This document shows, piece after piece, positions 1 to 64,000 of a DNA stretch of 64,000 nucleotides. A program made the position numbers and the translations under genes. Under the pieces are notes generated by a model, which saw only the letters and a list, made by a program, of their open reading frames with translations, made no database searches and had not been told where the DNA came from. This stretch comes from Streptomyces alanosinicus (GTDB lineage: Bacteria > Actinomycetota > Actinomycetes > Streptomycetales > Streptomycetaceae): assembly GCF_014650595.1 (NCBI RefSeq), contig NZ_BMVG01000028.1, positions 1-64,000 of the forward strand, written 5' to 3'. The number at the start of each line of letters is the position of its first letter. Positions within the stretch are counted from its first letter, which is position 1.

Positions 1-216
1 CGGGCTGGAGGTGATGAAGTGCGCCAGGGCCTGACGGTTGCCGTCCTCGCCCAGCCGGGCAGCCATCGGCTCCACCGACTTGCGCCGCCCCTCCAGCAGC
101 AGGCCCCGCAGATAGACCCCGCCCCACCGGCGCTGATCCGCCCGCGCGAACGGCTCGAACATCTCCGCCGCGAAGTCCTCCAGATCACACCGGACCGCGG
201 CCAGCTCCCCACCCAT
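1..216 (-). pseudogene. IS701-family transposase, N-terminal part (runs off window)
   Basis: The ATG at 214-216 on the minus strand opens a 72-codon frame that continues past the left edge. The translation has the conserved IS701-family N-terminus: an acidic DLEDFAAEMFE stretch, then RADQRRWGGVYLRGLLLEGRRKS and VEPMAARLG. The catalytic core lies outside the window, so whether the element is intact cannot be judged. It marks a mobile-element boundary just downstream of the minus-strand accessory genes. No terminal repeat could be fixed with confidence in 217-300. Confidence 0.85.
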
Positions 217-374
217 CACAACAGGTCAACGGAACAAGCGATCAAACGGACACGCCACCGTCGGGTGAACCTGACCAGGCCCTACTAGCACCGGGTGGCC
301 GGAGCGAAGGTACAACGGCTGCCGATACCCCTGGGCTCGCGGCGCGGGCGGTGCGCGGCAGACCACATCCCCGT

Positions 375-1006
375 TCACGCCGTTCCGCCGAGCGGCACGT
401 CGAGGATCCGATCGAACATGATCTCCCGCCGGTCGTGCCACTGGGTGACCAAGGTGATCTTGTCCGCGCGCAGCGTGACGGGTCCGGGGCCGTGGTCGCT
501 GAGCCACACCTTCATCGGAAGCCGCTCTGCTTCCCCCACTGACGGTATGCGAGGATTGCGTGAGGGTAGTGGTCCGCAGGAATGGTCGGGAACCGTCCAC
601 CGGTGGCCTTCGCGGTGGCGTCCGAGGTCAGTTTCCCCAGCGGGCGCGAAGCGGTACCCGGTTGCCCCGCGCACTCGATAGCGACAGTGCCCACGGCCGC
701 GCGTCCCAGAGTGAGTTCGACTGGTGCGATCTTCGCGCAGCTCGTGCGTACCTGGTTGACCATGTCCGCGAGCTCTTGCTCGGACATCTCCTCCACAGGA
801 GGCCCGTGCAAGAGTGTGATGTGGAAGTTATCCGGCTGCACAGGGGCGAGACCCGGTCGGTGGGTCAGCTCACGGTAGGGCTCGAACAGTGTCTCCTTCA
901 CCCACTCGGGGGCTGCGAGTAGGTGCCAGTGATAGTCCCGGCGGCCTTCCGGCCACCGGTGGATGACCGTGGAGAAGAAGTCCTTCGCAGCCAGGTTCCC
1001 CTTCAT
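375..1006 (-). pseudogene. 2'-5' RNA ligase-like 2H phosphoesterase, frameshifted
   Basis: From ATG 1006 the frame reads a 2H phosphoesterase-type protein (RWPEGRRDYHWHLL; first motif HITLLH; second motif region PHAILAY) but stops at 512. The C-terminal part (KVWLSDHGPGPVTLRADKITLV, QWHDRREIMFDRILDVPLG) is in another frame ending at 375. Adding one G to the five-base G run (C's at 533-537 on the plus strand) restores one continuous protein of about 210 residues. The second motif has Ile where the family has Ser/Thr, so activity is doubtful even without the frameshift. It is the last gene of a minus-strand series with the QueE-like, TPR and EEP genes. Family proteins hydrolyse or ligate 2'-5' or cyclic phosphates; the substrate here is unknown. 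Confidence 0.7.
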
Positions 1007-1126
1007 TCGTGAACGAGCGGGACTCGTTTGGACCTGGAAGGTCTTGGTCAGCCAAGCGCCGACTGCATCCGGTCGCCTGGCACGGCGGTCAGGGCACTAC
1101 TGGGCGCTTCGTGATCGCCCGGCAAG

Positions 1127-1873
1127 TCATCGGCATCGCGCTATCAGGTGCAGGCGCGTGCTGACGTTGTAGCCGTACTCTGCCGCGCCGGCCGTGATGA
1201 CCGGTTGGCGTTCCAGGAGCGTGGCGGCATCGGAGGCTTCCGGCATCACCCAGACCCACGAGGGCTCCAGAGCGTGCTCCGCGACAAAGTCCGCTACCTC
1301 CCCGATCTGGACCTGGTCGGCCACGACGAACTTGAACACCGCTCGTTCTGCCGCCGCGAGCTGAGCGAACGCCGCGATCGTATCGGGTTGGATCCGGCGC
1401 TTGAGCGGATCGCCGCCGCCCATGACCGTCAGCTTCGGCGACACGCTGTAGTGCCCAACGAAGGGGTTGAGCGACGGAAGCGGCGCGATAGTGCCATTCG
1501 TCTCCACATGCACCTCAATGCCCCGGCGCCCCAACAGGTCCAGCATGGTGATGAACGCCGGTGCGCTCTGCCACAGCAGAGGTTCACCGCCCGAGATCAC
1601 CACCATCCGAACCCGCCGAGGCAACTGGTTCACTGCAACCTCGACCGCAGTGTCCGGGCAGGTAGCGGCCAGGTCGTAGCGCGATCTGTCCCACGTCTGG
1701 GCCGTGTCGCACGGAGGACAGTGCAGGTTGCACAGCCCCAAGCGGATGAAGCCACAGGAACGGCCCATGTACGGGCCTTCGCCCTGGATCACGTCCCAGA
1801 AGACCTCGTTGACCGGTAGGTGAGTATCCCGATTCCGGTCGGCAGCCAGCAGGGGCAAAGCACGGCGAGTCAC
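1127..1873 (-). CDS. QueE-like radical SAM protein (7-carboxy-7-deazaguanine synthase family)
   Basis: The protein has 248 residues. The GTG start at 1873 overlaps the TGA of the TPR gene (GTGA), with GGAGGAG just upstream, so the two are translationally coupled. QueE hallmarks are visible: an N-terminal NEVFWDVIQGEGPYMG segment, the cluster motif Cys48-x3-Cys52-x2-Cys55 in LCNLHCPPCDTAQTWD, the SAM-binding VVISGGEPLL, and VETNGT. QueE enzymes make 7-carboxy-7-deazaguanine from carboxytetrahydropterin. No QueC, QueD or GTP cyclohydrolase homologue is seen in this window, so it may work with distant genes or on another substrate. A longer reading upstream to 2149 would lie inside the TPR gene and has no family similarity. 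Confidence 0.8.
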   Translation of the reverse strand: MTRRALPLLAADRNRDTHLPVNEVFWDVIQGEGPYMGRSCGFIRLGLCNLHCPPCDTAQTWDRSRYDLAATCPDTAVEVAVNQLPRRVRMVVISGGEPLLWQSAPAFITMLDLLGRRGIEVHVETNGTIAPLPSLNPFVGHYSVSPKLTVMGGGDPLKRRIQPDTIAAFAQLAAAERAVFKFVVADQVQIGEVADFVAEHALEPSWVWVMPEASDAATLLERQPVITAGAAEYGYNVSTRLHLIARCR

Positions 1874-2694
1874 TGCTCCTCCCGTCCGGAGTGGGTCTGG
1901 GTGACGACCTCGCGCAGTCCTGCCGTCCACCGGTGCGCGTCGCCCAGCACCCGCTGAGCGACTGGGAGTGTCTTCGCAGCCAGCGATGCCGCCTCCGACA
2001 TCTTTCCCGCCGCAACCAGAATGCTGGCGAGGTCGTGGGCGATGGCGACTGTGTGGGGATGCTCCGTTCCCAGAGTCGCGACACGCCCGCGATACACCTG
2101 CCATGCCCGGGCTTCTGCACCCTCGAGGTCGCCGATGTTCTGAAGGCATACGGCCAGCAGATTTCCGGCCGAGTAGGTAAGCCGATGCTCTGTGCCGAGA
2201 TGGCGTTCCAGGTCCGTGTAGACGGTGCCGGCCAACTCTGCGGCCTCATCCCATCGTTCCTGATGGAGTCTGATCCACGCCTCGGTCATGCGAGCCATCA
2301 GCACCCCATCGTGCGACTGCAGACCCTTGGCTTCCCCGAGTCTGATCGCCTCCTGGGCGATCGCCCCGGCTTCCTCCCAGCGCCCCTGCTCGCCGATGGC
2401 GTCGGCCAGCCGGCAGCGAGTCCTGATCGTGTCCGGGTGATCGTTGCCGAGTATGCGGTCCCGGCCCTCCACGGCACGACGGTGGTACATCTCTGCTTCC
2501 GCGAAGCGTCCCAAGTTGTAGAGGGAGAGCCCGAGCATGAGGCGGGTCTGCCAGGGGGTGTCGTGGTCGAGGCCGAACTCGGCGTCGACGTGCGGAAGAG
2601 CCGCCAGGTACAGACTCATGGCTTTGGTGAAGTCGCCTTGCTGGAAGGCAGATTCCGCCTGTCGTAGGACGTTGTTGAAGGTCGGTGTGGTCAT
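1870..2694 (-). CDS. Tetratricopeptide-repeat protein
   Basis: The protein has 274 residues from the ATG at 2694 (GAAAAGG about 8 nt upstream). It is made of repeated helical hairpins of the TPR_12/TPR_10 type found in actinobacteria, for example LGLSLYNLGRFAEAEMYHRRAVE, then LADAIGEQGRWEEAGAIAQEA and NLLAVCLQNIGDLEGAEARAWQVY, each followed by a GxxHPxT-like linker. There is no DNA-binding or enzymatic domain, unlike the XRE-TPR proteins elsewhere in the window. It probably serves as a protein-interaction partner. Its stop overlaps the start of the QueE-like gene by four bases, implying co-translation. A longer start at 2811 is possible but has no good ribosome site. Confidence 0.75.
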   Translation of the reverse strand: MTTPTFNNVLRQAESAFQQGDFTKAMSLYLAALPHVDAEFGLDHDTPWQTRLMLGLSLYNLGRFAEAEMYHRRAVEGRDRILGNDHPDTIRTRCRLADAIGEQGRWEEAGAIAQEAIRLGEAKGLQSHDGVLMARMTEAWIRLHQERWDEAAELAGTVYTDLERHLGTEHRLTYSAGNLLAVCLQNIGDLEGAEARAWQVYRGRVATLGTEHPHTVAIAHDLASILVAAGKMSEAASLAAKTLPVAQRVLGDAHRWTAGLREVVTQTHSGREEQ

Positions 2695-2835
2695 CCCTAG
2701 AGCCTTTTCGTGATCACTGAGATGCGTGTGTGCTGCTTGGTCCGTGCGGGCCGCGTGGAGCCAGTGGGGGCATGGGACGAGGCGAAGTTCCCCGACTGTC
2801 TTGGCAGCCACGCAGGCAAGTGAGGAAAGGCGAGT

Positions 2836-3669
2836 TCAGCTGTAGGCACTGGCAGCAGAGAGATCGACCCGGTCCAGGTCGAAAGTGGCGACGATGCCGT
2901 AGTGATCGGAGTTGGTGTCGACTCGCCGGTAGTCCACGATGGCGGGTGCGAGGGCCGGGGTGACGTGGAACTGGTCCACCCGCAACTGCCCGCCCTTGCC
3001 GGTCAGCGCACGTAGGGAGGGATCGGAGCGGGAGCCGGCGAGGTGGGCGGCGACGTCGGTCATGTCGCCGTCGCGGAACACCTCGCCCACGAGGCGGTTA
3101 CCGAGCCATGGGTCGGAAGGTGTCTTGCGTCTGTGGCACCGGGAGGACCGGTTGTAGGGCGGGACGAGCGACCAGTCGGGCTCCTCGTCCCCCAGGGGCA
3201 TGTGGTTGATGTCGCCACCGACGAGGCCGATGCCGCCGAAGCGGTGGGCACGGGCGATAACCAGCTGAGCCTCCTGGCCAGCGAATTCCACGGAGTAAGG
3301 GGTCAGATGGGTACTGATCGCTACCAGCGGGTACGGCCACTCCTTCGGGAGACCCAGTGGCCGAAGCTGAAGGGAACAGTAGCCGTGGTGCAGGTCCGTG
3401 TCGCTGTACCTGGTGTCGGTGTCCACCCACTCCAGCGTTTTGGCTTTCCAAGCGACTGCGGTGTTCATCTGGCGGGATGGTGCGACGGCGAGGTTCATGC
3501 CGAGCTTTTCGCGAGCGGTATTGGCCTGTTCAGGATCGGCCAGCCATCCGACCTCCTGAAGCAGGAGCAGGTCGGGGTCCACCTCACGGATTGCGTCGAC
3601 CTTGTCCTCCCATCGTCCGTCGTGGTTTGCGCCGATCTGTGCGTTCTGGCTCATTACGTCCAATATCAC
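2836..3669 (-). CDS. Endonuclease/exonuclease/phosphatase-family protein
   Basis: The 277-residue protein fits the EEP fold, with the expected metal and catalytic motifs in order: MSQNAQIG near the N-terminus (N), LLLLQEVG (QE, about residue 36-40), ISTHLTP (H), GGDINHMP (GDxN) and NSDHYGIVATF (SDH, near the C-terminus). Family members hydrolyse phosphodiester bonds in nucleic acids, nucleotides or phospholipids; nothing visible fixes the substrate. There is no signal peptide. The start is GTG at 3669, which fits the first beta strand; it lacks a clear ribosome site, so a leaderless message or the ATG at 3654 is possible. It lies between the DUF6082-like gene and the TPR/QueE pair on the same strand. 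Confidence 0.75.
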   Translation of the reverse strand: MILDVMSQNAQIGANHDGRWEDKVDAIREVDPDLLLLQEVGWLADPEQANTAREKLGMNLAVAPSRQMNTAVAWKAKTLEWVDTDTRYSDTDLHHGYCSLQLRPLGLPKEWPYPLVAISTHLTPYSVEFAGQEAQLVIARAHRFGGIGLVGGDINHMPLGDEEPDWSLVPPYNRSSRCHRRKTPSDPWLGNRLVGEVFRDGDMTDVAAHLAGSRSDPSLRALTGKGGQLRVDQFHVTPALAPAIVDYRRVDTNSDHYGIVATFDLDRVDLSAASAYS

Positions 3670-3798
3670 GGGGATACAGTCCTTGCGTGTTGGCGAACTG
3701 GCTGAGGGAGTGCCATCCCCTCCGGAGGTGAAGTGGTCCGGTTGTCGGCCTGTGGCGACGCCGACTCTTCGACACGGACGGCGCAGTATGCGGCTGTT

Positions 3799-4278
3799 TC
3801 AGATCACCGAGTTGGTGACTGTGGAAACGGGCGGCAGGACTGTTCCGGTCTCGTCCTGGCAAGCGGTGTCCATAAGGTCATGGAACTGCCGGGCCCGCGT
3901 GTCGACGGCAGCCCGGGCCCGAGCATCACGGACACGTGCCCACCAGCGCAGACCCTCAGGCGTGGCGAAGAGGGCTCGCGCTGCACGGTCCACTCCAGCA
4001 GGAGACAGGGCTCCAACTCGGTACATTGCCTCCCAGGCGGAGACCCAGGCGTTGCGGTGCAGATGCAGGCGGCGCTCCTTCGGGTCGAGCGGTGTCAAGC
4101 TCCCCCACATCGTGCGGAGACTGGGGCGATCCACCTGAGCGGCCAGTAACTGCTGGTGCATCTGCGCAGTTTCCAGAACGACGCGATCACGGTGCCGGCG
4201 CCCACTGAGGACGAGGTGGACGATGCCCGTGCCTGCGACGGCAAGCAGCGCGGCAGCGGTCACACGGTCACTACGCAT
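3799..4278 (-). CDS. DUF6082-like small membrane-anchored protein
   Basis: The protein has 159 residues, starts with a short basic stretch and one hydrophobic segment (VTAAALLAVAGTGIVHLVL, about residues 6-24), then a helical soluble part with QMHQQLLAAQVDRPSLRTMW and RRLHLHRNAWVSAWEAMY. This resembles the DUF6082 family common in Streptomyces, usually encoded beside XRE regulators and kinases. No function is known for the family. The start at 4278 is followed directly by the hydrophobic segment, which supports it. The assignment to DUF6082 is from memory of the pattern and not from a search. Confidence 0.6.
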   Translation of the reverse strand: MRSDRVTAAALLAVAGTGIVHLVLSGRRHRDRVVLETAQMHQQLLAAQVDRPSLRTMWGSLTPLDPKERRLHLHRNAWVSAWEAMYRVGALSPAGVDRAARALFATPEGLRWWARVRDARARAAVDTRARQFHDLMDTACQDETGTVLPPVSTVTNSVI

Positions 4279-4398
4279 AAGAGGTCCGTCCCTTCCGATG
4301 GTTTGTCACGGTGTGAGAGAGCGAGCAGAGGGAGATGCGCCAGGCGGCATGACCCATGCCGCCTGGCGCCCGAGACTCGGCAGCGTGAGGGGCTGCCC

Positions 4399-5325
4399 TC
4401 ACGAACACCGGTCCCGTACATCAGCGGGGGCCATCGAAGCGTTGCCGAGCGCGGTCTCGGACTGGTCAACGGCCTGGCGGAGGGAAGCCGCCGCTGCTGC
4501 GATCGACTCGCGGTCACGTAAATGGATCGCGTCAAGCAGGTCCTCGCCCGCAGCCAGCACCGACATGTGCCCGAGAATGAGTACCTCGGACTCCGAGAGC
4601 GCCCGACAGTAGCCCTTGAAGAACCAATCACGCAGGTTCGGCTGCATTGCCCACAACAGGGTCGGCCGCGCGAGGTCAATGACGGCAGCCATGATCTGAG
4701 ACCGGCCGAACCCCGTGAAGGACAGGGCCTGAGACTGGCTCTGCCATTCCCAAGTTGAGGGGCCGAACGTGCCATGGCAGAACGCGGCCGGCAAATCTCG
4801 TATGTGCTCCAGCACGATGGCTGCGGATCGCTCAACGGCATCGTGCTGCGTCATGGACATCACTGCGCCGGCCTGGCGGACGAGGGCGCGGATGCGTTGC
4901 GCGTAGAGCGCGGTGGCCCGAGTCGCTTGAGTCCGCGATGTGTCATTAGGACCAGCACTGTCGTGCAGCACTCGAAGCAGGCGTCCCGCTTCCTCGTGAA
5001 CTCGTGGTATCAGATGGAGATTTGCGTTGTCGACGCGCCATCCTCTGGGTTGGACCGTCAGCAAGCTCCTGAGTCTCGGCTCGCTGGCAAGTATCCGCGG
5101 GCCGTGGTTGGGGCTGAGATGACGGATGGCGTGGCGGTGTGCGTAGATCTCGCGGCGGAAGTCGTCATCGTTGCGCGTGATACGTAGGTCGATGAGTCCT
5201 TGCGGTGAGGACATGCGCCATGCACGAGCGCAGCAGAGATCGGCTGGCAGCGCCCAAGCGGCCTGCCTTCCTACGTGGCCTCGGGCCCAGTCAGCGGCCT
5301 CGGCCGGTATGGCGGTCGGTGTCAT
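4399..5325 (-). CDS. Degenerate APH-fold (aminoglycoside phosphotransferase-like) protein
   Basis: The protein has 308 residues, with ATG 5325 preceded by GGAAGAG. The overall pattern matches APH/choline-kinase-fold phosphotransferases, but the catalytic loop reads AAFCHGTFGPSTWEW where active enzymes have HGDxxxxN: the catalytic Asp is Thr and the metal-binding Asn is Thr. The later Asp segment is AVIDLARPTLLW. The N-terminal nucleotide-binding lobe is also poorly preserved. It may be a pseudokinase or binding protein. It lies 87 nt downstream of an APH-fold gene that keeps its catalytic residues (5413-6456), and the two are probably co-transcribed. Confidence 0.6.
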   Translation of the reverse strand: MTPTAIPAEAADWARGHVGRQAAWALPADLCCARAWRMSSPQGLIDLRITRNDDDFRREIYAHRHAIRHLSPNHGPRILASEPRLRSLLTVQPRGWRVDNANLHLIPRVHEEAGRLLRVLHDSAGPNDTSRTQATRATALYAQRIRALVRQAGAVMSMTQHDAVERSAAIVLEHIRDLPAAFCHGTFGPSTWEWQSQSQALSFTGFGRSQIMAAVIDLARPTLLWAMQPNLRDWFFKGYCRALSESEVLILGHMSVLAAGEDLLDAIHLRDRESIAAAAASLRQAVDQSETALGNASMAPADVRDRCS

Positions 5326-5412
5326 CTCACTCTTCCAGAAGGTCAGGACAGGTCGCTCTGGTTGGGTGCACCCCCCTGTTCGGGCGACGTACGGAGCACA
5401 GGTTCCACTTGG

Positions 5413-6456
5413 TCACGAGTGGCCTCCGCTCGCTGCGATGCCGGAAAAGGCGTCGTCGACCTCATCGAGGTGGTCCAGCAGGATGCGGATGGTGATCTGC
5501 CTCTCCCGCCAGTGCCGCTGCAGGTCTGCCTCTGCCTCTTGAGGCAGGTTGTACTCGCTGGTAGTCGCCCCGTAGAAGCTGAACAGCATGTAGAGAAGAG
5601 CGATCCGGGCACAGGCCAGGACATCGGCGAGAGGGAGGGTGGGGTTCTCTGAACGATAGGCGGACACCATCGCTGTCGCGCACGCCGGCCACTGGTCACT
5701 GGTGGCGACCGTACGCGGGTCGAACGCCGCGCGCCCCAACTCCCAAGCTGGAAAGGCCTTGGCACCGCGGAAGTCGATGACGCCCCTGACAACATCGGTG
5801 AGTACGAGCAGGTTGGGACGGGTGAAGTCCGCGTGTAGCGCCTGCTCCACCAGATCTTCTGGCAGCCTGGCTCGGAGCCTGCCGACGTGAGTGCGCAGGT
5901 CCTGACGACGCTGGTTCAGCTGGTCACGCAACCGCGCCAGATCGGCATGCCCTTGCTGATTGGCTGAGGACAGCACGCTGCTGCACTTTGTCACGGCGTC
6001 CTGGACAGATCCTGTCCGCCATCGAGACGGCTGTACACGTCTCGGTAGGGGATACGCGGCGAGAACTCGATGCATGCGTCCCAACACCATGCCGATGTGC
6101 TCCGCACGCGCCACGGTCATCGCCGAGGTGGCCACCCGACCCGGCACCTCATCGACCACGGCCCAGGCACTTCCTTCGGCAAGGGCAATCAGATTGCCGT
6201 GGCAGTCAGGCCAGACACGTGGCACGGGAAGATCAGCCGCCCGGCAGAACTCGGACATGTCCCACGCTGACCTGGCCGCGTCCAAGTCAGCTGTCGACGC
6301 GTACTCCTTCACGAACAGCCTGCGGCCATCGGTGGTGAGGACACGCCGGTTGGTGGTGTCCGTGCCCATCGGCACGTGCTCCATCGCCTCGACGATCACC
6401 CCGTACTGCTCTTCCAGTACGTCTGCCACCAGTTCATCCCAGTCGGCGTTGCCCAT
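5413..6456 (-). CDS. APH-fold phosphotransferase
   Basis: The protein has about 347 residues from the ATG at 6456 (TTG 6492 or a GTG at 6465 are alternatives). Kinase features are a Lys in RRLFVKEYAS (ATP-binding lobe), catalytic loop ALHADFTRPNLLV (HxDxxxxN) and the metal-binding Asp in GVIDFRGAKAF. This is the fold of aminoglycoside, homoserine and choline kinases; the substrate is not predictable. The C-terminus ends with a helical region. It precedes the degenerate homologue on the same strand, so a catalytic plus pseudokinase pair is possible. Confidence 0.75.
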   Translation of the reverse strand: MGNADWDELVADVLEEQYGVIVEAMEHVPMGTDTTNRRVLTTDGRRLFVKEYASTADLDAARSAWDMSEFCRAADLPVPRVWPDCHGNLIALAEGSAWAVVDEVPGRVATSAMTVARAEHIGMVLGRMHRVLAAYPLPRRVQPSRWRTGSVQDAVTKCSSVLSSANQQGHADLARLRDQLNQRRQDLRTHVGRLRARLPEDLVEQALHADFTRPNLLVLTDVVRGVIDFRGAKAFPAWELGRAAFDPRTVATSDQWPACATAMVSAYRSENPTLPLADVLACARIALLYMLFSFYGATTSEYNLPQEAEADLQRHWRERQITIRILLDHLDEVDDAFSGIAASGGHS

Positions 6457-6863
6457 GCCCCTCACCGCCTTCCGTGTGAGGAGGGGCAGCAAGCGGTCGC
6501 GGCCGCGGGGAGGTCACCGACGTCGCCAAAGCGGCTGACCGTTTCGGGCATGTCGGTCACTGCGGCGCATCCTCCCGTTCATGGAGTCGACCCGCGACAC
6601 CAAGCGCGATCAGTTGACTACACAGGGTGTTTTCCTGTGGGTGAAAGTTTGCCAGCAGCCACTGACAACGCGGCTCGAGCGGTCTCTCGGCGAGACGATC
6701 ACTCTCAAATCGTGAGGGGACCGATCGTTCCGCGTCGTCGTCGGCTGACAACCAAGGGTGTGACGAAAAGCCCGCGTTGGCACATTCCCCTGGTGATATC
6801 ACTGATGTGATTGCGTTCATGGAGATCCTTGACCAGGATCTCGTGCCCTGATGGGAGGCGGCA
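6457..6863. other. Divergent intergenic region
   Basis: This 407-base stretch separates the minus-strand kinase from the plus-strand HTH-TPR gene. It holds the operator-like palindrome at 6793-6811 and the GGGAGG ribosome site of the HTH gene at 6853-6858. I see no convincing gene in it. Confidence 0.6.
6793..6811 (+). promoter_or_regulatory. Operator-like palindrome, copy 1
   Basis: The site reads GTGATATCACTGATGTGAT: an ATCAC-N4-GTGAT inverted repeat extended on the left to a perfect GTGATATCAC palindrome. Upstream flank CACATTCC is shared with copy 2. It lies 52 bases before the GTG of the zinc-ribbon/HTH-TPR gene, a position that fits autoregulation. Confidence 0.65.
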
Positions 6864-8394
6864 GTGGCACACAAGGACAACCGTCGGTGCACCCGGTGCG
6901 GCAACCCCCTAAGCCGATACAACACTGACGAGCGGTGCGCCGCGTGTGCCCGAGTGACGGGTAACGAGTTCCCGGCGGCACCGACCCTTCCGGATCACGT
7001 GTGGCAGAACCCGACGGTAGCCGCAGCCCTGGCCGACTGGGACTTTGGCACCGCATTCCGCCTGATACGCCAGATTGCGTCACTCCGCCAGGAAGACATG
7101 TCGGCAATCACCGGCCTGAGTCAATCGTTCCTGTCCACGCTTGAATCCGGGGCGCGGCGACTGGTCAACATCGACAAGATCGTCCCCGTCCTCGAGCGAC
7201 TGGGTGTCCCCCCCGCAAGTGGCGCCACTTCCCGTCCCGGGTTCCGCTGCCCAGTATCAGCCGCCGGCTTCCGGCGCGCAGTTCACGCCGTTATCCACCC
7301 CTGAGTGGGAGAGCTCTCTCGACATTGCGAAGAGACTGAACGCCACCACTTCGTCAAACACCGATCCCGCGACCGTCTCGGTCCTGGAACAAGGCGTGGC
7401 GGACCTCGTCGCCCGCTATGAGACCGAAGGGCCGCACCGCCTCGCCCCCGAAGCCGTCGATCTACGAAACTTCATCCAGGACCGGCTGGAGGGGCAGCAG
7501 CCGCCTCGCCAGCGCGAAGCCCTGTTCCGGCTGGCAGCTCAGGCCTCAGGTCTGCTCGGCTACATGGCTGTCAATGCCGGTCGTGAAGTCGTGGCGGAGG
7601 CGTACTGCAAGGAAGCAGAGGAACTGGCGAAGGAGATCGCAGACCGTGCACTGATCATGTGGGTCCAAGGCACGCGATCACTGAACGCCTACTACGCAGG
7701 CCACTACGACGAGGCCGTCCAGTGGGCAGAAGCGGGCCTCCAGATCGCTCCAAACCATCCGCAAGCCATCCGACTCCAATCAAATGGGCGCGCGCGAGCC
7801 CTGGGCAAGCTTGGCGACCGCCCCGGCGCGGAACGCGCGATCGCCGCAGCCGAGGAACTGAGCAGTGACCATCAGGTTGCTGTGGGCCTGACGTCCTGCA
7901 TCTCCTTCGAGCCATACGGCATGGCCCGCACTCTGGCCAACGCTGCGACAGTCCACGTCGCGCTCGCCAACGCCCCACAGGTTCTCGCTTACGCCGATCA
8001 GATCGACGAACTCGTCGAGCAATCCGACTCTGCCTGGAGCCAGGCCCTGGTCCGTCTGGACGTCGCCACCGCACTCCTGGCCGGCCCACGCCCCGATGTC
8101 GAGCACGCAATGGTCCTTGGCCGCCAGGTTCTCGAAGCCGGTGGTGGCCCGCCCATCCGCTCCGTGGTCCAACGGGCTGGTGAACTCTACGCCGGAGCCA
8201 GCAGATGGCAGGACCTGCCAGCCGTGCGGGAGTACGACGACGCCTTGCGCTCATGGCAATCCGCCCCACAAACGAGGGACCTGGCGACGTCTGCCAAAAT
8301 GGCATGCCTGACGGAGCAGACGAGAAGGGCCGCGAATGCAGCTCACAGCCGACCCGGGCGCATTTCCTCCCACTCCTCCGCCCAGCACAACTGA
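6864..8394 (+). pseudogene. Zinc-ribbon / HTH / TPR regulator, frameshifted
   Basis: The GTG at 6864 (GGGAGG upstream) opens a protein with a CTRCG...CAAC zinc-ribbon-like start, an XRE-type HTH (SLRQEDMSAITGLSQSFLSTLESG, about residues 73-96) and then stops at 7304. The rest, a TPR domain of about 390 residues, continues in another frame to 8394. Removing one C from the seven-C run at 7208-7214 joins them into a single protein of about 509 residues. Reading across the join gives LERLGVPPQVAPLPVPGS. HTH-TPR proteins of actinobacteria often respond to small ligands or peptides bound by the TPR. The HTH module recurs at 24169 and 37418, and the next gene, a 2H phosphoesterase, overlaps its 3' end, as if co-translated. 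Confidence 0.7.
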
Positions 8395-9037
8395 CGCGAC
8401 GCTGATCGCAGAGCACGACTGGGCCGCCTTCGCTGCCGTCGAGCAGATGCAAGACCACTGGGACCGGCCCGGCTGGACGCCCTCCACCCGCGCCTACTAC
8501 TGGATGCTCACCTTCCCAGATGCGACGTCGCTCATCGACCACGCAAGCCAGTGCCAGAAGGAGCTGCGCCACCTCGCCTTCGACGACATTGATGCGGACG
8601 GCCTGCACCTGACCCTGGGACGTATCGGCCGCATCGACGAGATCGACTCCGAGGATGTGGACCGTCTAGTCGCCGAGGCGTATGAACGCAGACCGGAGTG
8701 TTTTACCCTCCGGGTGGTGCCGCTCACGGCATCCCGCGGCGCGATCCGTTACAGCGTCGCCCCCTGGACCCCCGTCCTTCAGCTGCATGAGGGCCTATCC
8801 GCAGCTGGGGCCGAGTCGGGGATTCCGCCGCGCAAGCCGACGTCGCTTCTTCGCCCACACGTGGGCATCGCTTACTGCAATCGCCCCATATCCGCCGGCA
8901 TCGTGCGCGACGCTGTACGACCCCTCCGGGAACTCGAGACGGTGGACGTCGCGGTGCAGAACGTTCGGCTGGTCGAACTGCGTCGTGAAGGCCCGGCCTA
9001 CCGCTGGCAGGTCATCCACTCGCTGGAATTGCGCTGA
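8336..9037 (+). CDS. 2'-5' RNA ligase-like 2H phosphoesterase
   Basis: The protein has 233 residues, ATG 8336 with AAGGG about 8 nt upstream. Two family motifs are visible: HLTLGRIG (HxTx) and RPHVGIAYCN, where the second motif has Gly in place of Ser/Thr. It is closely similar along its length to the product of 38236-38937 (shared HDWxAFAAV, HWDRPGWT, TRAYYWMLTFP, PLTASRGAIRYS). It overlaps the end of the HTH-TPR gene by 59 bases. Family enzymes act on 2'-5' or cyclic phosphodiesters; the altered second motif leaves the activity open. Confidence 0.7.
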   Translation: MQLTADPGAFPPTPPPSTTDATLIAEHDWAAFAAVEQMQDHWDRPGWTPSTRAYYWMLTFPDATSLIDHASQCQKELRHLAFDDIDADGLHLTLGRIGRIDEIDSEDVDRLVAEAYERRPECFTLRVVPLTASRGAIRYSVAPWTPVLQLHEGLSAAGAESGIPPRKPTSLLRPHVGIAYCNRPISAGIVRDAVRPLRELETVDVAVQNVRLVELRREGPAYRWQVIHSLELR

Positions 9038-9096
9038 GACCAGGCAGCCCTTCGTTTCCGTGCGTAGAAGAGACAGACCTGGCTCTGCGGACTCGT

Positions 9097-9133
9097 GTGG
9101 ACGCTGGAGGACCGACGCCCCTCCAGCGTCCAC
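9097..9133. terminator. Hairpin terminator
   Basis: A perfect 14-bp stem (GTGGACGCTGGAGG with its complement) and a 9-base loop lie after the 2H phosphoesterase stop at 9037. There is no T tract, as is usual in Streptomyces. It can serve both converging transcripts. Confidence 0.7.
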
Positions 9134-9181
9134 GGGGAGTCACAGCAGGGAAACAAGAATCGGGGTCCGGTCGCCCACGGG

Positions 9182-9217
9182 GCCTGGTCCAGCGAGCGTC
9201 GGCTCGTTGGACCAGGC
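9182..9217. terminator. Second hairpin terminator
   Basis: A 16-bp stem with one G-T mismatch (GCCTGGTCCAGCGAGC) and a 4-base loop lie between the converging 2H phosphoesterase and permease genes. Together with the hairpin at 9097 it forms a strong bidirectional stop. Confidence 0.65.
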
Positions 9218-9292
9218 GGTGGGCTGTGGATCTGCCTGCAATCGTGCTGCGGCACTATCCCGATGTTCGTGCGCCGCCGATCTTCGTGTGCA

Positions 9293-10819
9293 TCATCGAG
9301 TGGCCCTCTCTGACGCGGGGCTGAGCGGTGTGGTGTTCCGCGGGTGGTGTGGGTTGAGGAACCACTTACGGGCGGAGACGAGCCACCAGGTTCCCGCGAA
9401 GGCGAGGGCCGCGCCGACGGCGAGGGGCGCGTAGTTGAACGTCTCGACAGTCACAGGGTGGGACGGGGGCAGCATGAACAGGACGGTGATCAGCGCCACC
9501 CACATCACCGCGATCACGCCGACGGGCTTGGACCAGCGGCCCAGGTGCCAGGGACCTCGTCGGAAGTCTTCTCCTTGGCGAAGGCGGAGGAGGGTTGGGA
9601 TGACGTAGGCGATGTAGAGGCCGATCGTTGCGATGGAGGTGACGGCGGCGTACGCGGTGGTGTTGAACAGATACGGCAAGCCGAGGGCGAATGCAGCACC
9701 GGCTGCGAGCCAGACGGCGTTGGTTGGGGTGCGGCTTCCAGGATGCAGCTTGTGCCACACGGTGGAGAACGGGAGCGCGCCGTCGCGCGAGAAGGCGTAG
9801 ATCATGCGGGAGTTGGCGGTCACCGAGGCCATGCCGCAGAAGAGCTGTGCACCGATGACGATGAGAAGCATCAGCTTGCCGGTGCTCGCGCCGAGCGCGT
9901 CCATGAAGATCTGCGCCGGCGGAACACCCGTCTGTGATTGGAGAGCGCCGGTGTAGGACTGGATGGCGAAGGTCAGGCCGAAGAGGAGGATGAGTCCGGC
10001 GGCCCAGGAGACGAGGATGGATCGGACGATGCCCTTCGGTCCTTCCAGGGAGGCGTTCTTCGTTTCCTCGGTCATGTGGGCGGACGCGTCATAGCCGGTG
10101 AAGGTGTACTGGGCCATGAGCAAGCCGATGAGGGCGACGTAGACCGTGGAGCCCCAGCCGGTCTTGTTGACGAACTCGGTGAACACAAACTTGGGTGATT
10201 GGTGCTTGTCGGGAACGGCCAGGAGCGCACCGACGATCACAACGACGCCGACCAGGTGCCACCACACGGAGACGGTGTTGAAGAAGCCCACGACGCGGAC
10301 CCGGAAGGTGTTCACGACGGCGTGCAGCAAGAGGATGAGACCGAAGAGCGTGATGGCGTGACCGGGGGTGGCCGTGTACCCGAACTGAAGGTTCAGGTAC
10401 GCGTTGAGGAACGATGCGGCACCGAAGTCGATGCCCGCTGTAACGGCGACCTGGCCGAGGGTGTTGAACCAGCCGGTGAACCAGGCCCAAGCCGGCGCGG
10501 ACTTGTGCGGGGCGAGTTTGTGGGCCCAGAAGTAGAGGCCGGCGGAGGTCGGGTAGGAGGAGCAGACCTCGGCCATGGCCAGGCCGACGAAGAGCGTCAT
10601 CAGGCCGACAAGAACCCAGCCCCACATGATCAGCGCAGGACCGCCGGTATTCATGCCGAACCCGTACATGGTCAGGCAGCCGGACAGGATGCTGATGATC
10701 GTGAATGAGACGGCGAAGTTCTGGCGCCCCGACATGGAGCGGTCCAGAGTCTGGCTGATCCCGAGCTCTGCGAGGCGCTCCTCTTCCGATGGCGTGACGC
10801 TCGGTATGTCCAATGGCAT
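9293..10819 (-). CDS. APC-superfamily amino-acid permease
   Basis: The protein has 508 residues, ATG 10819 with AGAAGGG 8 nt upstream. It has about 12 hydrophobic segments and the signatures of the amino acid/choline transporter (ACT, GABA-permease-like) branch: FAVSFTIISILSGCLTMYGFG in the first helix, the AEVCSSYPTSAGLYFW segment, and the cytoplasmic ASAHMTEETKNAS motif about residue 260. It probably imports an amino acid or amine by proton symport. There is no neighbouring catabolic gene on its strand. This is a typical chromosomal permease with no sign of damage. Confidence 0.85.
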   Translation of the reverse strand: MPLDIPSVTPSEEERLAELGISQTLDRSMSGRQNFAVSFTIISILSGCLTMYGFGMNTGGPALIMWGWVLVGLMTLFVGLAMAEVCSSYPTSAGLYFWAHKLAPHKSAPAWAWFTGWFNTLGQVAVTAGIDFGAASFLNAYLNLQFGYTATPGHAITLFGLILLLHAVVNTFRVRVVGFFNTVSVWWHLVGVVVIVGALLAVPDKHQSPKFVFTEFVNKTGWGSTVYVALIGLLMAQYTFTGYDASAHMTEETKNASLEGPKGIVRSILVSWAAGLILLFGLTFAIQSYTGALQSQTGVPPAQIFMDALGASTGKLMLLIVIGAQLFCGMASVTANSRMIYAFSRDGALPFSTVWHKLHPGSRTPTNAVWLAAGAAFALGLPYLFNTTAYAAVTSIATIGLYIAYVIPTLLRLRQGEDFRRGPWHLGRWSKPVGVIAVMWVALITVLFMLPPSHPVTVETFNYAPLAVGAALAFAGTWWLVSARKWFLNPHHPRNTTPLSPASERATR

Positions 10820-10895
10820 GGCGATGCCCTTCTCTGTCGGTGGTAACTGGACGGGACGAGGCGGTGCCGTGACCTACGGGGTCACGGGAGGGCGT

Positions 10896-11840
10896 TTACG
10901 GCGCGGACGCCTTGACCGCCCAGGTGCAGTGGCGGGTGAAGAGCGTCTGCGCGTCTCCGCAGTAGCTCCAGGGGACGTCGGTGGCGTACGGACCGATCGC
11001 GTCGAAGACCTCCGCGGCTTCCCGGTGCTGATTCGCAAAGCACAAGGCATGGGCCAAGTAGTTCGCGTCCTCGTGGAAGGCGGCGTGAGGCCGGCCAGGA
11101 GCCCGGTACGCCCACCAGTTCTCCCACGCCTGCCGCGTCGACGGATTGTCCGTCCACGGGTGCACGGTCAGTCCATAGCGGTGACCCTCCTGCTCCATCC
11201 GCAGGCGGTGGGACTCAGCGAGAGCGACCAAAGGAAGGGTGTGGAGCGGGAGACCGCGAGGGGCGTGCGCGCATCGCTCCTGCGCCCAGTGGAACATCTC
11301 CCCTCCTACGCCATGCCAGGAGGGGAACATGTAGGTGAGGAGCTCGTGGTGTGCTTCCCGATTCCACGGGTCACGCTGCATCACCTGTCCCCACACGTGC
11401 CGCACCGTCGCGCGCCACTCGCGGTCACGGTGAGGCGAGTGGAACCGCATTAACGCGAGCATGACAATGTGTGGTGATGGGTCGCTGGGCATTGCTTCCG
11501 CAGCGTCGGCACAAACCGCCCAAGCCTGTTCCATCGCCTCATTGCGGCCTTGCCCCCGACCGTTTGCCATCGACCGCAGGGCCAACACGTGGGCCAGAAG
11601 CGCAAGGGCATGCGGGGACCGCGGTTCGGCCTGCGCCCAAGTGTCGGCAAACGTCAGCTGCATCCCGACACGGGCGAGCACCTGGAGACGGAAGATACGC
11701 CGGTCCCAGTCTGTTCCAGTCGAAGCCAGCAGTTCCCGGGCGCCTTCCCAGCGGCCCATCGCCGAGTCCTCAACTACCACCCGCAATCGGGCGTCGTCAC
11801 GAGCCGGATGTCTGTCCAGAGCTGAGCCTCGACGCTTCAC
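10896..11840 (-). CDS. Hypothetical helical-repeat protein
   Basis: The protein has 314 residues with a GTG start at 11840 and a G-rich ribosome site before it. It is rich in Ala, Trp and His and reads as successive helical pairs (for example HALALLAHVLALRSMANG and HEDANYLAHALCFANQHREAAEVF), suggesting a TPR-like solenoid. I do not recognise a named family. It lies upstream of the permease on the same strand with a 76-base gap. Confidence 0.55.
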   Translation of the reverse strand: MKRRGSALDRHPARDDARLRVVVEDSAMGRWEGARELLASTGTDWDRRIFRLQVLARVGMQLTFADTWAQAEPRSPHALALLAHVLALRSMANGRGQGRNEAMEQAWAVCADAAEAMPSDPSPHIVMLALMRFHSPHRDREWRATVRHVWGQVMQRDPWNREAHHELLTYMFPSWHGVGGEMFHWAQERCAHAPRGLPLHTLPLVALAESHRLRMEQEGHRYGLTVHPWTDNPSTRQAWENWWAYRAPGRPHAAFHEDANYLAHALCFANQHREAAEVFDAIGPYATDVPWSYCGDAQTLFTRHCTWAVKASAP

Positions 11841-12122
11841 GGCTGCCCCCGTCCCAGGCGGACAGGCTCATACGGGAAGAGGTGGTGAGGTCCCACATAC
11901 GGGGCGCTTTCGCGTAGAAGCAGGTGACGCTCATCGTGCGTCTTGGCACGCGGGTAGAGCAGGGGCGAAGCGATAGTGGCCGTACCCTCAGTCGGACTCT
12001 GGCACAAGGTTGGTATCGGCGTCATCAGCAGTCCTCGGGTTACGTCCGGGAGTGGAAAGACCGTCTGGGCTCAGAGCTAATGGGAGGTGAGCCAGAACCT
12101 CGTCTGCGCACCGGTGGCCGGT

Positions 12123-12317
12123 CTAGAAGTGGATCTTTGCGATCAGCTGAAATGCGCCCTGCACGCCGTCCCTGATACTCGGCGCTGCGGAACTCCCGGC
12201 CAGGAAGAAGCCGAACAGCACACACACGAGGGCGTGGGCCACGTTCAGGCTGGCCTTCTTCACGAGGAGGAAGACGATCACGCCCAGGAGCACAACAGCG
12301 GAGAAGCTAATGACCAA
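12123..12317 (-). CDS. Small membrane protein
   Basis: The protein has about 64 residues from a TTG at 12317 (GGGGGTG upstream). It contains two hydrophobic segments: SFSAVVLLGVIVFLLV, and after a KKASLNVAH turn, ALVCVLFGFFLAGSS, ending APSIRDGVQGAFQLI. Small two-helix proteins with an xKKASL turn and a LxGFxLA second helix are common in Streptomyces and on its plasmids, sometimes with transfer or spread genes. The function is unknown. The start is uncertain because no ATG or GTG is well placed. Confidence 0.55.
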   Translation of the reverse strand: MVISFSAVVLLGVIVFLLVKKASLNVAHALVCVLFGFFLAGSSAAPSIRDGVQGAFQLIAKIHF

Positions 12318-12588
12318 GGGGCACCCCCGAAGAGGGGACCGCTCCGCAGCACGAAAGGGGCCGCCACGCCTTCTCCCATGACCGGACCAGTGGCGGGGGC
12401 TGTGCAGGCCGTACGTGTAAGGCCGAGGACACCTTGGACTCCGGTAGACGAGGTGAGGGACAACGGTGTACCCGCAGCACGGAGGGCAGGTGTGAGCCGG
12501 AATGATCCGCTTTCGGACGGCTCGCTGACACCGCGCGCTGCGGGAGTCCCAGAGTGACGGGAACACGTCCCGTGCACACATTCCGCAG

Positions 12589-12607
12589 GTGATATCACTG
12601 GAGTGAT
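12589..12607 (+). promoter_or_regulatory. Operator-like palindrome, copy 2
   Basis: The site reads GTGATATCACTGGAGTGAT, with the same ATCAC-N4-GTGAT core and left extension as copy 1. The flank CACATTCC also matches copy 1. It lies 93 bases before the likely GTG of the HAD gene. Confidence 0.65.
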
Positions 12608-12700
12608 TTCAGTTCGGTGAGGGCAGTTGAGCTCATAGACCGTGCTCACCGAGGGAGGAAAGGCGCTTACGCAGTCCGTGACGGCAGCGAGGAACTGAAC

Positions 12701-13419
12701 GTGACCGAGGCCCAGCAGACCCTCATCCTGTGGGATATCGACCGTACGCTGCTATACGTCGGGGACATCGACCGCCAGGTGTACCGCGAGACGTTCGCTG
12801 AAGTGGTAGGCCGCCCCGCCGAGTGCCAGCCGGCACGTGGTACTGGCGTGACCATGCCCCTCGCCATCCGCTCTCTCCTCCTCGACAACGGCGTACCGGA
12901 GCACGCGGTCCCAGACCTGCTTCCGCGCATGGTGGAGCTGCTGCCGAAGCGGCTTGCCGCCCACACAGACGATCTCCACAGCAAAGGGTCCTCATGGCCG
13001 GCGCGAAGGTTGCTCTTCAGGCCGTGCACAAGCACGAGAACTGGGTAGCGACGACCGTCACCGGCAACCTCAAGCCGAACGCTCTGCTGAAGCTCGCAGC
13101 CTTCAAGCTCGACCCCTACCTCGATACGGAGATCGGGGGGTACGCGTCAGACGATGACCACCGTCCCGCCCTCGTCCGCGTCGCGCAGAAACGCGCTCAG
13201 GCCAAGCACGGCACCGCCTTCACTCGCACCAACACGGTGATCATCGGAGATTCCCTCGAAGACGTACGCACCGGGCTGGAGGGCGGCGCTGCTGTTATCG
13301 GCGTGCCCTCAGGCAAGACCTCTTCCCGGGATCTCAAGGAAGCTGGGGCTGATGTTGTTCTCCAGAACCTGGAAGACGTACGGCAGCTCCTGGACGCAAT
13401 CACGTCACTCGCGGCCTGA
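12701..13419 (+). pseudogene. HAD-family hydrolase, frameshifted
   Basis: The start is GTG 12701 with GAGGAA 7 nt upstream. The first part carries HAD motif I (LILWDIDRTLL) and a helical cap, then runs out of frame and stops at 13048. The second part, in another frame to 13419, has the motif II region (TTVTGNLKPNALLKLAAF), GGYASDDDHRP, and motif IV (VIIGDSLEDVRTG). One extra G in the three-G run at 12986-12988 would restore a single protein of about 240 residues (HSKGVLMAGAK across the join). HAD enzymes of this type are phosphoglycolate-phosphatase-like; the substrate is unknown. Confidence 0.7.
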
Positions 13420-13598
13420 ACCATCTGCCCACCTCGGCTTGGCTGGGGTGGCGCCGTACCGACGACATTCCAGCCGTCTGATCTCCGCTATGCCACCCGA
13501 CAAGGAGACATCCAGCGTTCCCAGGATGGCTCCGGGCTCTGTCACCTGACCAGCGGAATCCCGCAGGCGCACATCGACAGCGCGAGTAATCGTGAGGT

Positions 13599-14462
13599 AT
13601 GCGCCTGGGGCAGTGGCACCTCACTGAAGATGTCGACGGCTTTCTCGACCGAGCCGGAGCCTTTCTGCAGTCACGCCCTGCGCTGCACACCCTCCCGCTG
13701 ACAGTAACCGAGTCCGTACGTCAGCGTGGGGCGGGCGCGTATGGCGCCGGGACTCCGATTTTCGGCTGGCTGGAGCGGGGAGGGGAGGCGTGCGCGGCTC
13801 TCTTCCACACCCCACCCCACCGTCTCGTCCTCACCTCCCTCACCCCCGAGGAGGCCGACGCCCTCGCAGCTCACCTGGCCACCCTTGGGCGCTCTCTGCC
13901 CGGGGTCAGCGGGGACAGCGGCACCGCTACCTCCTTCGCTGCGGCTTGGCAGCGGCACGTGGGTGCGACGCCGTCGCTCTACGAGCGCCAGCGTCTCTAC
14001 AGACTCGATGCTCTCACCCCACCGGAGCCAGTCCCGGAAGGCCGAGGGCGCGTCGCGGGAGAGCAGGACCGCGAGCTGCTCATGTGCTGGTATCACGAGT
14101 TCGTTGATGCCATTGGCGAAGTCCCCTCCTCCGAAGCGAGCTCCTGGGCCGACACTCGCATCGCCAACGGGAGGATCAGGCTCTGGCAGACCCCGGACGG
14201 CACCCCTGCATCCATGGCGGGTGTGACCCCGATGGTCGCCGGCCAGATCAGGGTGGCCCCTGTCTACACGCCGGCGCACCTACGCGGCCGTGGCTACGCG
14301 GCGGCCGCGACGGTCGAAGTGAGCCGGGCTGCGCTAGCCGTGGGCGCGGCGGAGGTCGTACTGTTCGCGGACCTTGCCAACCCCACCAGCAACGGCCTCT
14401 ACCAGCGGATCGGGTACCGCCCGGTGACTGACTTCGCGCTGTACGACTTCTCGCCGCGGTAA
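13599..14462 (+). CDS. GNAT-family N-acetyltransferase
   Basis: The protein has 287 residues from ATG 13599 (GAGGT before it). The C-terminal half has the GNAT core: ASMAGVTPMVAGQIRVAPVYT, the acetyl-CoA loop HLRGRGYAAAATVEVSRAAL (RxxGxG/A pattern), and LFADLANPTSNGLYQRIGYRPV at the end. The N-terminal half (HLTEDVDGFLDRAGAFLQSRP) is typical of actinobacterial two-part GNAT proteins. The acceptor substrate is not predictable. It is oriented with the downstream biosynthetic operon but separated by 388 bases. Confidence 0.8.
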   Translation: MRLGQWHLTEDVDGFLDRAGAFLQSRPALHTLPLTVTESVRQRGAGAYGAGTPIFGWLERGGEACAALFHTPPHRLVLTSLTPEEADALAAHLATLGRSLPGVSGDSGTATSFAAAWQRHVGATPSLYERQRLYRLDALTPPEPVPEGRGRVAGEQDRELLMCWYHEFVDAIGEVPSSEASSWADTRIANGRIRLWQTPDGTPASMAGVTPMVAGQIRVAPVYTPAHLRGRGYAAAATVEVSRAALAVGAAEVVLFADLANPTSNGLYQRIGYRPVTDFALYDFSPR

Positions 14463-14850
14463 GCAAGGAGTGAGTTGAGGGGCTCGCGGAGGTTCCATAA
14501 CGAGCTGTATAGCGAGCACTCCCCCCACCTGAGGCGGCGCCGACAGCATTACGCGAGAGTCCTCGACTGACGATGGCGCCAGGGCTCCACTCGAACCCAC
14601 TGCCTTGATCTTGCGGGCGCGCACAGCCGCGGCTCCGGCCTGCGAACCGGCGCGACCGGGGTTCGGCCTAGCCGGAAGACGCCGCCGTGGAACGCCGCAT
14701 CACCTGAGTGATATCACGCCCGAGATGTGCCAACCACCCGTAGCTCTTAGAGAGTTGGGGCAGTGCCGGGAACCCGTCACGGCCATGAAGATGGCTGAAT
14801 CGCGTCAGTGAAATCCTTCATGCATCACATGCAAAGTCAAGGAGATTCCC
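14463..14850. other. Intergenic region before the biosynthetic operon
   Basis: This 388-base stretch has no convincing gene. It contains the operator-like site at 14699-14717 and the AAGGAG ribosome site at 14839-14844 for the first operon gene. Confidence 0.6.
14699..14717 (-). promoter_or_regulatory. Operator-like palindrome, copy 3
   Basis: On the minus strand it reads GTGATATCACTCAGGTGAT, and the nearby GCACAT flank also matches the other copies. The core ATCAC-N4-GTGAT is perfect. It lies about 134 bases before the first gene of the kinase/radical SAM/oxoamine synthase operon. Confidence 0.65.
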
Positions 14851-15705
14851 GTGGAAATGGGATCGGTGGATATCGCAGGCGAGGAGGGGCACGGCGCCGG
14901 ATGGACACCCGTTCATGTCGATCGTTCGGGACGTTCGCTGTGGCACGTACCAGGGTCGGGAACATCAGGGGCGGGCACCGGGCGGTACATCAAGCAGTAC
15001 GCAACCCCGGCCCCGTATGAGCGAGAATTGCGCGCGCTGCAGCAGATGCCGGACGGTCTCGCTCCGCACATCTTGGAGCACCGCCGGAATCCACCGACGC
15101 TGGTCCTGGCGGAGGTCCCCGGTGTGCCGCTCGACGATCCAGCGGCTGGGCATCCATCCAAATGGATGCAACAAGTACTGGAGGCGGTGGTTGCATCCGT
15201 AGGGCTGCCAGGACCGTGGCCGTACGACCCACCGACTCAAATCACCGAGCTTCAAGCAGAGTTAGCTGCCGCCCTCGGCTCCCGGGCGCCAGCGAGCATC
15301 CGAGCACTCCACAAGGCGATACAGGAGCCGTTGCGAGTTGCCTGCCACGGGGACGCCACCCCTCCCAACGTGCTTGTCGATCCTGAGCAGCCTCGGGCGT
15401 GGTTGCTGGACTTCGAGTTCTACGGTCCAGGGGACCCGCTGCACGATATCGCTGCCCTTTGCCTGACTCCATCCCTGGACCTGCTAGCAGGCACACGCCT
15501 GGAACTACTCCGGCAGGGACGTCTGATGGTCGAGGCGAAGACGGAAATGTCTCTGGCCGACCGGATGGCTGGAGCTATCGCCATTTGGGCGGTTCAGTGC
15601 GCGGCCTGGCATCGCCGCCACCGCCCGGCAACGGACGGGTTCGAGAAAGCCGTACTCGCTAACGCGACCCATGCAATCGAAGCATCTGAAAGGGGACTGC
15701 TATGA
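14851..15705 (+). CDS. APH-fold phosphotransferase, first gene of the biosynthetic operon
   Basis: The protein has 284 residues, GTG 14851 with AAGGAG 7 nt upstream. Kinase features are YIKQYATPAPYEREL (candidate ATP-site Lys), catalytic loop VACHGDATPPNVLV (HGDxxxxN, near residue 168) and the metal-binding Asp in AWLLDFEFYGPGDP. The stop overlaps the radical SAM start (ATGA), so expression is coupled. In this operon it may phosphorylate a pathway intermediate or the final product; self-resistance by phosphorylation is another reading. It is not close enough to any named enzyme for a substrate call. Confidence 0.8.
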   Translation: MEMGSVDIAGEEGHGAGWTPVHVDRSGRSLWHVPGSGTSGAGTGRYIKQYATPAPYERELRALQQMPDGLAPHILEHRRNPPTLVLAEVPGVPLDDPAAGHPSKWMQQVLEAVVASVGLPGPWPYDPPTQITELQAELAAALGSRAPASIRALHKAIQEPLRVACHGDATPPNVLVDPEQPRAWLLDFEFYGPGDPLHDIAALCLTPSLDLLAGTRLELLRQGRLMVEAKTEMSLADRMAGAIAIWAVQCAAWHRRHRPATDGFEKAVLANATHAIEASERGLL

Positions 15706-16667
15706 CCAAGACGGTGGGGGATCGCTGCCGATTCCGTCCTCCTGCGGAGGGTGCCACGGTTGTATGGGAGGTCACCAACTACTGCAATCTGGCATGCAAG
15801 CACTGCCTGTCAGACTCTTCACCACAGATCCCTCGTTCGGGCGATCTCAGCACATCACGCTTCCTCGACGCCGTGCGAGAAATGGTCTCCTCTGGGGTGA
15901 CCGAGTTCTACCTGACCGGCGGTGAACCGTTTGCCCGAGAGGATCTCGTTGAGATCATCGCCGCCATTGATCCGAAGGTAGCCGAGGTATACGTCAACTC
16001 GAATGGCTACTTCATCACGCAGGAAACCGCTGAATCTCTGCGCGGGACTGCCCTGCGCCGAATTACGGTGAGCGTGGACGGACACAATCGGGAGTCGCAG
16101 GCACTTGTGCGCAACAAGCCGACATCGTTCGACCGAGCCATAGTTGCGGTTGAACGTCTCCTGGCTGCTGGGGTCCCCGTCCGGGTATCCCATGTTATTC
16201 ACCCCGGGAACGTGGAGCACGTGGCCGCGTTCTGCGCTGAGATGGCACTTCTGGGCGTCGAGGCGCTGGTCATCAACTCCGTGTTCCCTGCCGGGCGGGC
16301 TGCCCGTCACCCGGAGCTGGGCCTTTCGCCCGAGCGCAAGCAGCGACTGTTTGAGGAGCTCACCGAGCTCCAGGAGAAGTACAAGCAGCTCGGCATGCAG
16401 ATCGACCACAGCCTCGGGAAGCCGCAGCCCAGCGATGTCGAGGGGTGCCCCGCGGGGCAGTCGGTGTTCTTCGTGGCGCCGAACGGGGACCTGGCCACGT
16501 GCTCGTGGCTCTACAAGTTGGACCAGGACCGCTTCCGTCTCGGAAACCTGGAAGAAGCGTCCTTCACCGAATTGCGCACGGGCGTGGAGTCGATGATGCG
16601 ACCGGTCCGAGAACTGGCCACAGCTTGCCCGCTTCCCCTGCTTTCGCTGCCGGTGATCCAGTCGTGA
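15702..16667 (+). CDS. Radical SAM protein with SPASM-like C-terminus
   Basis: The protein has 321 residues. The radical SAM cluster motif is Cys28-x3-Cys32-x2-Cys35 in NYCNLACKHC, followed by the SAM-binding FYLTGGEPF and VYVNSNG segments. The C-terminal part has extra cysteines in GCPAGQSVFFVAPNGDLATCS and TACPLP, the pattern of a SPASM or twitch domain binding an auxiliary Fe-S cluster. Such enzymes modify peptides, amino sugars or amino acids. There is no precursor-peptide gene in sight, so a small-molecule substrate is more likely. It starts within the kinase stop and overlaps the next gene by four bases. Confidence 0.85.
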   Translation: MTKTVGDRCRFRPPAEGATVVWEVTNYCNLACKHCLSDSSPQIPRSGDLSTSRFLDAVREMVSSGVTEFYLTGGEPFAREDLVEIIAAIDPKVAEVYVNSNGYFITQETAESLRGTALRRITVSVDGHNRESQALVRNKPTSFDRAIVAVERLLAAGVPVRVSHVIHPGNVEHVAAFCAEMALLGVEALVINSVFPAGRAARHPELGLSPERKQRLFEELTELQEKYKQLGMQIDHSLGKPQPSDVEGCPAGQSVFFVAPNGDLATCSWLYKLDQDRFRLGNLEEASFTELRTGVESMMRPVRELATACPLPLLSLPVIQS

Positions 16668-17371
16668 GAGCACTAGCACAGCCGATCTCCAACCAGGCAC
16701 ACGTGCCGGACGAACCGTGGCGCCGGCGAGCACGCATGACGCTGCTCGGCTGCGATTGGCGCGGTCGCGAGATGCTCCTGACCCCGATCCGCAGCATCCA
16801 CACAGCCCTGGCCCGCGGCGGAACGGAACGCGACGGCTGGTGGCGCACTTCCTTGATCGGGGACGCCGCCGTCGTACACGTTCCTCAAGGCACAGCCGCC
16901 AAGGACATCGTCTTCGCACTTCCCCAACCAACTCGGATCACGTTCGTCGGCCTGGCCGGTGGCCTGCGGAACCAACCGGTCGGCACCACTGTGGACCCGG
17001 AGTCTGCCTTCATCGCAGAACCCTCTGCGGGAAAGCCCAGCCAGTTGACCTTTCCCGCCGACCTGTCGTTTCACGCTCGTAGCCATCCGACCAAGTCACG
17101 CCTGCCCGGCGGGGTCGCCGCAACGGTCGGTTGCCTAGCCGACTCCACGCTTCTTCACCACCGGCTCGCGAGCATAGCTGACTACGTCGACATGGAGAGC
17201 GCCCATCTGTTGTCCGCGGCTGCTCTCGCCGGCCACCAGATGCGGTGCCTGCTCGTCATCTCGGACCACAACCGCGACGGTGATGTGTTTACGAGCACTC
17301 CGGAGCGGATCGCTGCCGCGGTAGACGACCTATGCCAGGCCATCCAAGAGGACCTGACCGGAGGCCAGTGA
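16664..17371 (+). CDS. Nucleosidase/nucleoside phosphorylase-superfamily protein
   Basis: The protein has 235 residues from GTG 16664, which overlaps the TGA of the radical SAM gene (GTGA); ATG 16736 is an alternative. The C-terminal YVDMESAHLLSAAALAG is the hallmark of the PNP/UDP phosphorylase and MTA/SAH nucleosidase superfamily (ribose-binding Met-Glu and the following helix). The N-terminal half is weakly conserved. One reasonable role is to cleave 5'-deoxyadenosine or another adenosyl by-product of the radical SAM step; a nucleoside intermediate of the pathway is an equal alternative. Both are inferences. Confidence 0.65.
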   Translation: MRALAQPISNQAHVPDEPWRRRARMTLLGCDWRGREMLLTPIRSIHTALARGGTERDGWWRTSLIGDAAVVHVPQGTAAKDIVFALPQPTRITFVGLAGGLRNQPVGTTVDPESAFIAEPSAGKPSQLTFPADLSFHARSHPTKSRLPGGVAATVGCLADSTLLHHRLASIADYVDMESAHLLSAAALAGHQMRCLLVISDHNRDGDVFTSTPERIAAAVDDLCQAIQEDLTGGQ

Positions 17372-18066
17372 TGAACCAGACCATGGAGCGTGTCGCGGTT
17401 ATTACCGGAGGAAGCCTCGGAATTGGCGAGGCAATCAGCACCCAGCTGCTCAACCTCGGCTGGAAAGTCCACATCCTTGCCCGGCGAGCCAGCAGCTACA
17501 TCCACGCCGATCACGAGGGCTGCCGTACGCACGATGTGGATGTTCGCGACCTCGACGCCGTTAAACACTCCGCTGACGCTGTGGCGAGCTCCTGCGAACG
17601 CGTCGATGCCCTGGTCCTGTGCGCGGGAGTCGGCTACCCGACGCCGCTCTCCTCCGCGAGCCGCGCCCAGTACGACGAACTCTTCGACACGAACGTGGCC
17701 GGGGCGATCTTTTCCACCCAGGTGTTCACGCCTCTGCTTCGTGACGGCCAGGCGGTGGTCACGTTCGTCTCCTCCATCGCAGGACGCCGGGGCTTTGCCG
17801 ACTGGTCCCTGTACTGCGCCTCCAAGCACGCGCTGGAGGGCTTCGCCGCGAGCATGCGAGACGAGCTCCGGCCACGCCGCATCAGAGTGACGAGCGTCCA
17901 GCCCGGCTCAGTCGATACACCTTCCTACGACCATCTGCGGTCCGAAGAGAAGAAGGAGTTCATGGATCCCGAGTCCATCGCTGAGCTGACTGTCGCGGCA
18001 ATTCAGCTTCCTCCGCAAGCCTGCGTGGAGACGCTGTTCGTCAACAATGCAGTGGGGGACCTGTGA
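17371..18066 (+). CDS. Short-chain dehydrogenase/reductase
   Basis: The protein has 231 residues from ATG 17371, which overlaps the previous stop (TGATGA). It has the classical SDR features: cofactor loop TGGSLGIGEA (TGxxxGIG), DVDVRDLD acidic site, LCAGVGYP (NAG-like), the catalytic Ser in VSSIAG, and YCASKHALEGF (YxxxK). It probably reduces a ketone or oxidises an alcohol with NAD(P). With the alpha-oxoamine synthase two genes on, it may reduce the amino ketone, as 3-ketosphinganine reductase and threonine dehydrogenase do for their partners. That pairing is an inference. Confidence 0.85.
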   Translation: MNQTMERVAVITGGSLGIGEAISTQLLNLGWKVHILARRASSYIHADHEGCRTHDVDVRDLDAVKHSADAVASSCERVDALVLCAGVGYPTPLSSASRAQYDELFDTNVAGAIFSTQVFTPLLRDGQAVVTFVSSIAGRRGFADWSLYCASKHALEGFAASMRDELRPRRIRVTSVQPGSVDTPSYDHLRSEEKKEFMDPESIAELTVAAIQLPPQACVETLFVNNAVGDL

Positions 18067-18896
18067 TGCCTCGCGAGATCATCGGCCTGGATGAGGCGGA
18101 CCGCATTCACGAGCAGCTCGGCAAGCTCGTCGAATTCCACCTGCCCGAGGCGGTGGTGGCATTCACCAGCGGGAGCTTGCCCTTTGGCGCCGCCGTCCGC
18201 GGAATCAGCGACATCGACGTCAATGTCGTCCTCCCCGCTGACACGAAGCCTGACGACGCTCTCTTTGACCGCCTGAGGGGCTTCATCGACGATTACCGCA
18301 ACCTGCATCACCAGCATGGGATGCGCCTCGACTGCCGCTACCCCGGCGAATACTTCACCGTCGGCCAAGCACACGACGCCGCAGCAGGCCGAGGTATCCC
18401 CGTGATCAACGGCAAGCCGGCGCTTCCCCGAGAGCTGGGTGACTCTTACTGGGACAGCAGTGAGGACACCTGGTACCTGGCCTGGATGGGCGCCTTGGCG
18501 TTCAGTCGGCACGTAGCCGGCAACAGAGACGTCCTCGCGGCACTGCGTAGGCGGGCGTGGGCCACCATCGTGACCCTGTGCCTCCCCGACCTCAGAAGCA
18601 GAGACTTCGATGCCGAAGACGTCATGGCCCGCATCCTCGACAAGGACCACCCCAACGGTGGCTTCGGCGTCCATCCCGGCTACCGCAGATTCGCAGAACT
18701 GGAAGCCGCTCATTGCCGACAGGCTCTAGCAGACCTCTCCACCTCCGGAATCCTTGCCCGCCAAGAGAAGGACAGCTTCTTTGTCGAGGACGACGAGCTC
18801 CTTAGCTGGGCTACGGGCCTCGCTGCCCGTCACCGAAACGGCTTCCACGCCGCGTCGCTTCTCACCGTGGCCTCCAGCCTGAGGCTCGCCATATGA
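18066..18896 (+). CDS. Nucleotidyltransferase-fold protein
   Basis: The protein has 276 residues from ATG 18066 (GGGGGA 7 nt upstream); a GTG at 18063 is also in frame. The nucleotidyltransferase signature is clear: AFTSGSLPFGAAVRGISDID followed by VNVVL, i.e. GSxxxG then SDIDVxV with two acidic metal ligands, near residues 33-53. The rest is a helical domain with GDSYWDSSEDTWYLAW. Family members transfer nucleotides to small molecules (for example aminoglycosides) or RNA. It is locked in the operon by overlaps on both sides, so an adenylylation or uridylylation step in the pathway is plausible. Confidence 0.75.
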   Translation: MPREIIGLDEADRIHEQLGKLVEFHLPEAVVAFTSGSLPFGAAVRGISDIDVNVVLPADTKPDDALFDRLRGFIDDYRNLHHQHGMRLDCRYPGEYFTVGQAHDAAAGRGIPVINGKPALPRELGDSYWDSSEDTWYLAWMGALAFSRHVAGNRDVLAALRRRAWATIVTLCLPDLRSRDFDAEDVMARILDKDHPNGGFGVHPGYRRFAELEAAHCRQALADLSTSGILARQEKDSFFVEDDELLSWATGLAARHRNGFHAASLLTVASSLRLAI

Positions 18897-20155
18897 ACAC
18901 ACCAACACTGTTCTCCGACCTTCACGTCGCCCACGACTGGCTGGCCGGCCGTGGACTTCTCCCGCCAGAGCGCCGGAGCGAGACGCTACCCACCCCACTC
19001 GTACGCCTCCACGATGGCAGCACAGTGGTCTCCTTCTGTTCGAACAACTACCTCGGCCTTAACCACCGCCCCGAAGTAAAGGCCGCAGCCACCCAAGCCC
19101 TGCACGAGCACACCCACGCCACCAGCGAATCCCGCCGTCTCGGAGGCAACCTCGGGCTACTCGGACAACTCGAATACGAACTCGCCGAGTTCAAGAAGCA
19201 GCCCTCGGCCCTCATCACAGCGACCGGGCTGTTGGCCAACATCGCAGCCGTCCACGGCATCCTCGATGCTAGCGAACTAGCGCGCCGCTGGTACGGATCC
19301 CCGCCGCCCAGCAGCCACCCGGTGGTCATCTACGACGAGCTGTGTCACCGCAGCATCCAGATGGGAGCACGGGAATCCTCGGCCGAACGGGTTCGCTTCC
19401 GCCACAACGATGCCGAACAGCTGGCCGACATCCTGGCCGTGTACATCGGGCGCGCAATCCTCGTCGTCACGGAGGGGGTGTTCAGCATGGACGGGGACAT
19501 GGCGGATCTCCCCAGCCTCGTCGAAGTGTGCGATGCGCACGGAGCAGTCCTTATGGTGGACGACGCTCACGGCACAGGCGTTTATGGCGCCGACGGATCC
19601 GGCACGGCCAACCACTTCGGTCTCACCGGCCGCGTCCCCCTCCAAGTTGCCACCCTCAGCAAAGCCTTCGGGGGCATGGGAGGAGCCGTTCTAGGTGATG
19701 AGCGGACGATCGCGATGCTCCGTACCTTCAGCTCGGGCTACCGCTTCACCTCGAGTCTGCCGGCAGAACAGGCGGCAGCGACCATCGCGGCCCTGCGGAT
19801 CCTGCGAAGCGAGCCGGCAGTACGCGAGACCCTCTGGGACAACGTGCGTCGGCTCCGCACCGGACTGGCCCGCATGGGTATCCATCCGCCAGGCGACGGG
19901 CCCATCGTCCCCCTCCATATGGGGACACCACGAGCAGCGGCAAAGTTCGAGGAGCTGATGCTCGACAAGGGGTACTGGTGCGTCGCCGTCACCCCGCCAG
20001 CGGTCTCTCCGGAGGCATGCCGTGTCCGTCTCACCGTGTCAGCCATGCATAGCAGTGAGCAGATCGACGGCCTTCTCGAACGAATCAACGATGTCTCTTC
20101 ACAGGCCCCTGCGCTCATGGGATTGGCGCGTAGTTACGCAGGAAGTGCCACTTGA
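18893..20155 (+). CDS. Alpha-oxoamine synthase (PLP, AONS/KBL/CqsA type)
   Basis: The protein has 420 residues and starts in the previous stop (ATGA). Family features in order are FCSNNYLGLNHRP, SRRLGGNLGLLGQLE, VIYDELCHRS, EGVFSMDGDMADLPSL, MVDDAHGTGVYG and the PLP lysine in TLSKAFGGMGGA (Lys257). These enzymes condense an acyl-CoA with a small amino acid to give an alpha-amino ketone with loss of CO2. Known members make biotin precursors, aminobutyrate, sphinganine and the CAI-1 autoinducer. No other biotin gene is nearby, so it is most likely not BioF. It closes the operon, ahead of a hairpin at 20187-20213. Confidence 0.85.
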   Translation: MNTPTLFSDLHVAHDWLAGRGLLPPERRSETLPTPLVRLHDGSTVVSFCSNNYLGLNHRPEVKAAATQALHEHTHATSESRRLGGNLGLLGQLEYELAEFKKQPSALITATGLLANIAAVHGILDASELARRWYGSPPPSSHPVVIYDELCHRSIQMGARESSAERVRFRHNDAEQLADILAVYIGRAILVVTEGVFSMDGDMADLPSLVEVCDAHGAVLMVDDAHGTGVYGADGSGTANHFGLTGRVPLQVATLSKAFGGMGGAVLGDERTIAMLRTFSSGYRFTSSLPAEQAAATIAALRILRSEPAVRETLWDNVRRLRTGLARMGIHPPGDGPIVPLHMGTPRAAAKFEELMLDKGYWCVAVTPPAVSPEACRVRLTVSAMHSSEQIDGLLERINDVSSQAPALMGLARSYAGSAT

Positions 20156-20186
20156 CCTGCCCAGATCCAGCCTTGATCTCTCGTGA

Positions 20187-20213
20187 CGGCTCGCTCGACC
20201 CACGAGTGAGCCG
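20187..20213. terminator. Hairpin terminator after the biosynthetic operon
   Basis: An 11-bp stem (CGGCTCGCTCG, one G-T pair) with a 5-base loop lies 32 bases past the oxoamine synthase stop. It separates the operon from lysS. Confidence 0.55.
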
Positions 20214-20377
20214 CTTCGGCACGCTGGAAGGGAGCGCGACCCAGATGACGACAAGCTGTACGCGGATGGCAAACAGCCGAGTAGACGGCCAACGTGGCGT
20301 CCAGAGACTGGCCTTGACGGTGCAGAAGATCCTTAACGGCGGCGAATCCGCAGGACGTTTCCGCCTATCCTTGTGCC

Positions 20378-21868
20378 ATGAGTGACGAGATCTACGAGGG
20401 TGCCCCGGAGCAGATGCGCGTCCGCCTGGAGAAGGTGGCGCGGCTCCGAGAGAACGGCGTCGAACCGTACCCGGTGACCTACCCGCGCACGCACACCATC
20501 GGCGACGTCCGGGTGAAATACCCCGACCTGGAAGCCGACACGGTGACCGGTGAGAAGGTCGGGATCACGGGACGGGTAATGCTGTCCCGGATCGGCGGCA
20601 AGCTCTGCTTCGCCACCCTTCGCGATGGGACCGCGGACATCCAGGTCATGATCTCGCTCGCGGGCGTCGGTGAGGAGGCGCTCAAGGCATGGAAGCGCGA
20701 CGTAGACCTCGGTGACCACATCGGCGTGACGGGCGAGGTCATCTCGTCCAAGCGTGGCGAGCTGTCGATCATGGCAGAGAGCTGGACCATCACGTCAAAG
20801 TGCCTGCGGCCGCTGCCGGAGAAGCACGCCGGGCTGACCGACCCTGAGGCGCGCGTCCGCTACCGCTATCTCGACCTCATCGTCAATGACGAGGCCCGCA
20901 AGATGGCACACCTGCGCAGCAACACCGTGCGGGCGATCCGGGACTTCTGGCACGCTGAGGGCTACCTCGAGGTCGAAACACCGATGCTTCAACGGATCCA
21001 CGGTGGCGCTGCGGCCCGGCCGTTCAAGACCCACATCAACGCCTACAACATGGAGATGTATCTCCGCATCGCGATCGAGCTTTACCTGAAGCGGCTCGTC
21101 GTCGGCGGCATCGAGAAGGTCTTCGAGATCAACCGGAACTTCCGGAACGAGGGTGCCGACTCCACGCACAACCCCGAGTTCACGATGCTCGAAACCTACG
21201 GCACCTACCTCGACTACAACGACATGGCCGACCTCACCCAGCGGTCGATCCAGCAGGCCGTCGTCGCTGCGTTGGGTACGACCGTGGTCGTCCACGACAA
21301 CGTCGAATACGACCTGGGCCTCGCCGAATGGCCGCGGAAGACCGTCTACGGCCTTGTCTCGGACGCCCTAGGCGAGGAGATCACACCGCACACCCCGATC
21401 AAGGACGTCCGTAAGCTCGCCGACGCCCGTGACGTCGCTTGGGAAGCCAAGTGGGGTCAGGGCAAGCTCGTCCAGGAAGTGTTCGAGGAGCTCGTCGAGC
21501 ACACAATCATGCAGCCCACGTTCGTCATGGACTACCCGGTCGAGACCTCGCCGCTGACCCGCCAGCATCGCTCCGAGCCGCTCCTGGCAGAGAAGTGGGA
21601 TCTGATCGGCTTCGGCGCCGAACTGGGCACCGCCTACTCGGAGCTAGTCGACCCAATTGAGCAACGCCGACGCCTCACCGAGCAGTCCCTGCTAGCCGCA
21701 GGCGGCGATCCGGAAGCCATGCAACTCGACGAGGACTTCATCCATGCCCTGGAATACGGCATGCCCCCCACGGGCGGCATGGGCATGGGCATCGACCGCC
21801 TGATCATGGCCTTCACCGGCAAAAATATTCGCGAAACCATCCTGTTCCCTCTGGTGAAGCCCAGCTGA
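20378..21868 (+). CDS. lysS: Class II lysyl-tRNA synthetase
   Basis: The protein has 496 residues, the normal length. It has an N-terminal OB-fold anticodon domain (VGITGRVMLSRIGGKLCFATL) and the three class II motifs: motif 1 around MLQRIHGGAAARPF, motif 2 FEINRNFRNEG, and motif 3 GMGMGIDRLIMAF. It charges tRNA-Lys. There is no ribosome site, and TATCCT ends 6 bases before the ATG, so a leaderless message is likely. It lies between the alpha-oxoamine synthase operon and a tRNA-Lys gene. Many Streptomyces have a class I LysRS as the main enzyme, so this could be a second, possibly pathway-linked or resistance copy; the rest of the genome would have to be checked. Confidence 0.9.
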   Translation: MSDEIYEGAPEQMRVRLEKVARLRENGVEPYPVTYPRTHTIGDVRVKYPDLEADTVTGEKVGITGRVMLSRIGGKLCFATLRDGTADIQVMISLAGVGEEALKAWKRDVDLGDHIGVTGEVISSKRGELSIMAESWTITSKCLRPLPEKHAGLTDPEARVRYRYLDLIVNDEARKMAHLRSNTVRAIRDFWHAEGYLEVETPMLQRIHGGAAARPFKTHINAYNMEMYLRIAIELYLKRLVVGGIEKVFEINRNFRNEGADSTHNPEFTMLETYGTYLDYNDMADLTQRSIQQAVVAALGTTVVVHDNVEYDLGLAEWPRKTVYGLVSDALGEEITPHTPIKDVRKLADARDVAWEAKWGQGKLVQEVFEELVEHTIMQPTFVMDYPVETSPLTRQHRSEPLLAEKWDLIGFGAELGTAYSELVDPIEQRRRLTEQSLLAAGGDPEAMQLDEDFIHALEYGMPPTGGMGMGIDRLIMAFTGKNIRETILFPLVKPS

Positions 21869-22138
21869 CACGGTTCCCAGCGTTCCAACGGGAAGCCGGC
21901 ACAGGGGGCCGGTGGATGGACTCGGGAAGTGAGGATCTCGTGGGCTCCGGCGTTCGTTTCTGTTGCAGAGGTGTCATCGGAGAGCCGCGGTCTTGGACCA
22001 CGATCTGAGGCGCATCTCGATTTCGGCTGGGGCACCATGTGACCGAGTCGAGTGGCGGCCCTCTTGCCCAGAGAGCTCGATTGTCGCGTCGAGGGCGTGG
22101 CCTGCCACCGCCCCTCGATGCCCTCGGGAGGAACGCCA
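21869..22138. other. Intergenic region after lysS
   Basis: I see no gene here. An imperfect inverted repeat (GGTTCCC with GGGAAGCC, about 21872-21898) just after the lysS stop could act as a terminator. Confidence 0.4.
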
Positions 22139-22171
22139 AAGGCCGCCCACCTCAAGGAGGTGGGCGGCCTT
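22139..22171. terminator. Strong terminator of tRNA-Lys
   Basis: A perfect 15-bp stem (AAGGCCGCCCACCTC) with a 3-base loop lies directly 3' of the tRNA on the minus strand. It can also stop read-through from lysS on the other strand. Confidence 0.8.
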
Positions 22172-22195
22172 GCCAGTCGAGCAACATGGCGAGAG

Positions 22196-22269
22196 TGCGC
22201 CGCCAGGGACTCGAACCCCGGACCCGCTGATTAAGAGTCAGCTGCTCTAACCAACTGAGCTAGCGGCGC
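22196..22269 (-). tRNA. tRNA-Lys (CTT)
   Basis: The minus strand folds as a complete cloverleaf. The acceptor stem GCGCCGC pairs with GCGGCGC, the D arm is AGCTCAGTTGGTTAGAGC, the anticodon loop is CTCTTAA with anticodon CTT, and the T loop contains GGTTCGAGTCC. The discriminator base is A and no CCA is encoded. A TACTAT -10-like hexamer lies about 15 bases upstream. A TPase-like plus-strand reading here is only the antisense of the tRNA. Confidence 0.95.
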
Positions 22270-22462
22270 CTACTGACTCGCAAATAGTACCTTGTCCATG
22301 AGGGCACTCCGGCTGCGTCTCCGCCAGCGCGTCGAAGTCGCCAGTCCTCGGGCTTGGGAAGCATCTCGCCTGCCAAGGTGTCGGTCCCGGGGCCCCAGGC
22401 GAGAGTTCAGGACCTCGGTGTGTCCTAGCCAACCGCGTGACTGCTCCCGCCTCCCAGGCGTC

Positions 22463-23560
22463 TCAGTCATCGGTTTGACCCATGTGGAATTGCATGTCGA
22501 TTAATCTGGCTATTTCCCGCAGGACGGTTTCGTACAGATGCTCAACGAGAACTGCCTGGCTGTCGCCGAGCGAGGCGAAGCCGTCGAGCTCAGGGGCACT
22601 GTTGATCTCCAAGACGACGCAATGTTCGTCGCTCCGGTCTTCGTGCGCCACATCGTGGTGGGCCTGGGATGGGACGAGGTCGGAGTGCTCCACCCTGAGG
22701 TCGACCAGGAGGTCCACCCCTGCCAGGCGCAGTCCCGCAGTCTGGGCCGCGCGGACCGCCAAGTTGAGAACATCCGCCGGGAGTGCCTGAGACAGGTCGA
22801 CTATGTGCGCCCCGGTCGCGACATTGGCGGCATCCGCGAGAGGAACGTATTCGCCGCTGCGTGGTACACGATGCAGTCCGCCTTCTCGTCTCGCCAGCCG
22901 GGCTGCGGCTTCACCGTGATCCGGAAGCCGCTTTGCCGGCCCAGCGATCTTACTATTGGCATACAAGTCTTTGAGAAGCAGCTGGATCGAACGGCTGCCG
23001 TCACCAACGAGTACCGGCGGGATACGGCAGTACGCTGCGATTGGTGAACCGTCAAGCACCAGGACTCTGACATCGTGCCCCGGGACGAAGGGCTGAACGA
23101 GAGCGATCTTGTCCATGCGCAAGGCCCGCTTCACGGCGTGACACAAGGCTGACATGTTGTCGACCTTCTCGACCCCTTGGCCGCCGTAGCGGCTATTAGG
23201 CTTCACGACGAGCGGCCAAGAGTGCTGCATAACGAAGTTGTTAAGCTGCCGGTCGATTACCTCGTCAAGTGCACGGATCGGGAAGCTTGATGGAACCGGG
23301 ATGCCGGCATTCGCGAGGAAGTGCGCGCAGGCGTACTTGTCCCGCGCAAGGTCGGCGCTACCGGAGCGATTGATGTCGAGGTTGCCATGGCGAAAGTAAG
23401 CGATCCGGCCATTGGGGAACTTGAGCCGGGCCGCTTCGCGTCCCCATGGTTCGAGTTCCAGTACAATTCCCATCTGGGGCGCCACCCGAGAAATCACCTT
23501 GTACGCGAATGGAATGTCCGTGTCGGAGGGTCGATGGACCGCCCCGATTTCCTTCTCCAT
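22463..23560 (-). CDS. ATP-grasp ligase (cyanophycin synthetase/RimK-like)
   Basis: The protein has 365 residues, ATG 23560 with AAGGA upstream. ATP-grasp features are ARDKYACAHFLANAGIPVP (the CphA-like entry segment), WPLVVKPNSRYGGQGV (glycine-rich loop), LVQPFVPGHDVRVLVLDG, LRLAGVDLLVDL and the metal-binding CVVLEINSAPELDGF. Enzymes of this branch join amino acids through acyl phosphates, as in cyanophycin, muramyl peptide and lysine-modifying ligases. It lacks the long N- and C-terminal domains of true cyanophycin synthetase. An operator-like site lies 73 bases upstream. The nearness of tRNA-Lys and lysS makes an amino-acid substrate attractive but unproven. Confidence 0.75.
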   Translation of the reverse strand: MEKEIGAVHRPSDTDIPFAYKVISRVAPQMGIVLELEPWGREAARLKFPNGRIAYFRHGNLDINRSGSADLARDKYACAHFLANAGIPVPSSFPIRALDEVIDRQLNNFVMQHSWPLVVKPNSRYGGQGVEKVDNMSALCHAVKRALRMDKIALVQPFVPGHDVRVLVLDGSPIAAYCRIPPVLVGDGSRSIQLLLKDLYANSKIAGPAKRLPDHGEAAARLARREGGLHRVPRSGEYVPLADAANVATGAHIVDLSQALPADVLNLAVRAAQTAGLRLAGVDLLVDLRVEHSDLVPSQAHHDVAHEDRSDEHCVVLEINSAPELDGFASLGDSQAVLVEHLYETVLREIARLIDMQFHMGQTDD

Positions 23561-23632
23561 GAGTCCATCCTTGATTCCTTTGAGCTGTCACCGACCGATG
23601 CCCAGCGTGGCTCAGGAAGGCGGATCGAGCAC

Positions 23633-23651
23633 ATCACCGCCGTGATATGTC
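23633..23651 (-). promoter_or_regulatory. Operator-like palindrome, copy 4
   Basis: On the minus strand it reads GACATATCACGGCGGTGAT: a perfect ATCAC-N4-GTGAT core with AT on the left. GCACAT overlaps its plus-strand left end, as at copy 6. It lies 73 bases before the ATP-grasp gene, in the same orientation. Confidence 0.6.
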
Positions 23652-23684
23652 CACGCCCTACCCATGGCCGTCGCTCGTCGCGGG

Positions 23685-23786
23685 GTCCTTCGGGCCGTGA
23701 AGGATCTGGCCTGTGAGCTCGATCGGTACATCGAGGCCTTCGAGCAGCACGGTGATCTCGTCGGTGTTGGTGAGTAGTCGGCGCAT
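23685..23786 (-). pseudogene. Remnant of a zinc-ribbon/HTH regulator (C-terminal part)
   Basis: The minus-strand reading MRRLLTNTDEITVLLEGLDV then PIELTGQILHGPKD matches the C-terminus of the intact relatives at 24169 (ARRLTNIDKITELLAGLG, AELTGPMLR) and 37418. The zinc ribbon and the helix-turn-helix are missing. It looks like a decayed copy left beside the ATP-grasp gene. Confidence 0.55.
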
Positions 23787-24168
23787 GCCGGACACCGCGG
23801 GCGTCTTGGTCGTGGGGATTGCCGACACGGACATCCTCTCCTCGATGAACCGAGATACCGCTTGGGGACGGAAGGCCACGACCGCACTGATCCTGGGCGC
23901 CGTCGAAATGTGAGACGTCATCGTGAAGCGTTGAGCAACAGCACGTGGGGCTGATCTCCACCCGACCTGTGGGATCTAAAGGACGGAGCCCTCCATGGAC
24001 CCATAGATCTCTCTGCGGGCCATACTCAGGGCTCGGCGCAGCGCAGCGGGTTGCGTAAGAGCACTGGGGGAACTGGGCAACCTGTGCCAGTGCAGACCGG
24101 GCGGCCCGGTCTTGCCGCTGATGGAACGATGACGTGGCACTTCAAACCGAGCGCGATCGTCGGGCACG
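23787..24168. other. Intergenic region between HTH remnant and HTH gene
   Basis: I see no convincing gene in this 382-base stretch. It is probably decayed sequence between two copies of the HTH module. Confidence 0.4.
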
Positions 24169-24663
24169 TCACCCGGGCATGCCATGCCGCACGTCGGGCT
24201 CATCTCGATTCGGCCTCGGCATTCGGAGCATAGGGCCGGTGAGTTCCGCTGGAGTACCGAGCCCTGCAAGTAGCTCGGTGATCTTGTCGATGTTGGTCAA
24301 GCGTCGTGCCCTTGACTCAAGCATGGACAGGAATGCTTGGCTCAGCCCTGTGAGCTCAGCCATGTCGCTCTGCCGTAAGTCGCTGGCCACACGCACCAGT
24401 TGACACAACTTTCCAAAGTCACGAGCGACCAGTGCTTCCTGAACATCGGCACGGGCCCACACATCGCTTGCCACGCAGGGAACTGGTCCAGGCTGATTCC
24501 GCGTACTGCGCGCACAACTGCTGCAGTATGCCTCCTCGTTGTACCGGCTGAGGATGCAACGGCACTGCTTGCACCGGCGGGTGCGCTGCCCTAGGCCCTC
24601 ATCTACAGCCGGTGCTGGTGCGGGCTGCTGCGCTCGGTCGCCGGAGACGGCCAGCCAGGGCAT
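24169..24663 (-). CDS. Zinc-ribbon/HTH regulator without TPR
   Basis: The protein has about 164 residues from the ATG at 24663; a longer start at 24819 is possible. It has a zinc-ribbon-like CKQCRCILSRYNEEAYCSSCAR segment, a WARADVQEALVARDFGKLCQLV helix and an XRE-type HTH (DLRQSDMAELTGLSQAFLSM), then RRLTNIDKITELLAGLGTP. This is the same module as the N-terminus of the HTH-TPR gene at 6864 and the whole product at 37418, but it has no TPR ligand domain. It may bind the shared operator sites constitutively or compete with the full-length protein; both ideas are inferences. Confidence 0.7.
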   Translation of the reverse strand: MPWLAVSGDRAQQPAPAPAVDEGLGQRTRRCKQCRCILSRYNEEAYCSSCARSTRNQPGPVPCVASDVWARADVQEALVARDFGKLCQLVRVASDLRQSDMAELTGLSQAFLSMLESRARRLTNIDKITELLAGLGTPAELTGPMLRMPRPNRDEPDVRHGMPG

Positions 24664-25055
24664 CGCCAGAGGCGACGCTTCCTCGGCGGGTGGGCATGGA
24701 GCCTGATGTGCAAAACCTCGCCTGCTGGAGGTGCCGACCAGCACTAGATCGCCCGCGGGCTGCGCGGTGATCGCCGACAGACCCGTCGACAGGGAGGTTC
24801 TCGTCGCCGGATAGCGCATGGCGAGGCTCCATCAGTAGATCGGTGATCTTGCGCGGAACCGAGCTCGCTGAGTTGGGTTTCTGAGATCCGACGATGCCCC
24901 GAGCCCGAGAGCGCACCGGCCTGGCAGATCAGTCAAGCCATCTGGCGAGCAGGTAGGAACGTTTCTAGGGGGTTTCTCTCGGCGCTGAGGGCTCCCATGT
25001 GCACGTCAGGTGGGTAATCTCGCCATCGTCGAACGAGGACGACCGGAGGCGTGAC
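24664..25055. other. Divergent intergenic region
   Basis: This region lies between the minus-strand HTH gene and the plus-strand XRE-TPR gene. I see a GGAGG ribosome site at 25044-25048 and no convincing gene or copy of the shared palindrome. Confidence 0.45.
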
Positions 25056-26399
25056 GTGACTGGTGAGTCATTAGCAATGCACCCGCTGACCTTCGTCCGC
25101 CAGTCGAAGGGCTGGGGAAAGGCCGAGCTCGGACGGCTCATGCAGGTACGCGGCAAACAACTTGGCATCCCCCTGGCGACCAATCGCACAACCGTATGGA
25201 AGTGGGAGCAGGGCCAGGAGCCGGACGCCGACGCCCAGCGCGTCCTCGCTGACTTGCTTCAGGTTCCTTACGAACAGGTTCGGGTGGAGGGATGGCCGCG
25301 ATGGCTCCCCGTGTGGGAAGTTACCGGACTCACGGCGCCCTGGACTGAGGCGGGCACCGTTGAGGCCCTGGCTGATTTAGTGGGGAGTGGCCGCATGGAC
25401 CGTCGGGGATTTCTCACCATCACTGGTGCCGCACTGACGGGTCTCGCAGCGAGTTGGGCCGGGGCTCCCTACGCCTTTGCCTCCGCGCTCAACGGGGACC
25501 GAGTCACGGACACGATGGTCTCGACGATCGAACAGCGCATCAGCACACTCCGGACCCTCGACGACCAACTCGGGGGCGCCCGACTGCTGGAGCAGGCACG
25601 CGGCGATCTGGCTCTGATCACCAGTCTCCTGAGCGCCGGCCGGTACACAGACGAGATCCGCGTCCGCCTGTACGCCCTGGCGGCCCGGGTGTCCCATCTG
25701 ACCGGCTGGATGGCCTACGACGCTGGGCTGCGATCCGCGGGGCAGCGGTACTACATCGGGGCCCTACGCGGCGCCCGCACCGCTGGGGACGACGCCTTCG
25801 GGGCCTTCGTCCTAGCGGAGATGGGAGTTCACGTCTCCGAGGCCGGACGGACCGCCGAGCGCGTAGACCTCATCTCGACCGCCATCGACAACGCTCCTCG
25901 AACGCTGACGCCCTACACCCAGTCCTTCCTCTACCTGCATAAGGCCGAAGCACTGTCGCGAGACGGCGACCACCAGAGGGCCGGTACGGCGCTGAACCGT
26001 GCCGCTGCCCTCTGGGAGCGCCACACATTGGAAGAAACCCCGGACTGGCTCGACTGGTTCGGCGAGGCGCAACTGAAGTCGACCGAAGGCAAGGTACTGC
26101 TACGTGCCGGCCAGGTGGAGAGCGCAACGAGCTCGCTGGAGACCTCCGTCAAGAAGGCCGCCCCACGGGACAAGGCGGTACGGTCCAGCCGTCTGGCTGA
26201 AGCCCGCCTCGCCGGTAATGACCTGGACGGGGCGCTCGACGCCGCGAACTACGGCGCCGGACTCCTAGAAGACAAGGTCAGCTCCGTACGGGCACTGGAC
26301 CGCCTGAAGGAATTCTCCGAGCGACTCGAACCGCACAAATCCGTTCCAACCGTCCGCGACTTCCGTGAGCGCCTTCGGGCGCTGCCCGCCGCGAACTGA
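25056..26399 (+). CDS. XRE-family HTH / TPR regulator
   Basis: The protein has 447 residues, GTG 25056 with GGAGG 7 nt upstream. The N-terminal HTH includes FVRQSKGWGKAELGRLMQVR and TNRTTVWKWEQGQEPDADAQ. About residue 112 there is a twin-arginine-like MDRRGFLTITGAALTGLAAS stretch, internal and often seen in Streptomyces XRE-TPR proteins. TPR-like helices fill the rest. Such proteins are usually ligand-responsive regulators. It is unrelated in its HTH to the zinc-ribbon family in this window. A 9-bp hairpin overlaps its stop codon. Confidence 0.75.
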   Translation: MTGESLAMHPLTFVRQSKGWGKAELGRLMQVRGKQLGIPLATNRTTVWKWEQGQEPDADAQRVLADLLQVPYEQVRVEGWPRWLPVWEVTGLTAPWTEAGTVEALADLVGSGRMDRRGFLTITGAALTGLAASWAGAPYAFASALNGDRVTDTMVSTIEQRISTLRTLDDQLGGARLLEQARGDLALITSLLSAGRYTDEIRVRLYALAARVSHLTGWMAYDAGLRSAGQRYYIGALRGARTAGDDAFGAFVLAEMGVHVSEAGRTAERVDLISTAIDNAPRTLTPYTQSFLYLHKAEALSRDGDHQRAGTALNRAAALWERHTLEETPDWLDWFGEAQLKSTEGKVLLRAGQVESATSSLETSVKKAAPRDKAVRSSRLAEARLAGNDLDGALDAANYGAGLLEDKVSSVRALDRLKEFSERLEPHKSVPTVRDFRERLRALPAAN

Positions 26400-26410
26400 C
26401 AGGCAGCGCC
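26378..26410 (+). terminator. Hairpin overlapping the XRE-TPR stop
   Basis: GGCGCTGCC pairs with GGCAGCGCC (9 bp) across a 15-base loop that contains the stop codon at 26397-26399. It is a likely terminator, 53 bases before the next gene. Confidence 0.45.
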
Positions 26411-26463
26411 TTGTGCGAGACAGTGAGCCAGCCCTCCTCGCGGCAGGCGGCCAGAATGCCAGG

Positions 26464-27645
26464 ATGAGCGACATGACGACGATCGACGGTGAGGTAGCGG
26501 CCGGGTTCGAACCGGTGCTAGAGGCGTTCGCGGCGAACTTCGACCGGCACGCGGACATCGGCGCCGCGCTCTGCGTGTACCACGACGGTCGGCCGGTAGT
26601 GGACCTGTGGGGTGGGGTCACGGACCCCAGCATCGGTTATCCGTGGACTCGGGACACGCTGCAACTGGTCTACTCAGCAACCAAAGGCGCGACCGCGACT
26701 GCCGTACACCTACTGGCCCAGCGCGGCGTGCTGGACCTGGACGCACCGGTGGCCAGGTACTGGCCGGAGTTCGCCGCGAAGGGCAAGGCGGATATCCCTG
26801 TGCGCTGGCTGTTGTCCCACCGTGCCGGCCTAGTGTCGCTGGACCAACCCGTGCCGTTGGCCCAGGCGTTGAGTTGGCAGCCGATGGTGGCGGCACTGGC
26901 CGCTCAGCGTCCACAGTGGACTCCAGGTACCGCGCACGGATATCACGGCCGGACCTGGGGATGGCTGGTCGGCGAGGTGATCCGTCGAGTGTCCGGCCGT
27001 ACTCCGGGACGCTTCTTCGCCGACGAGATCGCCTCCCCTCTCGGGCTGGACTTCTTCATCGGATTGCCGGCCAGCGAACGCGGCCGGGTCAGCCGGATGG
27101 TGTACCAGCAGCCGGAGATCGACTTCACCGCCCTGCCACCGGAGGCGGTCCCCGAGGAGCTTCGTGAACTGGTTGCCGCCTGGCGCGACCCGGACTCGCT
27201 CTCCAACCGCGCGTTCGCGGTCACCAACCCCGCTGATATCGACTTCAACTCGCCAGAGGTGCAGGCTGCTGAGCTCCCGGCCTCCAACGGCATCGGCACC
27301 GCCCGCGGACTCGCGCGCATGTACGCCGCGCTGATCGGCGAGGTCGACGGCATACGCCTGTTCACCCCGGAAACCCTCGCATCGGCCACAAAGGAACAGG
27401 CCAGCGGGGTGGACCAGGTGATGGTGGTCCCGAGCCGGTTCAGTTCCGGATACATGCTTCCCACCGCGACCACCCCGATGACCGGACCGAACTCCTTCGG
27501 CCACACCGGTCGAGGCGGCTCGCTCGCCTTCGCTGACCCAGAGCACGGCATCGCCTTCGGCTACGTAATGAACCACATCATTGGCGGCCCCGACGATATG
27601 CGTGCAGCGGCGCTGGCCGAAGCAGTGCGAAAGTCGCTGGGGTGA
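26464..27645 (+). CDS. Serine hydrolase, class C beta-lactamase/esterase-like
   Basis: The protein has 393 residues from ATG 26464. Catalytic motifs of the beta-lactamase-like serine hydrolase family are present: SATK (SxxK, in LVYSATKGATATAVHL, about residue 76), YHG (the YxN-type motif with Gly, in GTAHGYHGRTWGW) and HTGRGG near the C-terminus. The VVDLWGGV segment is typical of EstB-type esterases. There is no signal peptide, so it is probably an intracellular esterase rather than a resistance beta-lactamase. No functional link to its neighbours is evident. Confidence 0.8.
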   Translation: MSDMTTIDGEVAAGFEPVLEAFAANFDRHADIGAALCVYHDGRPVVDLWGGVTDPSIGYPWTRDTLQLVYSATKGATATAVHLLAQRGVLDLDAPVARYWPEFAAKGKADIPVRWLLSHRAGLVSLDQPVPLAQALSWQPMVAALAAQRPQWTPGTAHGYHGRTWGWLVGEVIRRVSGRTPGRFFADEIASPLGLDFFIGLPASERGRVSRMVYQQPEIDFTALPPEAVPEELRELVAAWRDPDSLSNRAFAVTNPADIDFNSPEVQAAELPASNGIGTARGLARMYAALIGEVDGIRLFTPETLASATKEQASGVDQVMVVPSRFSSGYMLPTATTPMTGPNSFGHTGRGGSLAFADPEHGIAFGYVMNHIIGGPDDMRAAALAEAVRKSLG

Positions 27646-27857
27646 CGGACAAGCGCCCTGGGCTATGGGGTGTTTGTGCGTTTCGTCCGCCATCGCTGTC
27701 ACGCTGCCAATTCGCGTAGGCGGCAGCATCCTGATCGTGGGGGCAGCTGATTCCGGCGAATGCGAAGGGGTAGGCCCAAGAAGCCGACTTCCGGGCAATT
27801 CGCGCCGCCTCCACCCGCTTACCTCCACCGCTTCAGTCGATTCCGGGAAGGCGCGCT

Positions 27858-28037
27858 CATGAGCTGACCGTAGGACGTAGCTTCGGCGTCACCTTCGACC
27901 ACGAGGAGGACTTCTTCGAGGCGCTGTCGTCCTTCTGCCGGGAGCACGGTGTAGGACAGGGTTACATCCCCACGTTCATCGGAGCCTTCGCGGAGGCGGA
28001 GATCGTCGGCGCCTGCGAGAAGCTCGGAGGCCCGGAC
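27858..28037 (+). pseudogene. PPC/DUF296-domain remnant
   Basis: The frame reads HELTVGRSFGVTFDHEEDFF and EALSSFCREHGVGQGYIPTF then IGAFAEAEIVGACEKLGG, which matches the start of a PPC (DUF296) DNA-binding domain. There is no start codon in place, and similarity ends after about 60 residues. The rest of 27646-28177 shows no gene. Confidence 0.5.
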
Positions 28038-28177
28038 GCAGGATCACGTGGTGGCCGCAGGGATCACGACGCCACTCGGAGGCGCAGCCCTGCGAGGCTC
28101 AGCCGGCGCATGGACGGGAACTGGTCGACGCGACAACTCCGTGGCGCCGGGAAACGCCATTCCCCCATCCTGACGGC

Positions 28178-29152
28178 ATGCCCACCATCATCACGCCCCG
28201 CCTCCGTTACGACGCCACGGCGGTACGCCCACAGTGGGAGGACCTCCCCCAGGACGTTCGCCGACTCATCGCACAACACCTCGGGGGCCAGGTACAGGCC
28301 GGGCCCAGCACAGGGAGCGGATTCACCAGCGGCTTCGCCGCAGTACTCCGTGGGACCTCCGGACCTCAGTTCATCAAAGCGGTCAACAGCCTGGACACCC
28401 CTGGGGTCGCCGACTGCTACCGGCGCGAAGCGGTGATCAACCAGGCACTCCCCTCACAGATACCGGCACCACGCCTGCAGTGGATGGAGGAGTACGACGG
28501 ATGGGTCGCCCTCGGCATCGATGCCGGCTGCTTGCCCACCACGCCATGGAAACCCAACGAGCTCACCGCCGCCCTCGACGCCTACACGATCACGGCCGAG
28601 GCCCTCTCCACCCCACCCGCACGACTTCAACACGTCGGCCTTAAGCGGGTTGGTGAGGGTGGTGACTTCGTCGATTGGCGCAATCTCGTCGGCGGCGCCA
28701 CGTCCGTGAACGTCCTCCCCTCCTGGATGCCACTCGAGCTGCTGGACGTGCTGGCCAGCCTGGAAAGCGGATGGCGGGAGGCCGTCGCAGGCAATGCCGT
28801 CCTCCACCACGACCTACGCCAGGACAACGTGCTGATCGACACATACGGCACCGCATGGATCTGTGACTGGAACTGGCCCTGCCTGGGGGCGAGCTGGTTC
28901 GATCTGGTGCTTCTCTTGGCCACCGCCTACGCGGACGGCCACGATGCCACGTCCCTGTTCGCCGAGCACCCCACCGCCCGCGGAGTCACCGGCGAGCAAC
29001 TCGATGCGGCGCTCGCCGCACTCTCCGGGTTCTTCCTCACCTCCGGCGGACAGCCCCCAGCAGACTGGTCACCGCACATTCGCCAGCATCAGATGTGGTG
29101 TGGAGAGGTCACACTGCGATGGCTGGCTGACCGGCGCGGATGGACCTTCTGA
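28178..29152 (+). CDS. APH-fold phosphotransferase
   Basis: The protein has 324 residues from ATG 28178, with no clear ribosome site. Kinase features are QFIKAVNSLD (ATP-site Lys), catalytic loop AVLHHDLRQDNVLI (HxDxxxxN, with H-H-D rather than H-G-D) and the metal-binding Asp in WICDWNWPCLG. This sub-type with HHDLRxDN and DWNW is widespread in Streptomyces and has no assigned substrate. It stands alone, with a broken PPC domain upstream. Confidence 0.75.
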   Translation: MPTIITPRLRYDATAVRPQWEDLPQDVRRLIAQHLGGQVQAGPSTGSGFTSGFAAVLRGTSGPQFIKAVNSLDTPGVADCYRREAVINQALPSQIPAPRLQWMEEYDGWVALGIDAGCLPTTPWKPNELTAALDAYTITAEALSTPPARLQHVGLKRVGEGGDFVDWRNLVGGATSVNVLPSWMPLELLDVLASLESGWREAVAGNAVLHHDLRQDNVLIDTYGTAWICDWNWPCLGASWFDLVLLLATAYADGHDATSLFAEHPTARGVTGEQLDAALAALSGFFLTSGGQPPADWSPHIRQHQMWCGEVTLRWLADRRGWTF

Positions 29153-29352
29153 CCGCTCCAGCCGAGGCGCACGTCGGGCCAGGAAATCAGGGGGCGATCT
29201 GGTCAAAGAAGCCACTACCCTCCGGGCATGTCGAAAAAGTCCGCTGACTTCGCAGCGCGCTGTGAAGCCGATTGGGCGGCCATTCCACTCGATCTACAAA
29301 GCGATGGGTTCATCTCGTTGTCCCCGATGGCTACCAGGAAGGACTTTTGACC

Positions 29353-29907
29353 ATGACCGTCTTCTACGTAGTGCAACATGCGGAGAAGGAACGCCAACTA
29401 GGCGATCCTGGGCTGACTGCGTTGGGGACGCAGCAGGCTGTACGTACCGCAGACTGGCTTCGTGATGTCGGGCTGAAAGCCGTGGTCAGCAGTCCGATGA
29501 GGCGAACCCGTGAGACCGCGGAGTTCATCGCTGCCGCTGCCGAGCTGCCGGTACGAGAGGATGCCCGGCTACGTGAACGGATGAACTGGGACGACGATCA
29601 ATCCCTAGAAGATTTCCTCACAGAGTGGGACGCGACGGTCCAGGACCGGGATTTCATCCCACGGTCCGGAGACTCGTCCCATCAAGCCGGGGCACGATTT
29701 CTTAGTTGCTTGAGGGATCTGACCAGAGAGCCGGGCCCGATCGCGGTCGTTACCCATGGTGGAGTTACGGTCGACCTGTTGCGAACTCTAATCGGTGACG
29801 ATGCGCTCACGGCCAGCTTGCTAAACGAAGGCGTGCCCGCGTGTGCCATCACCACGCTGTATGGCACCTCGGTTGTAGACATCGCATCGCACGCACACCT
29901 GGGGTAG
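29353..29907 (+). CDS. Histidine phosphatase-family protein with QHAE motif
   Basis: The protein has 184 residues, ATG 29353 with GGAAGGAC upstream. It has the phosphoglycerate-mutase-like fold: VVSSPMRRTRETAEF (second Arg of the active site), and the second catalytic His in AVVTHGGVTVDLL. The usual first motif RHG/RHA is QHAEKE, so the phosphate-binding Arg before the catalytic His is Gln. The His itself is kept. Activity may be weak or specialised. No operon partner is close. Confidence 0.75.
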   Translation: MTVFYVVQHAEKERQLGDPGLTALGTQQAVRTADWLRDVGLKAVVSSPMRRTRETAEFIAAAAELPVREDARLRERMNWDDDQSLEDFLTEWDATVQDRDFIPRSGDSSHQAGARFLSCLRDLTREPGPIAVVTHGGVTVDLLRTLIGDDALTASLLNEGVPACAITTLYGTSVVDIASHAHLG

Positions 29908-30330
29908 GCCGACCACGGCGGAGCGCGACTCTCGTATCTCTGCAAAGCGACAGCCGAACGGCTCGCTCAGTCCACCGGCCCACGCAGCCAACGGCTGCCA
30001 GCTCCTCCTGGGCGTCGCCCTTTATCTGCGGTCACGGGCGCGCAGGACGACGAACACGACCGCGGCGCGATCCACGTGGGCGGCAGACGGAGGCGCCTGG
30101 CTGGAGTAAACCGGTCGTGGAAGGTGCCTTGCTGTTGGCACTCTGGCGCCATGTTGTTCATGCTCACCGGGTCAAGCTGCTCGGGTAACTGCCCGTTCTC
30201 TATCCGTTCGTGTGCTCGGTCTGGTTCGAACGTGGTCCTGGATCGGGTGAGTTGGCCGACGTCGGGGCATGAAGGAAGGGCCTCTTGGTAGCTCGCGGTT
30301 GTCGAGTCCAGCGAGAAGCAAGAGGCCCTG
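29908..30330. other. Intergenic region before the nested insertion
   Basis: I see no supported gene. A 10-bp inverted repeat (GGGCCTCTTG at 30278-30287, complement at 30319-30328) lies at the right end and may belong to an old insertion-sequence end or a terminator. Confidence 0.4.
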
Positions 30331-30591
30331 TTGTCGAAGTGTCGCGTGGTCGTGGTTGCCGGGTCCAGTCCGTCCACTCCTGGGTGTGACTGCCTCGCCC
30401 ATCGGTTCGGGAACGCGGCCGACCGGCCAGAGCGCCGGCCCCGGTACGGCTCGGACCTGAGCGATGCGGAGTGGGCCCTGGTGCGGGATCTGCTGCCGGT
30501 GCCGGGATGGCTGGCGGGCCGGGGCGGCCGTCCAGAGGGCTACTGCCACCGGCAGATGATCGACGCTGTGCGCTACCTCGTCGACAACGGC
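30331..30591 (+). pseudogene. IS5-family transposase, N-terminal fragment
   Basis: The reading YGSDLSDAEWALVRDLLPVP followed by GRGGRPEGYCHRQMIDAVRYLVDNG is the conserved N-terminus (DUF4096) of IS5-family transposases. It is cut at 30591 by an IS4 element. The rest continues in frame from 32054 after one copy of the duplicated target is discounted. Confidence 0.85.
30582..30591. repeat. 10-bp target-site duplication, left copy
   Basis: CGACAACGGC lies directly before the IS4 left end and is repeated at 32044-32053 directly after its right end. Confidence 0.9.
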
Positions 30592-32043
30592 CAATGCCGT
30601 TGCTTGAGCTACTGAAGTATCGCGGGCGTGAGGGTGATGACCTTCTCCGGAACCCGTCGTGTACCTCGCCTGACCTGGTCTTTCTTGCGCACGATGTACT
30701 GCGAGACCGGATGGCGGGTGTAGCGGTCCGCTGCACGTAGTCGCCGTAGCCCGTTGTCGAGCTTGCGCACGACTTTCGTGGCCATCCGCTTCATGAACTG
30801 CCCCAGGCGGCGGGTTGATTGGCCTGCCTGGAGAACGACGCTGCGTCGTGTGTGCTTGAGGACCTTGACGAACGAGATCCGGTCGGGGTCCAGGCCCTCG
30901 CCGTCGGCCAGCCGCATGATGATCCGGTTCAGACAGTGATGGAGAGTCAGGTGAGCCCAGATCTCCTGCCGTACCAGTTCCGGCGACGCCGACCGCAGAA
31001 CCTCGGTCTTTCCCCGCTGACAGGTCTTCAGCTGCCGGTAGGCGGACTCGACCTCCCAGCGCTCGTGATACAGGGCCGCCAGCTCCTCAGCGGGCCAGGA
31101 TTCCGGATCGAGCAAGTCGGTCAGCAGCCTGGCTGTCTCACCCCCGTCGACCTGGTAGTCGATCACCCTCACTGTCACCCCGCCCGGATGGGACCGCCGC
31201 TGCCCGGCGAGATTCATCCGGGTCAGATAGGTCCCGTCAGGCAAGACCTCCATGGGCTTCGCGGCGACGAAGGTGCGGGCTCTGATCAGTAAGTGCGCTC
31301 CGGCCCGCGTATATGCCTTCCACAGTGCGACACCGGGGAAGGCCCGGTCCATGATCACCAGCATGCCGGCGGCACTGCCGGCCATCTCTGTCGCCAGCGC
31401 GGGCTCGCCACCACCGCCCTTGAAGCTGCCTATCCGCGCGTCGATCGTCGCGTGCGTACCGGTCTCAGTCAGGGTCACCACCCTGGCCTGCGGGAACCCG
31501 ATGGGCCGACCGACACTGTCCACCTGGCCACCAAAAGCGGCACGTGTCGTATCGTTCTCCGGCACGTCCAGCAAGAACCCGTCGACCGCGGCAACTCTCA
31601 TCCCGCGCCAGAACGCGGCCTCGAGAGTGCGCGGAGCGATCGCCCCCGCCACCCGGCGGAACACTCCCTCCACCGGTGCGGCCCCAAGCTGCTGCCGGGC
31701 CCTGGTGAACGACGACTTGTTCGGGACCGACTGGTCCATCTCGCCCAGGGCCCCGACCAGGTTCTCCGCGACATCGTCGTAGGAGTCCTGCTGGAACAGC
31801 GCCAGAGCAAGCACGTAGTAGACCATGAACCGGCTCGACAGGGGACGGGGCTTGGCATCCAGCCGACCACACGCGGTCAGCACCTCGTCCACCAGCTCAG
31901 GAACGATCCACTCGGTGAGCAACCCGAGCCGGACTTCATCGGATAACCCGATCCATGGATGCATGTCCGTGTCAACGAACCAGCACCCCGGCGGTCACCG
32001 TGCCTGGGAGAGAACTACGTGCACCTCTCAAGCAACGGCATTG
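30592..32043 (-). mobile_element. Complete IS4-family insertion sequence (1452 bp)
   Basis: The element is bounded by perfect 17-bp inverted repeats (CAATGCCGTTGCTTGAG at the left, its complement at the right) and a 10-bp direct repeat of the target. It holds one intact transposase on the minus strand. It inserted inside an IS5-family transposase gene. The intact repeats and frame point to a recent event. Confidence 0.92.
30609..31964 (-). CDS. IS4-family transposase
   Basis: The protein has 451 residues and no frame damage. It has the Nterm_IS4 region (LLTEWIVPELVDEVLTACGR, then PSRFMVYYVLALALF-like) and the DDE core: Asp in VAAVDGFLLDVP, Asp in LVIMDRAFPG, and the YHERWEVESAYRQLK signature (Y-x2-R-x3-E-x6-K) with the catalytic Glu. 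It catalyses cut-and-paste movement of the element at 30592-32043. Confidence 0.92.
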   Translation of the reverse strand: MHPWIGLSDEVRLGLLTEWIVPELVDEVLTACGRLDAKPRPLSSRFMVYYVLALALFQQDSYDDVAENLVGALGEMDQSVPNKSSFTRARQQLGAAPVEGVFRRVAGAIAPRTLEAAFWRGMRVAAVDGFLLDVPENDTTRAAFGGQVDSVGRPIGFPQARVVTLTETGTHATIDARIGSFKGGGGEPALATEMAGSAAGMLVIMDRAFPGVALWKAYTRAGAHLLIRARTFVAAKPMEVLPDGTYLTRMNLAGQRRSHPGGVTVRVIDYQVDGGETARLLTDLLDPESWPAEELAALYHERWEVESAYRQLKTCQRGKTEVLRSASPELVRQEIWAHLTLHHCLNRIIMRLADGEGLDPDRISFVKVLKHTRRSVVLQAGQSTRRLGQFMKRMATKVVRKLDNGLRRLRAADRYTRHPVSQYIVRKKDQVRRGTRRVPEKVITLTPAILQ

Positions 32044-32053
32044 CGACAACGGC
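32044..32053. repeat. 10-bp target-site duplication, right copy
   Basis: CGACAACGGC, identical to 30582-30591, flanks the right end of the IS4 element. Confidence 0.9.
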
Positions 32054-32728
32054 ATCAAATGGCGGGCGATGCCGTCTGACTTCCCGCCCTGGCCACGGGT
32101 CTATGCCTTCTTCGCCCGCTGGCGGGATGCGGGGCTGGTGACCGAGCTGCACGACCGGCTGCGCGAGGCCGTCCGCCTGGTAGAGGGCCGCAGCCCGGAG
32201 CCGAGCGCGGCGGTCGTGGACTCACAGTCGGTGAAGGCGGACGCCACGGTCACCCTCGCTTCACGGGGATACGACGCCGGGAAGAAGATCAACGGGCGCA
32301 AGCGCCACCTGCTCACCGACACCCTCGGACTCCTGCTGGCCGTGCTGGTCACGCCGGCCTCCACGACCGACCGGGACGCGGCCCGCATCCTTCTACCCGC
32401 AGCAAGGAATCACTTCCGGCGGCTGGCGCGCGTCTGGGCCGACGGCGGTTACACCGGCCACCTCACCGACTGGGCCACCCAGCACCTCGGAGTCGTCCTC
32501 GACATCGTCCGCCGCAGCGATGAGGCCAGCGGCTTTGAGGTCCTGCCCCGTCGCTGGGTCGTCGAGAGATCCTTCGCCTGGCTCCTGCGCAGCCGACGCC
32601 TGGTCCGTGACTATGAACGGCGCACCGACACCAGCGAGACCGTCATCCTGTGGTCGATGACCATACTCATGAGCCGCCGCCTGGCCGCCCAGTGCCCGCA
32701 GCGTCCTGCTCCGGCGCGGGCAGCATGA
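32054..32728 (+). pseudogene. IS5-family transposase, C-terminal fragment
   Basis: It continues the fragment at 30331 in frame: IKWRAMPSDFPPWPRVYAFF, then the DDE residues in VVDSQSVKADATVTL (D), RVWADGGYTGH (D) and RWVVERSFAWLLRSRR (E). The gene would be whole without the IS4 element. Its 3' end overlaps a convergent minus-strand gene by about 60 bases. Confidence 0.85.
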
Positions 32729-33179
32729 ACCTGCCCGGCTTCTCCTCCACCAGCCAGCCCCGTTCCACCAGCCGTTTCAGCCGGGCCCTCGCTCCTTCGA
32801 CACGGGAGGCGGAGGCGCTGTCCCAGCCCAGCACCACCGCTGGCCGTCGGGCACCAAGCCCATCGGCTCCCGCCTCCAGGGCAGCGGCCATCAACGCCTG
32901 GTAATCCACCGACAGCACCTCGGTGTCGGCCGCGTCCTGGCGGTGAGGCACCGCCCGGCGCGGCCCCACCGGCTTCCTCTGCGACACGACGGCCACGGCG
33001 GGCGCATCCTCCTCGGCCAGCGCCTCCAGATACTGCTCCAGGCCGATCACCCGGCGCCTGAGCACCTCTTCCGCATCTGCCAGAGCCGCCCGCACCCGCT
33101 CCAGCTCGGCTTCGAGTTCCTCCACCCGCACCATCGCGGCCTTCTGCCTCGCTTCCAACACCGCCCGCATCGACGGCAT
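32667..33179 (-). CDS. Hypothetical coiled-coil protein
   Basis: The protein has about 170 residues from ATG 33179 (ATG 33170 also possible). The N-terminal half is a clear coiled coil (VLEARQKAAMVRVEELEAEL, RVRAALADAEEVLRRRVIGL), the middle has LSVDYQALMAAALEAGADG, and the C-terminus EGARARLKRLVERGWLVEEKPGRF looks like a winged-helix end. Similar proteins are common in Streptomyces, with no known role. The 3' end lies inside the IS5 fragment, so the last residues may derive from the insertion. Confidence 0.55.
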   Translation of the reverse strand: MPSMRAVLEARQKAAMVRVEELEAELERVRAALADAEEVLRRRVIGLEQYLEALAEEDAPAVAVVSQRKPVGPRRAVPHRQDAADTEVLSVDYQALMAAALEAGADGLGARRPAVVLGWDSASASRVEGARARLKRLVERGWLVEEKPGRFMLPAPEQDAAGTGRPGGGS

Positions 33180-33241
33180 CCGCCACCCCCACGACATCTC
33201 GGTCAGCAACGGACCGAGACTTCCGTGCCAGTCGCCATCCC

Positions 33242-33886
33242 ATGCCGGACCAGCGGAAACCACACGTGAGGTTCGGAAAGAGAACGACCTCTAAGACGAC
33301 CCTGGCCTATGCGACGGCCTGTCGGCTCGGGAAGATCGCTGTGCACGACTCCGATGAGCTTGGTGTGCCGGAGGACGCCAACCGCCAGTGGCGGCATCGC
33401 ATGACCGAGATGTGGGTGCGACGCGCGTTGGACTACCAGGACCGCGGCATCGACCTTCTGCTCAGCGGGCAGTCCCCTTTGGGTGAATTGCTGGCAGCGC
33501 CCTCCGCCCTGCGACTGGACGGCATCGCCGTTTGCCTGGTCGATGTCACTGACCCGGTCCGACGCGCTCGCCTCGTCGAGCGTGACCCCGGGCGGTGGGA
33601 CATCCAGGCGATCGACGCCTACCTCGGCTGGGCTGCATGGCGCCGCAAGCACGCCCTCGACCCGTCTCACCGACCCGACGTCATCATCGAGGACGGCTGG
33701 CCCGGGATGGCCTGGCAACGCTGGACCGGGTGGCACTCCGGTGATCCCCGATGGTGCACTCAGCTGCTCGACACCACGGACCATTCAGTCACCGAATCCG
33801 TGGACCAGGTCGAGCAGTGGATCACTGAGCAGCGCAACGCACACCAGGCTGGCCAGCTCCCTCTGCACCGCGGTTGGGCTTCGTGA
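33242..33886 (+). CDS. P-loop kinase-like protein with altered Walker A
   Basis: The protein has 214 residues. The N-terminus VRFGKRTTSKTTLAYATACR fits a Walker A with the pattern GxxxxSKT, where the usual last Gly is Ser. VHDSDELGVPE, VCLVDVTDPVRRARLVERDP and VIIEDGWPG follow, as in small P-loop kinases of Streptomyces accessory regions. The region just upstream is disturbed by the IS5 insertion, so the 5' end could have been replaced. Whether it still binds ATP is uncertain. Confidence 0.55.
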   Translation: MPDQRKPHVRFGKRTTSKTTLAYATACRLGKIAVHDSDELGVPEDANRQWRHRMTEMWVRRALDYQDRGIDLLLSGQSPLGELLAAPSALRLDGIAVCLVDVTDPVRRARLVERDPGRWDIQAIDAYLGWAAWRRKHALDPSHRPDVIIEDGWPGMAWQRWTGWHSGDPRWCTQLLDTTDHSVTESVDQVEQWITEQRNAHQAGQLPLHRGWAS

Positions 33887-34027
33887 TCCGCCCGAACGGC
33901 TCAGTCCAATGATCCCGGGCCTCCACTCGACGTCGGTTTCGCTGCTGGGCAACCACACCTCGACGTGATACGCCCTGTCCATCGCTGCGCTGCTATCCCC
34001 CGAGCGCGTCGATCGCTACGCAGCCAA

Positions 34028-34046
34028 ATCACCAGCGTGATACGTC
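34028..34046 (-). promoter_or_regulatory. Operator-like palindrome, copy 5
   Basis: On the plus strand it reads ATCACCAGCGTGATACGTC, with a perfect ATCAC-N4-GTGAT core. A -10-like TAGGCT lies at 34064-34069, and the HAD gene ATG is at 34078, so transcription would start at or near the ATG (leaderless). The site then covers the -35 region. Confidence 0.6.
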
Positions 34047-34077
34047 GCTGGCGCGCCGGCCCGTAGGCTCTGCCTCC

Positions 34078-34728
34078 ATGCAGCAGCTGGCGATTTTCGA
34101 CCTCGACAACACCCTTGTGGACCGCCAAGGTCCATTGACAGCCTGGATCTCAGCCTTCTCCGAGCGGCATGCCCTGACGGACCTTGCTCGAACGCACCTG
34201 TTCGATGCGATGCGTGACCGCGCTTCCTTGGAGACCTTTGAGGCGTTTTGCGCTGAACATAAGCTCGCACCCACGGCCGAAGCGTTGTGGCTTGATTACA
34301 GCCGCCATATGGCGCGTTCCGTCAGTTGCCCTGCAGGAGTACTTGATGGCCTATCCAGGCTACGAGGCGCCGGCTGGAAGGTTGCCGTTGCCACGAACGG
34401 TGGGACCGAGATCCAGACTGCGAAAGCGACCGCATCGGGGATCGTTGATCACGTTGATGTGGTGTGCATCTCTGAGGCAGTCGGGGCACGCAAGCCGGAA
34501 ACGGTGATCTTCGAGAAAGCGGCTGCCGCCTGCGGAGCTGATCTTGCACTGGGCGGCTGGATGGTCGGGGACGGTGTGGACACCGACATCCGCGGGGGCC
34601 GAGCAGCTGGACTGCACACCATCTGGATTAGCGGCGGCAGGACCTGGCCCAGTGGTGACGTGCAGCCGGACCACGTCACCACCGACGTACGCCAGGCGAT
34701 CGATCTGCTGCTCACCACCGTGGGCTGA
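34078..34728 (+). CDS. HAD-family hydrolase
   Basis: The protein has 216 residues. HAD motifs are intact: motif I AIFDLDNTLVDR (residues 5-16), motif II VAVATNGG, motif III Lys in GARKPETVIFEKA and motif IV WMVGDGVDTDIRGG. The helical cap is of the C1 type, as in phosphoglycolate phosphatases and dehalogenases. Without a ribosome site it may be translated from a leaderless message. Thirteen bases separate it from the DUF1932-type dehydrogenase gene, so they form a two-gene operon. Confidence 0.8.
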   Translation: MQQLAIFDLDNTLVDRQGPLTAWISAFSERHALTDLARTHLFDAMRDRASLETFEAFCAEHKLAPTAEALWLDYSRHMARSVSCPAGVLDGLSRLRGAGWKVAVATNGGTEIQTAKATASGIVDHVDVVCISEAVGARKPETVIFEKAAAACGADLALGGWMVGDGVDTDIRGGRAAGLHTIWISGGRTWPSGDVQPDHVTTDVRQAIDLLLTTVG

Positions 34729-34740
34729 GAGGACATCGTC

Positions 34741-35610
34741 GTGGATTGCGAAGCCATCACGGTTGGGCTGCTGCACCCCGGCAGCATGGGCGCCGCATTC
34801 GGCGCCCACTTGCGACGACAGAACGTCCGGGTGCTGTGGTGCACGGACGGCCGCAGCAGCCAGTCCTTGGCCCGGGCCGAGGACGCCGGCCTCGAAGGCG
34901 TACAGAACCTGATGCAACTGGTGGCGCGTGCCGACGTGCTGCTGTCTCTGTGCCCGCCAGCCGCCGCAGTGGAGGTCGCGCAGCAAGTGGCTGCCTGCGG
35001 GTTCGACGGCCGGTTGTATATCGAGGCGAACGCGATCACGCCGCGCCGTGTAAGGGAAGTCGCAGAACTTCTTCCTGGCGCTGTGGTCATCGACGGCGCG
35101 GTTGTCGGCTCCCCACCGGTGGGCGGCAAGCAGCCCACGTTGTATCTGTCAGGAGACCGTGACGGCTGCCTCCGGGCCACGGCCCTGTTCGACGCGAGCG
35201 ACGTGAAGACCCATGTGCTGGGCACCGAGGTGGGAACGGCCTCTGCGCTGAAGCTGTCGTACTCGAGCTACCAGAAGGCCTCCCGCATCCTGGCGGCGCT
35301 CGCCTACGGTGTCGCCGATGCCAACGGCGTAGCTGACGAACTCCTCAAGATCGCCGGGAAACGGGGCGGAAGCTACCTGACCGAAACCGACTACATCCCC
35401 AAGACAGCATCCCGCGCCTGGCGCTGGGCCCCCGAACTCGACGATGCAGCAGCCCTGCTGAGGGACGTCGGGCTCCCAGACGACCTGATGCGAGCAGCCA
35501 GCCGAGTCCTCCACCAGTGGTCGGACGCCCGAGACCGCGACCTCACCGTCGCGGAGACGCTCTCGCTTCTGCAAGTCGACCACGGACGGGACAAGAACGC
35601 CGAACCGTAG
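34741..35610 (+). CDS. NAD(P)-dependent beta-hydroxyacid dehydrogenase-like protein (DUF1932)
   Basis: The protein has 289 residues, GTG 34741 with GAGAGGAC upstream. The N-terminal Rossmann domain (VGLLHPGSMGAAFGAHLRRQ, a GxGxMG-like loop) and SLCPPAAAVEVA match 6-phosphogluconate/hydroxyisobutyrate dehydrogenases. The C-terminal helical part (ALKLSYSSYQKASRILAALA, then YGVADANGVADEL) is of the DUF1932 type. The active-site Lys would be in ALKLSYSSYQK. The natural substrate is unknown. The upstream HAD phosphatase suggests successive steps on a phosphorylated hydroxy acid, an inference. Confidence 0.75.
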   Translation: MDCEAITVGLLHPGSMGAAFGAHLRRQNVRVLWCTDGRSSQSLARAEDAGLEGVQNLMQLVARADVLLSLCPPAAAVEVAQQVAACGFDGRLYIEANAITPRRVREVAELLPGAVVIDGAVVGSPPVGGKQPTLYLSGDRDGCLRATALFDASDVKTHVLGTEVGTASALKLSYSSYQKASRILAALAYGVADANGVADELLKIAGKRGGSYLTETDYIPKTASRAWRWAPELDDAAALLRDVGLPDDLMRAASRVLHQWSDARDRDLTVAETLSLLQVDHGRDKNAEP

Positions 35611-35634
35611 CGTGCCCCTGTGGTTCGCCTGCGG

Positions 35635-36186
35635 TCAGACGCCGCGGCGAATCAGGAGATCGATCTCCTGCGCTGCCTCTGCGGGCGACATGGCGTCGGT
35701 ATCCAACTGCAGGTCCCAAGCGAAATCCGAGCTGGTCTCGATGTCTTGGGCCGTAGCGTCCCAGGCGGCCAGGCGGGCCTCGGTGTCGCTGTCGCCGCGC
35801 CTCTTGGAACGGGTACCGGTGCTCTCCCGCGAACACCACAGCAGCACACTGGTCCACGAGGCGGGGAACTTCTCCACCACTGCCTCAAGGCCCGCGACCT
35901 GCCCGAGATGCAGGATGGGAATGCATCCGTCCTTCATGGCCTGGACAAGGCCGGGACGGTCCACGAGGTAGATGTTGCTGTACCTGTCGTTTCGGTAGAT
36001 CACGTCCCCTCGTGCCTCAAGCTCTGCCAGCTGATCGGCGGACCCCATCCGGTAGCCACGGGTGCGGCCACTGCCAATCTTGAGACGCATGAACGCGCGA
36101 TAGGTGTCGTTGTGTTCGCAGAGGGCCGTGGTGATGGTGTCCTTCCCGGACGCGGGTGGACCGTACAGCAGGATGCCCTGGCTCAT
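35635..36186 (-). CDS. Guanylate-kinase-like P-loop protein
   Basis: The protein has 183 residues, and its ATG overlaps the stop of the upstream XRE-kinase gene (ATGA). Walker A is GILLYGPPASGKDTIT at residues 4-19, followed by the guanylate-kinase-like GSGRTRGYRMGSADQLAEL (the TRxxR/G segment that binds GMP in true enzymes), RYSNIYLVDRPGLVQAM and LLWCSRESTGTRSKRRGD. It probably phosphorylates a nucleotide or related small molecule. Coupling to an XRE-kinase gene is unusual for a housekeeping guanylate kinase. Confidence 0.7.
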   Translation of the reverse strand: MSQGILLYGPPASGKDTITTALCEHNDTYRAFMRLKIGSGRTRGYRMGSADQLAELEARGDVIYRNDRYSNIYLVDRPGLVQAMKDGCIPILHLGQVAGLEAVVEKFPASWTSVLLWCSRESTGTRSKRRGDSDTEARLAAWDATAQDIETSSDFAWDLQLDTDAMSPAEAAQEIDLLIRRGV

Positions 36187-37223
36187 GCGAACACCGTCCC
36201 GAAGATCTGCCTAACTTGATCCGTGAGGGATATTGCTGCACCGAGACGGTTGTCGACCACCAAGTGCGGTACGACTGGTCGTAGTTCCGTATCAATCGTG
36301 GAGGCGTACTCGTCCCAGTTCTGCAACTTCCAGCTGTCGCGGGCTGCCGAGCGGAAGCTTATGTTCTCGTGCATCGTCTCCAGGTCAGAGTGGATCCAGA
36401 TGACCGGCACGATCACGCCCCGCGCCTGGCATCGGTTGATCAGCCGGCGCATCCACCGCTCGTCGGTCACCTCGGCAACGAACGGTGCGGTGAGTACGGT
36501 GCTGATCGCGCAGTCGACGTTGGCGTAGGCGGTTTCGAGCAAGCACTGGTACTCCAAAGGCCGCACCTTCTCCCGATATATCGGGGAGCGGCGGTCGTTT
36601 GGGTCGCTTCCCATCTCGATCAGCAGCCGCTCAACAAGCGGACGAGTGATGGGGTCCTTGTCGAGGAGCGGCCATCCGGTGAGCCTCGAGAGGAACCGGG
36701 AGAACTCTGACTTCCCACTGCCGGCGAATCCGGCCACCACCAACAGCGTGGGCTGATTCGGATCGCCGCCCGTGTGACGACGTTTCCACGCATCAATGAT
36801 CCGCTGCTGAACCTCCTGGCCGTTGCTGTTGGCATCGCCCGGAGCGATCTGCAGCACCGCACGCTCAACGGCCAGCACGTGGTCGCCGATCGGCTCTACC
36901 TTCGATGGTGTGAGCCTGAGCTGAGTTTGCTCACCCGGAAGTGCCTTACGGAACCCCAACTCCGGCTCGGTGGCTCGGTAGAGAAGACAGTAAGCCCGGC
37001 GGTAATGCGGACCGGGATACACCTCACCTTGCTCGTGCTGCCACAGTGTCTGGAAGTTCGCGGCTGGCACAGTGAGTCCGGCAGCGCGCGCCACTTCCCG
37101 TAGCTGCTCACCGGCACCCTCAAGCGTCAGACCATGCGCTTCGCGCATCGCGCGGAGCTGCTCCGGACGCCACCCCGCGCGGCCCTTCCCCATACCTGCT
37201 ACCGCCTGCCCACTACTCACCAT
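36183..37223 (-). CDS. XRE-type HTH fused to a P-loop kinase
   Basis: The protein has about 346 residues from the ATG at 37223; ATG 37193 is an alternative. The N-terminal HTH-like part is RPEQLRAMREAHGLTLEGAG and NFQTLWQHEQGEVYPGPHYR. The C-terminal domain has Walker A LLVVAGFAGSGKSEFSRFLS (about residue 155) and the helical lid ERWMRRLINRCQARGV, as in AAA_33/zeta-toxin-like kinases. Regulator-kinase fusions of this kind occur in Streptomyces and may couple DNA binding to phosphorylation of a small molecule. It is followed by the guanylate-kinase-like gene. Confidence 0.65.
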   Translation of the reverse strand: MVSSGQAVAGMGKGRAGWRPEQLRAMREAHGLTLEGAGEQLREVARAAGLTVPAANFQTLWQHEQGEVYPGPHYRRAYCLLYRATEPELGFRKALPGEQTQLRLTPSKVEPIGDHVLAVERAVLQIAPGDANSNGQEVQQRIIDAWKRRHTGGDPNQPTLLVVAGFAGSGKSEFSRFLSRLTGWPLLDKDPITRPLVERLLIEMGSDPNDRRSPIYREKVRPLEYQCLLETAYANVDCAISTVLTAPFVAEVTDERWMRRLINRCQARGVIVPVIWIHSDLETMHENISFRSAARDSWKLQNWDEYASTIDTELRPVVPHLVVDNRLGAAISLTDQVRQIFGTVFA

Positions 37224-37417
37224 GATCGGGACCCTAAGTCTGCCCCGAACGAACTCATGTGTAAGCCGATGTTGAAAAGTCACGTCGCTCGATGATGAGC
37301 AGCTTCGCCAAGCGCCAGTGATACGCCACAGAGCCGAATGCCGGTGTGATGGGGCCCACTCCGGCAGGCCCGCTTGCCGGATCCAGGAGTTCATCAGCCG
37401 GCGAAGGAGACGATCAG

Positions 37418-37867
37418 GTGTCGGGACCGCGAACCACTGAGGTACCTGCAACTTCGTGGGGCACTCGTCGCTGCCGCACCTGCCAGTGCCGCCTGAGCAG
37501 GTACAACAGCGACGACATCTGTTCCGGCTGCGCTCGTAGCACGACAGCCGCGCCGCCTGCGCGCCCCTTCGTTCCGACCCATGTATGGGCCCGCCAGGAC
37601 GTCAGAGACGCCTTGTTACGTAAGGACTTCGGCAAGCTGTGCCAACTCGTGCGAGAGTACGGCCATCTCCGTCAGGAGGACATGGCCCTTCTGACGGGAT
37701 TGAGTCAGGCGTTCCTGTCGATGCTGGAATCCGGGCATCGACGCCTCACCAACATCGAGCGGATCGTCGTGCTCCTAGACGGCTTGAACGCACCCGTCGA
37801 CATCACTGGGCCGATGCTCCGCCCCGTAGCCGCTTCTCCAGGCCTACCTCTCCGGACCGTCTCCTGA
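37418..37867 (+). CDS. Zinc-ribbon/HTH regulator without TPR, second copy
   Basis: The protein has 149 residues, GTG 37418 with GAAGGAG about 9 nt upstream. It has the zinc-ribbon segment CRTCQCRLSRYNSDDICSGC, the helix WARQDVRDALLRKDFGKLCQ, the HTH LRQEDMALLTGLSQAFLSML and the ending RRLTNIERIVVLLDGLNAP. It is clearly homologous to the products at 24169 and to the first part of the 6864 gene. It is followed by operator copy 6 and a 2H phosphoesterase, the same gene order as at 6864-9037 but with the TPR part missing. Confidence 0.75.
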   Translation: MSGPRTTEVPATSWGTRRCRTCQCRLSRYNSDDICSGCARSTTAAPPARPFVPTHVWARQDVRDALLRKDFGKLCQLVREYGHLRQEDMALLTGLSQAFLSMLESGHRRLTNIERIVVLLDGLNAPVDITGPMLRPVAASPGLPLRTVS

Positions 37868-37985
37868 TGCTCGAACCTCGATCGTGATCTTGCCACCAAG
37901 ATGCGGGTTGAGTATGACGGCGGCCGTGACAATTCAACTTGCGTTGACGCCGCTCTGTGAAGAAGGTACCCGGCTGATTCCGGCC

Positions 37986-38004
37986 CGGATATCACACTTG
38001 TGAT
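37986..38004 (+). promoter_or_regulatory. Operator-like palindrome, copy 6
   Basis: The site reads CGGATATCACACTTGTGAT, with a perfect ATCAC-N4-GTGAT core and GAT on its left. GTGATGTGC at its right end is the complement of the GCACAT flank of the other copies. It lies 232 bases before the 2H phosphoesterase start. Confidence 0.6.
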
Positions 38005-38136
38005 GTGCGAAGTATGCGGCGCCAATGCAGAGTTGAGTAATCAGAGGTGGCGCGGACACGCGTAGGCGATACCTTGCGATCTACAGGCGACGGAACGCGC
38101 GCGCCCACCTCACGCTGCCGCCGCCTGATGAGAGCC

Positions 38137-38176
38137 GCCCTGTCCTTCTGCTTCCCCCGTAGCGGAAGGACAGGGC
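38137..38176. terminator. Hairpin in the leader of the 2H phosphoesterase gene
   Basis: A 12-bp stem (GCCCTGTCCTTC and its complement) with a 16-base loop lies between operator copy 6 and the 38236 start. It could terminate the HTH transcript or act as an attenuator. Confidence 0.45.
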
Positions 38177-38235
38177 ATCATCACTGCATCTGCCATGATG
38201 GCTGGCCTGAGCCATGTGCGAGACGGGGGAGCTGG

Positions 38236-38937
38236 ATGACGCTCGCGCCGGACCCACGCGCCTTTCCGCCAGCACCCCCAGCCGATACCACTGACCCCGG
38301 CGTCATTTCGGCTCACGACTGGGACGCCTTCGCTGCGGTTGGCCAGATGGTCAACCACTGGGACCGGCCCGGATGGACCAGTAGTACTCGCGCGTACTAC
38401 TGGATGCTCACCTTCCCTGAGCCGCTCCCGCTCATCAAGCAAGCTCGCTACTGCCAACGGGAACTCCAGGACCTCGGCTTTGACACGGTAGACGAAGACG
38501 GCTTCCACCTCACGCTCGGCCGCATCGGACTCATCCACGAGATCACCCCGCATCGGCTGAAGCATCTGGCAGCCATCGTGCGAGAGCACATCATCCACGC
38601 GTTCACGCTTCAGGCCATTCCACTGACGGCCTCCCGCGGGGCAATCCGCTACAGCATCGCACCCTGGGACCCCGTCTTGCGGCTTCACGCGACGCTTGCA
38701 GCCGCCGGCAGCGAGTCCGGCCTGCCCTTGGATAAGCCGACCGCCAGCCTGCGGCCCCACGTGGGCATCGCGTACTGCAACCGGTCGATGCCCGCGCACG
38801 ATGTGAGGGCCGCCATACTGCCCCTCCGCAATCTCGACCCGATGGATGTGGGCGTGCACCACGTGGAACTCGTTGAACTCCGCCGCGAACGCAGGGCGTA
38901 CCGCTGGCAGGTCGTCCACTCTCTCGCGCTGCGGTGA
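38236..38937 (+). CDS. 2'-5' RNA ligase-like 2H phosphoesterase, paralogue
   Basis: The protein has 233 residues, ATG 38236 with GGGGGAG upstream. The motifs are HLTLGRIG and RPHVGIAYCN, again with Gly for Ser/Thr in the second. It is alignable without gaps to the product of 8336-9037 through most of its length, so the two are recent paralogues. Both sit behind a zinc-ribbon/HTH gene. A 2'-5' or cyclic phosphodiester substrate is suggested by the family only. Confidence 0.7.
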   Translation: MTLAPDPRAFPPAPPADTTDPGVISAHDWDAFAAVGQMVNHWDRPGWTSSTRAYYWMLTFPEPLPLIKQARYCQRELQDLGFDTVDEDGFHLTLGRIGLIHEITPHRLKHLAAIVREHIIHAFTLQAIPLTASRGAIRYSIAPWDPVLRLHATLAAAGSESGLPLDKPTASLRPHVGIAYCNRSMPAHDVRAAILPLRNLDPMDVGVHHVELVELRRERRAYRWQVVHSLALR

Positions 38938-39332
38938 GCCGTTGAAGCGCCGAACCGCTACCCAGAGCACGGCCAGGCGGTCCTGCTGCCTCCCACGTCG
39001 ACGATGTGATGCAGCTTCGGACCCCGGAACAGGAACGTGGCTTCGTGGATCGAGTCGGGAATTTCTCGGCAATGTCCTTCCCTCGGGTGGCCGTTCACGA
39101 TCAGCGACTCCTTGATCCTTTGAGTACGAGAAGGATGCACTGACTATGCCTGCGGCCTCGGCCCCAGGGGTTGCGTCGACGAGTCCTTCAGGGAGCGGTG
39201 GGAGGCCGAACGCACCTCGCCCCGGCTCGTGCGGAACAATCCACGTGTCCGCGAGACCTTTCGCGACCTGAGGGAGCAGTACCCGGTCACGGGTGGCAGC
39301 CACTCGTCCGGGCTGCTGGCCGTGGCTCAGTG
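38938..39332. other. Decayed region with a C-terminal gene fragment
   Basis: Plus-strand codons ending at the TGA 39331-39333 read ESFRERWEAERTSPRLVRNN and then RETFRDLREQYPVTGGSHSS. This looks like the C-terminus of a lost gene of a family I do not recognise. There is no start codon in frame. The remainder of the stretch shows nothing I can support. Confidence 0.35.
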
Positions 39333-39911
39333 ATGCAGGGCGGTGCAGTGAGTTCAATGCAGGGCAAGGTGCTGGGCGTCGTGGGATCGAGCGCCGGCGG
39401 GATTGAGGAACTGCGTCCAGGACTGGTGGTCCCGGCGCTCGAACGGGGCTGGACGGTTGCGGTCACGCTCACACCGATCGCTGCTCAGTGGCTCGGCGCG
39501 AGCGGGGAGACGGCGGAGCTCGAGGGGCTGACCGGCTTTCCCGTACGGTCCGCATCACGCCTGCCAGGTGACTCCCGGCCGCATCCGCCTGTGGACTGTT
39601 ATGTCGTTGCCCCGGCAAGTGCCAACACCGTCGCCAAGCTCGCCCTGGGGATCTCAGACAATCAGGCGTTGACACAGCTCAACGAAGCCATCGGAACACT
39701 GGACCTTCCGGTAGTCGTCTGGCCCCGGGTGAACGCCGCGCATGCTCGCCACCCTGCATGGGCAGGGCACATCAAAGCTCTTCACGATGCAGGGGTACGG
39801 TTGATCTACGGAGACGAGGTGTGGCCGCTCGCCGAGCCGCGGGCTGGGATGCCGGGGCGCCAGTATCCGTGGGAAGCGGTACTAGACGAGGCCAGCCGGA
39901 TGATCTCGTGA
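39333..39911 (+). CDS. Flavoprotein (Dfp/CoaC-like fold)
   Basis: The protein has about 192 residues from ATG 39333 (ATG 39357 also possible). It fits the homo-oligomeric flavin-containing Cys decarboxylase family: GVVGSSAGGIEEL at the start, VDCYVVAPASANTVAKLALG (the PASANT signature) in the middle, and PVVVWPRVN. CoaC and lantibiotic decarboxylases share this fold. The active-site His and the substrate clamp are not clearly visible, and a Streptomyces subfamily of unknown role is most likely. It overlaps the end of the fragment before it. Confidence 0.75.
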   Translation: MQGGAVSSMQGKVLGVVGSSAGGIEELRPGLVVPALERGWTVAVTLTPIAAQWLGASGETAELEGLTGFPVRSASRLPGDSRPHPPVDCYVVAPASANTVAKLALGISDNQALTQLNEAIGTLDLPVVVWPRVNAAHARHPAWAGHIKALHDAGVRLIYGDEVWPLAEPRAGMPGRQYPWEAVLDEASRMIS

Positions 39912-40505
39912 TATGCAGCGACCTGTCTTGGACATCGCGCGCGAGGTGGTGGCCACCACGGGCTGGCCAAGCCTCATTCCGCCTGCGGATCGTGATGGTG
40001 CGCCTCGGCCGCTGTTGCTGGGGCGGATGCTCGGCTTGGCCAAGGGGCTTCTGGCCTGTCTCGCGCTGGAGTCGCAGGTAGACGCCGATCGGGTGTTTCT
40101 CCGCGATCTGTCTATCGAGGTGCGCCAGGATCGCCCGAAGTCGGGGCGGGTCAGGGGCAGATCGGACATGGCGTGCACCGTGCAGCGCCGCCCAGCCCGC
40201 CGACCGCTGGCCCTGCCGATACGGGTGGAACAGCACCTCCGACGACAGCACGAACCGATCACCGGACGCGTTGCGCTGGAGCTCTCATTCCCTGGAGGTC
40301 GCGTCCGCTGTGAGAGAGGGGCCGGGGACCTCCGCCTGATCCTGATGTGATGATCTTGGTGTGGCTGGTGTGATGACGGCGTCGGAGCCGTCCTGGACAG
40401 CCCCGCTCTCCGGGCTGAGCTCGCGTGCCTTCGGGAAGCTGGTGACGGTGTGAGGGGCGGGGTGCGGACGCGGTCCGCAGCGGCCGGCCCTGGAGCCTTC
40501 CGCTG
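39912..40505. other. Decayed region between flavoprotein and ABC system
   Basis: This stretch has open frames on both strands but none with recognisable domains. The right end merges with a transposase remnant. It is probably mobile-element debris. Confidence 0.35.
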
Positions 40506-40580
40506 GAGGACCGGGCACTGCTGGTCGCGGCGTACTGGCGAACGAACCTGACCATGCGGCAGCTGGCGCCGCTGTTCGGG
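40506..40580 (+). pseudogene. Transposase N-terminal remnant
   Basis: The frame reads LEDRALLVAAYWRTNLTMRQ then LAPLFG, which matches the N-terminal HTH of IS5-like (DDE_Tnp_4) transposases. Nothing else of the element is recognisable. It marks the left edge of the ABC-three-component system. Confidence 0.6.
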
Positions 40581-40644
40581 TCTGGATGCGGCTGCGTCCC
40601 GGTGATATCTGTTGAGATCGCCAAGCGCAGCAAGGGGGGATGGC

Positions 40645-41745
40645 GTGACGAGCCAGCATGACGGTCAGCCGGGGGGCGAAGAGCAGCGGGCACTGACAGT
40701 GCTGCCGCCTAGGCTCAGCATGCCGAGGATGGCGACGCCGAAGCAGACGGTCACTTTCCTGTACGACCCCGACGAATTCGAGGAGTTCGTGAAGGAATGG
40801 GTGCCGACGCAGGGGGCGAAGTACGACCTCGTTGAACGGCAGGGAGGCGCGGGGGACCACGGCATCGACGTGGCGGGCTTCCTGACGCAGGCGAAGCTGG
40901 AGGGGGAATGGCACAACTACCAGTGCAAGCAGTACAAGAGGGATCTGTCCTGGACCACTGCGGCCCAGGAGATGCGGAAGATGTTCGTGGCCGCTGCGGC
41001 CGGCCACTTCACCGTCCCCACCCGCTACGTCTTCGTTGCTCTCACCTTCGCTGCCAGCCTGAAGCGCCTCATCTCGAAGCCGTCCGAGTGCCAGGCAAAG
41101 TTCCTGGAAGACCTGTCCACGACCAAGGACAAGCTCGTGACCAAACTCGACGCTGACGAGCGCCGGAAGGTCGAGGGGCTGGCGGAAGGCACTGACTTCG
41201 GGATGTTCTCGTGCATCGATCTCGATCAGCTGCTCGAGGAGCACATGACCACGCCTCACTGGCTCGCGCGCTTCCCGCAGGCTCCGCCGGCGAGCGGGCC
41301 GATGAAGCTGACTCCTCCCGAGCGGCCCCGGCACGACGAGGCGCGGTATGTGCAGCGCCTCGTCGAGGTCTACCGGGAGCGGTTCCCCGACAAGATCAAC
41401 AGTCTTGAGCAGGTCGACGACGTGGCCGAGGCCAAGGGGCATCTTCTGCGACAGCGGGTGGCCTTCTTCGCTGCGGAGTCCGTGCGTGTGTTCGCGCGGG
41501 ACTCGACCACATCAGACTATTTTGACCAGGTTAAAGAGGATATCTACACGATTGTCGTGGAGGAGGCGGAGCGGGCCCACCCAAGTGGCTGGGAACGACA
41601 CGCAGCCGTCACGATCTGCGCGGGCGCCGTGGAAGTGACCGAGACGATCCTCAAGCCCTACGTGGGACCGGAGGTCCGCAAGGGGATATGTCACCACCTG
41701 GCAAACGACAACCGCCTTATCTGGTGCCGGGAGGGAGAGCAGTGA
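40645..41745 (+). CDS. ABC-three-component system effector with Mrr-like nuclease domain
   Basis: The protein has 366 residues, GTG 40645 preceded by AGGGGGGA. The N-terminal domain has a PD-(D/E)xK nuclease pattern of the Mrr type: ERQGGAGDHGIDVAGFL (Asp) and HNYQCKQYKRDL (QxK), about residues 60-100. The middle has HFTVPTRYVFVAL. The C-terminal half (EARYVQRLVEVYRERFPDKI, then HLLRQRVAFFAAESVRVFAR) fits the C-terminal domain of ABC-3C proteins. Its stop overlaps the start of the small middle component (GTGA). In such systems an ATPase senses a threat and the linked nuclease acts on nucleic acid; the role here is inferred from that. Confidence 0.7.
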   Translation: MTSQHDGQPGGEEQRALTVLPPRLSMPRMATPKQTVTFLYDPDEFEEFVKEWVPTQGAKYDLVERQGGAGDHGIDVAGFLTQAKLEGEWHNYQCKQYKRDLSWTTAAQEMRKMFVAAAAGHFTVPTRYVFVALTFAASLKRLISKPSECQAKFLEDLSTTKDKLVTKLDADERRKVEGLAEGTDFGMFSCIDLDQLLEEHMTTPHWLARFPQAPPASGPMKLTPPERPRHDEARYVQRLVEVYRERFPDKINSLEQVDDVAEAKGHLLRQRVAFFAAESVRVFARDSTTSDYFDQVKEDIYTIVVEEAERAHPSGWERHAAVTICAGAVEVTETILKPYVGPEVRKGICHHLANDNRLIWCREGEQ

Positions 41746-42203
41746 CCCCGCTCAACAGCCCACTCGAGGTTGGCGTGCGCGCCCTTGTCCTCCTGGCCGA
41801 GAGCCACCCCCGGCCTTTGGACCTCGCCCAGCTCGTCGCGCTGGACTACCTCGTACTCCACAGCGGCGAGTTCGACGGCCCGCGCAGCCTCCACCCCGAC
41901 CTGCCGGCCCGGGAAGGCGAGCTCGGCAGGAAGCGAGAACTCCTCGAACAGGGTCTTCTCGTGCTGATCCGGGCCGGGCTGGCCGACATCGTCAGCAGCG
42001 AGGGCGGCCTCATGTACGCGGCCACCGAAACCGGCCCCACCTTCATCGAAGTGCTGGAAGCCCCTTACGTCGCATCTCTGCGCGAACGCGCCGAGTGGGC
42101 CCTCCGCCACTACGCCTCCGCGGCGCATGCCCGCAGTGTGACCCACCAGATCATCAACCGCGCCGCAACAGGCTCCGCATCCGAAGGGGCTGGCCATGGC
42201 TGA
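41742..42203 (+). CDS. ABC-three-component system middle component
   Basis: The protein has 153 residues from GTG 41742, overlapping the effector stop. It begins EVGVRALVLLAESHPRPLDL, continues LVALDYLVLHSGEFDGPRSL and ends with a winged-helix-like region (KRELLEQGLLVLIRAGLADI). This fits the small middle-component family of ABC-3C operons. It overlaps the ATPase start by 8 bases. Confidence 0.65.
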   Translation: MTPLNSPLEVGVRALVLLAESHPRPLDLAQLVALDYLVLHSGEFDGPRSLHPDLPAREGELGRKRELLEQGLLVLIRAGLADIVSSEGGLMYAATETGPTFIEVLEAPYVASLRERAEWALRHYASAAHARSVTHQIINRAATGSASEGAGHG

Positions 42204-44058
42204 CCTGCGTCTGACACATCTCACCTACGCCTCCGCGACCAAGCCGCTCGCCACAGTGGACTTCGACCCGTCCCTCACCGTCGTCTACGGGGCCTCGGAC
42301 ACCGGCAAATCGTTCGTCGCGGAGTCCATCGAGTACATGCTCGGCGGCAGCAAGCTCGACCTCGTCTCTGAAGCCGAGGGATACAGCCAGATCCTCCTCG
42401 GCCTCGAACTCGACGACGGTACCCCGCTCACCCTGCTGCGCGTCCCGGACGGCAACACCATCCACGTGCACTGGGCCGACTTGCGGGAACAGGTCACCCG
42501 CCCCTCCGACTTCGACGTCACGGCCAAGCACACCGCGCGCAGCAAGAACAGCCTCTCCCAGTTCCTCCTCGGCAACCTCGGATGGGACGACCTGCGCATC
42601 CGTACGAACGACGCAGGCGGCACCCGCGAGCTGCGCCTGAGCGACCTGGTGCACCTCTCGGTCGTTCCCGAGAACCGCATGGTCGACAAACGCTCCCCAG
42701 TCCTGCACTCCTCCTCGACCAACGGGAAAACCGCGGCGGCCTCCGTCATGCGGCTGCTGATGACCGGAGAAGGCGACGCCGAGGTCACCACCGGCATGAA
42801 CGCCGGCCAGCGCCGCGTCAACAAAGGGCAGGTCAGCCTCCTCGACCGGATCATCGTCGACCTGCAGAACAAGCTCAGCACCTCCGAGAACGTCCAGGAA
42901 CTCCGCTACCGGCACCGGCGCCTGCAGACAGCCATCGACGGCTACTCCCGCGCAGTCGAGACCATCACCCAACAGCACCTGAACTCCGTGGCCGAACGCA
43001 TGTCGGTCACGGAGGAGCTGGCCGGGATGGAAGCGCGCCTGGCCGAGGTTGGCGACCTCATGTCCCGGTTCACCCTGCTGGAACAGCAGTACCGCTCCGA
43101 CATCGACCGGCTCGTCATGGTCACCGAGGCCGGCAACCTCCTGGGGTTCTTCAAGGTCGGCACCTGCGTCTTCTGCGGCGCCGAACCCGAACACCAGCAC
43201 CCCGACCACAGCGAACGCGAGACGACCCAGCTGCATCTCGCAGTGGAGACCGAGATGGCCAAGACCACCTCGCTCCTTGATGACCTTCGGCCGACCATGC
43301 GCGACCTGCGCAGTCAGCTCGAAGAGCTCAGCAGCCGCAGGGAGGAGCTGAAGGCATCCGCTGCTCGCCTCGACGCGGACATCTCCGTCACCCGGGGACG
43401 GCTCGCCCCGCTGCGCGAGGACATGGACCAGCATCTTGAGGTCCGCTCGGCCATCGAACGCGACCTGGACCTTCACCAGCGCATCGAGGAACTGGAAGAA
43501 CGCCGGTCGCAGCTGGACGGTGAAGCCGCAACGCCCGCCCACCGGCCCACCGACTACATTCCGAACCGGGCACTCTCCGCCTTTGACCAGGTCCTCCAGC
43601 ACACGCTGGAGGCGTGGAAGGTGCCTTCCGTCGAGTACGCGGAGTACGACCAGTACCAGATGGAGATCAGGGCAGGTAACCGACTGCGGGCCTCTCGGGG
43701 CAAGGGCGTCCGCTCCGTGCTGCACTCCGCATTCACCACGGCCCTGGCCCACTACTGCCGTGAGCACGACCGGCCGCACCCCGGGCTCGTCGTCCTCGAC
43801 TCGCCCGTCGTCACCTACCGCGGCCCCCACAGCGACCCCCAGGGCGACGCCCCAGGTGACGACGTACCGATGACATCGACCGTCGTCGATCACTTCTACC
43901 GGAACATGCTCACCTTCCCAGGACAGGTGATCATCTTCGAGAACGGCGACCCGCCCCACGACGTCATCGCCCAGGCCCGCACCCACCGGTTCGGCCTGCA
44001 AGAAGGCGACCGTGCCGGCTTCTTCCCTTCAAGGCGGGAGAGGCGGTCAGGTCCGTGA
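42196..44058 (+). CDS. ABC-three-component system ATPase (DUF3732, Rad50/SMC-like)
   Basis: The protein has 620 residues. Walker A is VVYGASDTGKSFVAESIEYM (about residue 30). Long coiled coils flank a zinc-hook-like CVFCGAEPEHQH (Cys-x2-Cys, about residue 323), and the Walker B region GLVVLDSPVV is near residue 530. This is the Rad50-like plan of DUF3732 proteins in ABC-3C systems. The antisense strand also has a long open frame, which is a by-product of high GC codons. It ends the three-gene operon; phage-derived genes follow on the other strand. Confidence 0.75.
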   Translation: MADLRLTHLTYASATKPLATVDFDPSLTVVYGASDTGKSFVAESIEYMLGGSKLDLVSEAEGYSQILLGLELDDGTPLTLLRVPDGNTIHVHWADLREQVTRPSDFDVTAKHTARSKNSLSQFLLGNLGWDDLRIRTNDAGGTRELRLSDLVHLSVVPENRMVDKRSPVLHSSSTNGKTAAASVMRLLMTGEGDAEVTTGMNAGQRRVNKGQVSLLDRIIVDLQNKLSTSENVQELRYRHRRLQTAIDGYSRAVETITQQHLNSVAERMSVTEELAGMEARLAEVGDLMSRFTLLEQQYRSDIDRLVMVTEAGNLLGFFKVGTCVFCGAEPEHQHPDHSERETTQLHLAVETEMAKTTSLLDDLRPTMRDLRSQLEELSSRREELKASAARLDADISVTRGRLAPLREDMDQHLEVRSAIERDLDLHQRIEELEERRSQLDGEAATPAHRPTDYIPNRALSAFDQVLQHTLEAWKVPSVEYAEYDQYQMEIRAGNRLRASRGKGVRSVLHSAFTTALAHYCREHDRPHPGLVVLDSPVVTYRGPHSDPQGDAPGDDVPMTSTVVDHFYRNMLTFPGQVIIFENGDPPHDVIAQARTHRFGLQEGDRAGFFPSRRERRSGP

Positions 44059-44339
44059 GCGGCTGAGGTCACGAGCTGGGAGCCATAGGAGCGGCGACCA
44101 CGGTCGCATTTCTCGTAGTCCACGTGCCAGCGAAACGCCGCGCCCGATCGCCGTCGGCCGTCGAGGCAGCTCAGCAGAGCTGTGCTGTAAGAGATGTTGG
44201 CCATCGTAGGCGGGGAGCGACGCATGGTGCAGGCCCAGGCGGGATGCCGGACCTGCACAGTCCCGCGTTGTCTCTGACGTGGATGTCTCAGGCGAGGAAG
44301 GGGGCCTGGTACTCGACCCGATCATGCTGGCCGACGGGG
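44059..44339. other. Intergenic region after the ABC system
   Basis: I see no supported gene in these 281 bases. Transcripts converge here from the ABC operon and the phage genes. Confidence 0.4.
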
Positions 44340-44660
44340 CTATCGGCGGGCACGAGTATGCAACTGCACGGCTATCAGAGTGCCGCCTTGCATGGGGGAT
44401 AGGTCGTCGGGAGCTTCCGCCGCACTGATCCGGGCGGCCTGTCTCTCCAACGCAGAGACGTTGGCTGAGTTGTCGATCGTCACCACGCCATTGACGGTGA
44501 CCTTCAACGGATCCGCAAGAAGTGCGGCGGTCCGCTCGTGCAGTACCTCGAGAGCGACCGCTCGGGCGGATCCGAGACGCTCGTATCGGCTGACAAGGTT
44601 CGCCGCATCTATGTCAGGGCCGAGCTGGGCGTGGAGCCAGTGCAGTACGTCGCTGTTCAC
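44340..44660 (-). CDS. Phage-type hypothetical protein
   Basis: The protein has 106 residues, GTG 44660 with AGGA upstream. It starts SDVLHWLHAQLGPDIDAANL and contains RTAALLADPLKVTVNGVVTI. The same LADPLKVTV-GVVT core reappears in a remnant at 58615-58880 on the other side of the defence island. I do not recognise a named family; position after the capsid genes suggests a head-completion or packaging accessory protein. Confidence 0.55.
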   Translation of the reverse strand: MNSDVLHWLHAQLGPDIDAANLVSRYERLGSARAVALEVLHERTAALLADPLKVTVNGVVTIDNSANVSALERQAARISAAEAPDDLSPMQGGTLIAVQLHTRARR

Positions 44661-44723
44661 GGTGTTCCTGGGGAAAGACGGCGGTGGGGAGCAGCACGTG
44701 CTACTCCCCACCGCTGAGCAGGG

Positions 44724-44930
44724 TTACTGGGCGGCTTTCGGCTTCCGGGCGCTTGTTCGGCGCACGTCGGGTGCATCGGGCTGCCAGCATCGGGGGTTGT
44801 TTATCTGCTCGGCGATCACGGGGTCGGTGACCTTGGTTCCGGCTTGAAGTACGAGCGGTACTCGCTCGACAGGATCGAGGATGTGGACAGTCGCGGCCAG
44901 GATGCCCCCAGCGGGGCCGCTGGCGCTCAC
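44724..44930 (-). CDS. Small phage head-associated protein
   Basis: The protein has 68 residues. The pattern VPLVLQAGTKVTDPVIAEQI then NNPRCW matches short proteins that follow the capsid gene in many actinophages (an AGTxVxDPxxAxxIxNPxxW core). The start is at 44930, overlapping the capsid stop by four bases. Confidence 0.6.
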   Translation of the reverse strand: MSASGPAGGILAATVHILDPVERVPLVLQAGTKVTDPVIAEQINNPRCWQPDAPDVRRTSARKPKAAQ

Positions 44931-45976
44931 AGGACAGTCGCCGTGATGTGGCAGTCCGGCGCGTACAGGACAGGCATCGCGGCCGCAGCGCCCTTGGTCC
45001 AGATCTGAACCGGATCGTCCTCGGCGTCACGGGTGATCACGATGCCCGGCGCGTCCTCGCGCTCGATCTGTGGGCTAGCGCCCCGCGACAGAGCGAGCGA
45101 CTCGGTCGTGGTGCCGTACTGGGTCTGGCCCCACTTCGCGCGGTCCGGCGGCAGCATGATCCACCGGTCCTCCGGCAGGACCCGCTTCGACACGTCGTCC
45201 TGCCACACCTGCGCCTTGTAGAGCGTCACTGGCGGCAGCCCGTATGTGCCGCGCACCGAGTTGACCTGCTCCGGATTCAGGGTCGCGGTCGGGGTCTGAC
45301 CACCGGCCGACGTGCCGTAGTAGGCCGCCCGGTAGGCGCCGTTGGAGGCCAGATGCGACCAAGCCTTCCTGGACGTGATCACCATTTCAGGTGCTGGTGC
45401 GCCGATGGAATCGAGGTAGTCGATCCACCGCAACTCGTCAGCAATCGGGTCCGCGTCCGGGTCGCTCCACGGCTTCGGAGCCGTCGGCATGTTCGCCGCG
45501 GGCACGCCGTAGTCGACTTCGATCGTGAGGCCGTTCTCCCCGGCCAGGGTGAACTTGCCGTCGACCAGGACGTCACCCGCCGCGAGCTCCAGGCGGGAAC
45601 GAATGGCCTCGACGTGCCGCTCGGTGTCGTCATAGAGCAAGTCGATCAACCGGTCCTCGTCCGCACCACGCGTCGCGTCCAGGAGGAGCTGTTCCATCTC
45701 GCCGACGAGGAGCTTCTGGCCCAGCGCCGGCAGGGTGCCTTCGGTCTGCGTGGACTCAGCCTGCCGCTTCGCAAACGGCACGCTGGAGTCGTAAGCGCGG
45801 TAGGAGGCGGTGTTGACGCGACGCTTCGACTGCCGAACACGCCACCTCACGTCCTGAACCTTGGTCTCGGCGAAGACGCTCTGGGTGAGCAGGAAGTCCG
45901 CAGGGGTCGGGATCGACCGTGCGTAGACGGTCAGGTCCGCGACAGAGACGTTCTTCAGGAGGTCGGCCACGCTCAC
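44927..45976 (-). CDS. Phage major capsid protein (E-type)
   Basis: The protein has 349 residues. It begins SVADLLKNVSVADLTVYARS, and has the basic segment VRQSKRRVNTASYRAYDSSV and GQKLLVGEMEQLLLDATRGA, as in lambda-E-like major capsid proteins of the HK97 fold. The end KGAAAAMPVLYAPDCHITAT is also typical. Its GTG start overlaps the decoration protein stop by four bases. It is full length, so the capsid gene itself is not decayed. Confidence 0.8.
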   Translation of the reverse strand: MSVADLLKNVSVADLTVYARSIPTPADFLLTQSVFAETKVQDVRWRVRQSKRRVNTASYRAYDSSVPFAKRQAESTQTEGTLPALGQKLLVGEMEQLLLDATRGADEDRLIDLLYDDTERHVEAIRSRLELAAGDVLVDGKFTLAGENGLTIEVDYGVPAANMPTAPKPWSDPDADPIADELRWIDYLDSIGAPAPEMVITSRKAWSHLASNGAYRAAYYGTSAGGQTPTATLNPEQVNSVRGTYGLPPVTLYKAQVWQDDVSKRVLPEDRWIMLPPDRAKWGQTQYGTTTESLALSRGASPQIEREDAPGIVITRDAEDDPVQIWTKGAAAAMPVLYAPDCHITATVL

Positions 45977-46404
45977 GCGCTCACCGCCCCAAGGAACCGG
46001 ATCTGCGCGCCCGCCGGGCTAGGGGCGATCTTCGCTGGGTCGATGCCTCCGGGGATCTTCGCCGTGTTCACGGTCCCGTGCCAGAACAGCGCCGCGGGAA
46101 CCTTCGTAGTGCCGGGCGTGAACGGGGCCTCGGCGTAGACGAGGCCGGCGAGGACTTCGCGGCCGTCCTTCGCGGCCGGATCGTACGCGCCGTACAGGCC
46201 GGAGGCGGCGATGCGGCCGACCGGGACGCCGGAGCGAACGTAGCCGTGCGGCTGGCCGGCGGTCGGCTCAAGGTAGTGGGTGTTCTTGGTGAGATTGGTC
46301 AGGTCGAGGGTGATGGTCTCCGTGGAGTCGGTGCCGTGTCGGGAGGCGAGCCAATCCCGGTTGGCGGTGACCGTCACAGAGGTGGTGTACGGCTGGATGC
46401 TCAA
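45973..46404 (-). CDS. Phage head decoration protein (gpD-like)
   Basis: The protein has about 143 residues from TTG 46404 (GGAGAG upstream; GTG 46443 also possible). It is a beta-rich protein with GYVRSGVPVGRI, REVLAGLVYAEAPF and ALFWHGTVN, the pattern of lambda gpD-like decoration proteins, which cap the trimer positions of the capsid. The position directly before the capsid gene fits. Confidence 0.75.
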   Translation of the reverse strand: MSIQPYTTSVTVTANRDWLASRHGTDSTETITLDLTNLTKNTHYLEPTAGQPHGYVRSGVPVGRIAASGLYGAYDPAAKDGREVLAGLVYAEAPFTPGTTKVPAALFWHGTVNTAKIPGGIDPAKIAPSPAGAQIRFLGAVSA

Positions 46405-46517
46405 GCCGCTTCTCTCCAGGTGGTGCAGGGTGCGGTCGCGCACTCACCGAGTGGTGGCGCGGTCCACGGGGAGGAAGCGGGGCGTGGTCCCCACGATTCG
46501 GTGCTCCGGTGGTCGAG

Positions 46518-47186
46518 CTATCCGGGGTTGGTGAGCAGGCCTCGGCGGCGGGCCATCTCTAGGCCAGCGGCGCCGGGCTTGCGCTCGACGTTCCCGGGCC
46601 TCGGCGGCGGGACCGATGCAGGAGCACCACCAGGAGCAGCTGGGAGCGGATGAGAGGGATGGGCGAAGAGTTCGGGCCGACGGCCCTTCAGCTCCTGGAT
46701 CGCCTCGTCGAACGCGGTCTCGTCCGCGTCGTCGGCTACGCGTAGGAGGACTACAGCATCGTCGAGGTCACGACCGGTCGCTCCGGCCCTGGCGAGCAGG
46801 GCGCGGCACATCACCTCCCGCTCCCGCGCGATAGCCGCGTTCTCACGGCCGAGGGCGGCTTTCTCCCGTTCAGCGAGCGCCTGCTCGCGGCGCTCGGCCT
46901 CGGTCAACTGCTCCTGCTCCGCCTTGCGGACGGTGGTGATGAACTCTTCCAGAGCGGATGCGCTGGGGAAGCCCAGCTTTTCGACAAGGCCGCGGACTGC
47001 TGCCCGGCCGCCCTGGTCCTTCTCCCTGGCCATGAGGGTGCTCAGGTGCTTCTGGCTGATGCTGAGGGTCGCCTCGTCGCTGTTCGAGTCGTCGTCCGGC
47101 GAGGCGCCGAGTACGGGGTGGATGGGGCGACCATCGCGGCGGTAACCGAGCACAGCTGTCGGTGCGGGCAGGCTGCGAGTCCTCAA
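46518..47186 (-). CDS. Phage scaffold protein
   Basis: The protein has about 222 residues from TTG 47186 (GGGAG upstream); ATG 47240 is an alternative. A charged helical region with many Glu, Lys and Arg (KAEQEQLTEAERREQALAER, EKAALGRENAAIAREREVMC) and a Pro-rich C-terminus are characteristic of scaffolding proteins. It precedes decoration and capsid genes, the canonical order. Upstream of it the defence island begins, where a minor capsid or MuF gene would be expected. Confidence 0.65.
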   Translation of the reverse strand: MRTRSLPAPTAVLGYRRDGRPIHPVLGASPDDDSNSDEATLSISQKHLSTLMAREKDQGGRAAVRGLVEKLGFPSASALEEFITTVRKAEQEQLTEAERREQALAEREKAALGRENAAIAREREVMCRALLARAGATGRDLDDAVVLLRVADDADETAFDEAIQELKGRRPELFAHPSHPLPAAPGGAPASVPPPRPGNVERKPGAAGLEMARRRGLLTNPG

Positions 47187-47455
47187 GAGTGCTGCTCCCA
47201 GATGGCCCCGCGCCGTGGTCGAGTCTACGCAGGCCAACATCACGGGCTGCGAACTCCGGCTGCCACAGTGCGCCGGTATATGTGCTGTATACACCTGGCA
47301 TGATCGTCTACGTACAAATGAAGCAACGGTGTTGTAGCACTAGTCGATTTTTGGCACCGCAGAGCAGGACTCGTCGCGTGGTCCGGAATGACATACTGTG
47401 ACATTCTCCGCCGAACGCACGGCACGTCGATCACCTCGGAGTAGGCGATTGACTC

Positions 47456-47815
47456 ATGGGTGAGAGGCGAGGTCAACGGCCCGCAGGATCCGGCCGATGT
47501 ACGGCGGTTCGCCATCGCCGTGCAGAACCGGGTCTGCTCGCACAGGCAGAGAGAGTCGGCTGGGCGTTGAAGACGCTGCAGATCGTGCACCGTAAGGCGG
47601 GAGTCTGGTTGTCCTCCCAGATCAGCGGAAGCGACCCGCGCCCCAACGAGACGCTGATCGACGTGAACCTGGGGCTCCGCGTCTCGGATCTGCTGGATAG
47701 CGTGACGGCGCATACCGGCGGGGCGGTCGATCCAGCCCGCGCACCGTCGCGACGCACGAGGTGGGGCACCTACTCCCACGAACATTTGAGTGAGATCGTC
47801 ACTCAACTGGCTTAA
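47456..47815 (+). CDS. Hypothetical protein at the left edge of the defence island
   Basis: The frame encodes up to 119 residues. The C-terminal part (GWALKTLQIVHRKAGVWLSS, then NETLIDVNLGLRVSDLLDSV, SHEHLSEIVTQLA) reads like a real protein, but the first 30 residues are of doubtful quality and the true start may lie within. No family is recognised. It precedes drmA by 193 bases. Confidence 0.4.
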   Translation: MGERRGQRPAGSGRCTAVRHRRAEPGLLAQAERVGWALKTLQIVHRKAGVWLSSQISGSDPRPNETLIDVNLGLRVSDLLDSVTAHTGGAVDPARAPSRRTRWGTYSHEHLSEIVTQLA

Positions 47816-48008
47816 AAGTGGCACTGGTTGAACCTGTTCGGCCTACACCGGCCAATGCGTCGCGCTAGAGTATCGGCCATCTAATAGCCACGCAGTTGCG
47901 CACTTAGCTCTTCTTCGACTTAACCCACATGAGGGTCACGCGAGGGGGTCTCCCCCCGGACGGGCCAACCGGCTATACGCCCACCGTTCACAGCACAGGA
48001 GCTTCGCC

Positions 48009-51000
48009 ATGTCGGCATTCCCTCATGGCCGTGCGTCCGCGCCGGCCAATACGCCTGCCCAGCGATACGACGCCCTGCTCGCGAGCCTCTCGCGCCGCGT
48101 GGTCAGCCAGGCCGTAGGCACTTCAATCCCTAGCGGCACCCGCCTCTCCGACCAGCCTCAGAAGCGCCTGTGGCTCGGCATGCTCGCGAGCGAGCCGAAG
48201 ATGATCCAGGAGACGAACGTCGGTTTTCGCGGCCTCCAGATCACCCCTCCCGCGCAAGGTTTCACCTTCCGCGTACAGAGGTTGCCAAGCGAACTGACCG
48301 TCGAAGTCAGCGCGTCCGCCTTCCTCGCGCTGCACCCAACGGTCGACGAACAGCGCGCGTCTATGGCAACAGAGGCGAGTACCCACGGTTTCGACGCCGC
48401 TGACGAGCTTGGCTCTGCGGCGGCGGATCACGCCCGCGGTGTCCCCGCCGCCGCTCCTGCGCCGCGAACACGAGTGTCCACCTTTGGGAACGGCCAGACT
48501 CCGGGATACCCGCTGGCTCAGGTGTGGACGAAGATCTCGATGACCCCGGTCAAGGTCACGATTCCCCTGGTCTCAGGCGAGGCGCGTTCGGTTCGGGTGG
48601 GGGAAAGCGAGATCGCTACGGCGATGCGCTCCGCGACGGCACGACAGCAGCGGGAGCTCTACCGGCAGCGTCTGGCCGGCCCACCCGTTGGTTCCCTGCC
48701 GCGCGATCACGACCTTATCGACGAACGAACGTGGGCCTCCTACGGAGCTCACAACTTGTTGGCTCCCGATCACCTCACTCCACCTGAGCATCGGGCCGCT
48801 GTCGAGGTCGAGGTGAGGCCCGTAGATGGCTGCTACGAGATCTTCGTCGCCGTCGTGAACACCACGCCCGCTCCGCGTGATCAGTTGGTCGACGGCAATC
48901 GGCCCTACGACGAGGCATACCTGGATACTCGCCTCTACGAGGTCATCCTCTCGGCGACCGTTGATGCGCCCGTCGTGCCGTACGAGCTGGAGCAGGTAGC
49001 CCAGTCGCATCGTTACGAGCGAACGGTCTCAGCCTTCGGACACGCCTCTCCGGTCACGTGCGAGACCCGCGGGGAACGTACAATTTTGCGCACGGAGTTC
49101 GCGGCTGAACAACCGACCTGGCGCGCGCATCCCAGGACGAAGTCCAAGGACGCCGACGGACGAGAGATCCTTATTGACACCACCTTCGACTCGCTCATCG
49201 CGGATCCGATTGGAACAGTCGCGAGGCTCGTGGATCTCCTCGACGTGTGGGTTGAGAGAAATTGGGGCGCGTCCGCTCTCGATGCCCTCCACAAGGCGCG
49301 CGGTTGGAACGACGAGGCGCGCGCTGAGGCCGAGGAGGACGCTCTGGCCGCCCGGGCGGAGGCCAGCTGGGTACGCGCTGGGCTCGAGACCCTACGCGCC
49401 AACCCCGATGTGTTGGCCGCCTTCGTGGCGGCGAACAAGGTGGTCAAAGCTGCCGCGGAGAACGAGTACACGGCCTGGCGACCTTTCCAGATCGCCTGGA
49501 TCGTCGGCTGCCTCCCCGGCATGGTCGACCCCAGGAAGCACCGCGAGGTCAACATCGTCTGGTTCCAGACAGGTGGTGGCAAGTCAGAGGCCTACCTCGG
49601 CTTGATGCTGGTCACTCTGTTCTACGGCAGGTACACCGGCGTCACCCGCGGGACTCAGGTGTGGGCTCGCTTCCCCCTGCGCCTGCTGGCCCTCCAGCAG
49701 ACAGAGCGATTCGCGAAGATGGTGCTGCACGCGGAGGTCCTGCGGCAGCGAGACCCACGCATTCGCCACACGGGGGCCTTCGGCATCGGTTACTTCGTTG
49801 GTGGCGGCAACACACCGAACAAGCTGTACAAACCCGGCAACAACAGCTATCACGGGCCTGACCCCACGTCACCTGAGACAGCGGAGGCCTGCCGGGTGCT
49901 GGACGACTGCCCGTTGTGCGGCTGCCCGCTAGCGGTGCGGTGGGACGATCCCAGCCACACCATGCGTCACATTTGCGAGAACGACGGTTGTCAGCTCTCG
50001 GGAGTGTTGCCGGTATGGGGCGTAGATGACGATATCTATCGCCGGGCACCCGCTGTCCTTGTGGGCACTGTAGACAAACTGGCACAACTTGGCCAAAACC
50101 AGGCGTTCCAGATCCTGCTCGGGCGGCCTCACTCCGTCTGCCCTAAGCACGGATACTCCTCCAACCCCAACTGGTGTGCGGTGTATGGATGCCGTGAGAA
50201 CCGGCTCCCCGTGCCGAAGGGATTCGGGCATGTACGCCTGGAGATCGCGGACGAGCTCCACTTGCTCGATGAGAGCCTTGGCGCTCTCGACGGCATGTAC
50301 GAGTCACTACTCCAAAAGATCAGCGAGCACCTGAACAACGATCCGTTTCAGATCGTTGCGGCCACCGCGACGATCGAGGGATACAAGAACCAGGTGCGCC
50401 ACCTCTACGACCGGGACGCGAGGCGCTTCCCCGTCAATGGTCCGGAGGCGGGGGAGACATTCTGGTCCACCACCGAGATTGGCGATCCACTGCGCCGCTA
50501 CCTTGGCGTGCGCTCCCGGGCGAGCACGATGGTCACCGCCACCCGAGAGGTCGCCGTCGTCCACGACTACTGGGTACGTGACCTGTGCACCAATCCCAAG
50601 AGCGTCGTCGCGGAAGCCGGCCTGGACGCCAACGACCCCGACATCGTGGAGGAGGCTCGAAAGGCCGGCGAAGACCTTTACGAGGTGCTGGTCACCTACT
50701 GTCTGCGCAATGAGGACCTGACGAGCTTCACCCGGGACCCGGCGGTGAGTGACCTCCTAGTCAGCCGGGACAACCTCGCGATCATCAACGGCGACGCCAG
50801 CCCATCGGCGATTCGAGGGGCGGTTACCCGGCTGCTTGAACGTCCTGACGACGAATCCGAACGTGTCAAGATCATCGCTGCCACGAAGGCGATCGGGCAT
50901 GGATTCGACGTCTCACGACTCGGCGTCATGGCCGTCATGGGAACCCCGACTCAGGCCTCCGAGATCATCCAAGCGTCCGCGCGTGTGGGGCGACGACACC

Positions 51001-51500
51001 CGGGCCTGGTCGTGAACGTGATTAACCCCAGTCGCGACCGCGATGCCAGCGTCTTTCGCTACTACCCCGAGTGGATCAGGTACCTGGACCGCCTAGTCCA
51101 CAAGGTTCCCGTCAACCGCGAGTCGGTACCCGTACTCAAGCGAGTGTTGCCAGGCGGATTGATGGCGTGGCTGCTCCAGGTGCTCGACCGTGCCTGGATC
51201 ACGGGAGCGCCGAAGCGACGCTCGTTGGCGGACTCGACGGCCTTCCGTGACGCCGTGAACGCCGGCGCTATCGACAAGAAGCTGCTCGTCTCACTTCTGC
51301 GTCACGGTTTCGGCATCGACGACACCAGCATCTACCACCGCATGCACCGGCAGGCCATCGATTCCTGGGTGGACGAACATCTGACTACGGTCCCGCTGCG
51401 GGCGGAAGCTGGTGACAGGCTGCCCACCTTGCTGAACCCGTCTGTGCCCCGGTCTCTCCGGGATATCGAGGAACCTCTGATCATCTACGGCGAGTTGTAG
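48009..51500 (+). CDS. drmA: DISARM helicase-like protein DrmA
   Basis: The protein has 1163 residues, ATG 48009 with AGGAG upstream. SF2-type motifs are a Walker A in WFQTGGGKSEAYLGLML (about residue 520), the DEAD-box-like ADELHLLDES (about 746) and the C-terminal IIAATKAIGHGFDVSRLGVM with SARVGRRHPG (motif VI, about 989). A four-Cys zinc-binding segment (CPLCGCPLAVRW to CENDGC, about 638-660) lies between. This is the layout and length of DrmA (DUF1998-associated helicase). It is the first of three co-oriented DISARM core genes. DISARM restricts phage DNA with the help of a methyltransferase that marks self DNA. Confidence 0.9.
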   Translation: MSAFPHGRASAPANTPAQRYDALLASLSRRVVSQAVGTSIPSGTRLSDQPQKRLWLGMLASEPKMIQETNVGFRGLQITPPAQGFTFRVQRLPSELTVEVSASAFLALHPTVDEQRASMATEASTHGFDAADELGSAAADHARGVPAAAPAPRTRVSTFGNGQTPGYPLAQVWTKISMTPVKVTIPLVSGEARSVRVGESEIATAMRSATARQQRELYRQRLAGPPVGSLPRDHDLIDERTWASYGAHNLLAPDHLTPPEHRAAVEVEVRPVDGCYEIFVAVVNTTPAPRDQLVDGNRPYDEAYLDTRLYEVILSATVDAPVVPYELEQVAQSHRYERTVSAFGHASPVTCETRGERTILRTEFAAEQPTWRAHPRTKSKDADGREILIDTTFDSLIADPIGTVARLVDLLDVWVERNWGASALDALHKARGWNDEARAEAEEDALAARAEASWVRAGLETLRANPDVLAAFVAANKVVKAAAENEYTAWRPFQIAWIVGCLPGMVDPRKHREVNIVWFQTGGGKSEAYLGLMLVTLFYGRYTGVTRGTQVWARFPLRLLALQQTERFAKMVLHAEVLRQRDPRIRHTGAFGIGYFVGGGNTPNKLYKPGNNSYHGPDPTSPETAEACRVLDDCPLCGCPLAVRWDDPSHTMRHICENDGCQLSGVLPVWGVDDDIYRRAPAVLVGTVDKLAQLGQNQAFQILLGRPHSVCPKHGYSSNPNWCAVYGCRENRLPVPKGFGHVRLEIADELHLLDESLGALDGMYESLLQKISEHLNNDPFQIVAATATIEGYKNQVRHLYDRDARRFPVNGPEAGETFWSTTEIGDPLRRYLGVRSRASTMVTATREVAVVHDYWVRDLCTNPKSVVAEAGLDANDPDIVEEARKAGEDLYEVLVTYCLRNEDLTSFTRDPAVSDLLVSRDNLAIINGDASPSAIRGAVTRLLERPDDESERVKIIAATKAIGHGFDVSRLGVMAVMGTPTQASEIIQASARVGRRHPGLVVNVINPSRDRDASVFRYYPEWIRYLDRLVHKVPVNRESVPVLKRVLPGGLMAWLLQVLDRAWITGAPKRRSLADSTAFRDAVNAGAIDKKLLVSLLRHGFGIDDTSIYHRMHRQAIDSWVDEHLTTVPLRAEAGDRLPTLLNPSVPRSLRDIEEPLIIYGEL

Positions 51501-51564
51501 TCAGCCGCGCAAGTCAGCGTGCCGCACCAGCCGTTCTCAATCACGTCTCTCCAGAGAGTCCGTC

Positions 51565-53433
51565 ATGGCCTTCGAACAGCTCAGTCGCAGTAATATCCAA
51601 GCCCTCTGGCGCTACATGCCCGGCCAGCCATACAACTGGTCCTCCAAGGGATCGGTCATCGGCCAGCCACCCCGACAGGTGACCGCCCTCGATGTGCCCG
51701 AGGGCTGGGTCGCTCCGCAACTCACTCGCCTCCTCCTGCCGTTCGCCGCCGCGGCGAAGGGTGGCTCAAGGTCGGGAGCTGAACTGCACGCGATCGATCG
51801 CGGACAGTTCAGGCTCGTGAAGGCGGAGGACCTGCGCGCCACGCGTTTCCCCAACACCTTTATCTGCCGTGCGTGTGGCCTCCTCAAGACCGTCCGAGCG
51901 AGTGACCCGGCGCCGGCCTGCTCGGTGTCCAGCCACGGGGGTATGGCCCAATTCTCCTGGGGTGAGGTGCATGAGTGTGGCCATCTGAAGGAGCTTTCGG
52001 TGCCGCGATGTGCCTCCGGTTGCCAGGGCGCGATGCGGCTCTGCAACACCCGCGACTTGAACACGTACCGCTGGTACTGGATGTGCGGTCGTTGCCAAAG
52101 GCGCTCCGACCAGCCGATCGTCAAGTGGTGCTCTACCTGTCGCGAGGGTCGCCCTCAGGTGATGCGTGTGCCACAGACGTCGGTCTATTACCCCCAGCAG
52201 ATCACCGTCATCAACCCGCCGACTCGGGGCACTTATGGGGCCCTGGCCCACAAGCGCGTGTACGCGGCAGCTGTGGCTCAGAGTCTTGGCCTCCTGCCCA
52301 AGGGTGCGGAAGGACTACGACGGGGAGGAGGCTCCACCGCCACGGGAGGCGCCGTAGAACAGGCACGCGAGATGGCCGCGACCCTCGGCCTGAAGGCGGG
52401 CGATGATCTCTATAACCAACTCATCGCTGAGGCCAAGAAGAAGGAGGGAGACGCGCCCGCGTGGGACGCACAGGTCGACTCCCTCGGACGGGATCCAGAC
52501 ACGATTGAGGAGTTCGGTGAGGAGTGCCGTCAGCTTGGGTTGGCCTGGGACGCCAAGCCCCTGACGTCTCAGGAGCTGCTGGACGGCGACGAGGGAACTG
52601 AGCTTGAGCCCATCTACCGGCGGTACCGCAAGCTCTTCACCCATTACGGGTTCGCCGACGTGACCCTGCTGCGAGAGCTCCCGATCGCCTACATCGTCGC
52701 TGGCTACACCAGGATCAGCAGCAAGGCGGTCGCGACGACCCGTCGGGGAACGCAGACTACGCAGCAGTTCCGCTTCTTCCCCGCTGGCCGGGACAGCAAG
52801 TTCCCGATGTATGGCGTCCGTACGGAGACCGAGGGCTTGCTGTTCGAGCTGGACAAACTCGCCGTGGTGAAGTGGCTCGTCGACTCCGGTCTCGTCGCGG
52901 ATCCGGGCGTGCGTACACAGGAAGACGCTCAACGTTGGATCTTCTCGGTGGCCGACCCAGTAGTCGATGTCTTCAACGCCCCCGAGAACCCGATCAGCCG
53001 GGCGCTACTCGGCCTTGTCCACTCGATGGCGCATCGCACCATGAAGGCCATGGCCAGCAGGTGCGGCCTCAATGTCGATTCGCTGGCGGAGTACCTCTTC
53101 TCGGCGAATTGCGCCTACCTGATCTACGCGAACACTCGAAGCGAATTCACCCTTGGCGGGCTGGAGCATGTCTATCGCTTCGATCTCGAAGACGCGTTGC
53201 GTGAGTTGGACGCGGAGACCCGTTGCGTCTTCGACCCCCCGTGTCGACGGGACTTTGGTGGAGCGTGCGCCGCCTGCCTTCACATCTCCGAGGTCGCTTG
53301 CGCGAGGTTCAACACCGTATTGGACCGCAACCTGCTCTTCGGCACGCTCCCGCTGTCCGCTTCCCCCGCGAGCACACCAGCCAAGTCTGGACGAAAGGAA
53401 GAGCCGCAGTGGCGCGGGTACTGGAGCCACTGA
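51565..53433 (+). CDS. drmB: DISARM protein DrmB (DUF1998)
   Basis: The protein has 622 residues. An N-terminal zinc-binding part carries CRACGLLK (about residue 101), CGHLKELSVPRCASGCQGAM and CGRCQRRS...CSTC. The C-terminal DUF1998 domain includes LGLVHSMAHRTMKAMASRCG and DPPCRRDFGGACAACLHISE, with more cysteines. This is the standard partner of DrmA; the two are known to form a complex. It is separated from drmA by 64 bases and overlaps drmC. Confidence 0.9.
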   Translation: MAFEQLSRSNIQALWRYMPGQPYNWSSKGSVIGQPPRQVTALDVPEGWVAPQLTRLLLPFAAAAKGGSRSGAELHAIDRGQFRLVKAEDLRATRFPNTFICRACGLLKTVRASDPAPACSVSSHGGMAQFSWGEVHECGHLKELSVPRCASGCQGAMRLCNTRDLNTYRWYWMCGRCQRRSDQPIVKWCSTCREGRPQVMRVPQTSVYYPQQITVINPPTRGTYGALAHKRVYAAAVAQSLGLLPKGAEGLRRGGGSTATGGAVEQAREMAATLGLKAGDDLYNQLIAEAKKKEGDAPAWDAQVDSLGRDPDTIEEFGEECRQLGLAWDAKPLTSQELLDGDEGTELEPIYRRYRKLFTHYGFADVTLLRELPIAYIVAGYTRISSKAVATTRRGTQTTQQFRFFPAGRDSKFPMYGVRTETEGLLFELDKLAVVKWLVDSGLVADPGVRTQEDAQRWIFSVADPVVDVFNAPENPISRALLGLVHSMAHRTMKAMASRCGLNVDSLAEYLFSANCAYLIYANTRSEFTLGGLEHVYRFDLEDALRELDAETRCVFDPPCRRDFGGACAACLHISEVACARFNTVLDRNLLFGTLPLSASPASTPAKSGRKEEPQWRGYWSH

Positions 53434-54236
53434 GACCTCTCGTCTCCCTTCTCCAGCAAGCGGCGGACCCTGTCCGCGTCGCAGCGGCCGCGACCAGCCT
53501 CGCGGCCGCCGGCGCCACCGCAGCGAAAGTGATTGAGCAGGTCGCCCACGCGGTGACGGATCAACGCCTCGTGCCCCACGCCCTCGTCCACGCCGGTGTG
53601 CTCAGAGAAGACGGACACCTTACCGAGTCGGCACCATTGCTTCTCGCCCAAGCCCACGCCATGGTCGCGATGTCAGTCGAGGACAACTGGGACCTGGTCT
53701 TGACCGTTCCGACCTTCTTGCGTGATTCACTGAGCACGATGTCCCGGGACAACGGCGGCCCGGGACTCCCTCTCGATACGGAGCCTACGCTCCGCATGGT
53801 CGCTGAGAGCGCCCAGGATCGACTGGTGATGGCCGCGCCTTATCTGCACCCATCCTTCGTCGCCGCGCTGGCGCCCGCTCTGGCCGATCTCTTGGCGAAT
53901 GGAGGGCGCGCGGTCCTGATCACAAGGGCGTTGGGTGTTTCGGCACCAAAGCGTTCCGACGCCAATGTCGACTCTGTGTCCATTCTTCTTGAGGCCGCGG
54001 GCGCAAACGGTGGTCGCCTCAAAATCTGCTCGTGGGACGAAGCTGGCCTAGGTGTCCACTTCAAGGTCTTGCTCGCGGACGAACATCTGGCGTACGTCGG
54101 ATCCGCCAACCTCACGCCTGGAGGCACTTCGTCACACGCCGAAGCAGGCGTGCTGCTGCGAGGAAGACGGGTTAGGTCGCTCTCGCGTTGGCTCCATGTG
54201 GTGGCTGATGAGCTCATACGAAGGTCACTCGCGTAA
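53409..54236 (+). CDS. drmC: DISARM phospholipase D-like protein DrmC
   Basis: The protein has 275 residues from GTG 53409 (GGAAGAG upstream), inside the 3' end of drmB. The phospholipase D motif is LGVHFKVLLADEHLAYVGSA followed by NLTPGG (HxKx4D, about residue 216). Only one HKD copy is visible, as is normal for DrmC, which probably dimerises to form a nuclease site. A hairpin at 54288-54310 follows. Confidence 0.88.
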   Translation: MARVLEPLRPLVSLLQQAADPVRVAAAATSLAAAGATAAKVIEQVAHAVTDQRLVPHALVHAGVLREDGHLTESAPLLLAQAHAMVAMSVEDNWDLVLTVPTFLRDSLSTMSRDNGGPGLPLDTEPTLRMVAESAQDRLVMAAPYLHPSFVAALAPALADLLANGGRAVLITRALGVSAPKRSDANVDSVSILLEAAGANGGRLKICSWDEAGLGVHFKVLLADEHLAYVGSANLTPGGTSSHAEAGVLLRGRRVRSLSRWLHVVADELIRRSLA

Positions 54237-54287
54237 GCCTCTACAAGGCCCTTCCGCCGGTCGCCCCGCTCGGGCAGGACCAGACTA

Positions 54288-54310
54288 CCCAGGCATCGGT
54301 GGTGCCTGGG
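54288..54310 (+). terminator. Hairpin terminator after drmABC
   Basis: CCCAGGCA and TGCCTGGG form an 8-bp stem with a 7-base loop, 51 bases past the drmC stop. Confidence 0.6.
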
Positions 54311-54482
54311 CGCGTCCCCATCCGCCCTGGGCACACACGCGCAGTCGTGACCTCAAAGACAACAGGAGCGGTGGAGCCGACTCCCGACCCGAGAGGCCAC
54401 TTATGATCCACGACTCAAGGTCAGGAAGGCTGGAGGCGAAGTGGTCGCCCGTGGCAGAGGGCCGCGTGGCACACTCAGCCGT

Positions 54483-54671
54483 ATGATCCGCGAACCAACA
54501 GAGCTAACCGTCCAAGCGGACGGAACCGTTGAGTTGCCCATGGGGCTGTTGGCCGAGGCCGGCCTGAACCCGGGGTCCACGGTTCTCGCTTACAGCGACG
54601 GGGACGGCCGGATCGTGCTGCGCCGCTTTGAGGACTCGGTCGAGGACCTACTAGGTGGGCATGGTTTGTAG
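54483..54671 (+). CDS. AbrB/MazE-like small DNA-binding protein
   Basis: The protein has 62 residues. It has the swapped-hairpin (SpoVT-AbrB) pattern: ELTVQADGTVELPMGLLAEA, then LNPGSTVLAYSDGDGRIVLR. MazE-type antitoxins and AbrB-like regulators share it, but no toxin gene sits next to it. No ribosome site is seen, so a leaderless message is likely. Its 3' end overlaps the convergent Vsr gene by about 20 bases. It may regulate the restriction genes; that is inferred from position only. Confidence 0.65.
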   Translation: MIREPTELTVQADGTVELPMGLLAEAGLNPGSTVLAYSDGDGRIVLRRFEDSVEDLLGGHGL

Positions 54672-55463
54672 GTCTGGGCGTTCAACCGTCGCGCGCTCAG
54701 GGCGGAGAACCGCGATGACCCGGTTGGCCGCGTCGACTGGGTCATCGTGTTCCCAAACCCGGATGACCGTCCAGCCAGCTTGGCGCAGGAGGCTGTCAGT
54801 CTCTGCGTCTCGCTTGCGGTTTCCCTCGATCTTCTCGCGCCAGAAATCGATGTTCTTCGTGGCGGGTCGGTGGTGCTCCGGGCAACCGTGCCAGAAGCAG
54901 CCATCGACGAAGACCGCGACACGCGCCTTGGGAAAGACGACGTCGGCCGTCCTGCGCAGTTGAGGCAGTGGCCTAATCCCCACGCGATAGCGCAGGCCCG
55001 CCCGGTGCAGGAGCGAGCGCAGCCGGATCTCTGGTTTGGTGTCCCTGCTGCGGTTACCCCGCATCACAGACCGGACGGCCGGCGAAGTGGCCCATGACCG
55101 CTCGGGCGGCGGCTCCTCGGCGAGAAGCCCGGCGTCCCTCGCCATCTCCCATGCCTGAGCCAGGTTGGCACCACGTGTCTCGTGCGCGACCTCGCCCACA
55201 TACTCAGCTGGTGAGCGGCCCTTGTCGGACCACCGGAGATAAGCCCGGATGCGCCGTGTCTTGGGGAGGACCTTCAGCTCGATGGAAGCGCGCGCGAAGC
55301 GGCCGTCGCCCAGGTCCACCATGCGTCGGTGCCGTCCACTAGCGGCACGGTCCTGCTCGGCCGCCAGCGCCTCACGGCTTCTTCCCTCTCGGCCCTTCCA
55401 CGCGCGGGCGGGTGGCGGCTTGTCCTTCCATCGGCTTGGCTCGGTTGGTGCCATACCGGTCAC
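54651..55463 (-). CDS. vsr: Very short patch repair endonuclease (Vsr)
   Basis: The protein has 270 residues, longer than usual because of an N-terminal extension of about 125 residues (RRIRAYLRWSDKGRSPAEYV, a segment common in actinobacterial versions). The Vsr core follows: SVMRGNRSRDTKPEIRLRSL, RTADVVFPKARVAVFVDGCF, WHGCPEHHRPATKN and the VWEHDD end. Vsr nicks next to T:G mismatches that arise by deamination of 5-methylcytosine, limiting mutation at methylated sites. Its GTG overlaps the methyltransferase stop by four bases, so the two are coupled. Confidence 0.88.
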   Translation of the reverse strand: MTGMAPTEPSRWKDKPPPARAWKGREGRSREALAAEQDRAASGRHRRMVDLGDGRFARASIELKVLPKTRRIRAYLRWSDKGRSPAEYVGEVAHETRGANLAQAWEMARDAGLLAEEPPPERSWATSPAVRSVMRGNRSRDTKPEIRLRSLLHRAGLRYRVGIRPLPQLRRTADVVFPKARVAVFVDGCFWHGCPEHHRPATKNIDFWREKIEGNRKRDAETDSLLRQAGWTVIRVWEHDDPVDAANRVIAVLRPERATVERPDLQTMPT

Positions 55464-56785
55464 CTACGGCTCTCCGCCTCGTCCAGGGCGGCGGCCACGG
55501 CCTTGGCGAAGACCTCGCCGAGTAGAACGGGGACGGCGTTGCCGAGTTGCCGCATCTTCTCTCCGCGAGGACCTTCCAGCTTGTGGTCATCCGGGAATGT
55601 CATGACGCGAGCGGTCTCTCGAACGGTCATGTAGCGGTGCTTGTACTTCCAGCCGTTAGGGGCTTCGGGGTCCGGCTCTTTGTCGTCCAGGAGCATGACC
55701 GATTCCCCACCGGGTACACCGTGCACGCCGGCCTTGACGGTCTTCGCCGGCCTGTCCAGCTCGTTGGGCGTGTGGCCGTCGTAGATACGGGCACCGGGCC
55801 AGCCGATGTGGTAGGTAAAGCCCCCCAAGTAGTGCTCCTTGCGATCGAAGAGCTCCTCGGGGACGGGGGGTAGGGGCCTGTTCCCATCGATTCCGGCGAT
55901 CGCGTCGCGAAGGGTCCGCCAGGGCTTCTTCTCGCCGTCCTCGTCCTGCGGCAGCTCCTGCTGCGGCAGCCGCGCGTGGACGCGTTCCGCAACGTGGTCC
56001 GGCACTTCCCGGATGGCTCGATGGCGCTTCCAGTAGGACCCGTCCAGCATGGAGCGGATCAGTGCCTCTTCCGAGTACTGGGGGCGCACGGCCCTCTTGA
56101 AGGCCTCGATATCGACGTTCAAGTCCGCCCGGAACGCGACGAGGATGACCCGGTGTCTGATCTGCGGCACGCCGTAGTCAGCGGCGTTCACCGGGGTCAT
56201 GATGACCTCGTACCTCTCGGACGGGTCGCGAGGCTTTTCCTCCCGGCGTCGCTTCAGGATCTTGTCGTGCTCTTCCCATGACGCCCCGTCCGCGCGTTCC
56301 TCGAAAGGCAATTCCAGCTCCCGCTGGATGTAATCGAAGTACCGCTTGAACGAGGGGCGAAGCAAGCCACGGACGTTCTCGCAGATCACGGCCTTGGGTC
56401 TGATCTGCCGAACCGCCCTGAACATCTCGGGGAACATGTTGCGCGAGTCCTCGGTACCCTTGTGGGCGCCCCCGAGGCTGAAGGGCTGACAGGGCGGACC
56501 GCCCGCGAGGACGTCGACCTCGGCGTCACGCAGGTACTCCATGGACAGCTCTCGGACGTCGCCCACGACCAAGGGACAGGGCTCGCCGGGCTTGGGGATC
56601 CCTTCCTCGTCGCCGCGGGGCTTGGCCCCGTTGGCCTCCAGGGTCTCGCCCGCTCGCTTGTTGAACTCGTTATAGAGGAGCGGACGGAAGCCCGCACGCT
56701 GGACACCCAGCGCCAAGCCGCCAGCGCCCGCGAACAGCTCGACGCTGGTGCGGTCCTTAGTTTGCTCTCCAAGCTGATCAGGCAT
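55460..56785 (-). CDS. C5 cytosine DNA methyltransferase (DrmMII-type or Eco29kI-type partner)
   Basis: The protein has 441 residues from ATG 56785. C5 methyltransferase motifs are complete: I ELFAGAGGLALG, IV GGPPCQPFSLGG (catalytic Cys), VI ENVRGL, VIII QIRHRVILVAF, and X GNAVPVLLGEVF. The target-recognition region lies between VIII and IX. DISARM class 2 uses a C5 enzyme (DrmMII), and Eco29kI-type restriction systems also use one. A single such gene here may serve both. Divergent promoters to the GIY-YIG gene share the 115-base gap at 56786-56900. Confidence 0.9.
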   Translation of the reverse strand: MPDQLGEQTKDRTSVELFAGAGGLALGVQRAGFRPLLYNEFNKRAGETLEANGAKPRGDEEGIPKPGEPCPLVVGDVRELSMEYLRDAEVDVLAGGPPCQPFSLGGAHKGTEDSRNMFPEMFRAVRQIRPKAVICENVRGLLRPSFKRYFDYIQRELELPFEERADGASWEEHDKILKRRREEKPRDPSERYEVIMTPVNAADYGVPQIRHRVILVAFRADLNVDIEAFKRAVRPQYSEEALIRSMLDGSYWKRHRAIREVPDHVAERVHARLPQQELPQDEDGEKKPWRTLRDAIAGIDGNRPLPPVPEELFDRKEHYLGGFTYHIGWPGARIYDGHTPNELDRPAKTVKAGVHGVPGGESVMLLDDKEPDPEAPNGWKYKHRYMTVRETARVMTFPDDHKLEGPRGEKMRQLGNAVPVLLGEVFAKAVAAALDEAESRR

Positions 56786-56900
56786 GATGAAAGCATACCG
56801 CGGAGTTGTCGATCTTGTTGCGGGTGTGGCGAGAAATTTCTCCTCACATTCCCGATCGCGGATAGGGTGCCGGTGATCACTTGAGCGAAAGGACGCTTGG
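56786..56900. promoter_or_regulatory. Divergent promoter between methyltransferase and nuclease
   Basis: This 115-base region is AT-richer than its surroundings (GAGAAATTTCTCCTCA) and separates the two start codons. CCGCGG lies at 56798-56803, 13 bases before the methyltransferase ATG. CCGCGG is the target of the reference enzyme Eco29kI, so methylation could feed back on expression; single sites are common in DNA this rich in GC. Confidence 0.5.
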
Positions 56901-57743
56901 ATGACGCCGGCAGTCGAGTCCGATGGCGGGGCCAAGTACCACAGAGACTTCACCCTGAGTATCACCAAGGCCCTCGGCGATCAGCTCGCGGACGCGCTTG
57001 AGGGACTGGACAGGGCTCCGTTGGCCGAGGACAGCATCGACGACCTCAAGGAGAAGCCCGGGGTCTACCAGCTCTACCTCAATGGCGAGTTCGTCTACGT
57101 GGGCAAGGCGGACAAATCGATACCCGTTAGGCTACGTCAGCACCTCCGCAAGATCGGCGGACGTCGCGGCATCTCCCTGCGAGACGTGGAGTTCTCTTGC
57201 CTCTACGTCGCGGAGGACTTCTCCGCCCTCGCACCGGAGCAACTGCTTATCACGCACCACAAAGAAGCTGGCCAGATCCCATGGAATAACAACGGCTTCG
57301 GCAACAAGGACCCTGGCCGGAATCGTGACAGCACAGTCCTCAAGGCCAACCACTTCGACATGCTATTCCCCATCGACCTGGAACGTACGGTCGATGGGCT
57401 CACGCCAGGTGTCGTAACTCTTCAGAAGTTGCTGGACGACGTGAAGACGGGCCTTCCGTACAACTTCAGGTATCAGAAGTCGCCTCTCTTCAAGCAGCGA
57501 TTGGTGACGACCCCTGAAGCGAATATGACGGCGGACTCCGTCTTCAGGCTGATCGCGAAGGAGATACCAGACTCCTGGCAAATCGTCGCCCTGATGGGTT
57601 ACGTGATCATGTACGACGACAGCCCCCGCGAGTATCCGAGCGCCTGGCACTACTACCGCGGGGCGGAGTCATTCGAGACGGCGCCAGAGGCTGAGCCCCC
57701 CGGCCCTATCGATGAGGCCGAGGAATCCGACGAGGACGCATAG
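56901..57743 (+). CDS. GIY-YIG nuclease
   Basis: The protein has 280 residues, ATG 56901 with GAAAGGA upstream. The GIY-YIG motifs are GVYQLYLNGEFVYVGKADKS (GVY...YVG) with the following Arg in RLRQHLRKIG, the catalytic Glu in ALAPEQLLITHHK, and the WNNNGFGNKDPGRNRD end, as in Eco29kI-type nucleases. The C-terminal half is longer than in Eco29kI and ends in an acidic tail. It begins the plus-strand nuclease pair opposite the methyltransferase. Confidence 0.8.
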   Translation: MTPAVESDGGAKYHRDFTLSITKALGDQLADALEGLDRAPLAEDSIDDLKEKPGVYQLYLNGEFVYVGKADKSIPVRLRQHLRKIGGRRGISLRDVEFSCLYVAEDFSALAPEQLLITHHKEAGQIPWNNNGFGNKDPGRNRDSTVLKANHFDMLFPIDLERTVDGLTPGVVTLQKLLDDVKTGLPYNFRYQKSPLFKQRLVTTPEANMTADSVFRLIAKEIPDSWQIVALMGYVIMYDDSPREYPSAWHYYRGAESFETAPEAEPPGPIDEAEESDEDA

Positions 57744-57860
57744 TCAACCAGTTCGACCCCACAGTCGCTCCCAGGCGGCGTGGATGTACACCAAGAGTAG
57801 CCACGCGAGCACTCGACGGCCACACTCGTCGTCGAACGCTGCCCGCATCACGGAGCCCTC

Positions 57861-58607
57861 ATGACCACGCCAAGCACCCTGTCCTCCTGGGCTGAGTCCG
57901 AACCGCCCCCGGCTCCCCCACGGAGAAAACCCAAGCCCGCCAGTTGGATGGATAGTGCTCAGCGGCACGAAGAGTACAACCCTCTCGACCTGGAAAACCT
58001 CGGCCGCAGCGTAGAGGCGCAACTGCTGCGCCGCCCGATCGAACCGCTGGCATCCATCGCGCCTACCCTCGGCGCCGGTGTCTACGCCATCTATTACTCG
58101 GGCCCTCATCCGCTCTACACGCCGATCGCCGAACCGTTTGGGGGCACCCCTATCTATGTGGGCCAAGCTCGCCGCGAGGGGGAACGCAAAGGCACAACAG
58201 ACCTGAACGCTCCAACGCGCGCCCTCTTTGATCGTCTAGAAGAGCATAAGGACTCCATAGAACAAGTCGCTCGGCTCGATAGCGATCTTGATATCCAGTT
58301 CTTTCACGCGCGTTACCTCGTAGCGATCGAAGCCTTCGTTAGCCTCGCGGAGCGCGTCATGATCCGGCACTATCGCCCTGTCTGGAACACTGTCGTCGAC
58401 GGCTTTGGCAATCACAATCCGGGAGCCGGCCGCTTTGACAAACAGGCACGGCCCGCATGGGATGATCTACATCCGGGCCGCTGGTGGTCACATCCGAAAC
58501 GTATGAAGAAACCAAGCGCCCGGTCGCCCGAGCAATCGCGCCAATTGATCAAGGCGCACTTCGTGGGCGTTCCCGCACAGGTCACGAGTGAAGACGCCAC
58601 TCTCTGA
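57861..58607 (+). CDS. Eco29kI-family GIY-YIG restriction endonuclease
   Basis: The protein has 248 residues. It has the Eco29kI-family pattern: GVYAIYYSGPHPLYTP with PIYVGQARREGERKG (split GIY...YIG), RLEEHKDSIEQV, the catalytic Glu in AERVMIRHYRPVWN, and VVDGFGNHNPGAGR. Eco29kI itself cuts CCGCGG; the target here is not known. It lies 117 bases after the first GIY-YIG gene and is the last gene of the island, just short of the phage remnant at 58615. Confidence 0.87.
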   Translation: MTTPSTLSSWAESEPPPAPPRRKPKPASWMDSAQRHEEYNPLDLENLGRSVEAQLLRRPIEPLASIAPTLGAGVYAIYYSGPHPLYTPIAEPFGGTPIYVGQARREGERKGTTDLNAPTRALFDRLEEHKDSIEQVARLDSDLDIQFFHARYLVAIEAFVSLAERVMIRHYRPVWNTVVDGFGNHNPGAGRFDKQARPAWDDLHPGRWWSHPKRMKKPSARSPEQSRQLIKAHFVGVPAQVTSEDATL

Positions 58608-58614
58608 AGACGGC

Positions 58615-58880
58615 TCACGCTGTCCAGGCGGCGATGCGTTCAGAGCTGAGGGTTATCGGTAGCGGCGGGCGGCGGTCAGCCATGTCACCGCTATCGACTC
58701 GTCCCCGTCCTCTTCCTCGTCGGCGCCGTCGGGGGCGGGGGGCCTGGCGGACCTGTTCGATCTGCCGCTCGATGCCCTGCAAGTTCTCGTGCAGATCCGT
58801 GGTCACTACGCCATCGACGGTGACCTTCAGGGGGTCGGCAAGGAGCTTGGCGCGTCGCTCGCCTAGGGCTCGTTCACTGG
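58615..58880 (-). pseudogene. Phage protein remnant (relative of the 44340 gene)
   Basis: The minus-strand frame reads ERRAKLLADPLKVTVDGVVT and TTDLHENLQGIERQIEQVRQ, matching the middle of the gene at 44340-44660. No start codon lies in frame upstream, so the 5' part has been lost. It lies directly at the right edge of the defence island. Confidence 0.55.
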
Positions 58881-58887
58881 GTTCGAA

Positions 58888-59226
58888 GTGTCGGTTGCGG
58901 ACGGGGAGTACACGGTGCCGGGCTCCACTACGGATTCGTGTGTTCGCACGGCAGCTTCTGAAGAAGAGACCGTGATCTACGCCGAGGACGGCAAGTGGCT
59001 TGCCTCGGGGCGCGCGCCAAGGGAGGGCACGCGGCTCGGGCCTGAGTTCAACGACTTTGCAGGCGATTGCATGTTCATCACTCGCATCGACAACGTGCCA
59101 GGTGGCGAAGGCACATACTTCACCGAGTGGGGCGGGGGGAAGAAGACCAAGATCTCCGAGGAGGAGCTGCGCTTGGCGCCCGAGATGAAGCGTGAACGGT
59201 TCAAGACGAAGAAGAAGCAGGGCTAA
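58888..59226 (+). CDS. Hypothetical protein on the opposite strand to the phage genes
   Basis: The frame has 112 codons with strong third-position GC, suggesting real coding. It begins with GTG 58888, reads EEETVIYAEDGKWLASGRAP and FNDFAGDCMFITRIDNVPGG, and ends in a basic tail (RERFKTKKKQG). No family is recognised and no ribosome site is seen. It overlaps the end of the portal gene by 26 bases. It may be part of the inserted cargo or a phage moron. Confidence 0.5.
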   Translation: MSVADGEYTVPGSTTDSCVRTAASEEETVIYAEDGKWLASGRAPREGTRLGPEFNDFAGDCMFITRIDNVPGGEGTYFTEWGGGKKTKISEEELRLAPEMKRERFKTKKKQG

Positions 59227-60955
59227 CCGAACTCTGGGCTGTCGAATTGGGGCGTGTCTGGCGCTCTGTGATCCGGATGATCTCTTCACGGGCGTCTTCG
59301 ATGGGGTAACCGGTGTCCTGCAGCATGCGGATGCCGGTCTCCAGCGAGAGGACGCCGGCGGTGACACCGCGTATCACCTCGTCCAGGATCGTGGTGCGGT
59401 CGGTCGGAGTGTGCGGGCCGAACACAATCCTGGCCGGAAGCGGAGCACCTGTGGGCCAGCCCTCAGCCCGGCCTGCCTGGTGGACGCGCTGCACCATCTT
59501 CAGCAGCAGTGCGTACTTGTGGGCGCGAGCCAGCCGCATCGAGTCGACGAGGGAGTCCAGCGGGCCGAGGGACAGCTGCAGCGCGTAGCCGCTGGGAACA
59601 TCAGAGGGATCGACTGTTCCCAGGCTCACGGCAGGAAGCCGGGCATTGACGGCGGCCCGGTCGCGTAGCTCCTCGACTCGCGCCCGCAGCTCGGCGAGCT
59701 GGTGCGACGTGTCCAGAACGTCCATGCGGCCGCCGTCGGCGAGCGCGAAGATCGTTCCTGGCTCGACCGAGAGCGGTTTGGGCCTGCCGGTGACGCGGTC
59801 GACCTCGGGGCGGGCTCCGGCCAGGCCGATGATGGGCGCACCCGTGGTAGAGGAGGCGCGCGCAGAGTCCGTGTCCGACTCCGCCAGCTCGTCCAGGGCC
59901 TGCATCACCTTCGCAAGCGTCGGCTGGCCAAAGTGCTCGCCGTCAGACACGGTGTTGCTGATGTGCACGACAGGGATGAAGTCTAGGCGCAGATCAAGTC
60001 GGTCAAGGACCTCGCCGTCCCCACGGGTGCGGAACCGCGCCTTGTTCAGGGGTAGCTCATCGAGAGATTGGCCGTGACGGAGATCATCCAGGAACCACTC
60101 TGCGTCCGTCAGATAGCACGTAATGGTGGAGGGCCGGGCGGGTGCCCACGGGTAGGTGCGCTCGATCTTTCGGGAGTCGGGGTTGTAACGATCGCCGGGC
60201 TCTACGACCAGCCCGCCCGCCCCATCCGTCACAGGCTGCCGCTTGGCCTGGCCATCTTCCCCTGTACGGCCGCGTGTAGCCGGGCCGATGGAGCCAAGCT
60301 CGTAGGTGATCCTCCGCAGCCGCGCCGTGATGCCCCGCTTGGGATCTTCCGGGATCTCCCACGCCAGGTGCACGCGCCGTGGATAGTCGCCGGGGTCGGC
60401 GTCGTCCACCAGTACGGGGAAGTAGAAGCCCGGATCGTACGTCTTGAGACGCACCCGCTTCTTGTCCGGATCCCAGGCCAACAGGTACAGGCCGTCTCCC
60501 AACAGCACGGCCTTGCGCTCAGCGGCCTGCATGCGCAGCGGCAGAAGCTCGGCTTCCGCCCACTCTCGCAGCCGCCGCTGAGTCTCCGCGGCCGCCACTG
60601 CTTCGGGTGTCGGGTCATCGTCCGTGGCGTGCTCGGCCCCGGGCACGATGATCTGCTGCGACTTCCCCAGCAGGTGTGCGACTGCGGTATCAACGAAGGC
60701 GGACGCATCACCGAACTCGCGCCGCTCGGCGGCTGCTTCGTTCCCTGCAAGAGCAGCGAGCTCTCCGGCTTGGTTGTTGTCGTACGCCGCCAGGAGCGTG
60801 TACGCGGCGAGCCGACGCACGGCCTCATCAGGCAGCCACGTCGCGTGAAGCTCTGGTGCCAGGGACCGGTGAGGCCGCCCATCGTGGGTGCCGGACATGA
60901 CCGGTTTGTAATTGAGCCACGACCAGGCGTCGGTCAGGAAGGTACGCAAGCCCAT
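59201..60955 (-). CDS. Phage portal protein
   Basis: The protein has 584 residues from ATG 60955. It has the features of actinophage portals: GLRTFLTDAWSWLNYKPVMS at the start, DTAVAHLLGKSQQIIVPGAE, VLLGDGLYLLAWDPDKKRVR, then TYDPGFYFPVL, and TILDEVIRGVTAGVLSLETG near the C-terminus. The protein forms the DNA entry ring of the capsid. The gene is full length. Downstream, where a MuF or protease gene is usual, there is the 58615 remnant and the defence island. Confidence 0.8.
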   Translation of the reverse strand: MGLRTFLTDAWSWLNYKPVMSGTHDGRPHRSLAPELHATWLPDEAVRRLAAYTLLAAYDNNQAGELAALAGNEAAAERREFGDASAFVDTAVAHLLGKSQQIIVPGAEHATDDDPTPEAVAAAETQRRLREWAEAELLPLRMQAAERKAVLLGDGLYLLAWDPDKKRVRLKTYDPGFYFPVLVDDADPGDYPRRVHLAWEIPEDPKRGITARLRRITYELGSIGPATRGRTGEDGQAKRQPVTDGAGGLVVEPGDRYNPDSRKIERTYPWAPARPSTITCYLTDAEWFLDDLRHGQSLDELPLNKARFRTRGDGEVLDRLDLRLDFIPVVHISNTVSDGEHFGQPTLAKVMQALDELAESDTDSARASSTTGAPIIGLAGARPEVDRVTGRPKPLSVEPGTIFALADGGRMDVLDTSHQLAELRARVEELRDRAAVNARLPAVSLGTVDPSDVPSGYALQLSLGPLDSLVDSMRLARAHKYALLLKMVQRVHQAGRAEGWPTGAPLPARIVFGPHTPTDRTTILDEVIRGVTAGVLSLETGIRMLQDTGYPIEDAREEIIRITERQTRPNSTAQSSVSPASSSS

Positions 60956-61077
60956 GAGGACAGGTCCGTAACGTCGGCCCCGCGCCCTCTCCACCCTAGG
61001 CGATCGAGGAAGCGCACCCGCGAGACGAGTCACCGCAGGGCGCCGACGTGAACTGCGCGGCCAAACCCACCCCGCAC

Positions 61078-62625
61078 TCACCGCCGGCCAGATAGACGGC
61101 CGTCGCCGTACGATGTCGCACCGGTACCGACTTGCCCAGGGTCGGCGAGCTGTGTGAGGCCGTGGACAGCAGCGTCCATACGGTCCGGGGAGTCCATGCC
61201 CGCGACCCAGGTGACCATCTGCTGCTCCAGCGTTGCCCACTCACCGACGTGGTGGACGCGCCCCTGCTCGTAGAGCTGGGCGATCGGCTCCGCCCTCAAT
61301 CGCTTGCCTTGCTTGGCGGTAACGGGCAGGACGGCCGGCATCAGCATGTTCTCCGTGCGCTGCTCGCGCTGGAGTTCCTGCCACGCCTGGTGAAGGATCT
61401 GCGTGCTCATGTCGCCGCCGAAGTTGCTTTCCACCACGATGGCGTCGGCACGCAGCTGAATGGCGAGCAGGCATGCTTCGCGGCCCCAGGCGTCCGCGCC
61501 GCGGTTGCCGGAGCGGTCGTCAAGGACGTAGAGGTGGCCGTCGCGATCTCTGGCGGCTGCGACGATCCCTGTTTCGTCACCGACAGCGGACTCACCGCCT
61601 GCCGGGTCGACAGCGACGATGATGCGGGCCAGGTCGGTACCGCGGAGCTGCGCCGGGCTGATCCGGTTCTCCGTGATCCATGTCCACTGCCAGACGCCGC
61701 CTTCCTGCGGGCGGGGTAGCTGCATGTACAGCGACCACCACACGCGTTCGCCCACAGAGCGCCGGATCTCGGCGAGGGCGTCAGCGTCGTACCGCTCTGG
61801 CCACAAAGGCGCACCGAGCTGTCGGCCAAGAGCATCGTCTTGCGAGAGAGCGAGGGCCGGGAGGTCGATGACGGTCCATCGGTCGCTTTCCTCGGCGAGG
61901 ATGCGGCCCGCCAGGTCATCGACATCCCAGCGGGTTTGAATCAAGATCACCGAACCGCCGGGTTCGATGCGTGTGAGCAAGACGGCCTGCCACCAGTCCC
62001 ACAGCCTCTTGCGCATGGTCGGCGAGGCGGCTTCAGCGGCGTCCTTGATGGGGTCGTCCACCACTGCCAGGTGAGCGCCCTTGCCGGTCAAACCGCCGCC
62101 GACGCCTGCTGCGACGGCTCCGCCTTCAGTGCCGGCCAGGTCGAAGCGGTTGGCCGCGGTCGATCCGCCGCGCAGGCTGATGCCGAGCTGTGGTCCGTGG
62201 GTGAGGATCGCGTCCCGGATCCAGCGGCCGTGATCGTCAGCGAGGTCCGAGGAGTAGGAGGCGATCATCACCCGGTGCTCCGGGCGGCGCCGCAAGTACC
62301 ACAGGGGTGCCCAGCGGGCGGCGCGGCGGCTCTTGCCGTGCCGCGGAGGCATGGTGAGCATCAGCCGTGTCGGCTTCCCGGCGGCGACCTGCTCGAAGGC
62401 AGCGTCAATCAGCCCCAGGTGCGGGGCCTGCATCTCCCGGCCGTCGGTGAGCACTGCTGCCATGGCCCCCGGCGAGCGGTCCATGGCCAGCTCCCGCTCG
62501 ATGCGTACGAGGCGGGCGCGTAGATCCGGGCTGGAGGCTGCGGCTATCTCACGACGGCGCTGCGCGGGAAGCGTCCGGTAGTGCTCGAGGACAGCCGCCT
62601 CGTCAGCTCTGGCCACCCTCGCCAC
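61078..62625 (-). CDS. Phage terminase large subunit
   Basis: The protein has 515 residues. The ATPase domain has the Walker A-like TMPPRHGKSRRAARWAPLWY and Walker B HLAVVDDPIKDAAEAASPTM; the nuclease domain has IIVAVDPAGGESAVGDETG (Asp) and ADAIVVESNFGGDMST. The gene is intact. It packages DNA into the prohead together with the small subunit. Its start overlaps the small terminase stop by 23 bases, and its start region retains LARARLVRIERELAMDRSPG-like coiled segments. Confidence 0.88.
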   Translation of the reverse strand: MARVARADEAAVLEHYRTLPAQRRREIAAASSPDLRARLVRIERELAMDRSPGAMAAVLTDGREMQAPHLGLIDAAFEQVAAGKPTRLMLTMPPRHGKSRRAARWAPLWYLRRRPEHRVMIASYSSDLADDHGRWIRDAILTHGPQLGISLRGGSTAANRFDLAGTEGGAVAAGVGGGLTGKGAHLAVVDDPIKDAAEAASPTMRKRLWDWWQAVLLTRIEPGGSVILIQTRWDVDDLAGRILAEESDRWTVIDLPALALSQDDALGRQLGAPLWPERYDADALAEIRRSVGERVWWSLYMQLPRPQEGGVWQWTWITENRISPAQLRGTDLARIIVAVDPAGGESAVGDETGIVAAARDRDGHLYVLDDRSGNRGADAWGREACLLAIQLRADAIVVESNFGGDMSTQILHQAWQELQREQRTENMLMPAVLPVTAKQGKRLRAEPIAQLYEQGRVHHVGEWATLEQQMVTWVAGMDSPDRMDAAVHGLTQLADPGQVGTGATSYGDGRLSGRR

Positions 62626-63145
62626 CGGCGAGGTTGATCAGACGCTCCAGCTCCTCCAGGCCTGCGGTCTCCACGTGGACGGCACCACCATCGGGGCCGG
62701 ACAGTTCAGTGCGGACCGGCCGGTCGACGCCGAGGAGGCGGCTGCTGCGCTCGATGATCCGCACGGCCCGGTCGACAGCCTGATAGTCGCCGTTGCGGAT
62801 GGCAGCCCGGTAGACACCGAAGAAGAGTCGCTCCAGTCGCTCCACCATGAGCTGCCGCAACTCATCGGCGCTCTCATCAAGGGCGGTGGTGCGCTCAGCC
62901 AGGGCCTTGGAAACGTCCTTACAAGCAAGCTCAATGAGCCGCTTGTCGCTCGGCGGCTCCTGGCCGCGCTTGTACTTGTCAATGCCGTACCCCTGCGGGT
63001 ACGCGATGCCGTCGGAGTTGATGGCAGGGTCGGCGGCGAGTTTGCGGCCGATCGTCAGCCAGTCGACGCCCGCGAGTTTGAGGTCGATCGCGTCGGCACG
63101 GCGTTGGGTGATGGCTGCCCGAGTGGCCCGATTGGGGCGGCCCAT
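62603..63145 (-). CDS. Phage terminase small subunit
   Basis: The protein has 180 residues, ATG 63145 with AGGGAG upstream. It starts GRPNRATRAAITQRRADAID with an HTH-like LKLAGVDWLTIGRKLAA and ends ELERLINLAGGEGGQS. This fits small terminases that bind packaging sites. It is the first gene of the head block and is preceded by an IS5 remnant. Confidence 0.7.
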   Translation of the reverse strand: MGRPNRATRAAITQRRADAIDLKLAGVDWLTIGRKLAADPAINSDGIAYPQGYGIDKYKRGQEPPSDKRLIELACKDVSKALAERTTALDESADELRQLMVERLERLFFGVYRAAIRNGDYQAVDRAVRIIERSSRLLGVDRPVRTELSGPDGGAVHVETAGLEELERLINLAGGEGGQS

Positions 63146-63249
63146 GACACGACTCCCTGGTCCCGCGCCCACCGTCCATGATCCCTTACCGAAGCGGAAT
63201 GCCGGACTGCAGGTTCCAGGCTCGGCTGTACGTACTCGGTACCGAGCTC

Positions 63250-63733
63250 GGTCGCTCGCCGTGTGCGCCGACAGGCACGGCCAGCAGCCCGGGGGCAAGT
63301 GCGTGACCGCGTGCAGCTTGGCCGGGCGTCGGCGCCGTGGCCCGCGACGTGAGCGGATCGGCGGGATGCCTTGCACGAGGGCCTGCAGGGCTTGGCAGTC
63401 ATGAGTGTTGGGCTGCGGATATTCCCAGCGAGATGGGCAGGCCGCGGCGATCGACGACGAGGTGGATTTTCGACCCGCTCTTGCCACGGTCGGTCGGATT
63501 CGGTCCTGTCAGAGGCCCCTTTGACCGCCCGACCACTCGGTGAACCGGCGGAACGCGGTCACGCTCGACGGGCCGAAGCCGGGCGGGAGCTGGTCCCACG
63601 TGCAGCCTGACGTGGCGACGAACACGGTTGCCGCCCTGCGGTCGCACTGGAGCTGGCAACACCACCCGCTGAAACAGCTCTCACAACCCTGCCGCGCCGC
63701 ACTCGCCTGCGACGATTCGAAGGGCTGAACCAC
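63250..63733 (-). pseudogene. IS5-family transposase remnant
   Basis: Minus-strand pieces in two frames match IS5-like transposases: TSGCTWDQLPPGFGPSSVTA (N-terminal part) and DRGKSGSKIHLVVDRRGLPI, then HDCQALQALVQGIPPIRSRR. The middle and the C-terminus are missing. It is a decayed insertion at the edge of the phage block. Confidence 0.65.
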
Positions 63734-63880
63734 TTTCCAAAAGTGCCCGCTGATCCAGTGGGCGGTGCTTTGTTACTGGCCAACCACACAAACGTAACCC
63801 GTCCATGGGTTGACCTGCTACAGAGGCGCACTGTCTGATACGGAGGTACCTTCGAAGAGTCGACACGACAGGAGGTGCCC

Positions 63881-64000
63881 ATGCGGTCCCAAACACGGAA
63901 ACTGCCCGGAGCTGCGACACGGCATCACTATGAGGTGAGCGAAAAGGATTTTGTTCTGATCGACGCCTACAGTGACGAGTCTGTAATCAGTTGGACCGCC
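63881..64000 (+). CDS. Start of a gene that runs off the window
   Basis: ATG 63881 follows AGGAGGT 6 nt upstream, a strong ribosome site. A -35 TTGACC at 63810-63815 and a -10-like TCTGAT at 63834-63839 lie before it. The 40 visible codons begin RSQTRKLPGAATRHHYEVSE and show no recognisable domain. Confidence 0.6.
   Translation, partial: MRSQTRKLPGAATRHHYEVSEKDFVLIDAYSDESVISWTA

What the first reader, a model, noticed from the sequence alone, without database searches (positions are those of the whole stretch)
56901..58607. Two different GIY-YIG nucleases in tandem
The products of 56901 and 57861 share the GIY-YIG core and the WN...GFGN-x-PG-x-R ending, but they differ in length and in the rest of the sequence. 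Eco29kI-type systems usually have one nuclease gene. The pair may form a heteromeric enzyme, cut different forms of DNA, or one may have taken a new role such as acting with DISARM.
Basis: partly seen in the sequence, partly recalled or inferred. Interest (0 to 1): 0.55.

Follow-up and report, generated by a model that had tools for sequence, protein, structure and literature searches.

The report
Two DNA cutters sharing one methylase
A prophage in a Streptomyces-like bacterium carries a restriction system with two different intact DNA-cutting enzymes and only one protective methylase; comparison with relatives suggests that both cutters aim at the same site (CCGCGG) and can stand in for each other, which is unusual for such systems.

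Summary
In detail: 56901-57743 (GIY1, 280 aa) and 57861-58607 (GIY2, 248 aa) encode two diverged GIY-YIG nucleases, each with all six catalytic positions. They belong to a Vsr + 5mC-methylase (MT) + GIY1 unit found in Actinobacteria and Proteobacteria. GIY2 is an Eco29kI-type enzyme added to this unit repeatedly and at different positions; three MT-Vsr loci have GIY2 and no GIY1. Close methylases have different nucleases: a GIY2-only and a GIY1-only MT share 85% of the target-recognition region. That region is homologous to M.Eco29kI's (CCGCGG), and CCGCGG lies just upstream of the MT gene in 54 of 56 actinobacterial loci. Best reading: one CCGCGG methylase guards two interchangeable, independently working isospecific nucleases, probably with methylation feedback on the MT promoter (CfrBI-like). 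An obligate heteromer, a decaying duplicate and a DISARM-specific role are not supported; a facultative mixed dimer, or nested but different sites, is not excluded. Genomes with the unit do not avoid CCGCGG more than genomes without. The drmABC + restriction block is cargo inserted in a prophage head-gene module. No experiment was possible. New variant of a known kind.

The parts
56901..57743 (+). GIY1: GIY-YIG nuclease (280 aa), the core restriction gene, divergent from the methylase; predicted Eco29kI-like fold with an extra domain (about residues 157-244)
57861..58607 (+). GIY2: Eco29kI-family restriction endonuclease (248 aa), accessory second nuclease
55460..56785 (-). MT: C5-cytosine DNA methyltransferase (441 aa, start chosen by me), target-recognition region homologous to M.Eco29kI
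54651..55463 (-). Vsr-type mismatch endonuclease with an N-terminal extension (270 aa)
56798..56803 (.). CCGCGG site in the divergent MT/GIY1 intergenic region, 12 nt before the MT start codon, directly followed by TATGCT on the MT strand; present upstream of MT in 54 of 56 actinobacterial loci
48009..51500 (+). drmA (divergent DISARM helicase), same inserted island
51565..53433 (+). drmB (divergent)
53223..54236 (+). drmC (PLD nuclease; the true start is probably downstream of 53223)
47245..58872 (.). Approximate extent of the inserted drmABC + restriction island inside a prophage head-gene module

Best explanation
A Type II restriction-modification unit in which a single 5mC methylase, most likely specific for CCGCGG (Eco29kI specificity), protects the cell against two independent, isospecific GIY-YIG nucleases. 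GIY1 is the family's core nuclease; GIY2 is an Eco29kI-type enzyme that joins, doubles or replaces it. Each probably acts as its own homomer and cuts unmethylated CCGCGG. Vsr repairs T:G mismatches left by deamination of the methylated cytosine. A CCGCGG site at the MT promoter probably lets methylation turn MT transcription down once the genome is modified (CfrBI-like). Shown: gene content, intact active-site residues, interchange of nucleases between closely related methylases, homology of the target-recognition region, the conserved upstream site. Inferred: CCGCGG as the actual target of MT and of both nucleases, homomeric action, methylation feedback, and that the benefit of doubling is layered restriction.
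For: Architecture: of 57 non-duplicate GIY1 loci, 26 have GIY2 within 3 kb of the unit (13 on the Vsr side, 10 on the GIY1 side, 2 twice on the GIY1 side, 1 on both sides), 2 have it farther off, 29 lack it in the stretch held; 3 further MT-Vsr loci (L074, L078, L079) have GIY2 and no GIY1, and tblastn with 8 GIY1 queries found no GIY1 remnant there (its one hit, in L074, lies on GIY2 itself). Swaps: GIY2-only L078 MT against GIY1-only L030 MT, 85% identity in the recognition region and 85% elsewhere; Ruegeria GIY1-type MT against Pseudosulfitobacter Eco29kI-type MT, 63% and 75%, sisters at SH-aLRT 100 in a quick tree. Recognition region against M.Eco29kI: 69 family rows (4 of them duplicates) 17.7-46.7%, 21 control 5mC rows mean 7.7%, maximum 13.4%. 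Upstream site: CCGCGG in 52 of 54 anchored actinobacterial MT upstream regions (50 of them 61-66 nt before a protein anchor; L050 and L059 at other distances) and, read directly, in L053 and L054: 54 of 56; random 260-nt windows 20.5%; the other seven GC-only hexamer palindromes in 3-10 of the same 65 regions. Active sites: all six residues in 61 of 61 GIY1 rows (57 distinct loci) and in 33 of 34 GIY2 copies at MT loci. Fold: P0001 Z 11.2 to R.Eco29kI; P0002 TM-score 0.82 by target length. Literature: two distant members of GIY2's family, R.Eco29kI and R.DraR1, both cut CCGCGG, R.DraR1 as a homodimer (PMC1952068, PMC10855626, passages read).
Against: CCGCGG is not measurably rarer in genomes with the unit (o/e 0.78) than without (0.81; difference -0.032, interval -0.129 to 0.053). 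The upstream CCGCGG is absent from all 11 non-actinobacterial-unit regions examined (3 GIY1-type plasmid units, 8 Eco29kI-type systems including Eco29kI itself; one of the 8 is a Corynebacterium plasmid). Window MT and M.Eco29kI share only 21% in the recognition region. P0001 fails Pfam's Eco29kI cut-off, so its specificity rests on its methylase partners alone. R.DraR1 cuts m5C-methylated CCGCGG too (PMC10855626, passage), so 5mC protection is not universal in the family. No multimer prediction or experiment could be run. Relatedness inflates all counts, and the 47-locus scan was seeded with P0001.
Confidence: 0.7

Rival explanations
1. GIY1 and GIY2 form an obligate heteromeric (Type IIT-like) enzyme with one active site each.
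For: The two genes are neighbours on the same strand in 12 of 57 non-duplicate GIY1 loci, the window included, and neighbours on opposite strands in 1.
Against: 29 of 57 GIY1 loci lack GIY2 in the stretch held and 3 MT-Vsr loci have GIY2 without GIY1; GIY2 position, orientation and subclade vary; the inferred target is palindromic with a single methylase.
Confidence: 0.07
2. The two nucleases have different but nested sites, both covered by the one methylase (for example MT sees a shorter core than either nuclease).
For: One methylase serves both; GIY2 subclades differ in the loop after GFG; MT's exact motif was not measured.
Against: Nuclease types differ between methylases with 63-85% identical recognition regions; the upstream site is a full CCGCGG within a conserved ACTCCGCGGTAtG context (50 aligned regions).
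Confidence: 0.13
3. The second nuclease is a passenger: a leftover from another Eco29kI system whose methylase was lost, on its way out.
For: One of 34 GIY2 copies at MT loci is truncated (L083) and L030 holds an 18-residue GIY2-like trace (E 0.003).
Against: 33 of 34 copies keep all six catalytic residues, several subclades are found at MT loci, and three loci carry two copies (L021, L022, L081).
Confidence: 0.07
4. GIY2 (or GIY1) has become part of DISARM.
For: drmABC lies next to the unit in the window, L013, L014 and L020, and no other PF00145 methylase was found on the window's contig.
Against: Only 4 of 57 GIY1 loci have drmABC adjacent, 1 more a divergent drmAB nearby; in L020 the linked drmA is 82% but GIY2 only 42% identical to the window's.
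Confidence: 0.03

Closest known systems
R-M system Eco29kI (CCGCGG; PMC1952068, abstract and passages read)
   Same: GIY2 is an Eco29kI-family nuclease with the six catalytic residues; MT recognition region homologous to M.Eco29kI
   Different: The Eco29kI plasmid record shows one nuclease, R before M in tandem and no Vsr; here two nucleases, Vsr, divergent genes
CCGCGG m5C R-M systems surveyed in PMC10855626 (abstract and passages read)
   Same: That paper counts 310 putative m5C systems for CCGCGG, some with a Vsr-like element
   Different: The passages seen do not mention two nucleases per methylase or a GIY1-type partner; its own subject, R.DraR1, has an m4C methylase
Vsr-MT-GIY-YIG operons on Rhizobium, Ruegeria and Methylocaldum plasmids
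   Same: Same three genes as the core, GIY1-type nuclease
   Different: Tandem operon, no GIY2 annotated or matched in the stretch, no upstream CCGCGG
CfrBI R-M (promoter methylation control; PMC12707154 and PMC3874152, passages read)
   Same: Divergent M and R genes with the system's own (here inferred) site in the promoter region
   Different: Control by methylation is untested here; whether the enzymes are related was not tested
Type IIT heteromeric enzymes such as BbvCI (PMC6326814, search listing and start of abstract only)
   Same: Two different nuclease genes in one R-M locus
   Different: There two subunits make one enzyme; here each occurs without the other
SacII of Streptomyces achromogenes (recalled, no call)
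   Same: Expected specificity CCGCGG; L018 is an S. achromogenes genome with the unit and both nucleases
   Different: Whether L018 encodes SacII, and through which nuclease, was not tested

Membership tests
Eco29kI-family Type II endonuclease (GIY2) | RE_Eco29kI profile above Pfam cut-off | tested here: met
   159.3 bits against 30.8
Eco29kI-family Type II endonuclease (GIY2) | Y49/Y76/R104/H108/E142/N154 active site | tested here: met
   residues as named in PMC1952068
Eco29kI-family Type II endonuclease (GIY2) | Cleaves CCGCGG | not testable with these tools
   inferred from MT homology and upstream site
Eco29kI-family Type II endonuclease (GIY1) | RE_Eco29kI profile above Pfam cut-off | tested here: not met
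   27.0 bits against 30.8; the predicted fold is nearest R.Eco29kI, Z 11.2 over 136 residues, so it may work like one but is not filed as a member
GIY-YIG nuclease superfamily (GIY1) | GIY-YIG profile above cut-off and catalytic residues | tested here: met
   26.4 against 22.6 bits; Y56 Y66 R77 H81 E113 N129 in 61 of 61 rows
Type II R-M system | Methylase linked to the nuclease across relatives | tested here: met
   MT and Vsr in 56 of 57 GIY1 loci; the exception L057 ends about 100 nt after GIY1
Type IIT heteromeric endonuclease | Both subunits always present together | tested here: not met
DISARM (linked genes) | drmA, drmB, drmC present | tested here: inconclusive
   PADLOC hits clear for drmA and drmB, weaker for drmC; all three below NCBIfam curated cut-offs
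DISARM (linked genes) | Own DrmMI/DrmMII methylase | tested here: inconclusive
   MT scores 293 bits as Type II methylase and 129 as DrmMII; only PF00145 was searched across the genome
CfrBI-type promoter-methylation control | Recognition site in the promoter region of divergent M and R genes | tested here: inconclusive
   CCGCGG present in 54 of 56 actinobacterial loci, but that CCGCGG is the recognition site, and where the promoter lies, are inferred
CfrBI-type promoter-methylation control | Methylation changes promoter activity | not testable with these tools
   needs a reporter assay

The most novel reading that the evidence does not exclude
Actinobacteria have an R-M design in which one methylation mark licenses a pluggable set of isospecific nucleases (GIY1, GIY2, or GIY1 with one or two GIY2 copies), kept as a redundant team against phage anti-restriction or differing in one-site versus two-site cutting, controlled by the mark itself at the MT promoter, and in the drmABC-linked lineages supplying the self mark for DISARM as well.
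Probability: 0.25. Interest if true: 0.72.

Novelty: new variant of a known kind. Interest (0 to 1): 0.55.

Why it matters
R-M systems are usually described as one nuclease per methylase. A family in which one methylase repeatedly gains, doubles and swaps nucleases of the same aim would show that the methylase, not the nuclease, is the stable centre, and would let one ask directly what a second isospecific nuclease adds. The upstream recognition-like site gives a large natural set for a control mechanism that a recent review calls apparently rarely used (PMC12707154, passage read).

Tried and rejected
Avoidance of CCGCGG: no difference between 20 stretches of 20 kb from 8 genomes with the unit (one of them, G016, with a GIY1 that holds a stop) and 20 from 20 genomes without a GIY1 or GIY2 match. 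In the flanks of L013-L059 CCGCGG had the lowest o/e (0.74) of eight GC-only palindromes, but there is no matched control. The phylum-wide profile search with A1 matched 33 of 396 genomes, but apart from the own genome the matches were weak (E 7.7e-8 or worse, parts of the profile; perhaps UvrC and other GIY-YIG proteins, not checked); A2 matched 5 of 396. Terminal repeats of the island: none convincing. PDB sequence search with P0001 gave one chance-level row. The drmB search found only weak relatives, 25-42% identical in the rows shown, outside the own genome, so DISARM linkage could not be studied in that sample. Literature: no paper on two isospecific nucleases under one methylase, and none on GIY-YIG genes with DISARM, was recognised in the listings; the library lacks most subscription papers, and two look-ups were not held. 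Rows dropped: L082, L085, L086, L087 (same contigs as L029, L033, L040, L045) from locus counts and trees, but still among the 69 rows; L026 MT (split in two ORFs) from the MT tree and the control; L083 GIY2 (truncated) from the GIY2 tree; control methylase C_L131_0 from the control mean because it looked like a family member (recognition region 34%, rest 59%). The 21 control rows include repeated records of one gene from overlapping loci. Trees are quick trees without bootstrap, and long branches meet in both.

Full report
What is there. The two ORFs are as reported. GIY1 (P0001) passes the Pfam GIY-YIG cut-off but not the Eco29kI one; GIY2 (P0002) is a clear Eco29kI-family enzyme, and R.Eco29kI is its best solved relative by sequence. 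They share only a short stretch by BLASTP. To the left, on the minus strand, lie a C5-cytosine methylase (MT, start taken at 56785) and a Vsr endonuclease, then drmC, drmB and drmA on the plus strand. MT and GIY1 are divergent with 115 bp between the chosen start codons.

Both nucleases look active. The residues that mutagenesis or modelling assigned to the R.Eco29kI active site (PMC1952068: abstract and passages read) have equivalents in P0002 (Y75, Y99, R125, H129, E164, N176) and in P0001 (Y56, Y66, R77, H81, E113, N129; the pairing by motif and spacing is mine). In P0001's family these are present in 61 of 61 rows (57 distinct loci), and in 33 of 34 GIY2 copies at MT loci; the exception is truncated. 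Three GIY2 relatives without the MT in the stretch held (L075-L077) have altered active-site positions. Predicted structures (P0001 pLDDT 86.5; P0002 78.5) both match R.Eco29kI best: P0001 with Z 11.2 over 136 residues, against 7.7 for the next different protein (the N-terminal domain of a plant Grx) and 6.3 for UvrC; P0002 with TM-score 0.82 by target length. P0001 seems to be an Eco29kI-like fold carrying an extra alpha/beta domain at about residues 157-244.

The unit and its variants. A genome scan for P0001 gave 47 loci, the Streptomycetaceae sample 11 of 249 genomes, the plasmids 3 records, the viral contigs 1 (about 96% identical; its gene map matches that of L014) and the phage records none. 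Annotating them by similarity gives 57 non-duplicate GIY1 loci (the viral contig not counted). MT and Vsr accompany GIY1 in 56 of 57, also in Rhizobium, Ruegeria and Methylocaldum as a Vsr-MT-GIY operon; in L051, L055 and L056 GIY1 lies in tandem before MT. GIY2 within 3 kb is present in 26 of 57, farther off in 2, absent in 29 (some of these on short contigs). It lies on the GIY1 side, on the Vsr side, on both, or twice. In L074, L078 and L079 MT-Vsr has GIY2 and no GIY1; in L078 and L079 GIY2 sits in the divergent position. The scan was seeded with P0001, so these fractions are not population frequencies; the 249-genome sample is less biased: GIY1 11, GIY2 13, both 5. The GIY2 tree has several subclades at MT loci, and the two copies in L021 and L022 come from different ones. 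On the MT tree GIY2 presence needs at least 10 changes (not compared with shuffled labels).

Why the same target. (a) Close methylases with different nucleases: L078 against L030, and Ruegeria against Pseudosulfitobacter. (b) The MT recognition region is homologous to that of M.Eco29kI, whose nuclease cuts CCGCGG; control 5mC methylases from relatives fall lower. The direct window-to-M.Eco29kI value is low, 21%, but above the controls against M.Eco29kI (maximum 13.4%). (c) In the alignment of 18 MT-GIY1 intergenic regions the longest invariant block, 16 nt, holds CCGCGG. By anchor CCGCGG is found in 52 of 54 upstream regions of actinobacterial units, 50 of them at 61-66 nt from the anchor, and two regions that the anchor missed (L053, L054) also have it: 54 of 56. 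Of the two misses L055 lacks it and L030 has CTGCGG at the same place, a C-to-T change at the second C, as deamination of a methylated C would leave (one case, anecdotal). The other 11 regions (3 GIY1-type plasmid units, 8 Eco29kI-type systems, one of these on a Corynebacterium plasmid) lack it. In the window the site is followed at once by TATGCT on the MT strand and ends 12 nt before the MT start. The reading as methylation control is by analogy with CfrBI (PMC12707154, PMC3874152: passages read). (d) R.Eco29kI and R.DraR1, two distant Eco29kI-type enzymes, both cut CCGCGG (PMC10855626, passages read; whether L101 holds the very gene of that paper was not checked). (e) Against: genomes with the unit do not avoid CCGCGG more than others.

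One methylase for both. The own genome has two other PF00145 genes, on contig C1, whose recognition regions are unrelated to MT (4% and 8%, L112 rows); on the window's contig only MT matched PF00145. Other methylase classes were looked for only in the island ORFs that were scanned. A nuclease cutting a site that MT does not protect would be harmful, so MT should cover both targets (inference). R.DraR1 tolerates 5mC in CCGCGG (PMC10855626), so sensitivity of GIY2 to the MT mark must be shown, not assumed.

Heteromer, DISARM, decay. See the rivals. A facultative mixed dimer cannot be excluded; no multimer tool was at hand.

Wider setting. The block from about 47245 to 58872 is an insertion in a prophage head module: in 9 of 12 IMG/VR relatives portal, a small ORF and scaffold are contiguous, in one more (L254) portal and scaffold are contiguous without that ORF, and the last two have no portal match (L246) or begin in scaffold (L251). 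A block about 94% identical in DNA (L013, L014; its restriction half in L242) lies instead beside the capsid gene of a prophage whose capsid protein is 65% identical, so the block seems to move between prophages as a unit. L032 has the restriction unit beside the same kind of capsid gene. The window's own place beside the capsid gene holds a Lamassu-like trio.

Verdict. A Type II R-M core with an unusual second nuclease: probably two isospecific cutters under one methylase, interchangeable in evolution. Interest 0.55.

Noticed in passing
window 47245-58872; L013, L014, L242, L243-L254: The drmABC + restriction block is cargo inserted between scaffold and portal genes of a prophage head module; a roughly 94% identical block sits at another place of a different prophage.
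   Followed up: partly
window 40612-44058: Lamassu-like LmuA/LmuC/LmuB trio (two of the three with ABC-3C Pfam domains) downstream of the prophage capsid gene.
   Followed up: partly
window 48009-54236: drmA, drmB and drmC are divergent, all under NCBIfam curated cut-offs; no drmD or drmE match was shown for the 7 island proteins scanned with PADLOC (best 25 rows shown for MT).
   Followed up: partly
window 56798-56803 and 54 of 56 actinobacterial loci: CCGCGG just upstream of the MT gene; L030 has CTGCGG there.
   Followed up: yes
window 54651-55463: Vsr here is 270 aa with the Vsr domain at 128-240, so it has an N-terminal extension that the annotated plasmid versions (137-152 aa) lack.
   Followed up: no
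P0001 residues about 157-244: Confidently predicted extra alpha/beta domain, resembling secretin/TonB-receptor signalling-type folds at middling Z (below 7) only.
   Followed up: no
L075, L076, L077: GIY2 relatives without the MT nearby and with altered catalytic positions; their neighbours were not identified.
   Followed up: no
L018: Streptomyces achromogenes, recalled as the species that gave SacII (CCGCGG), has the unit with both nucleases.
   Followed up: no
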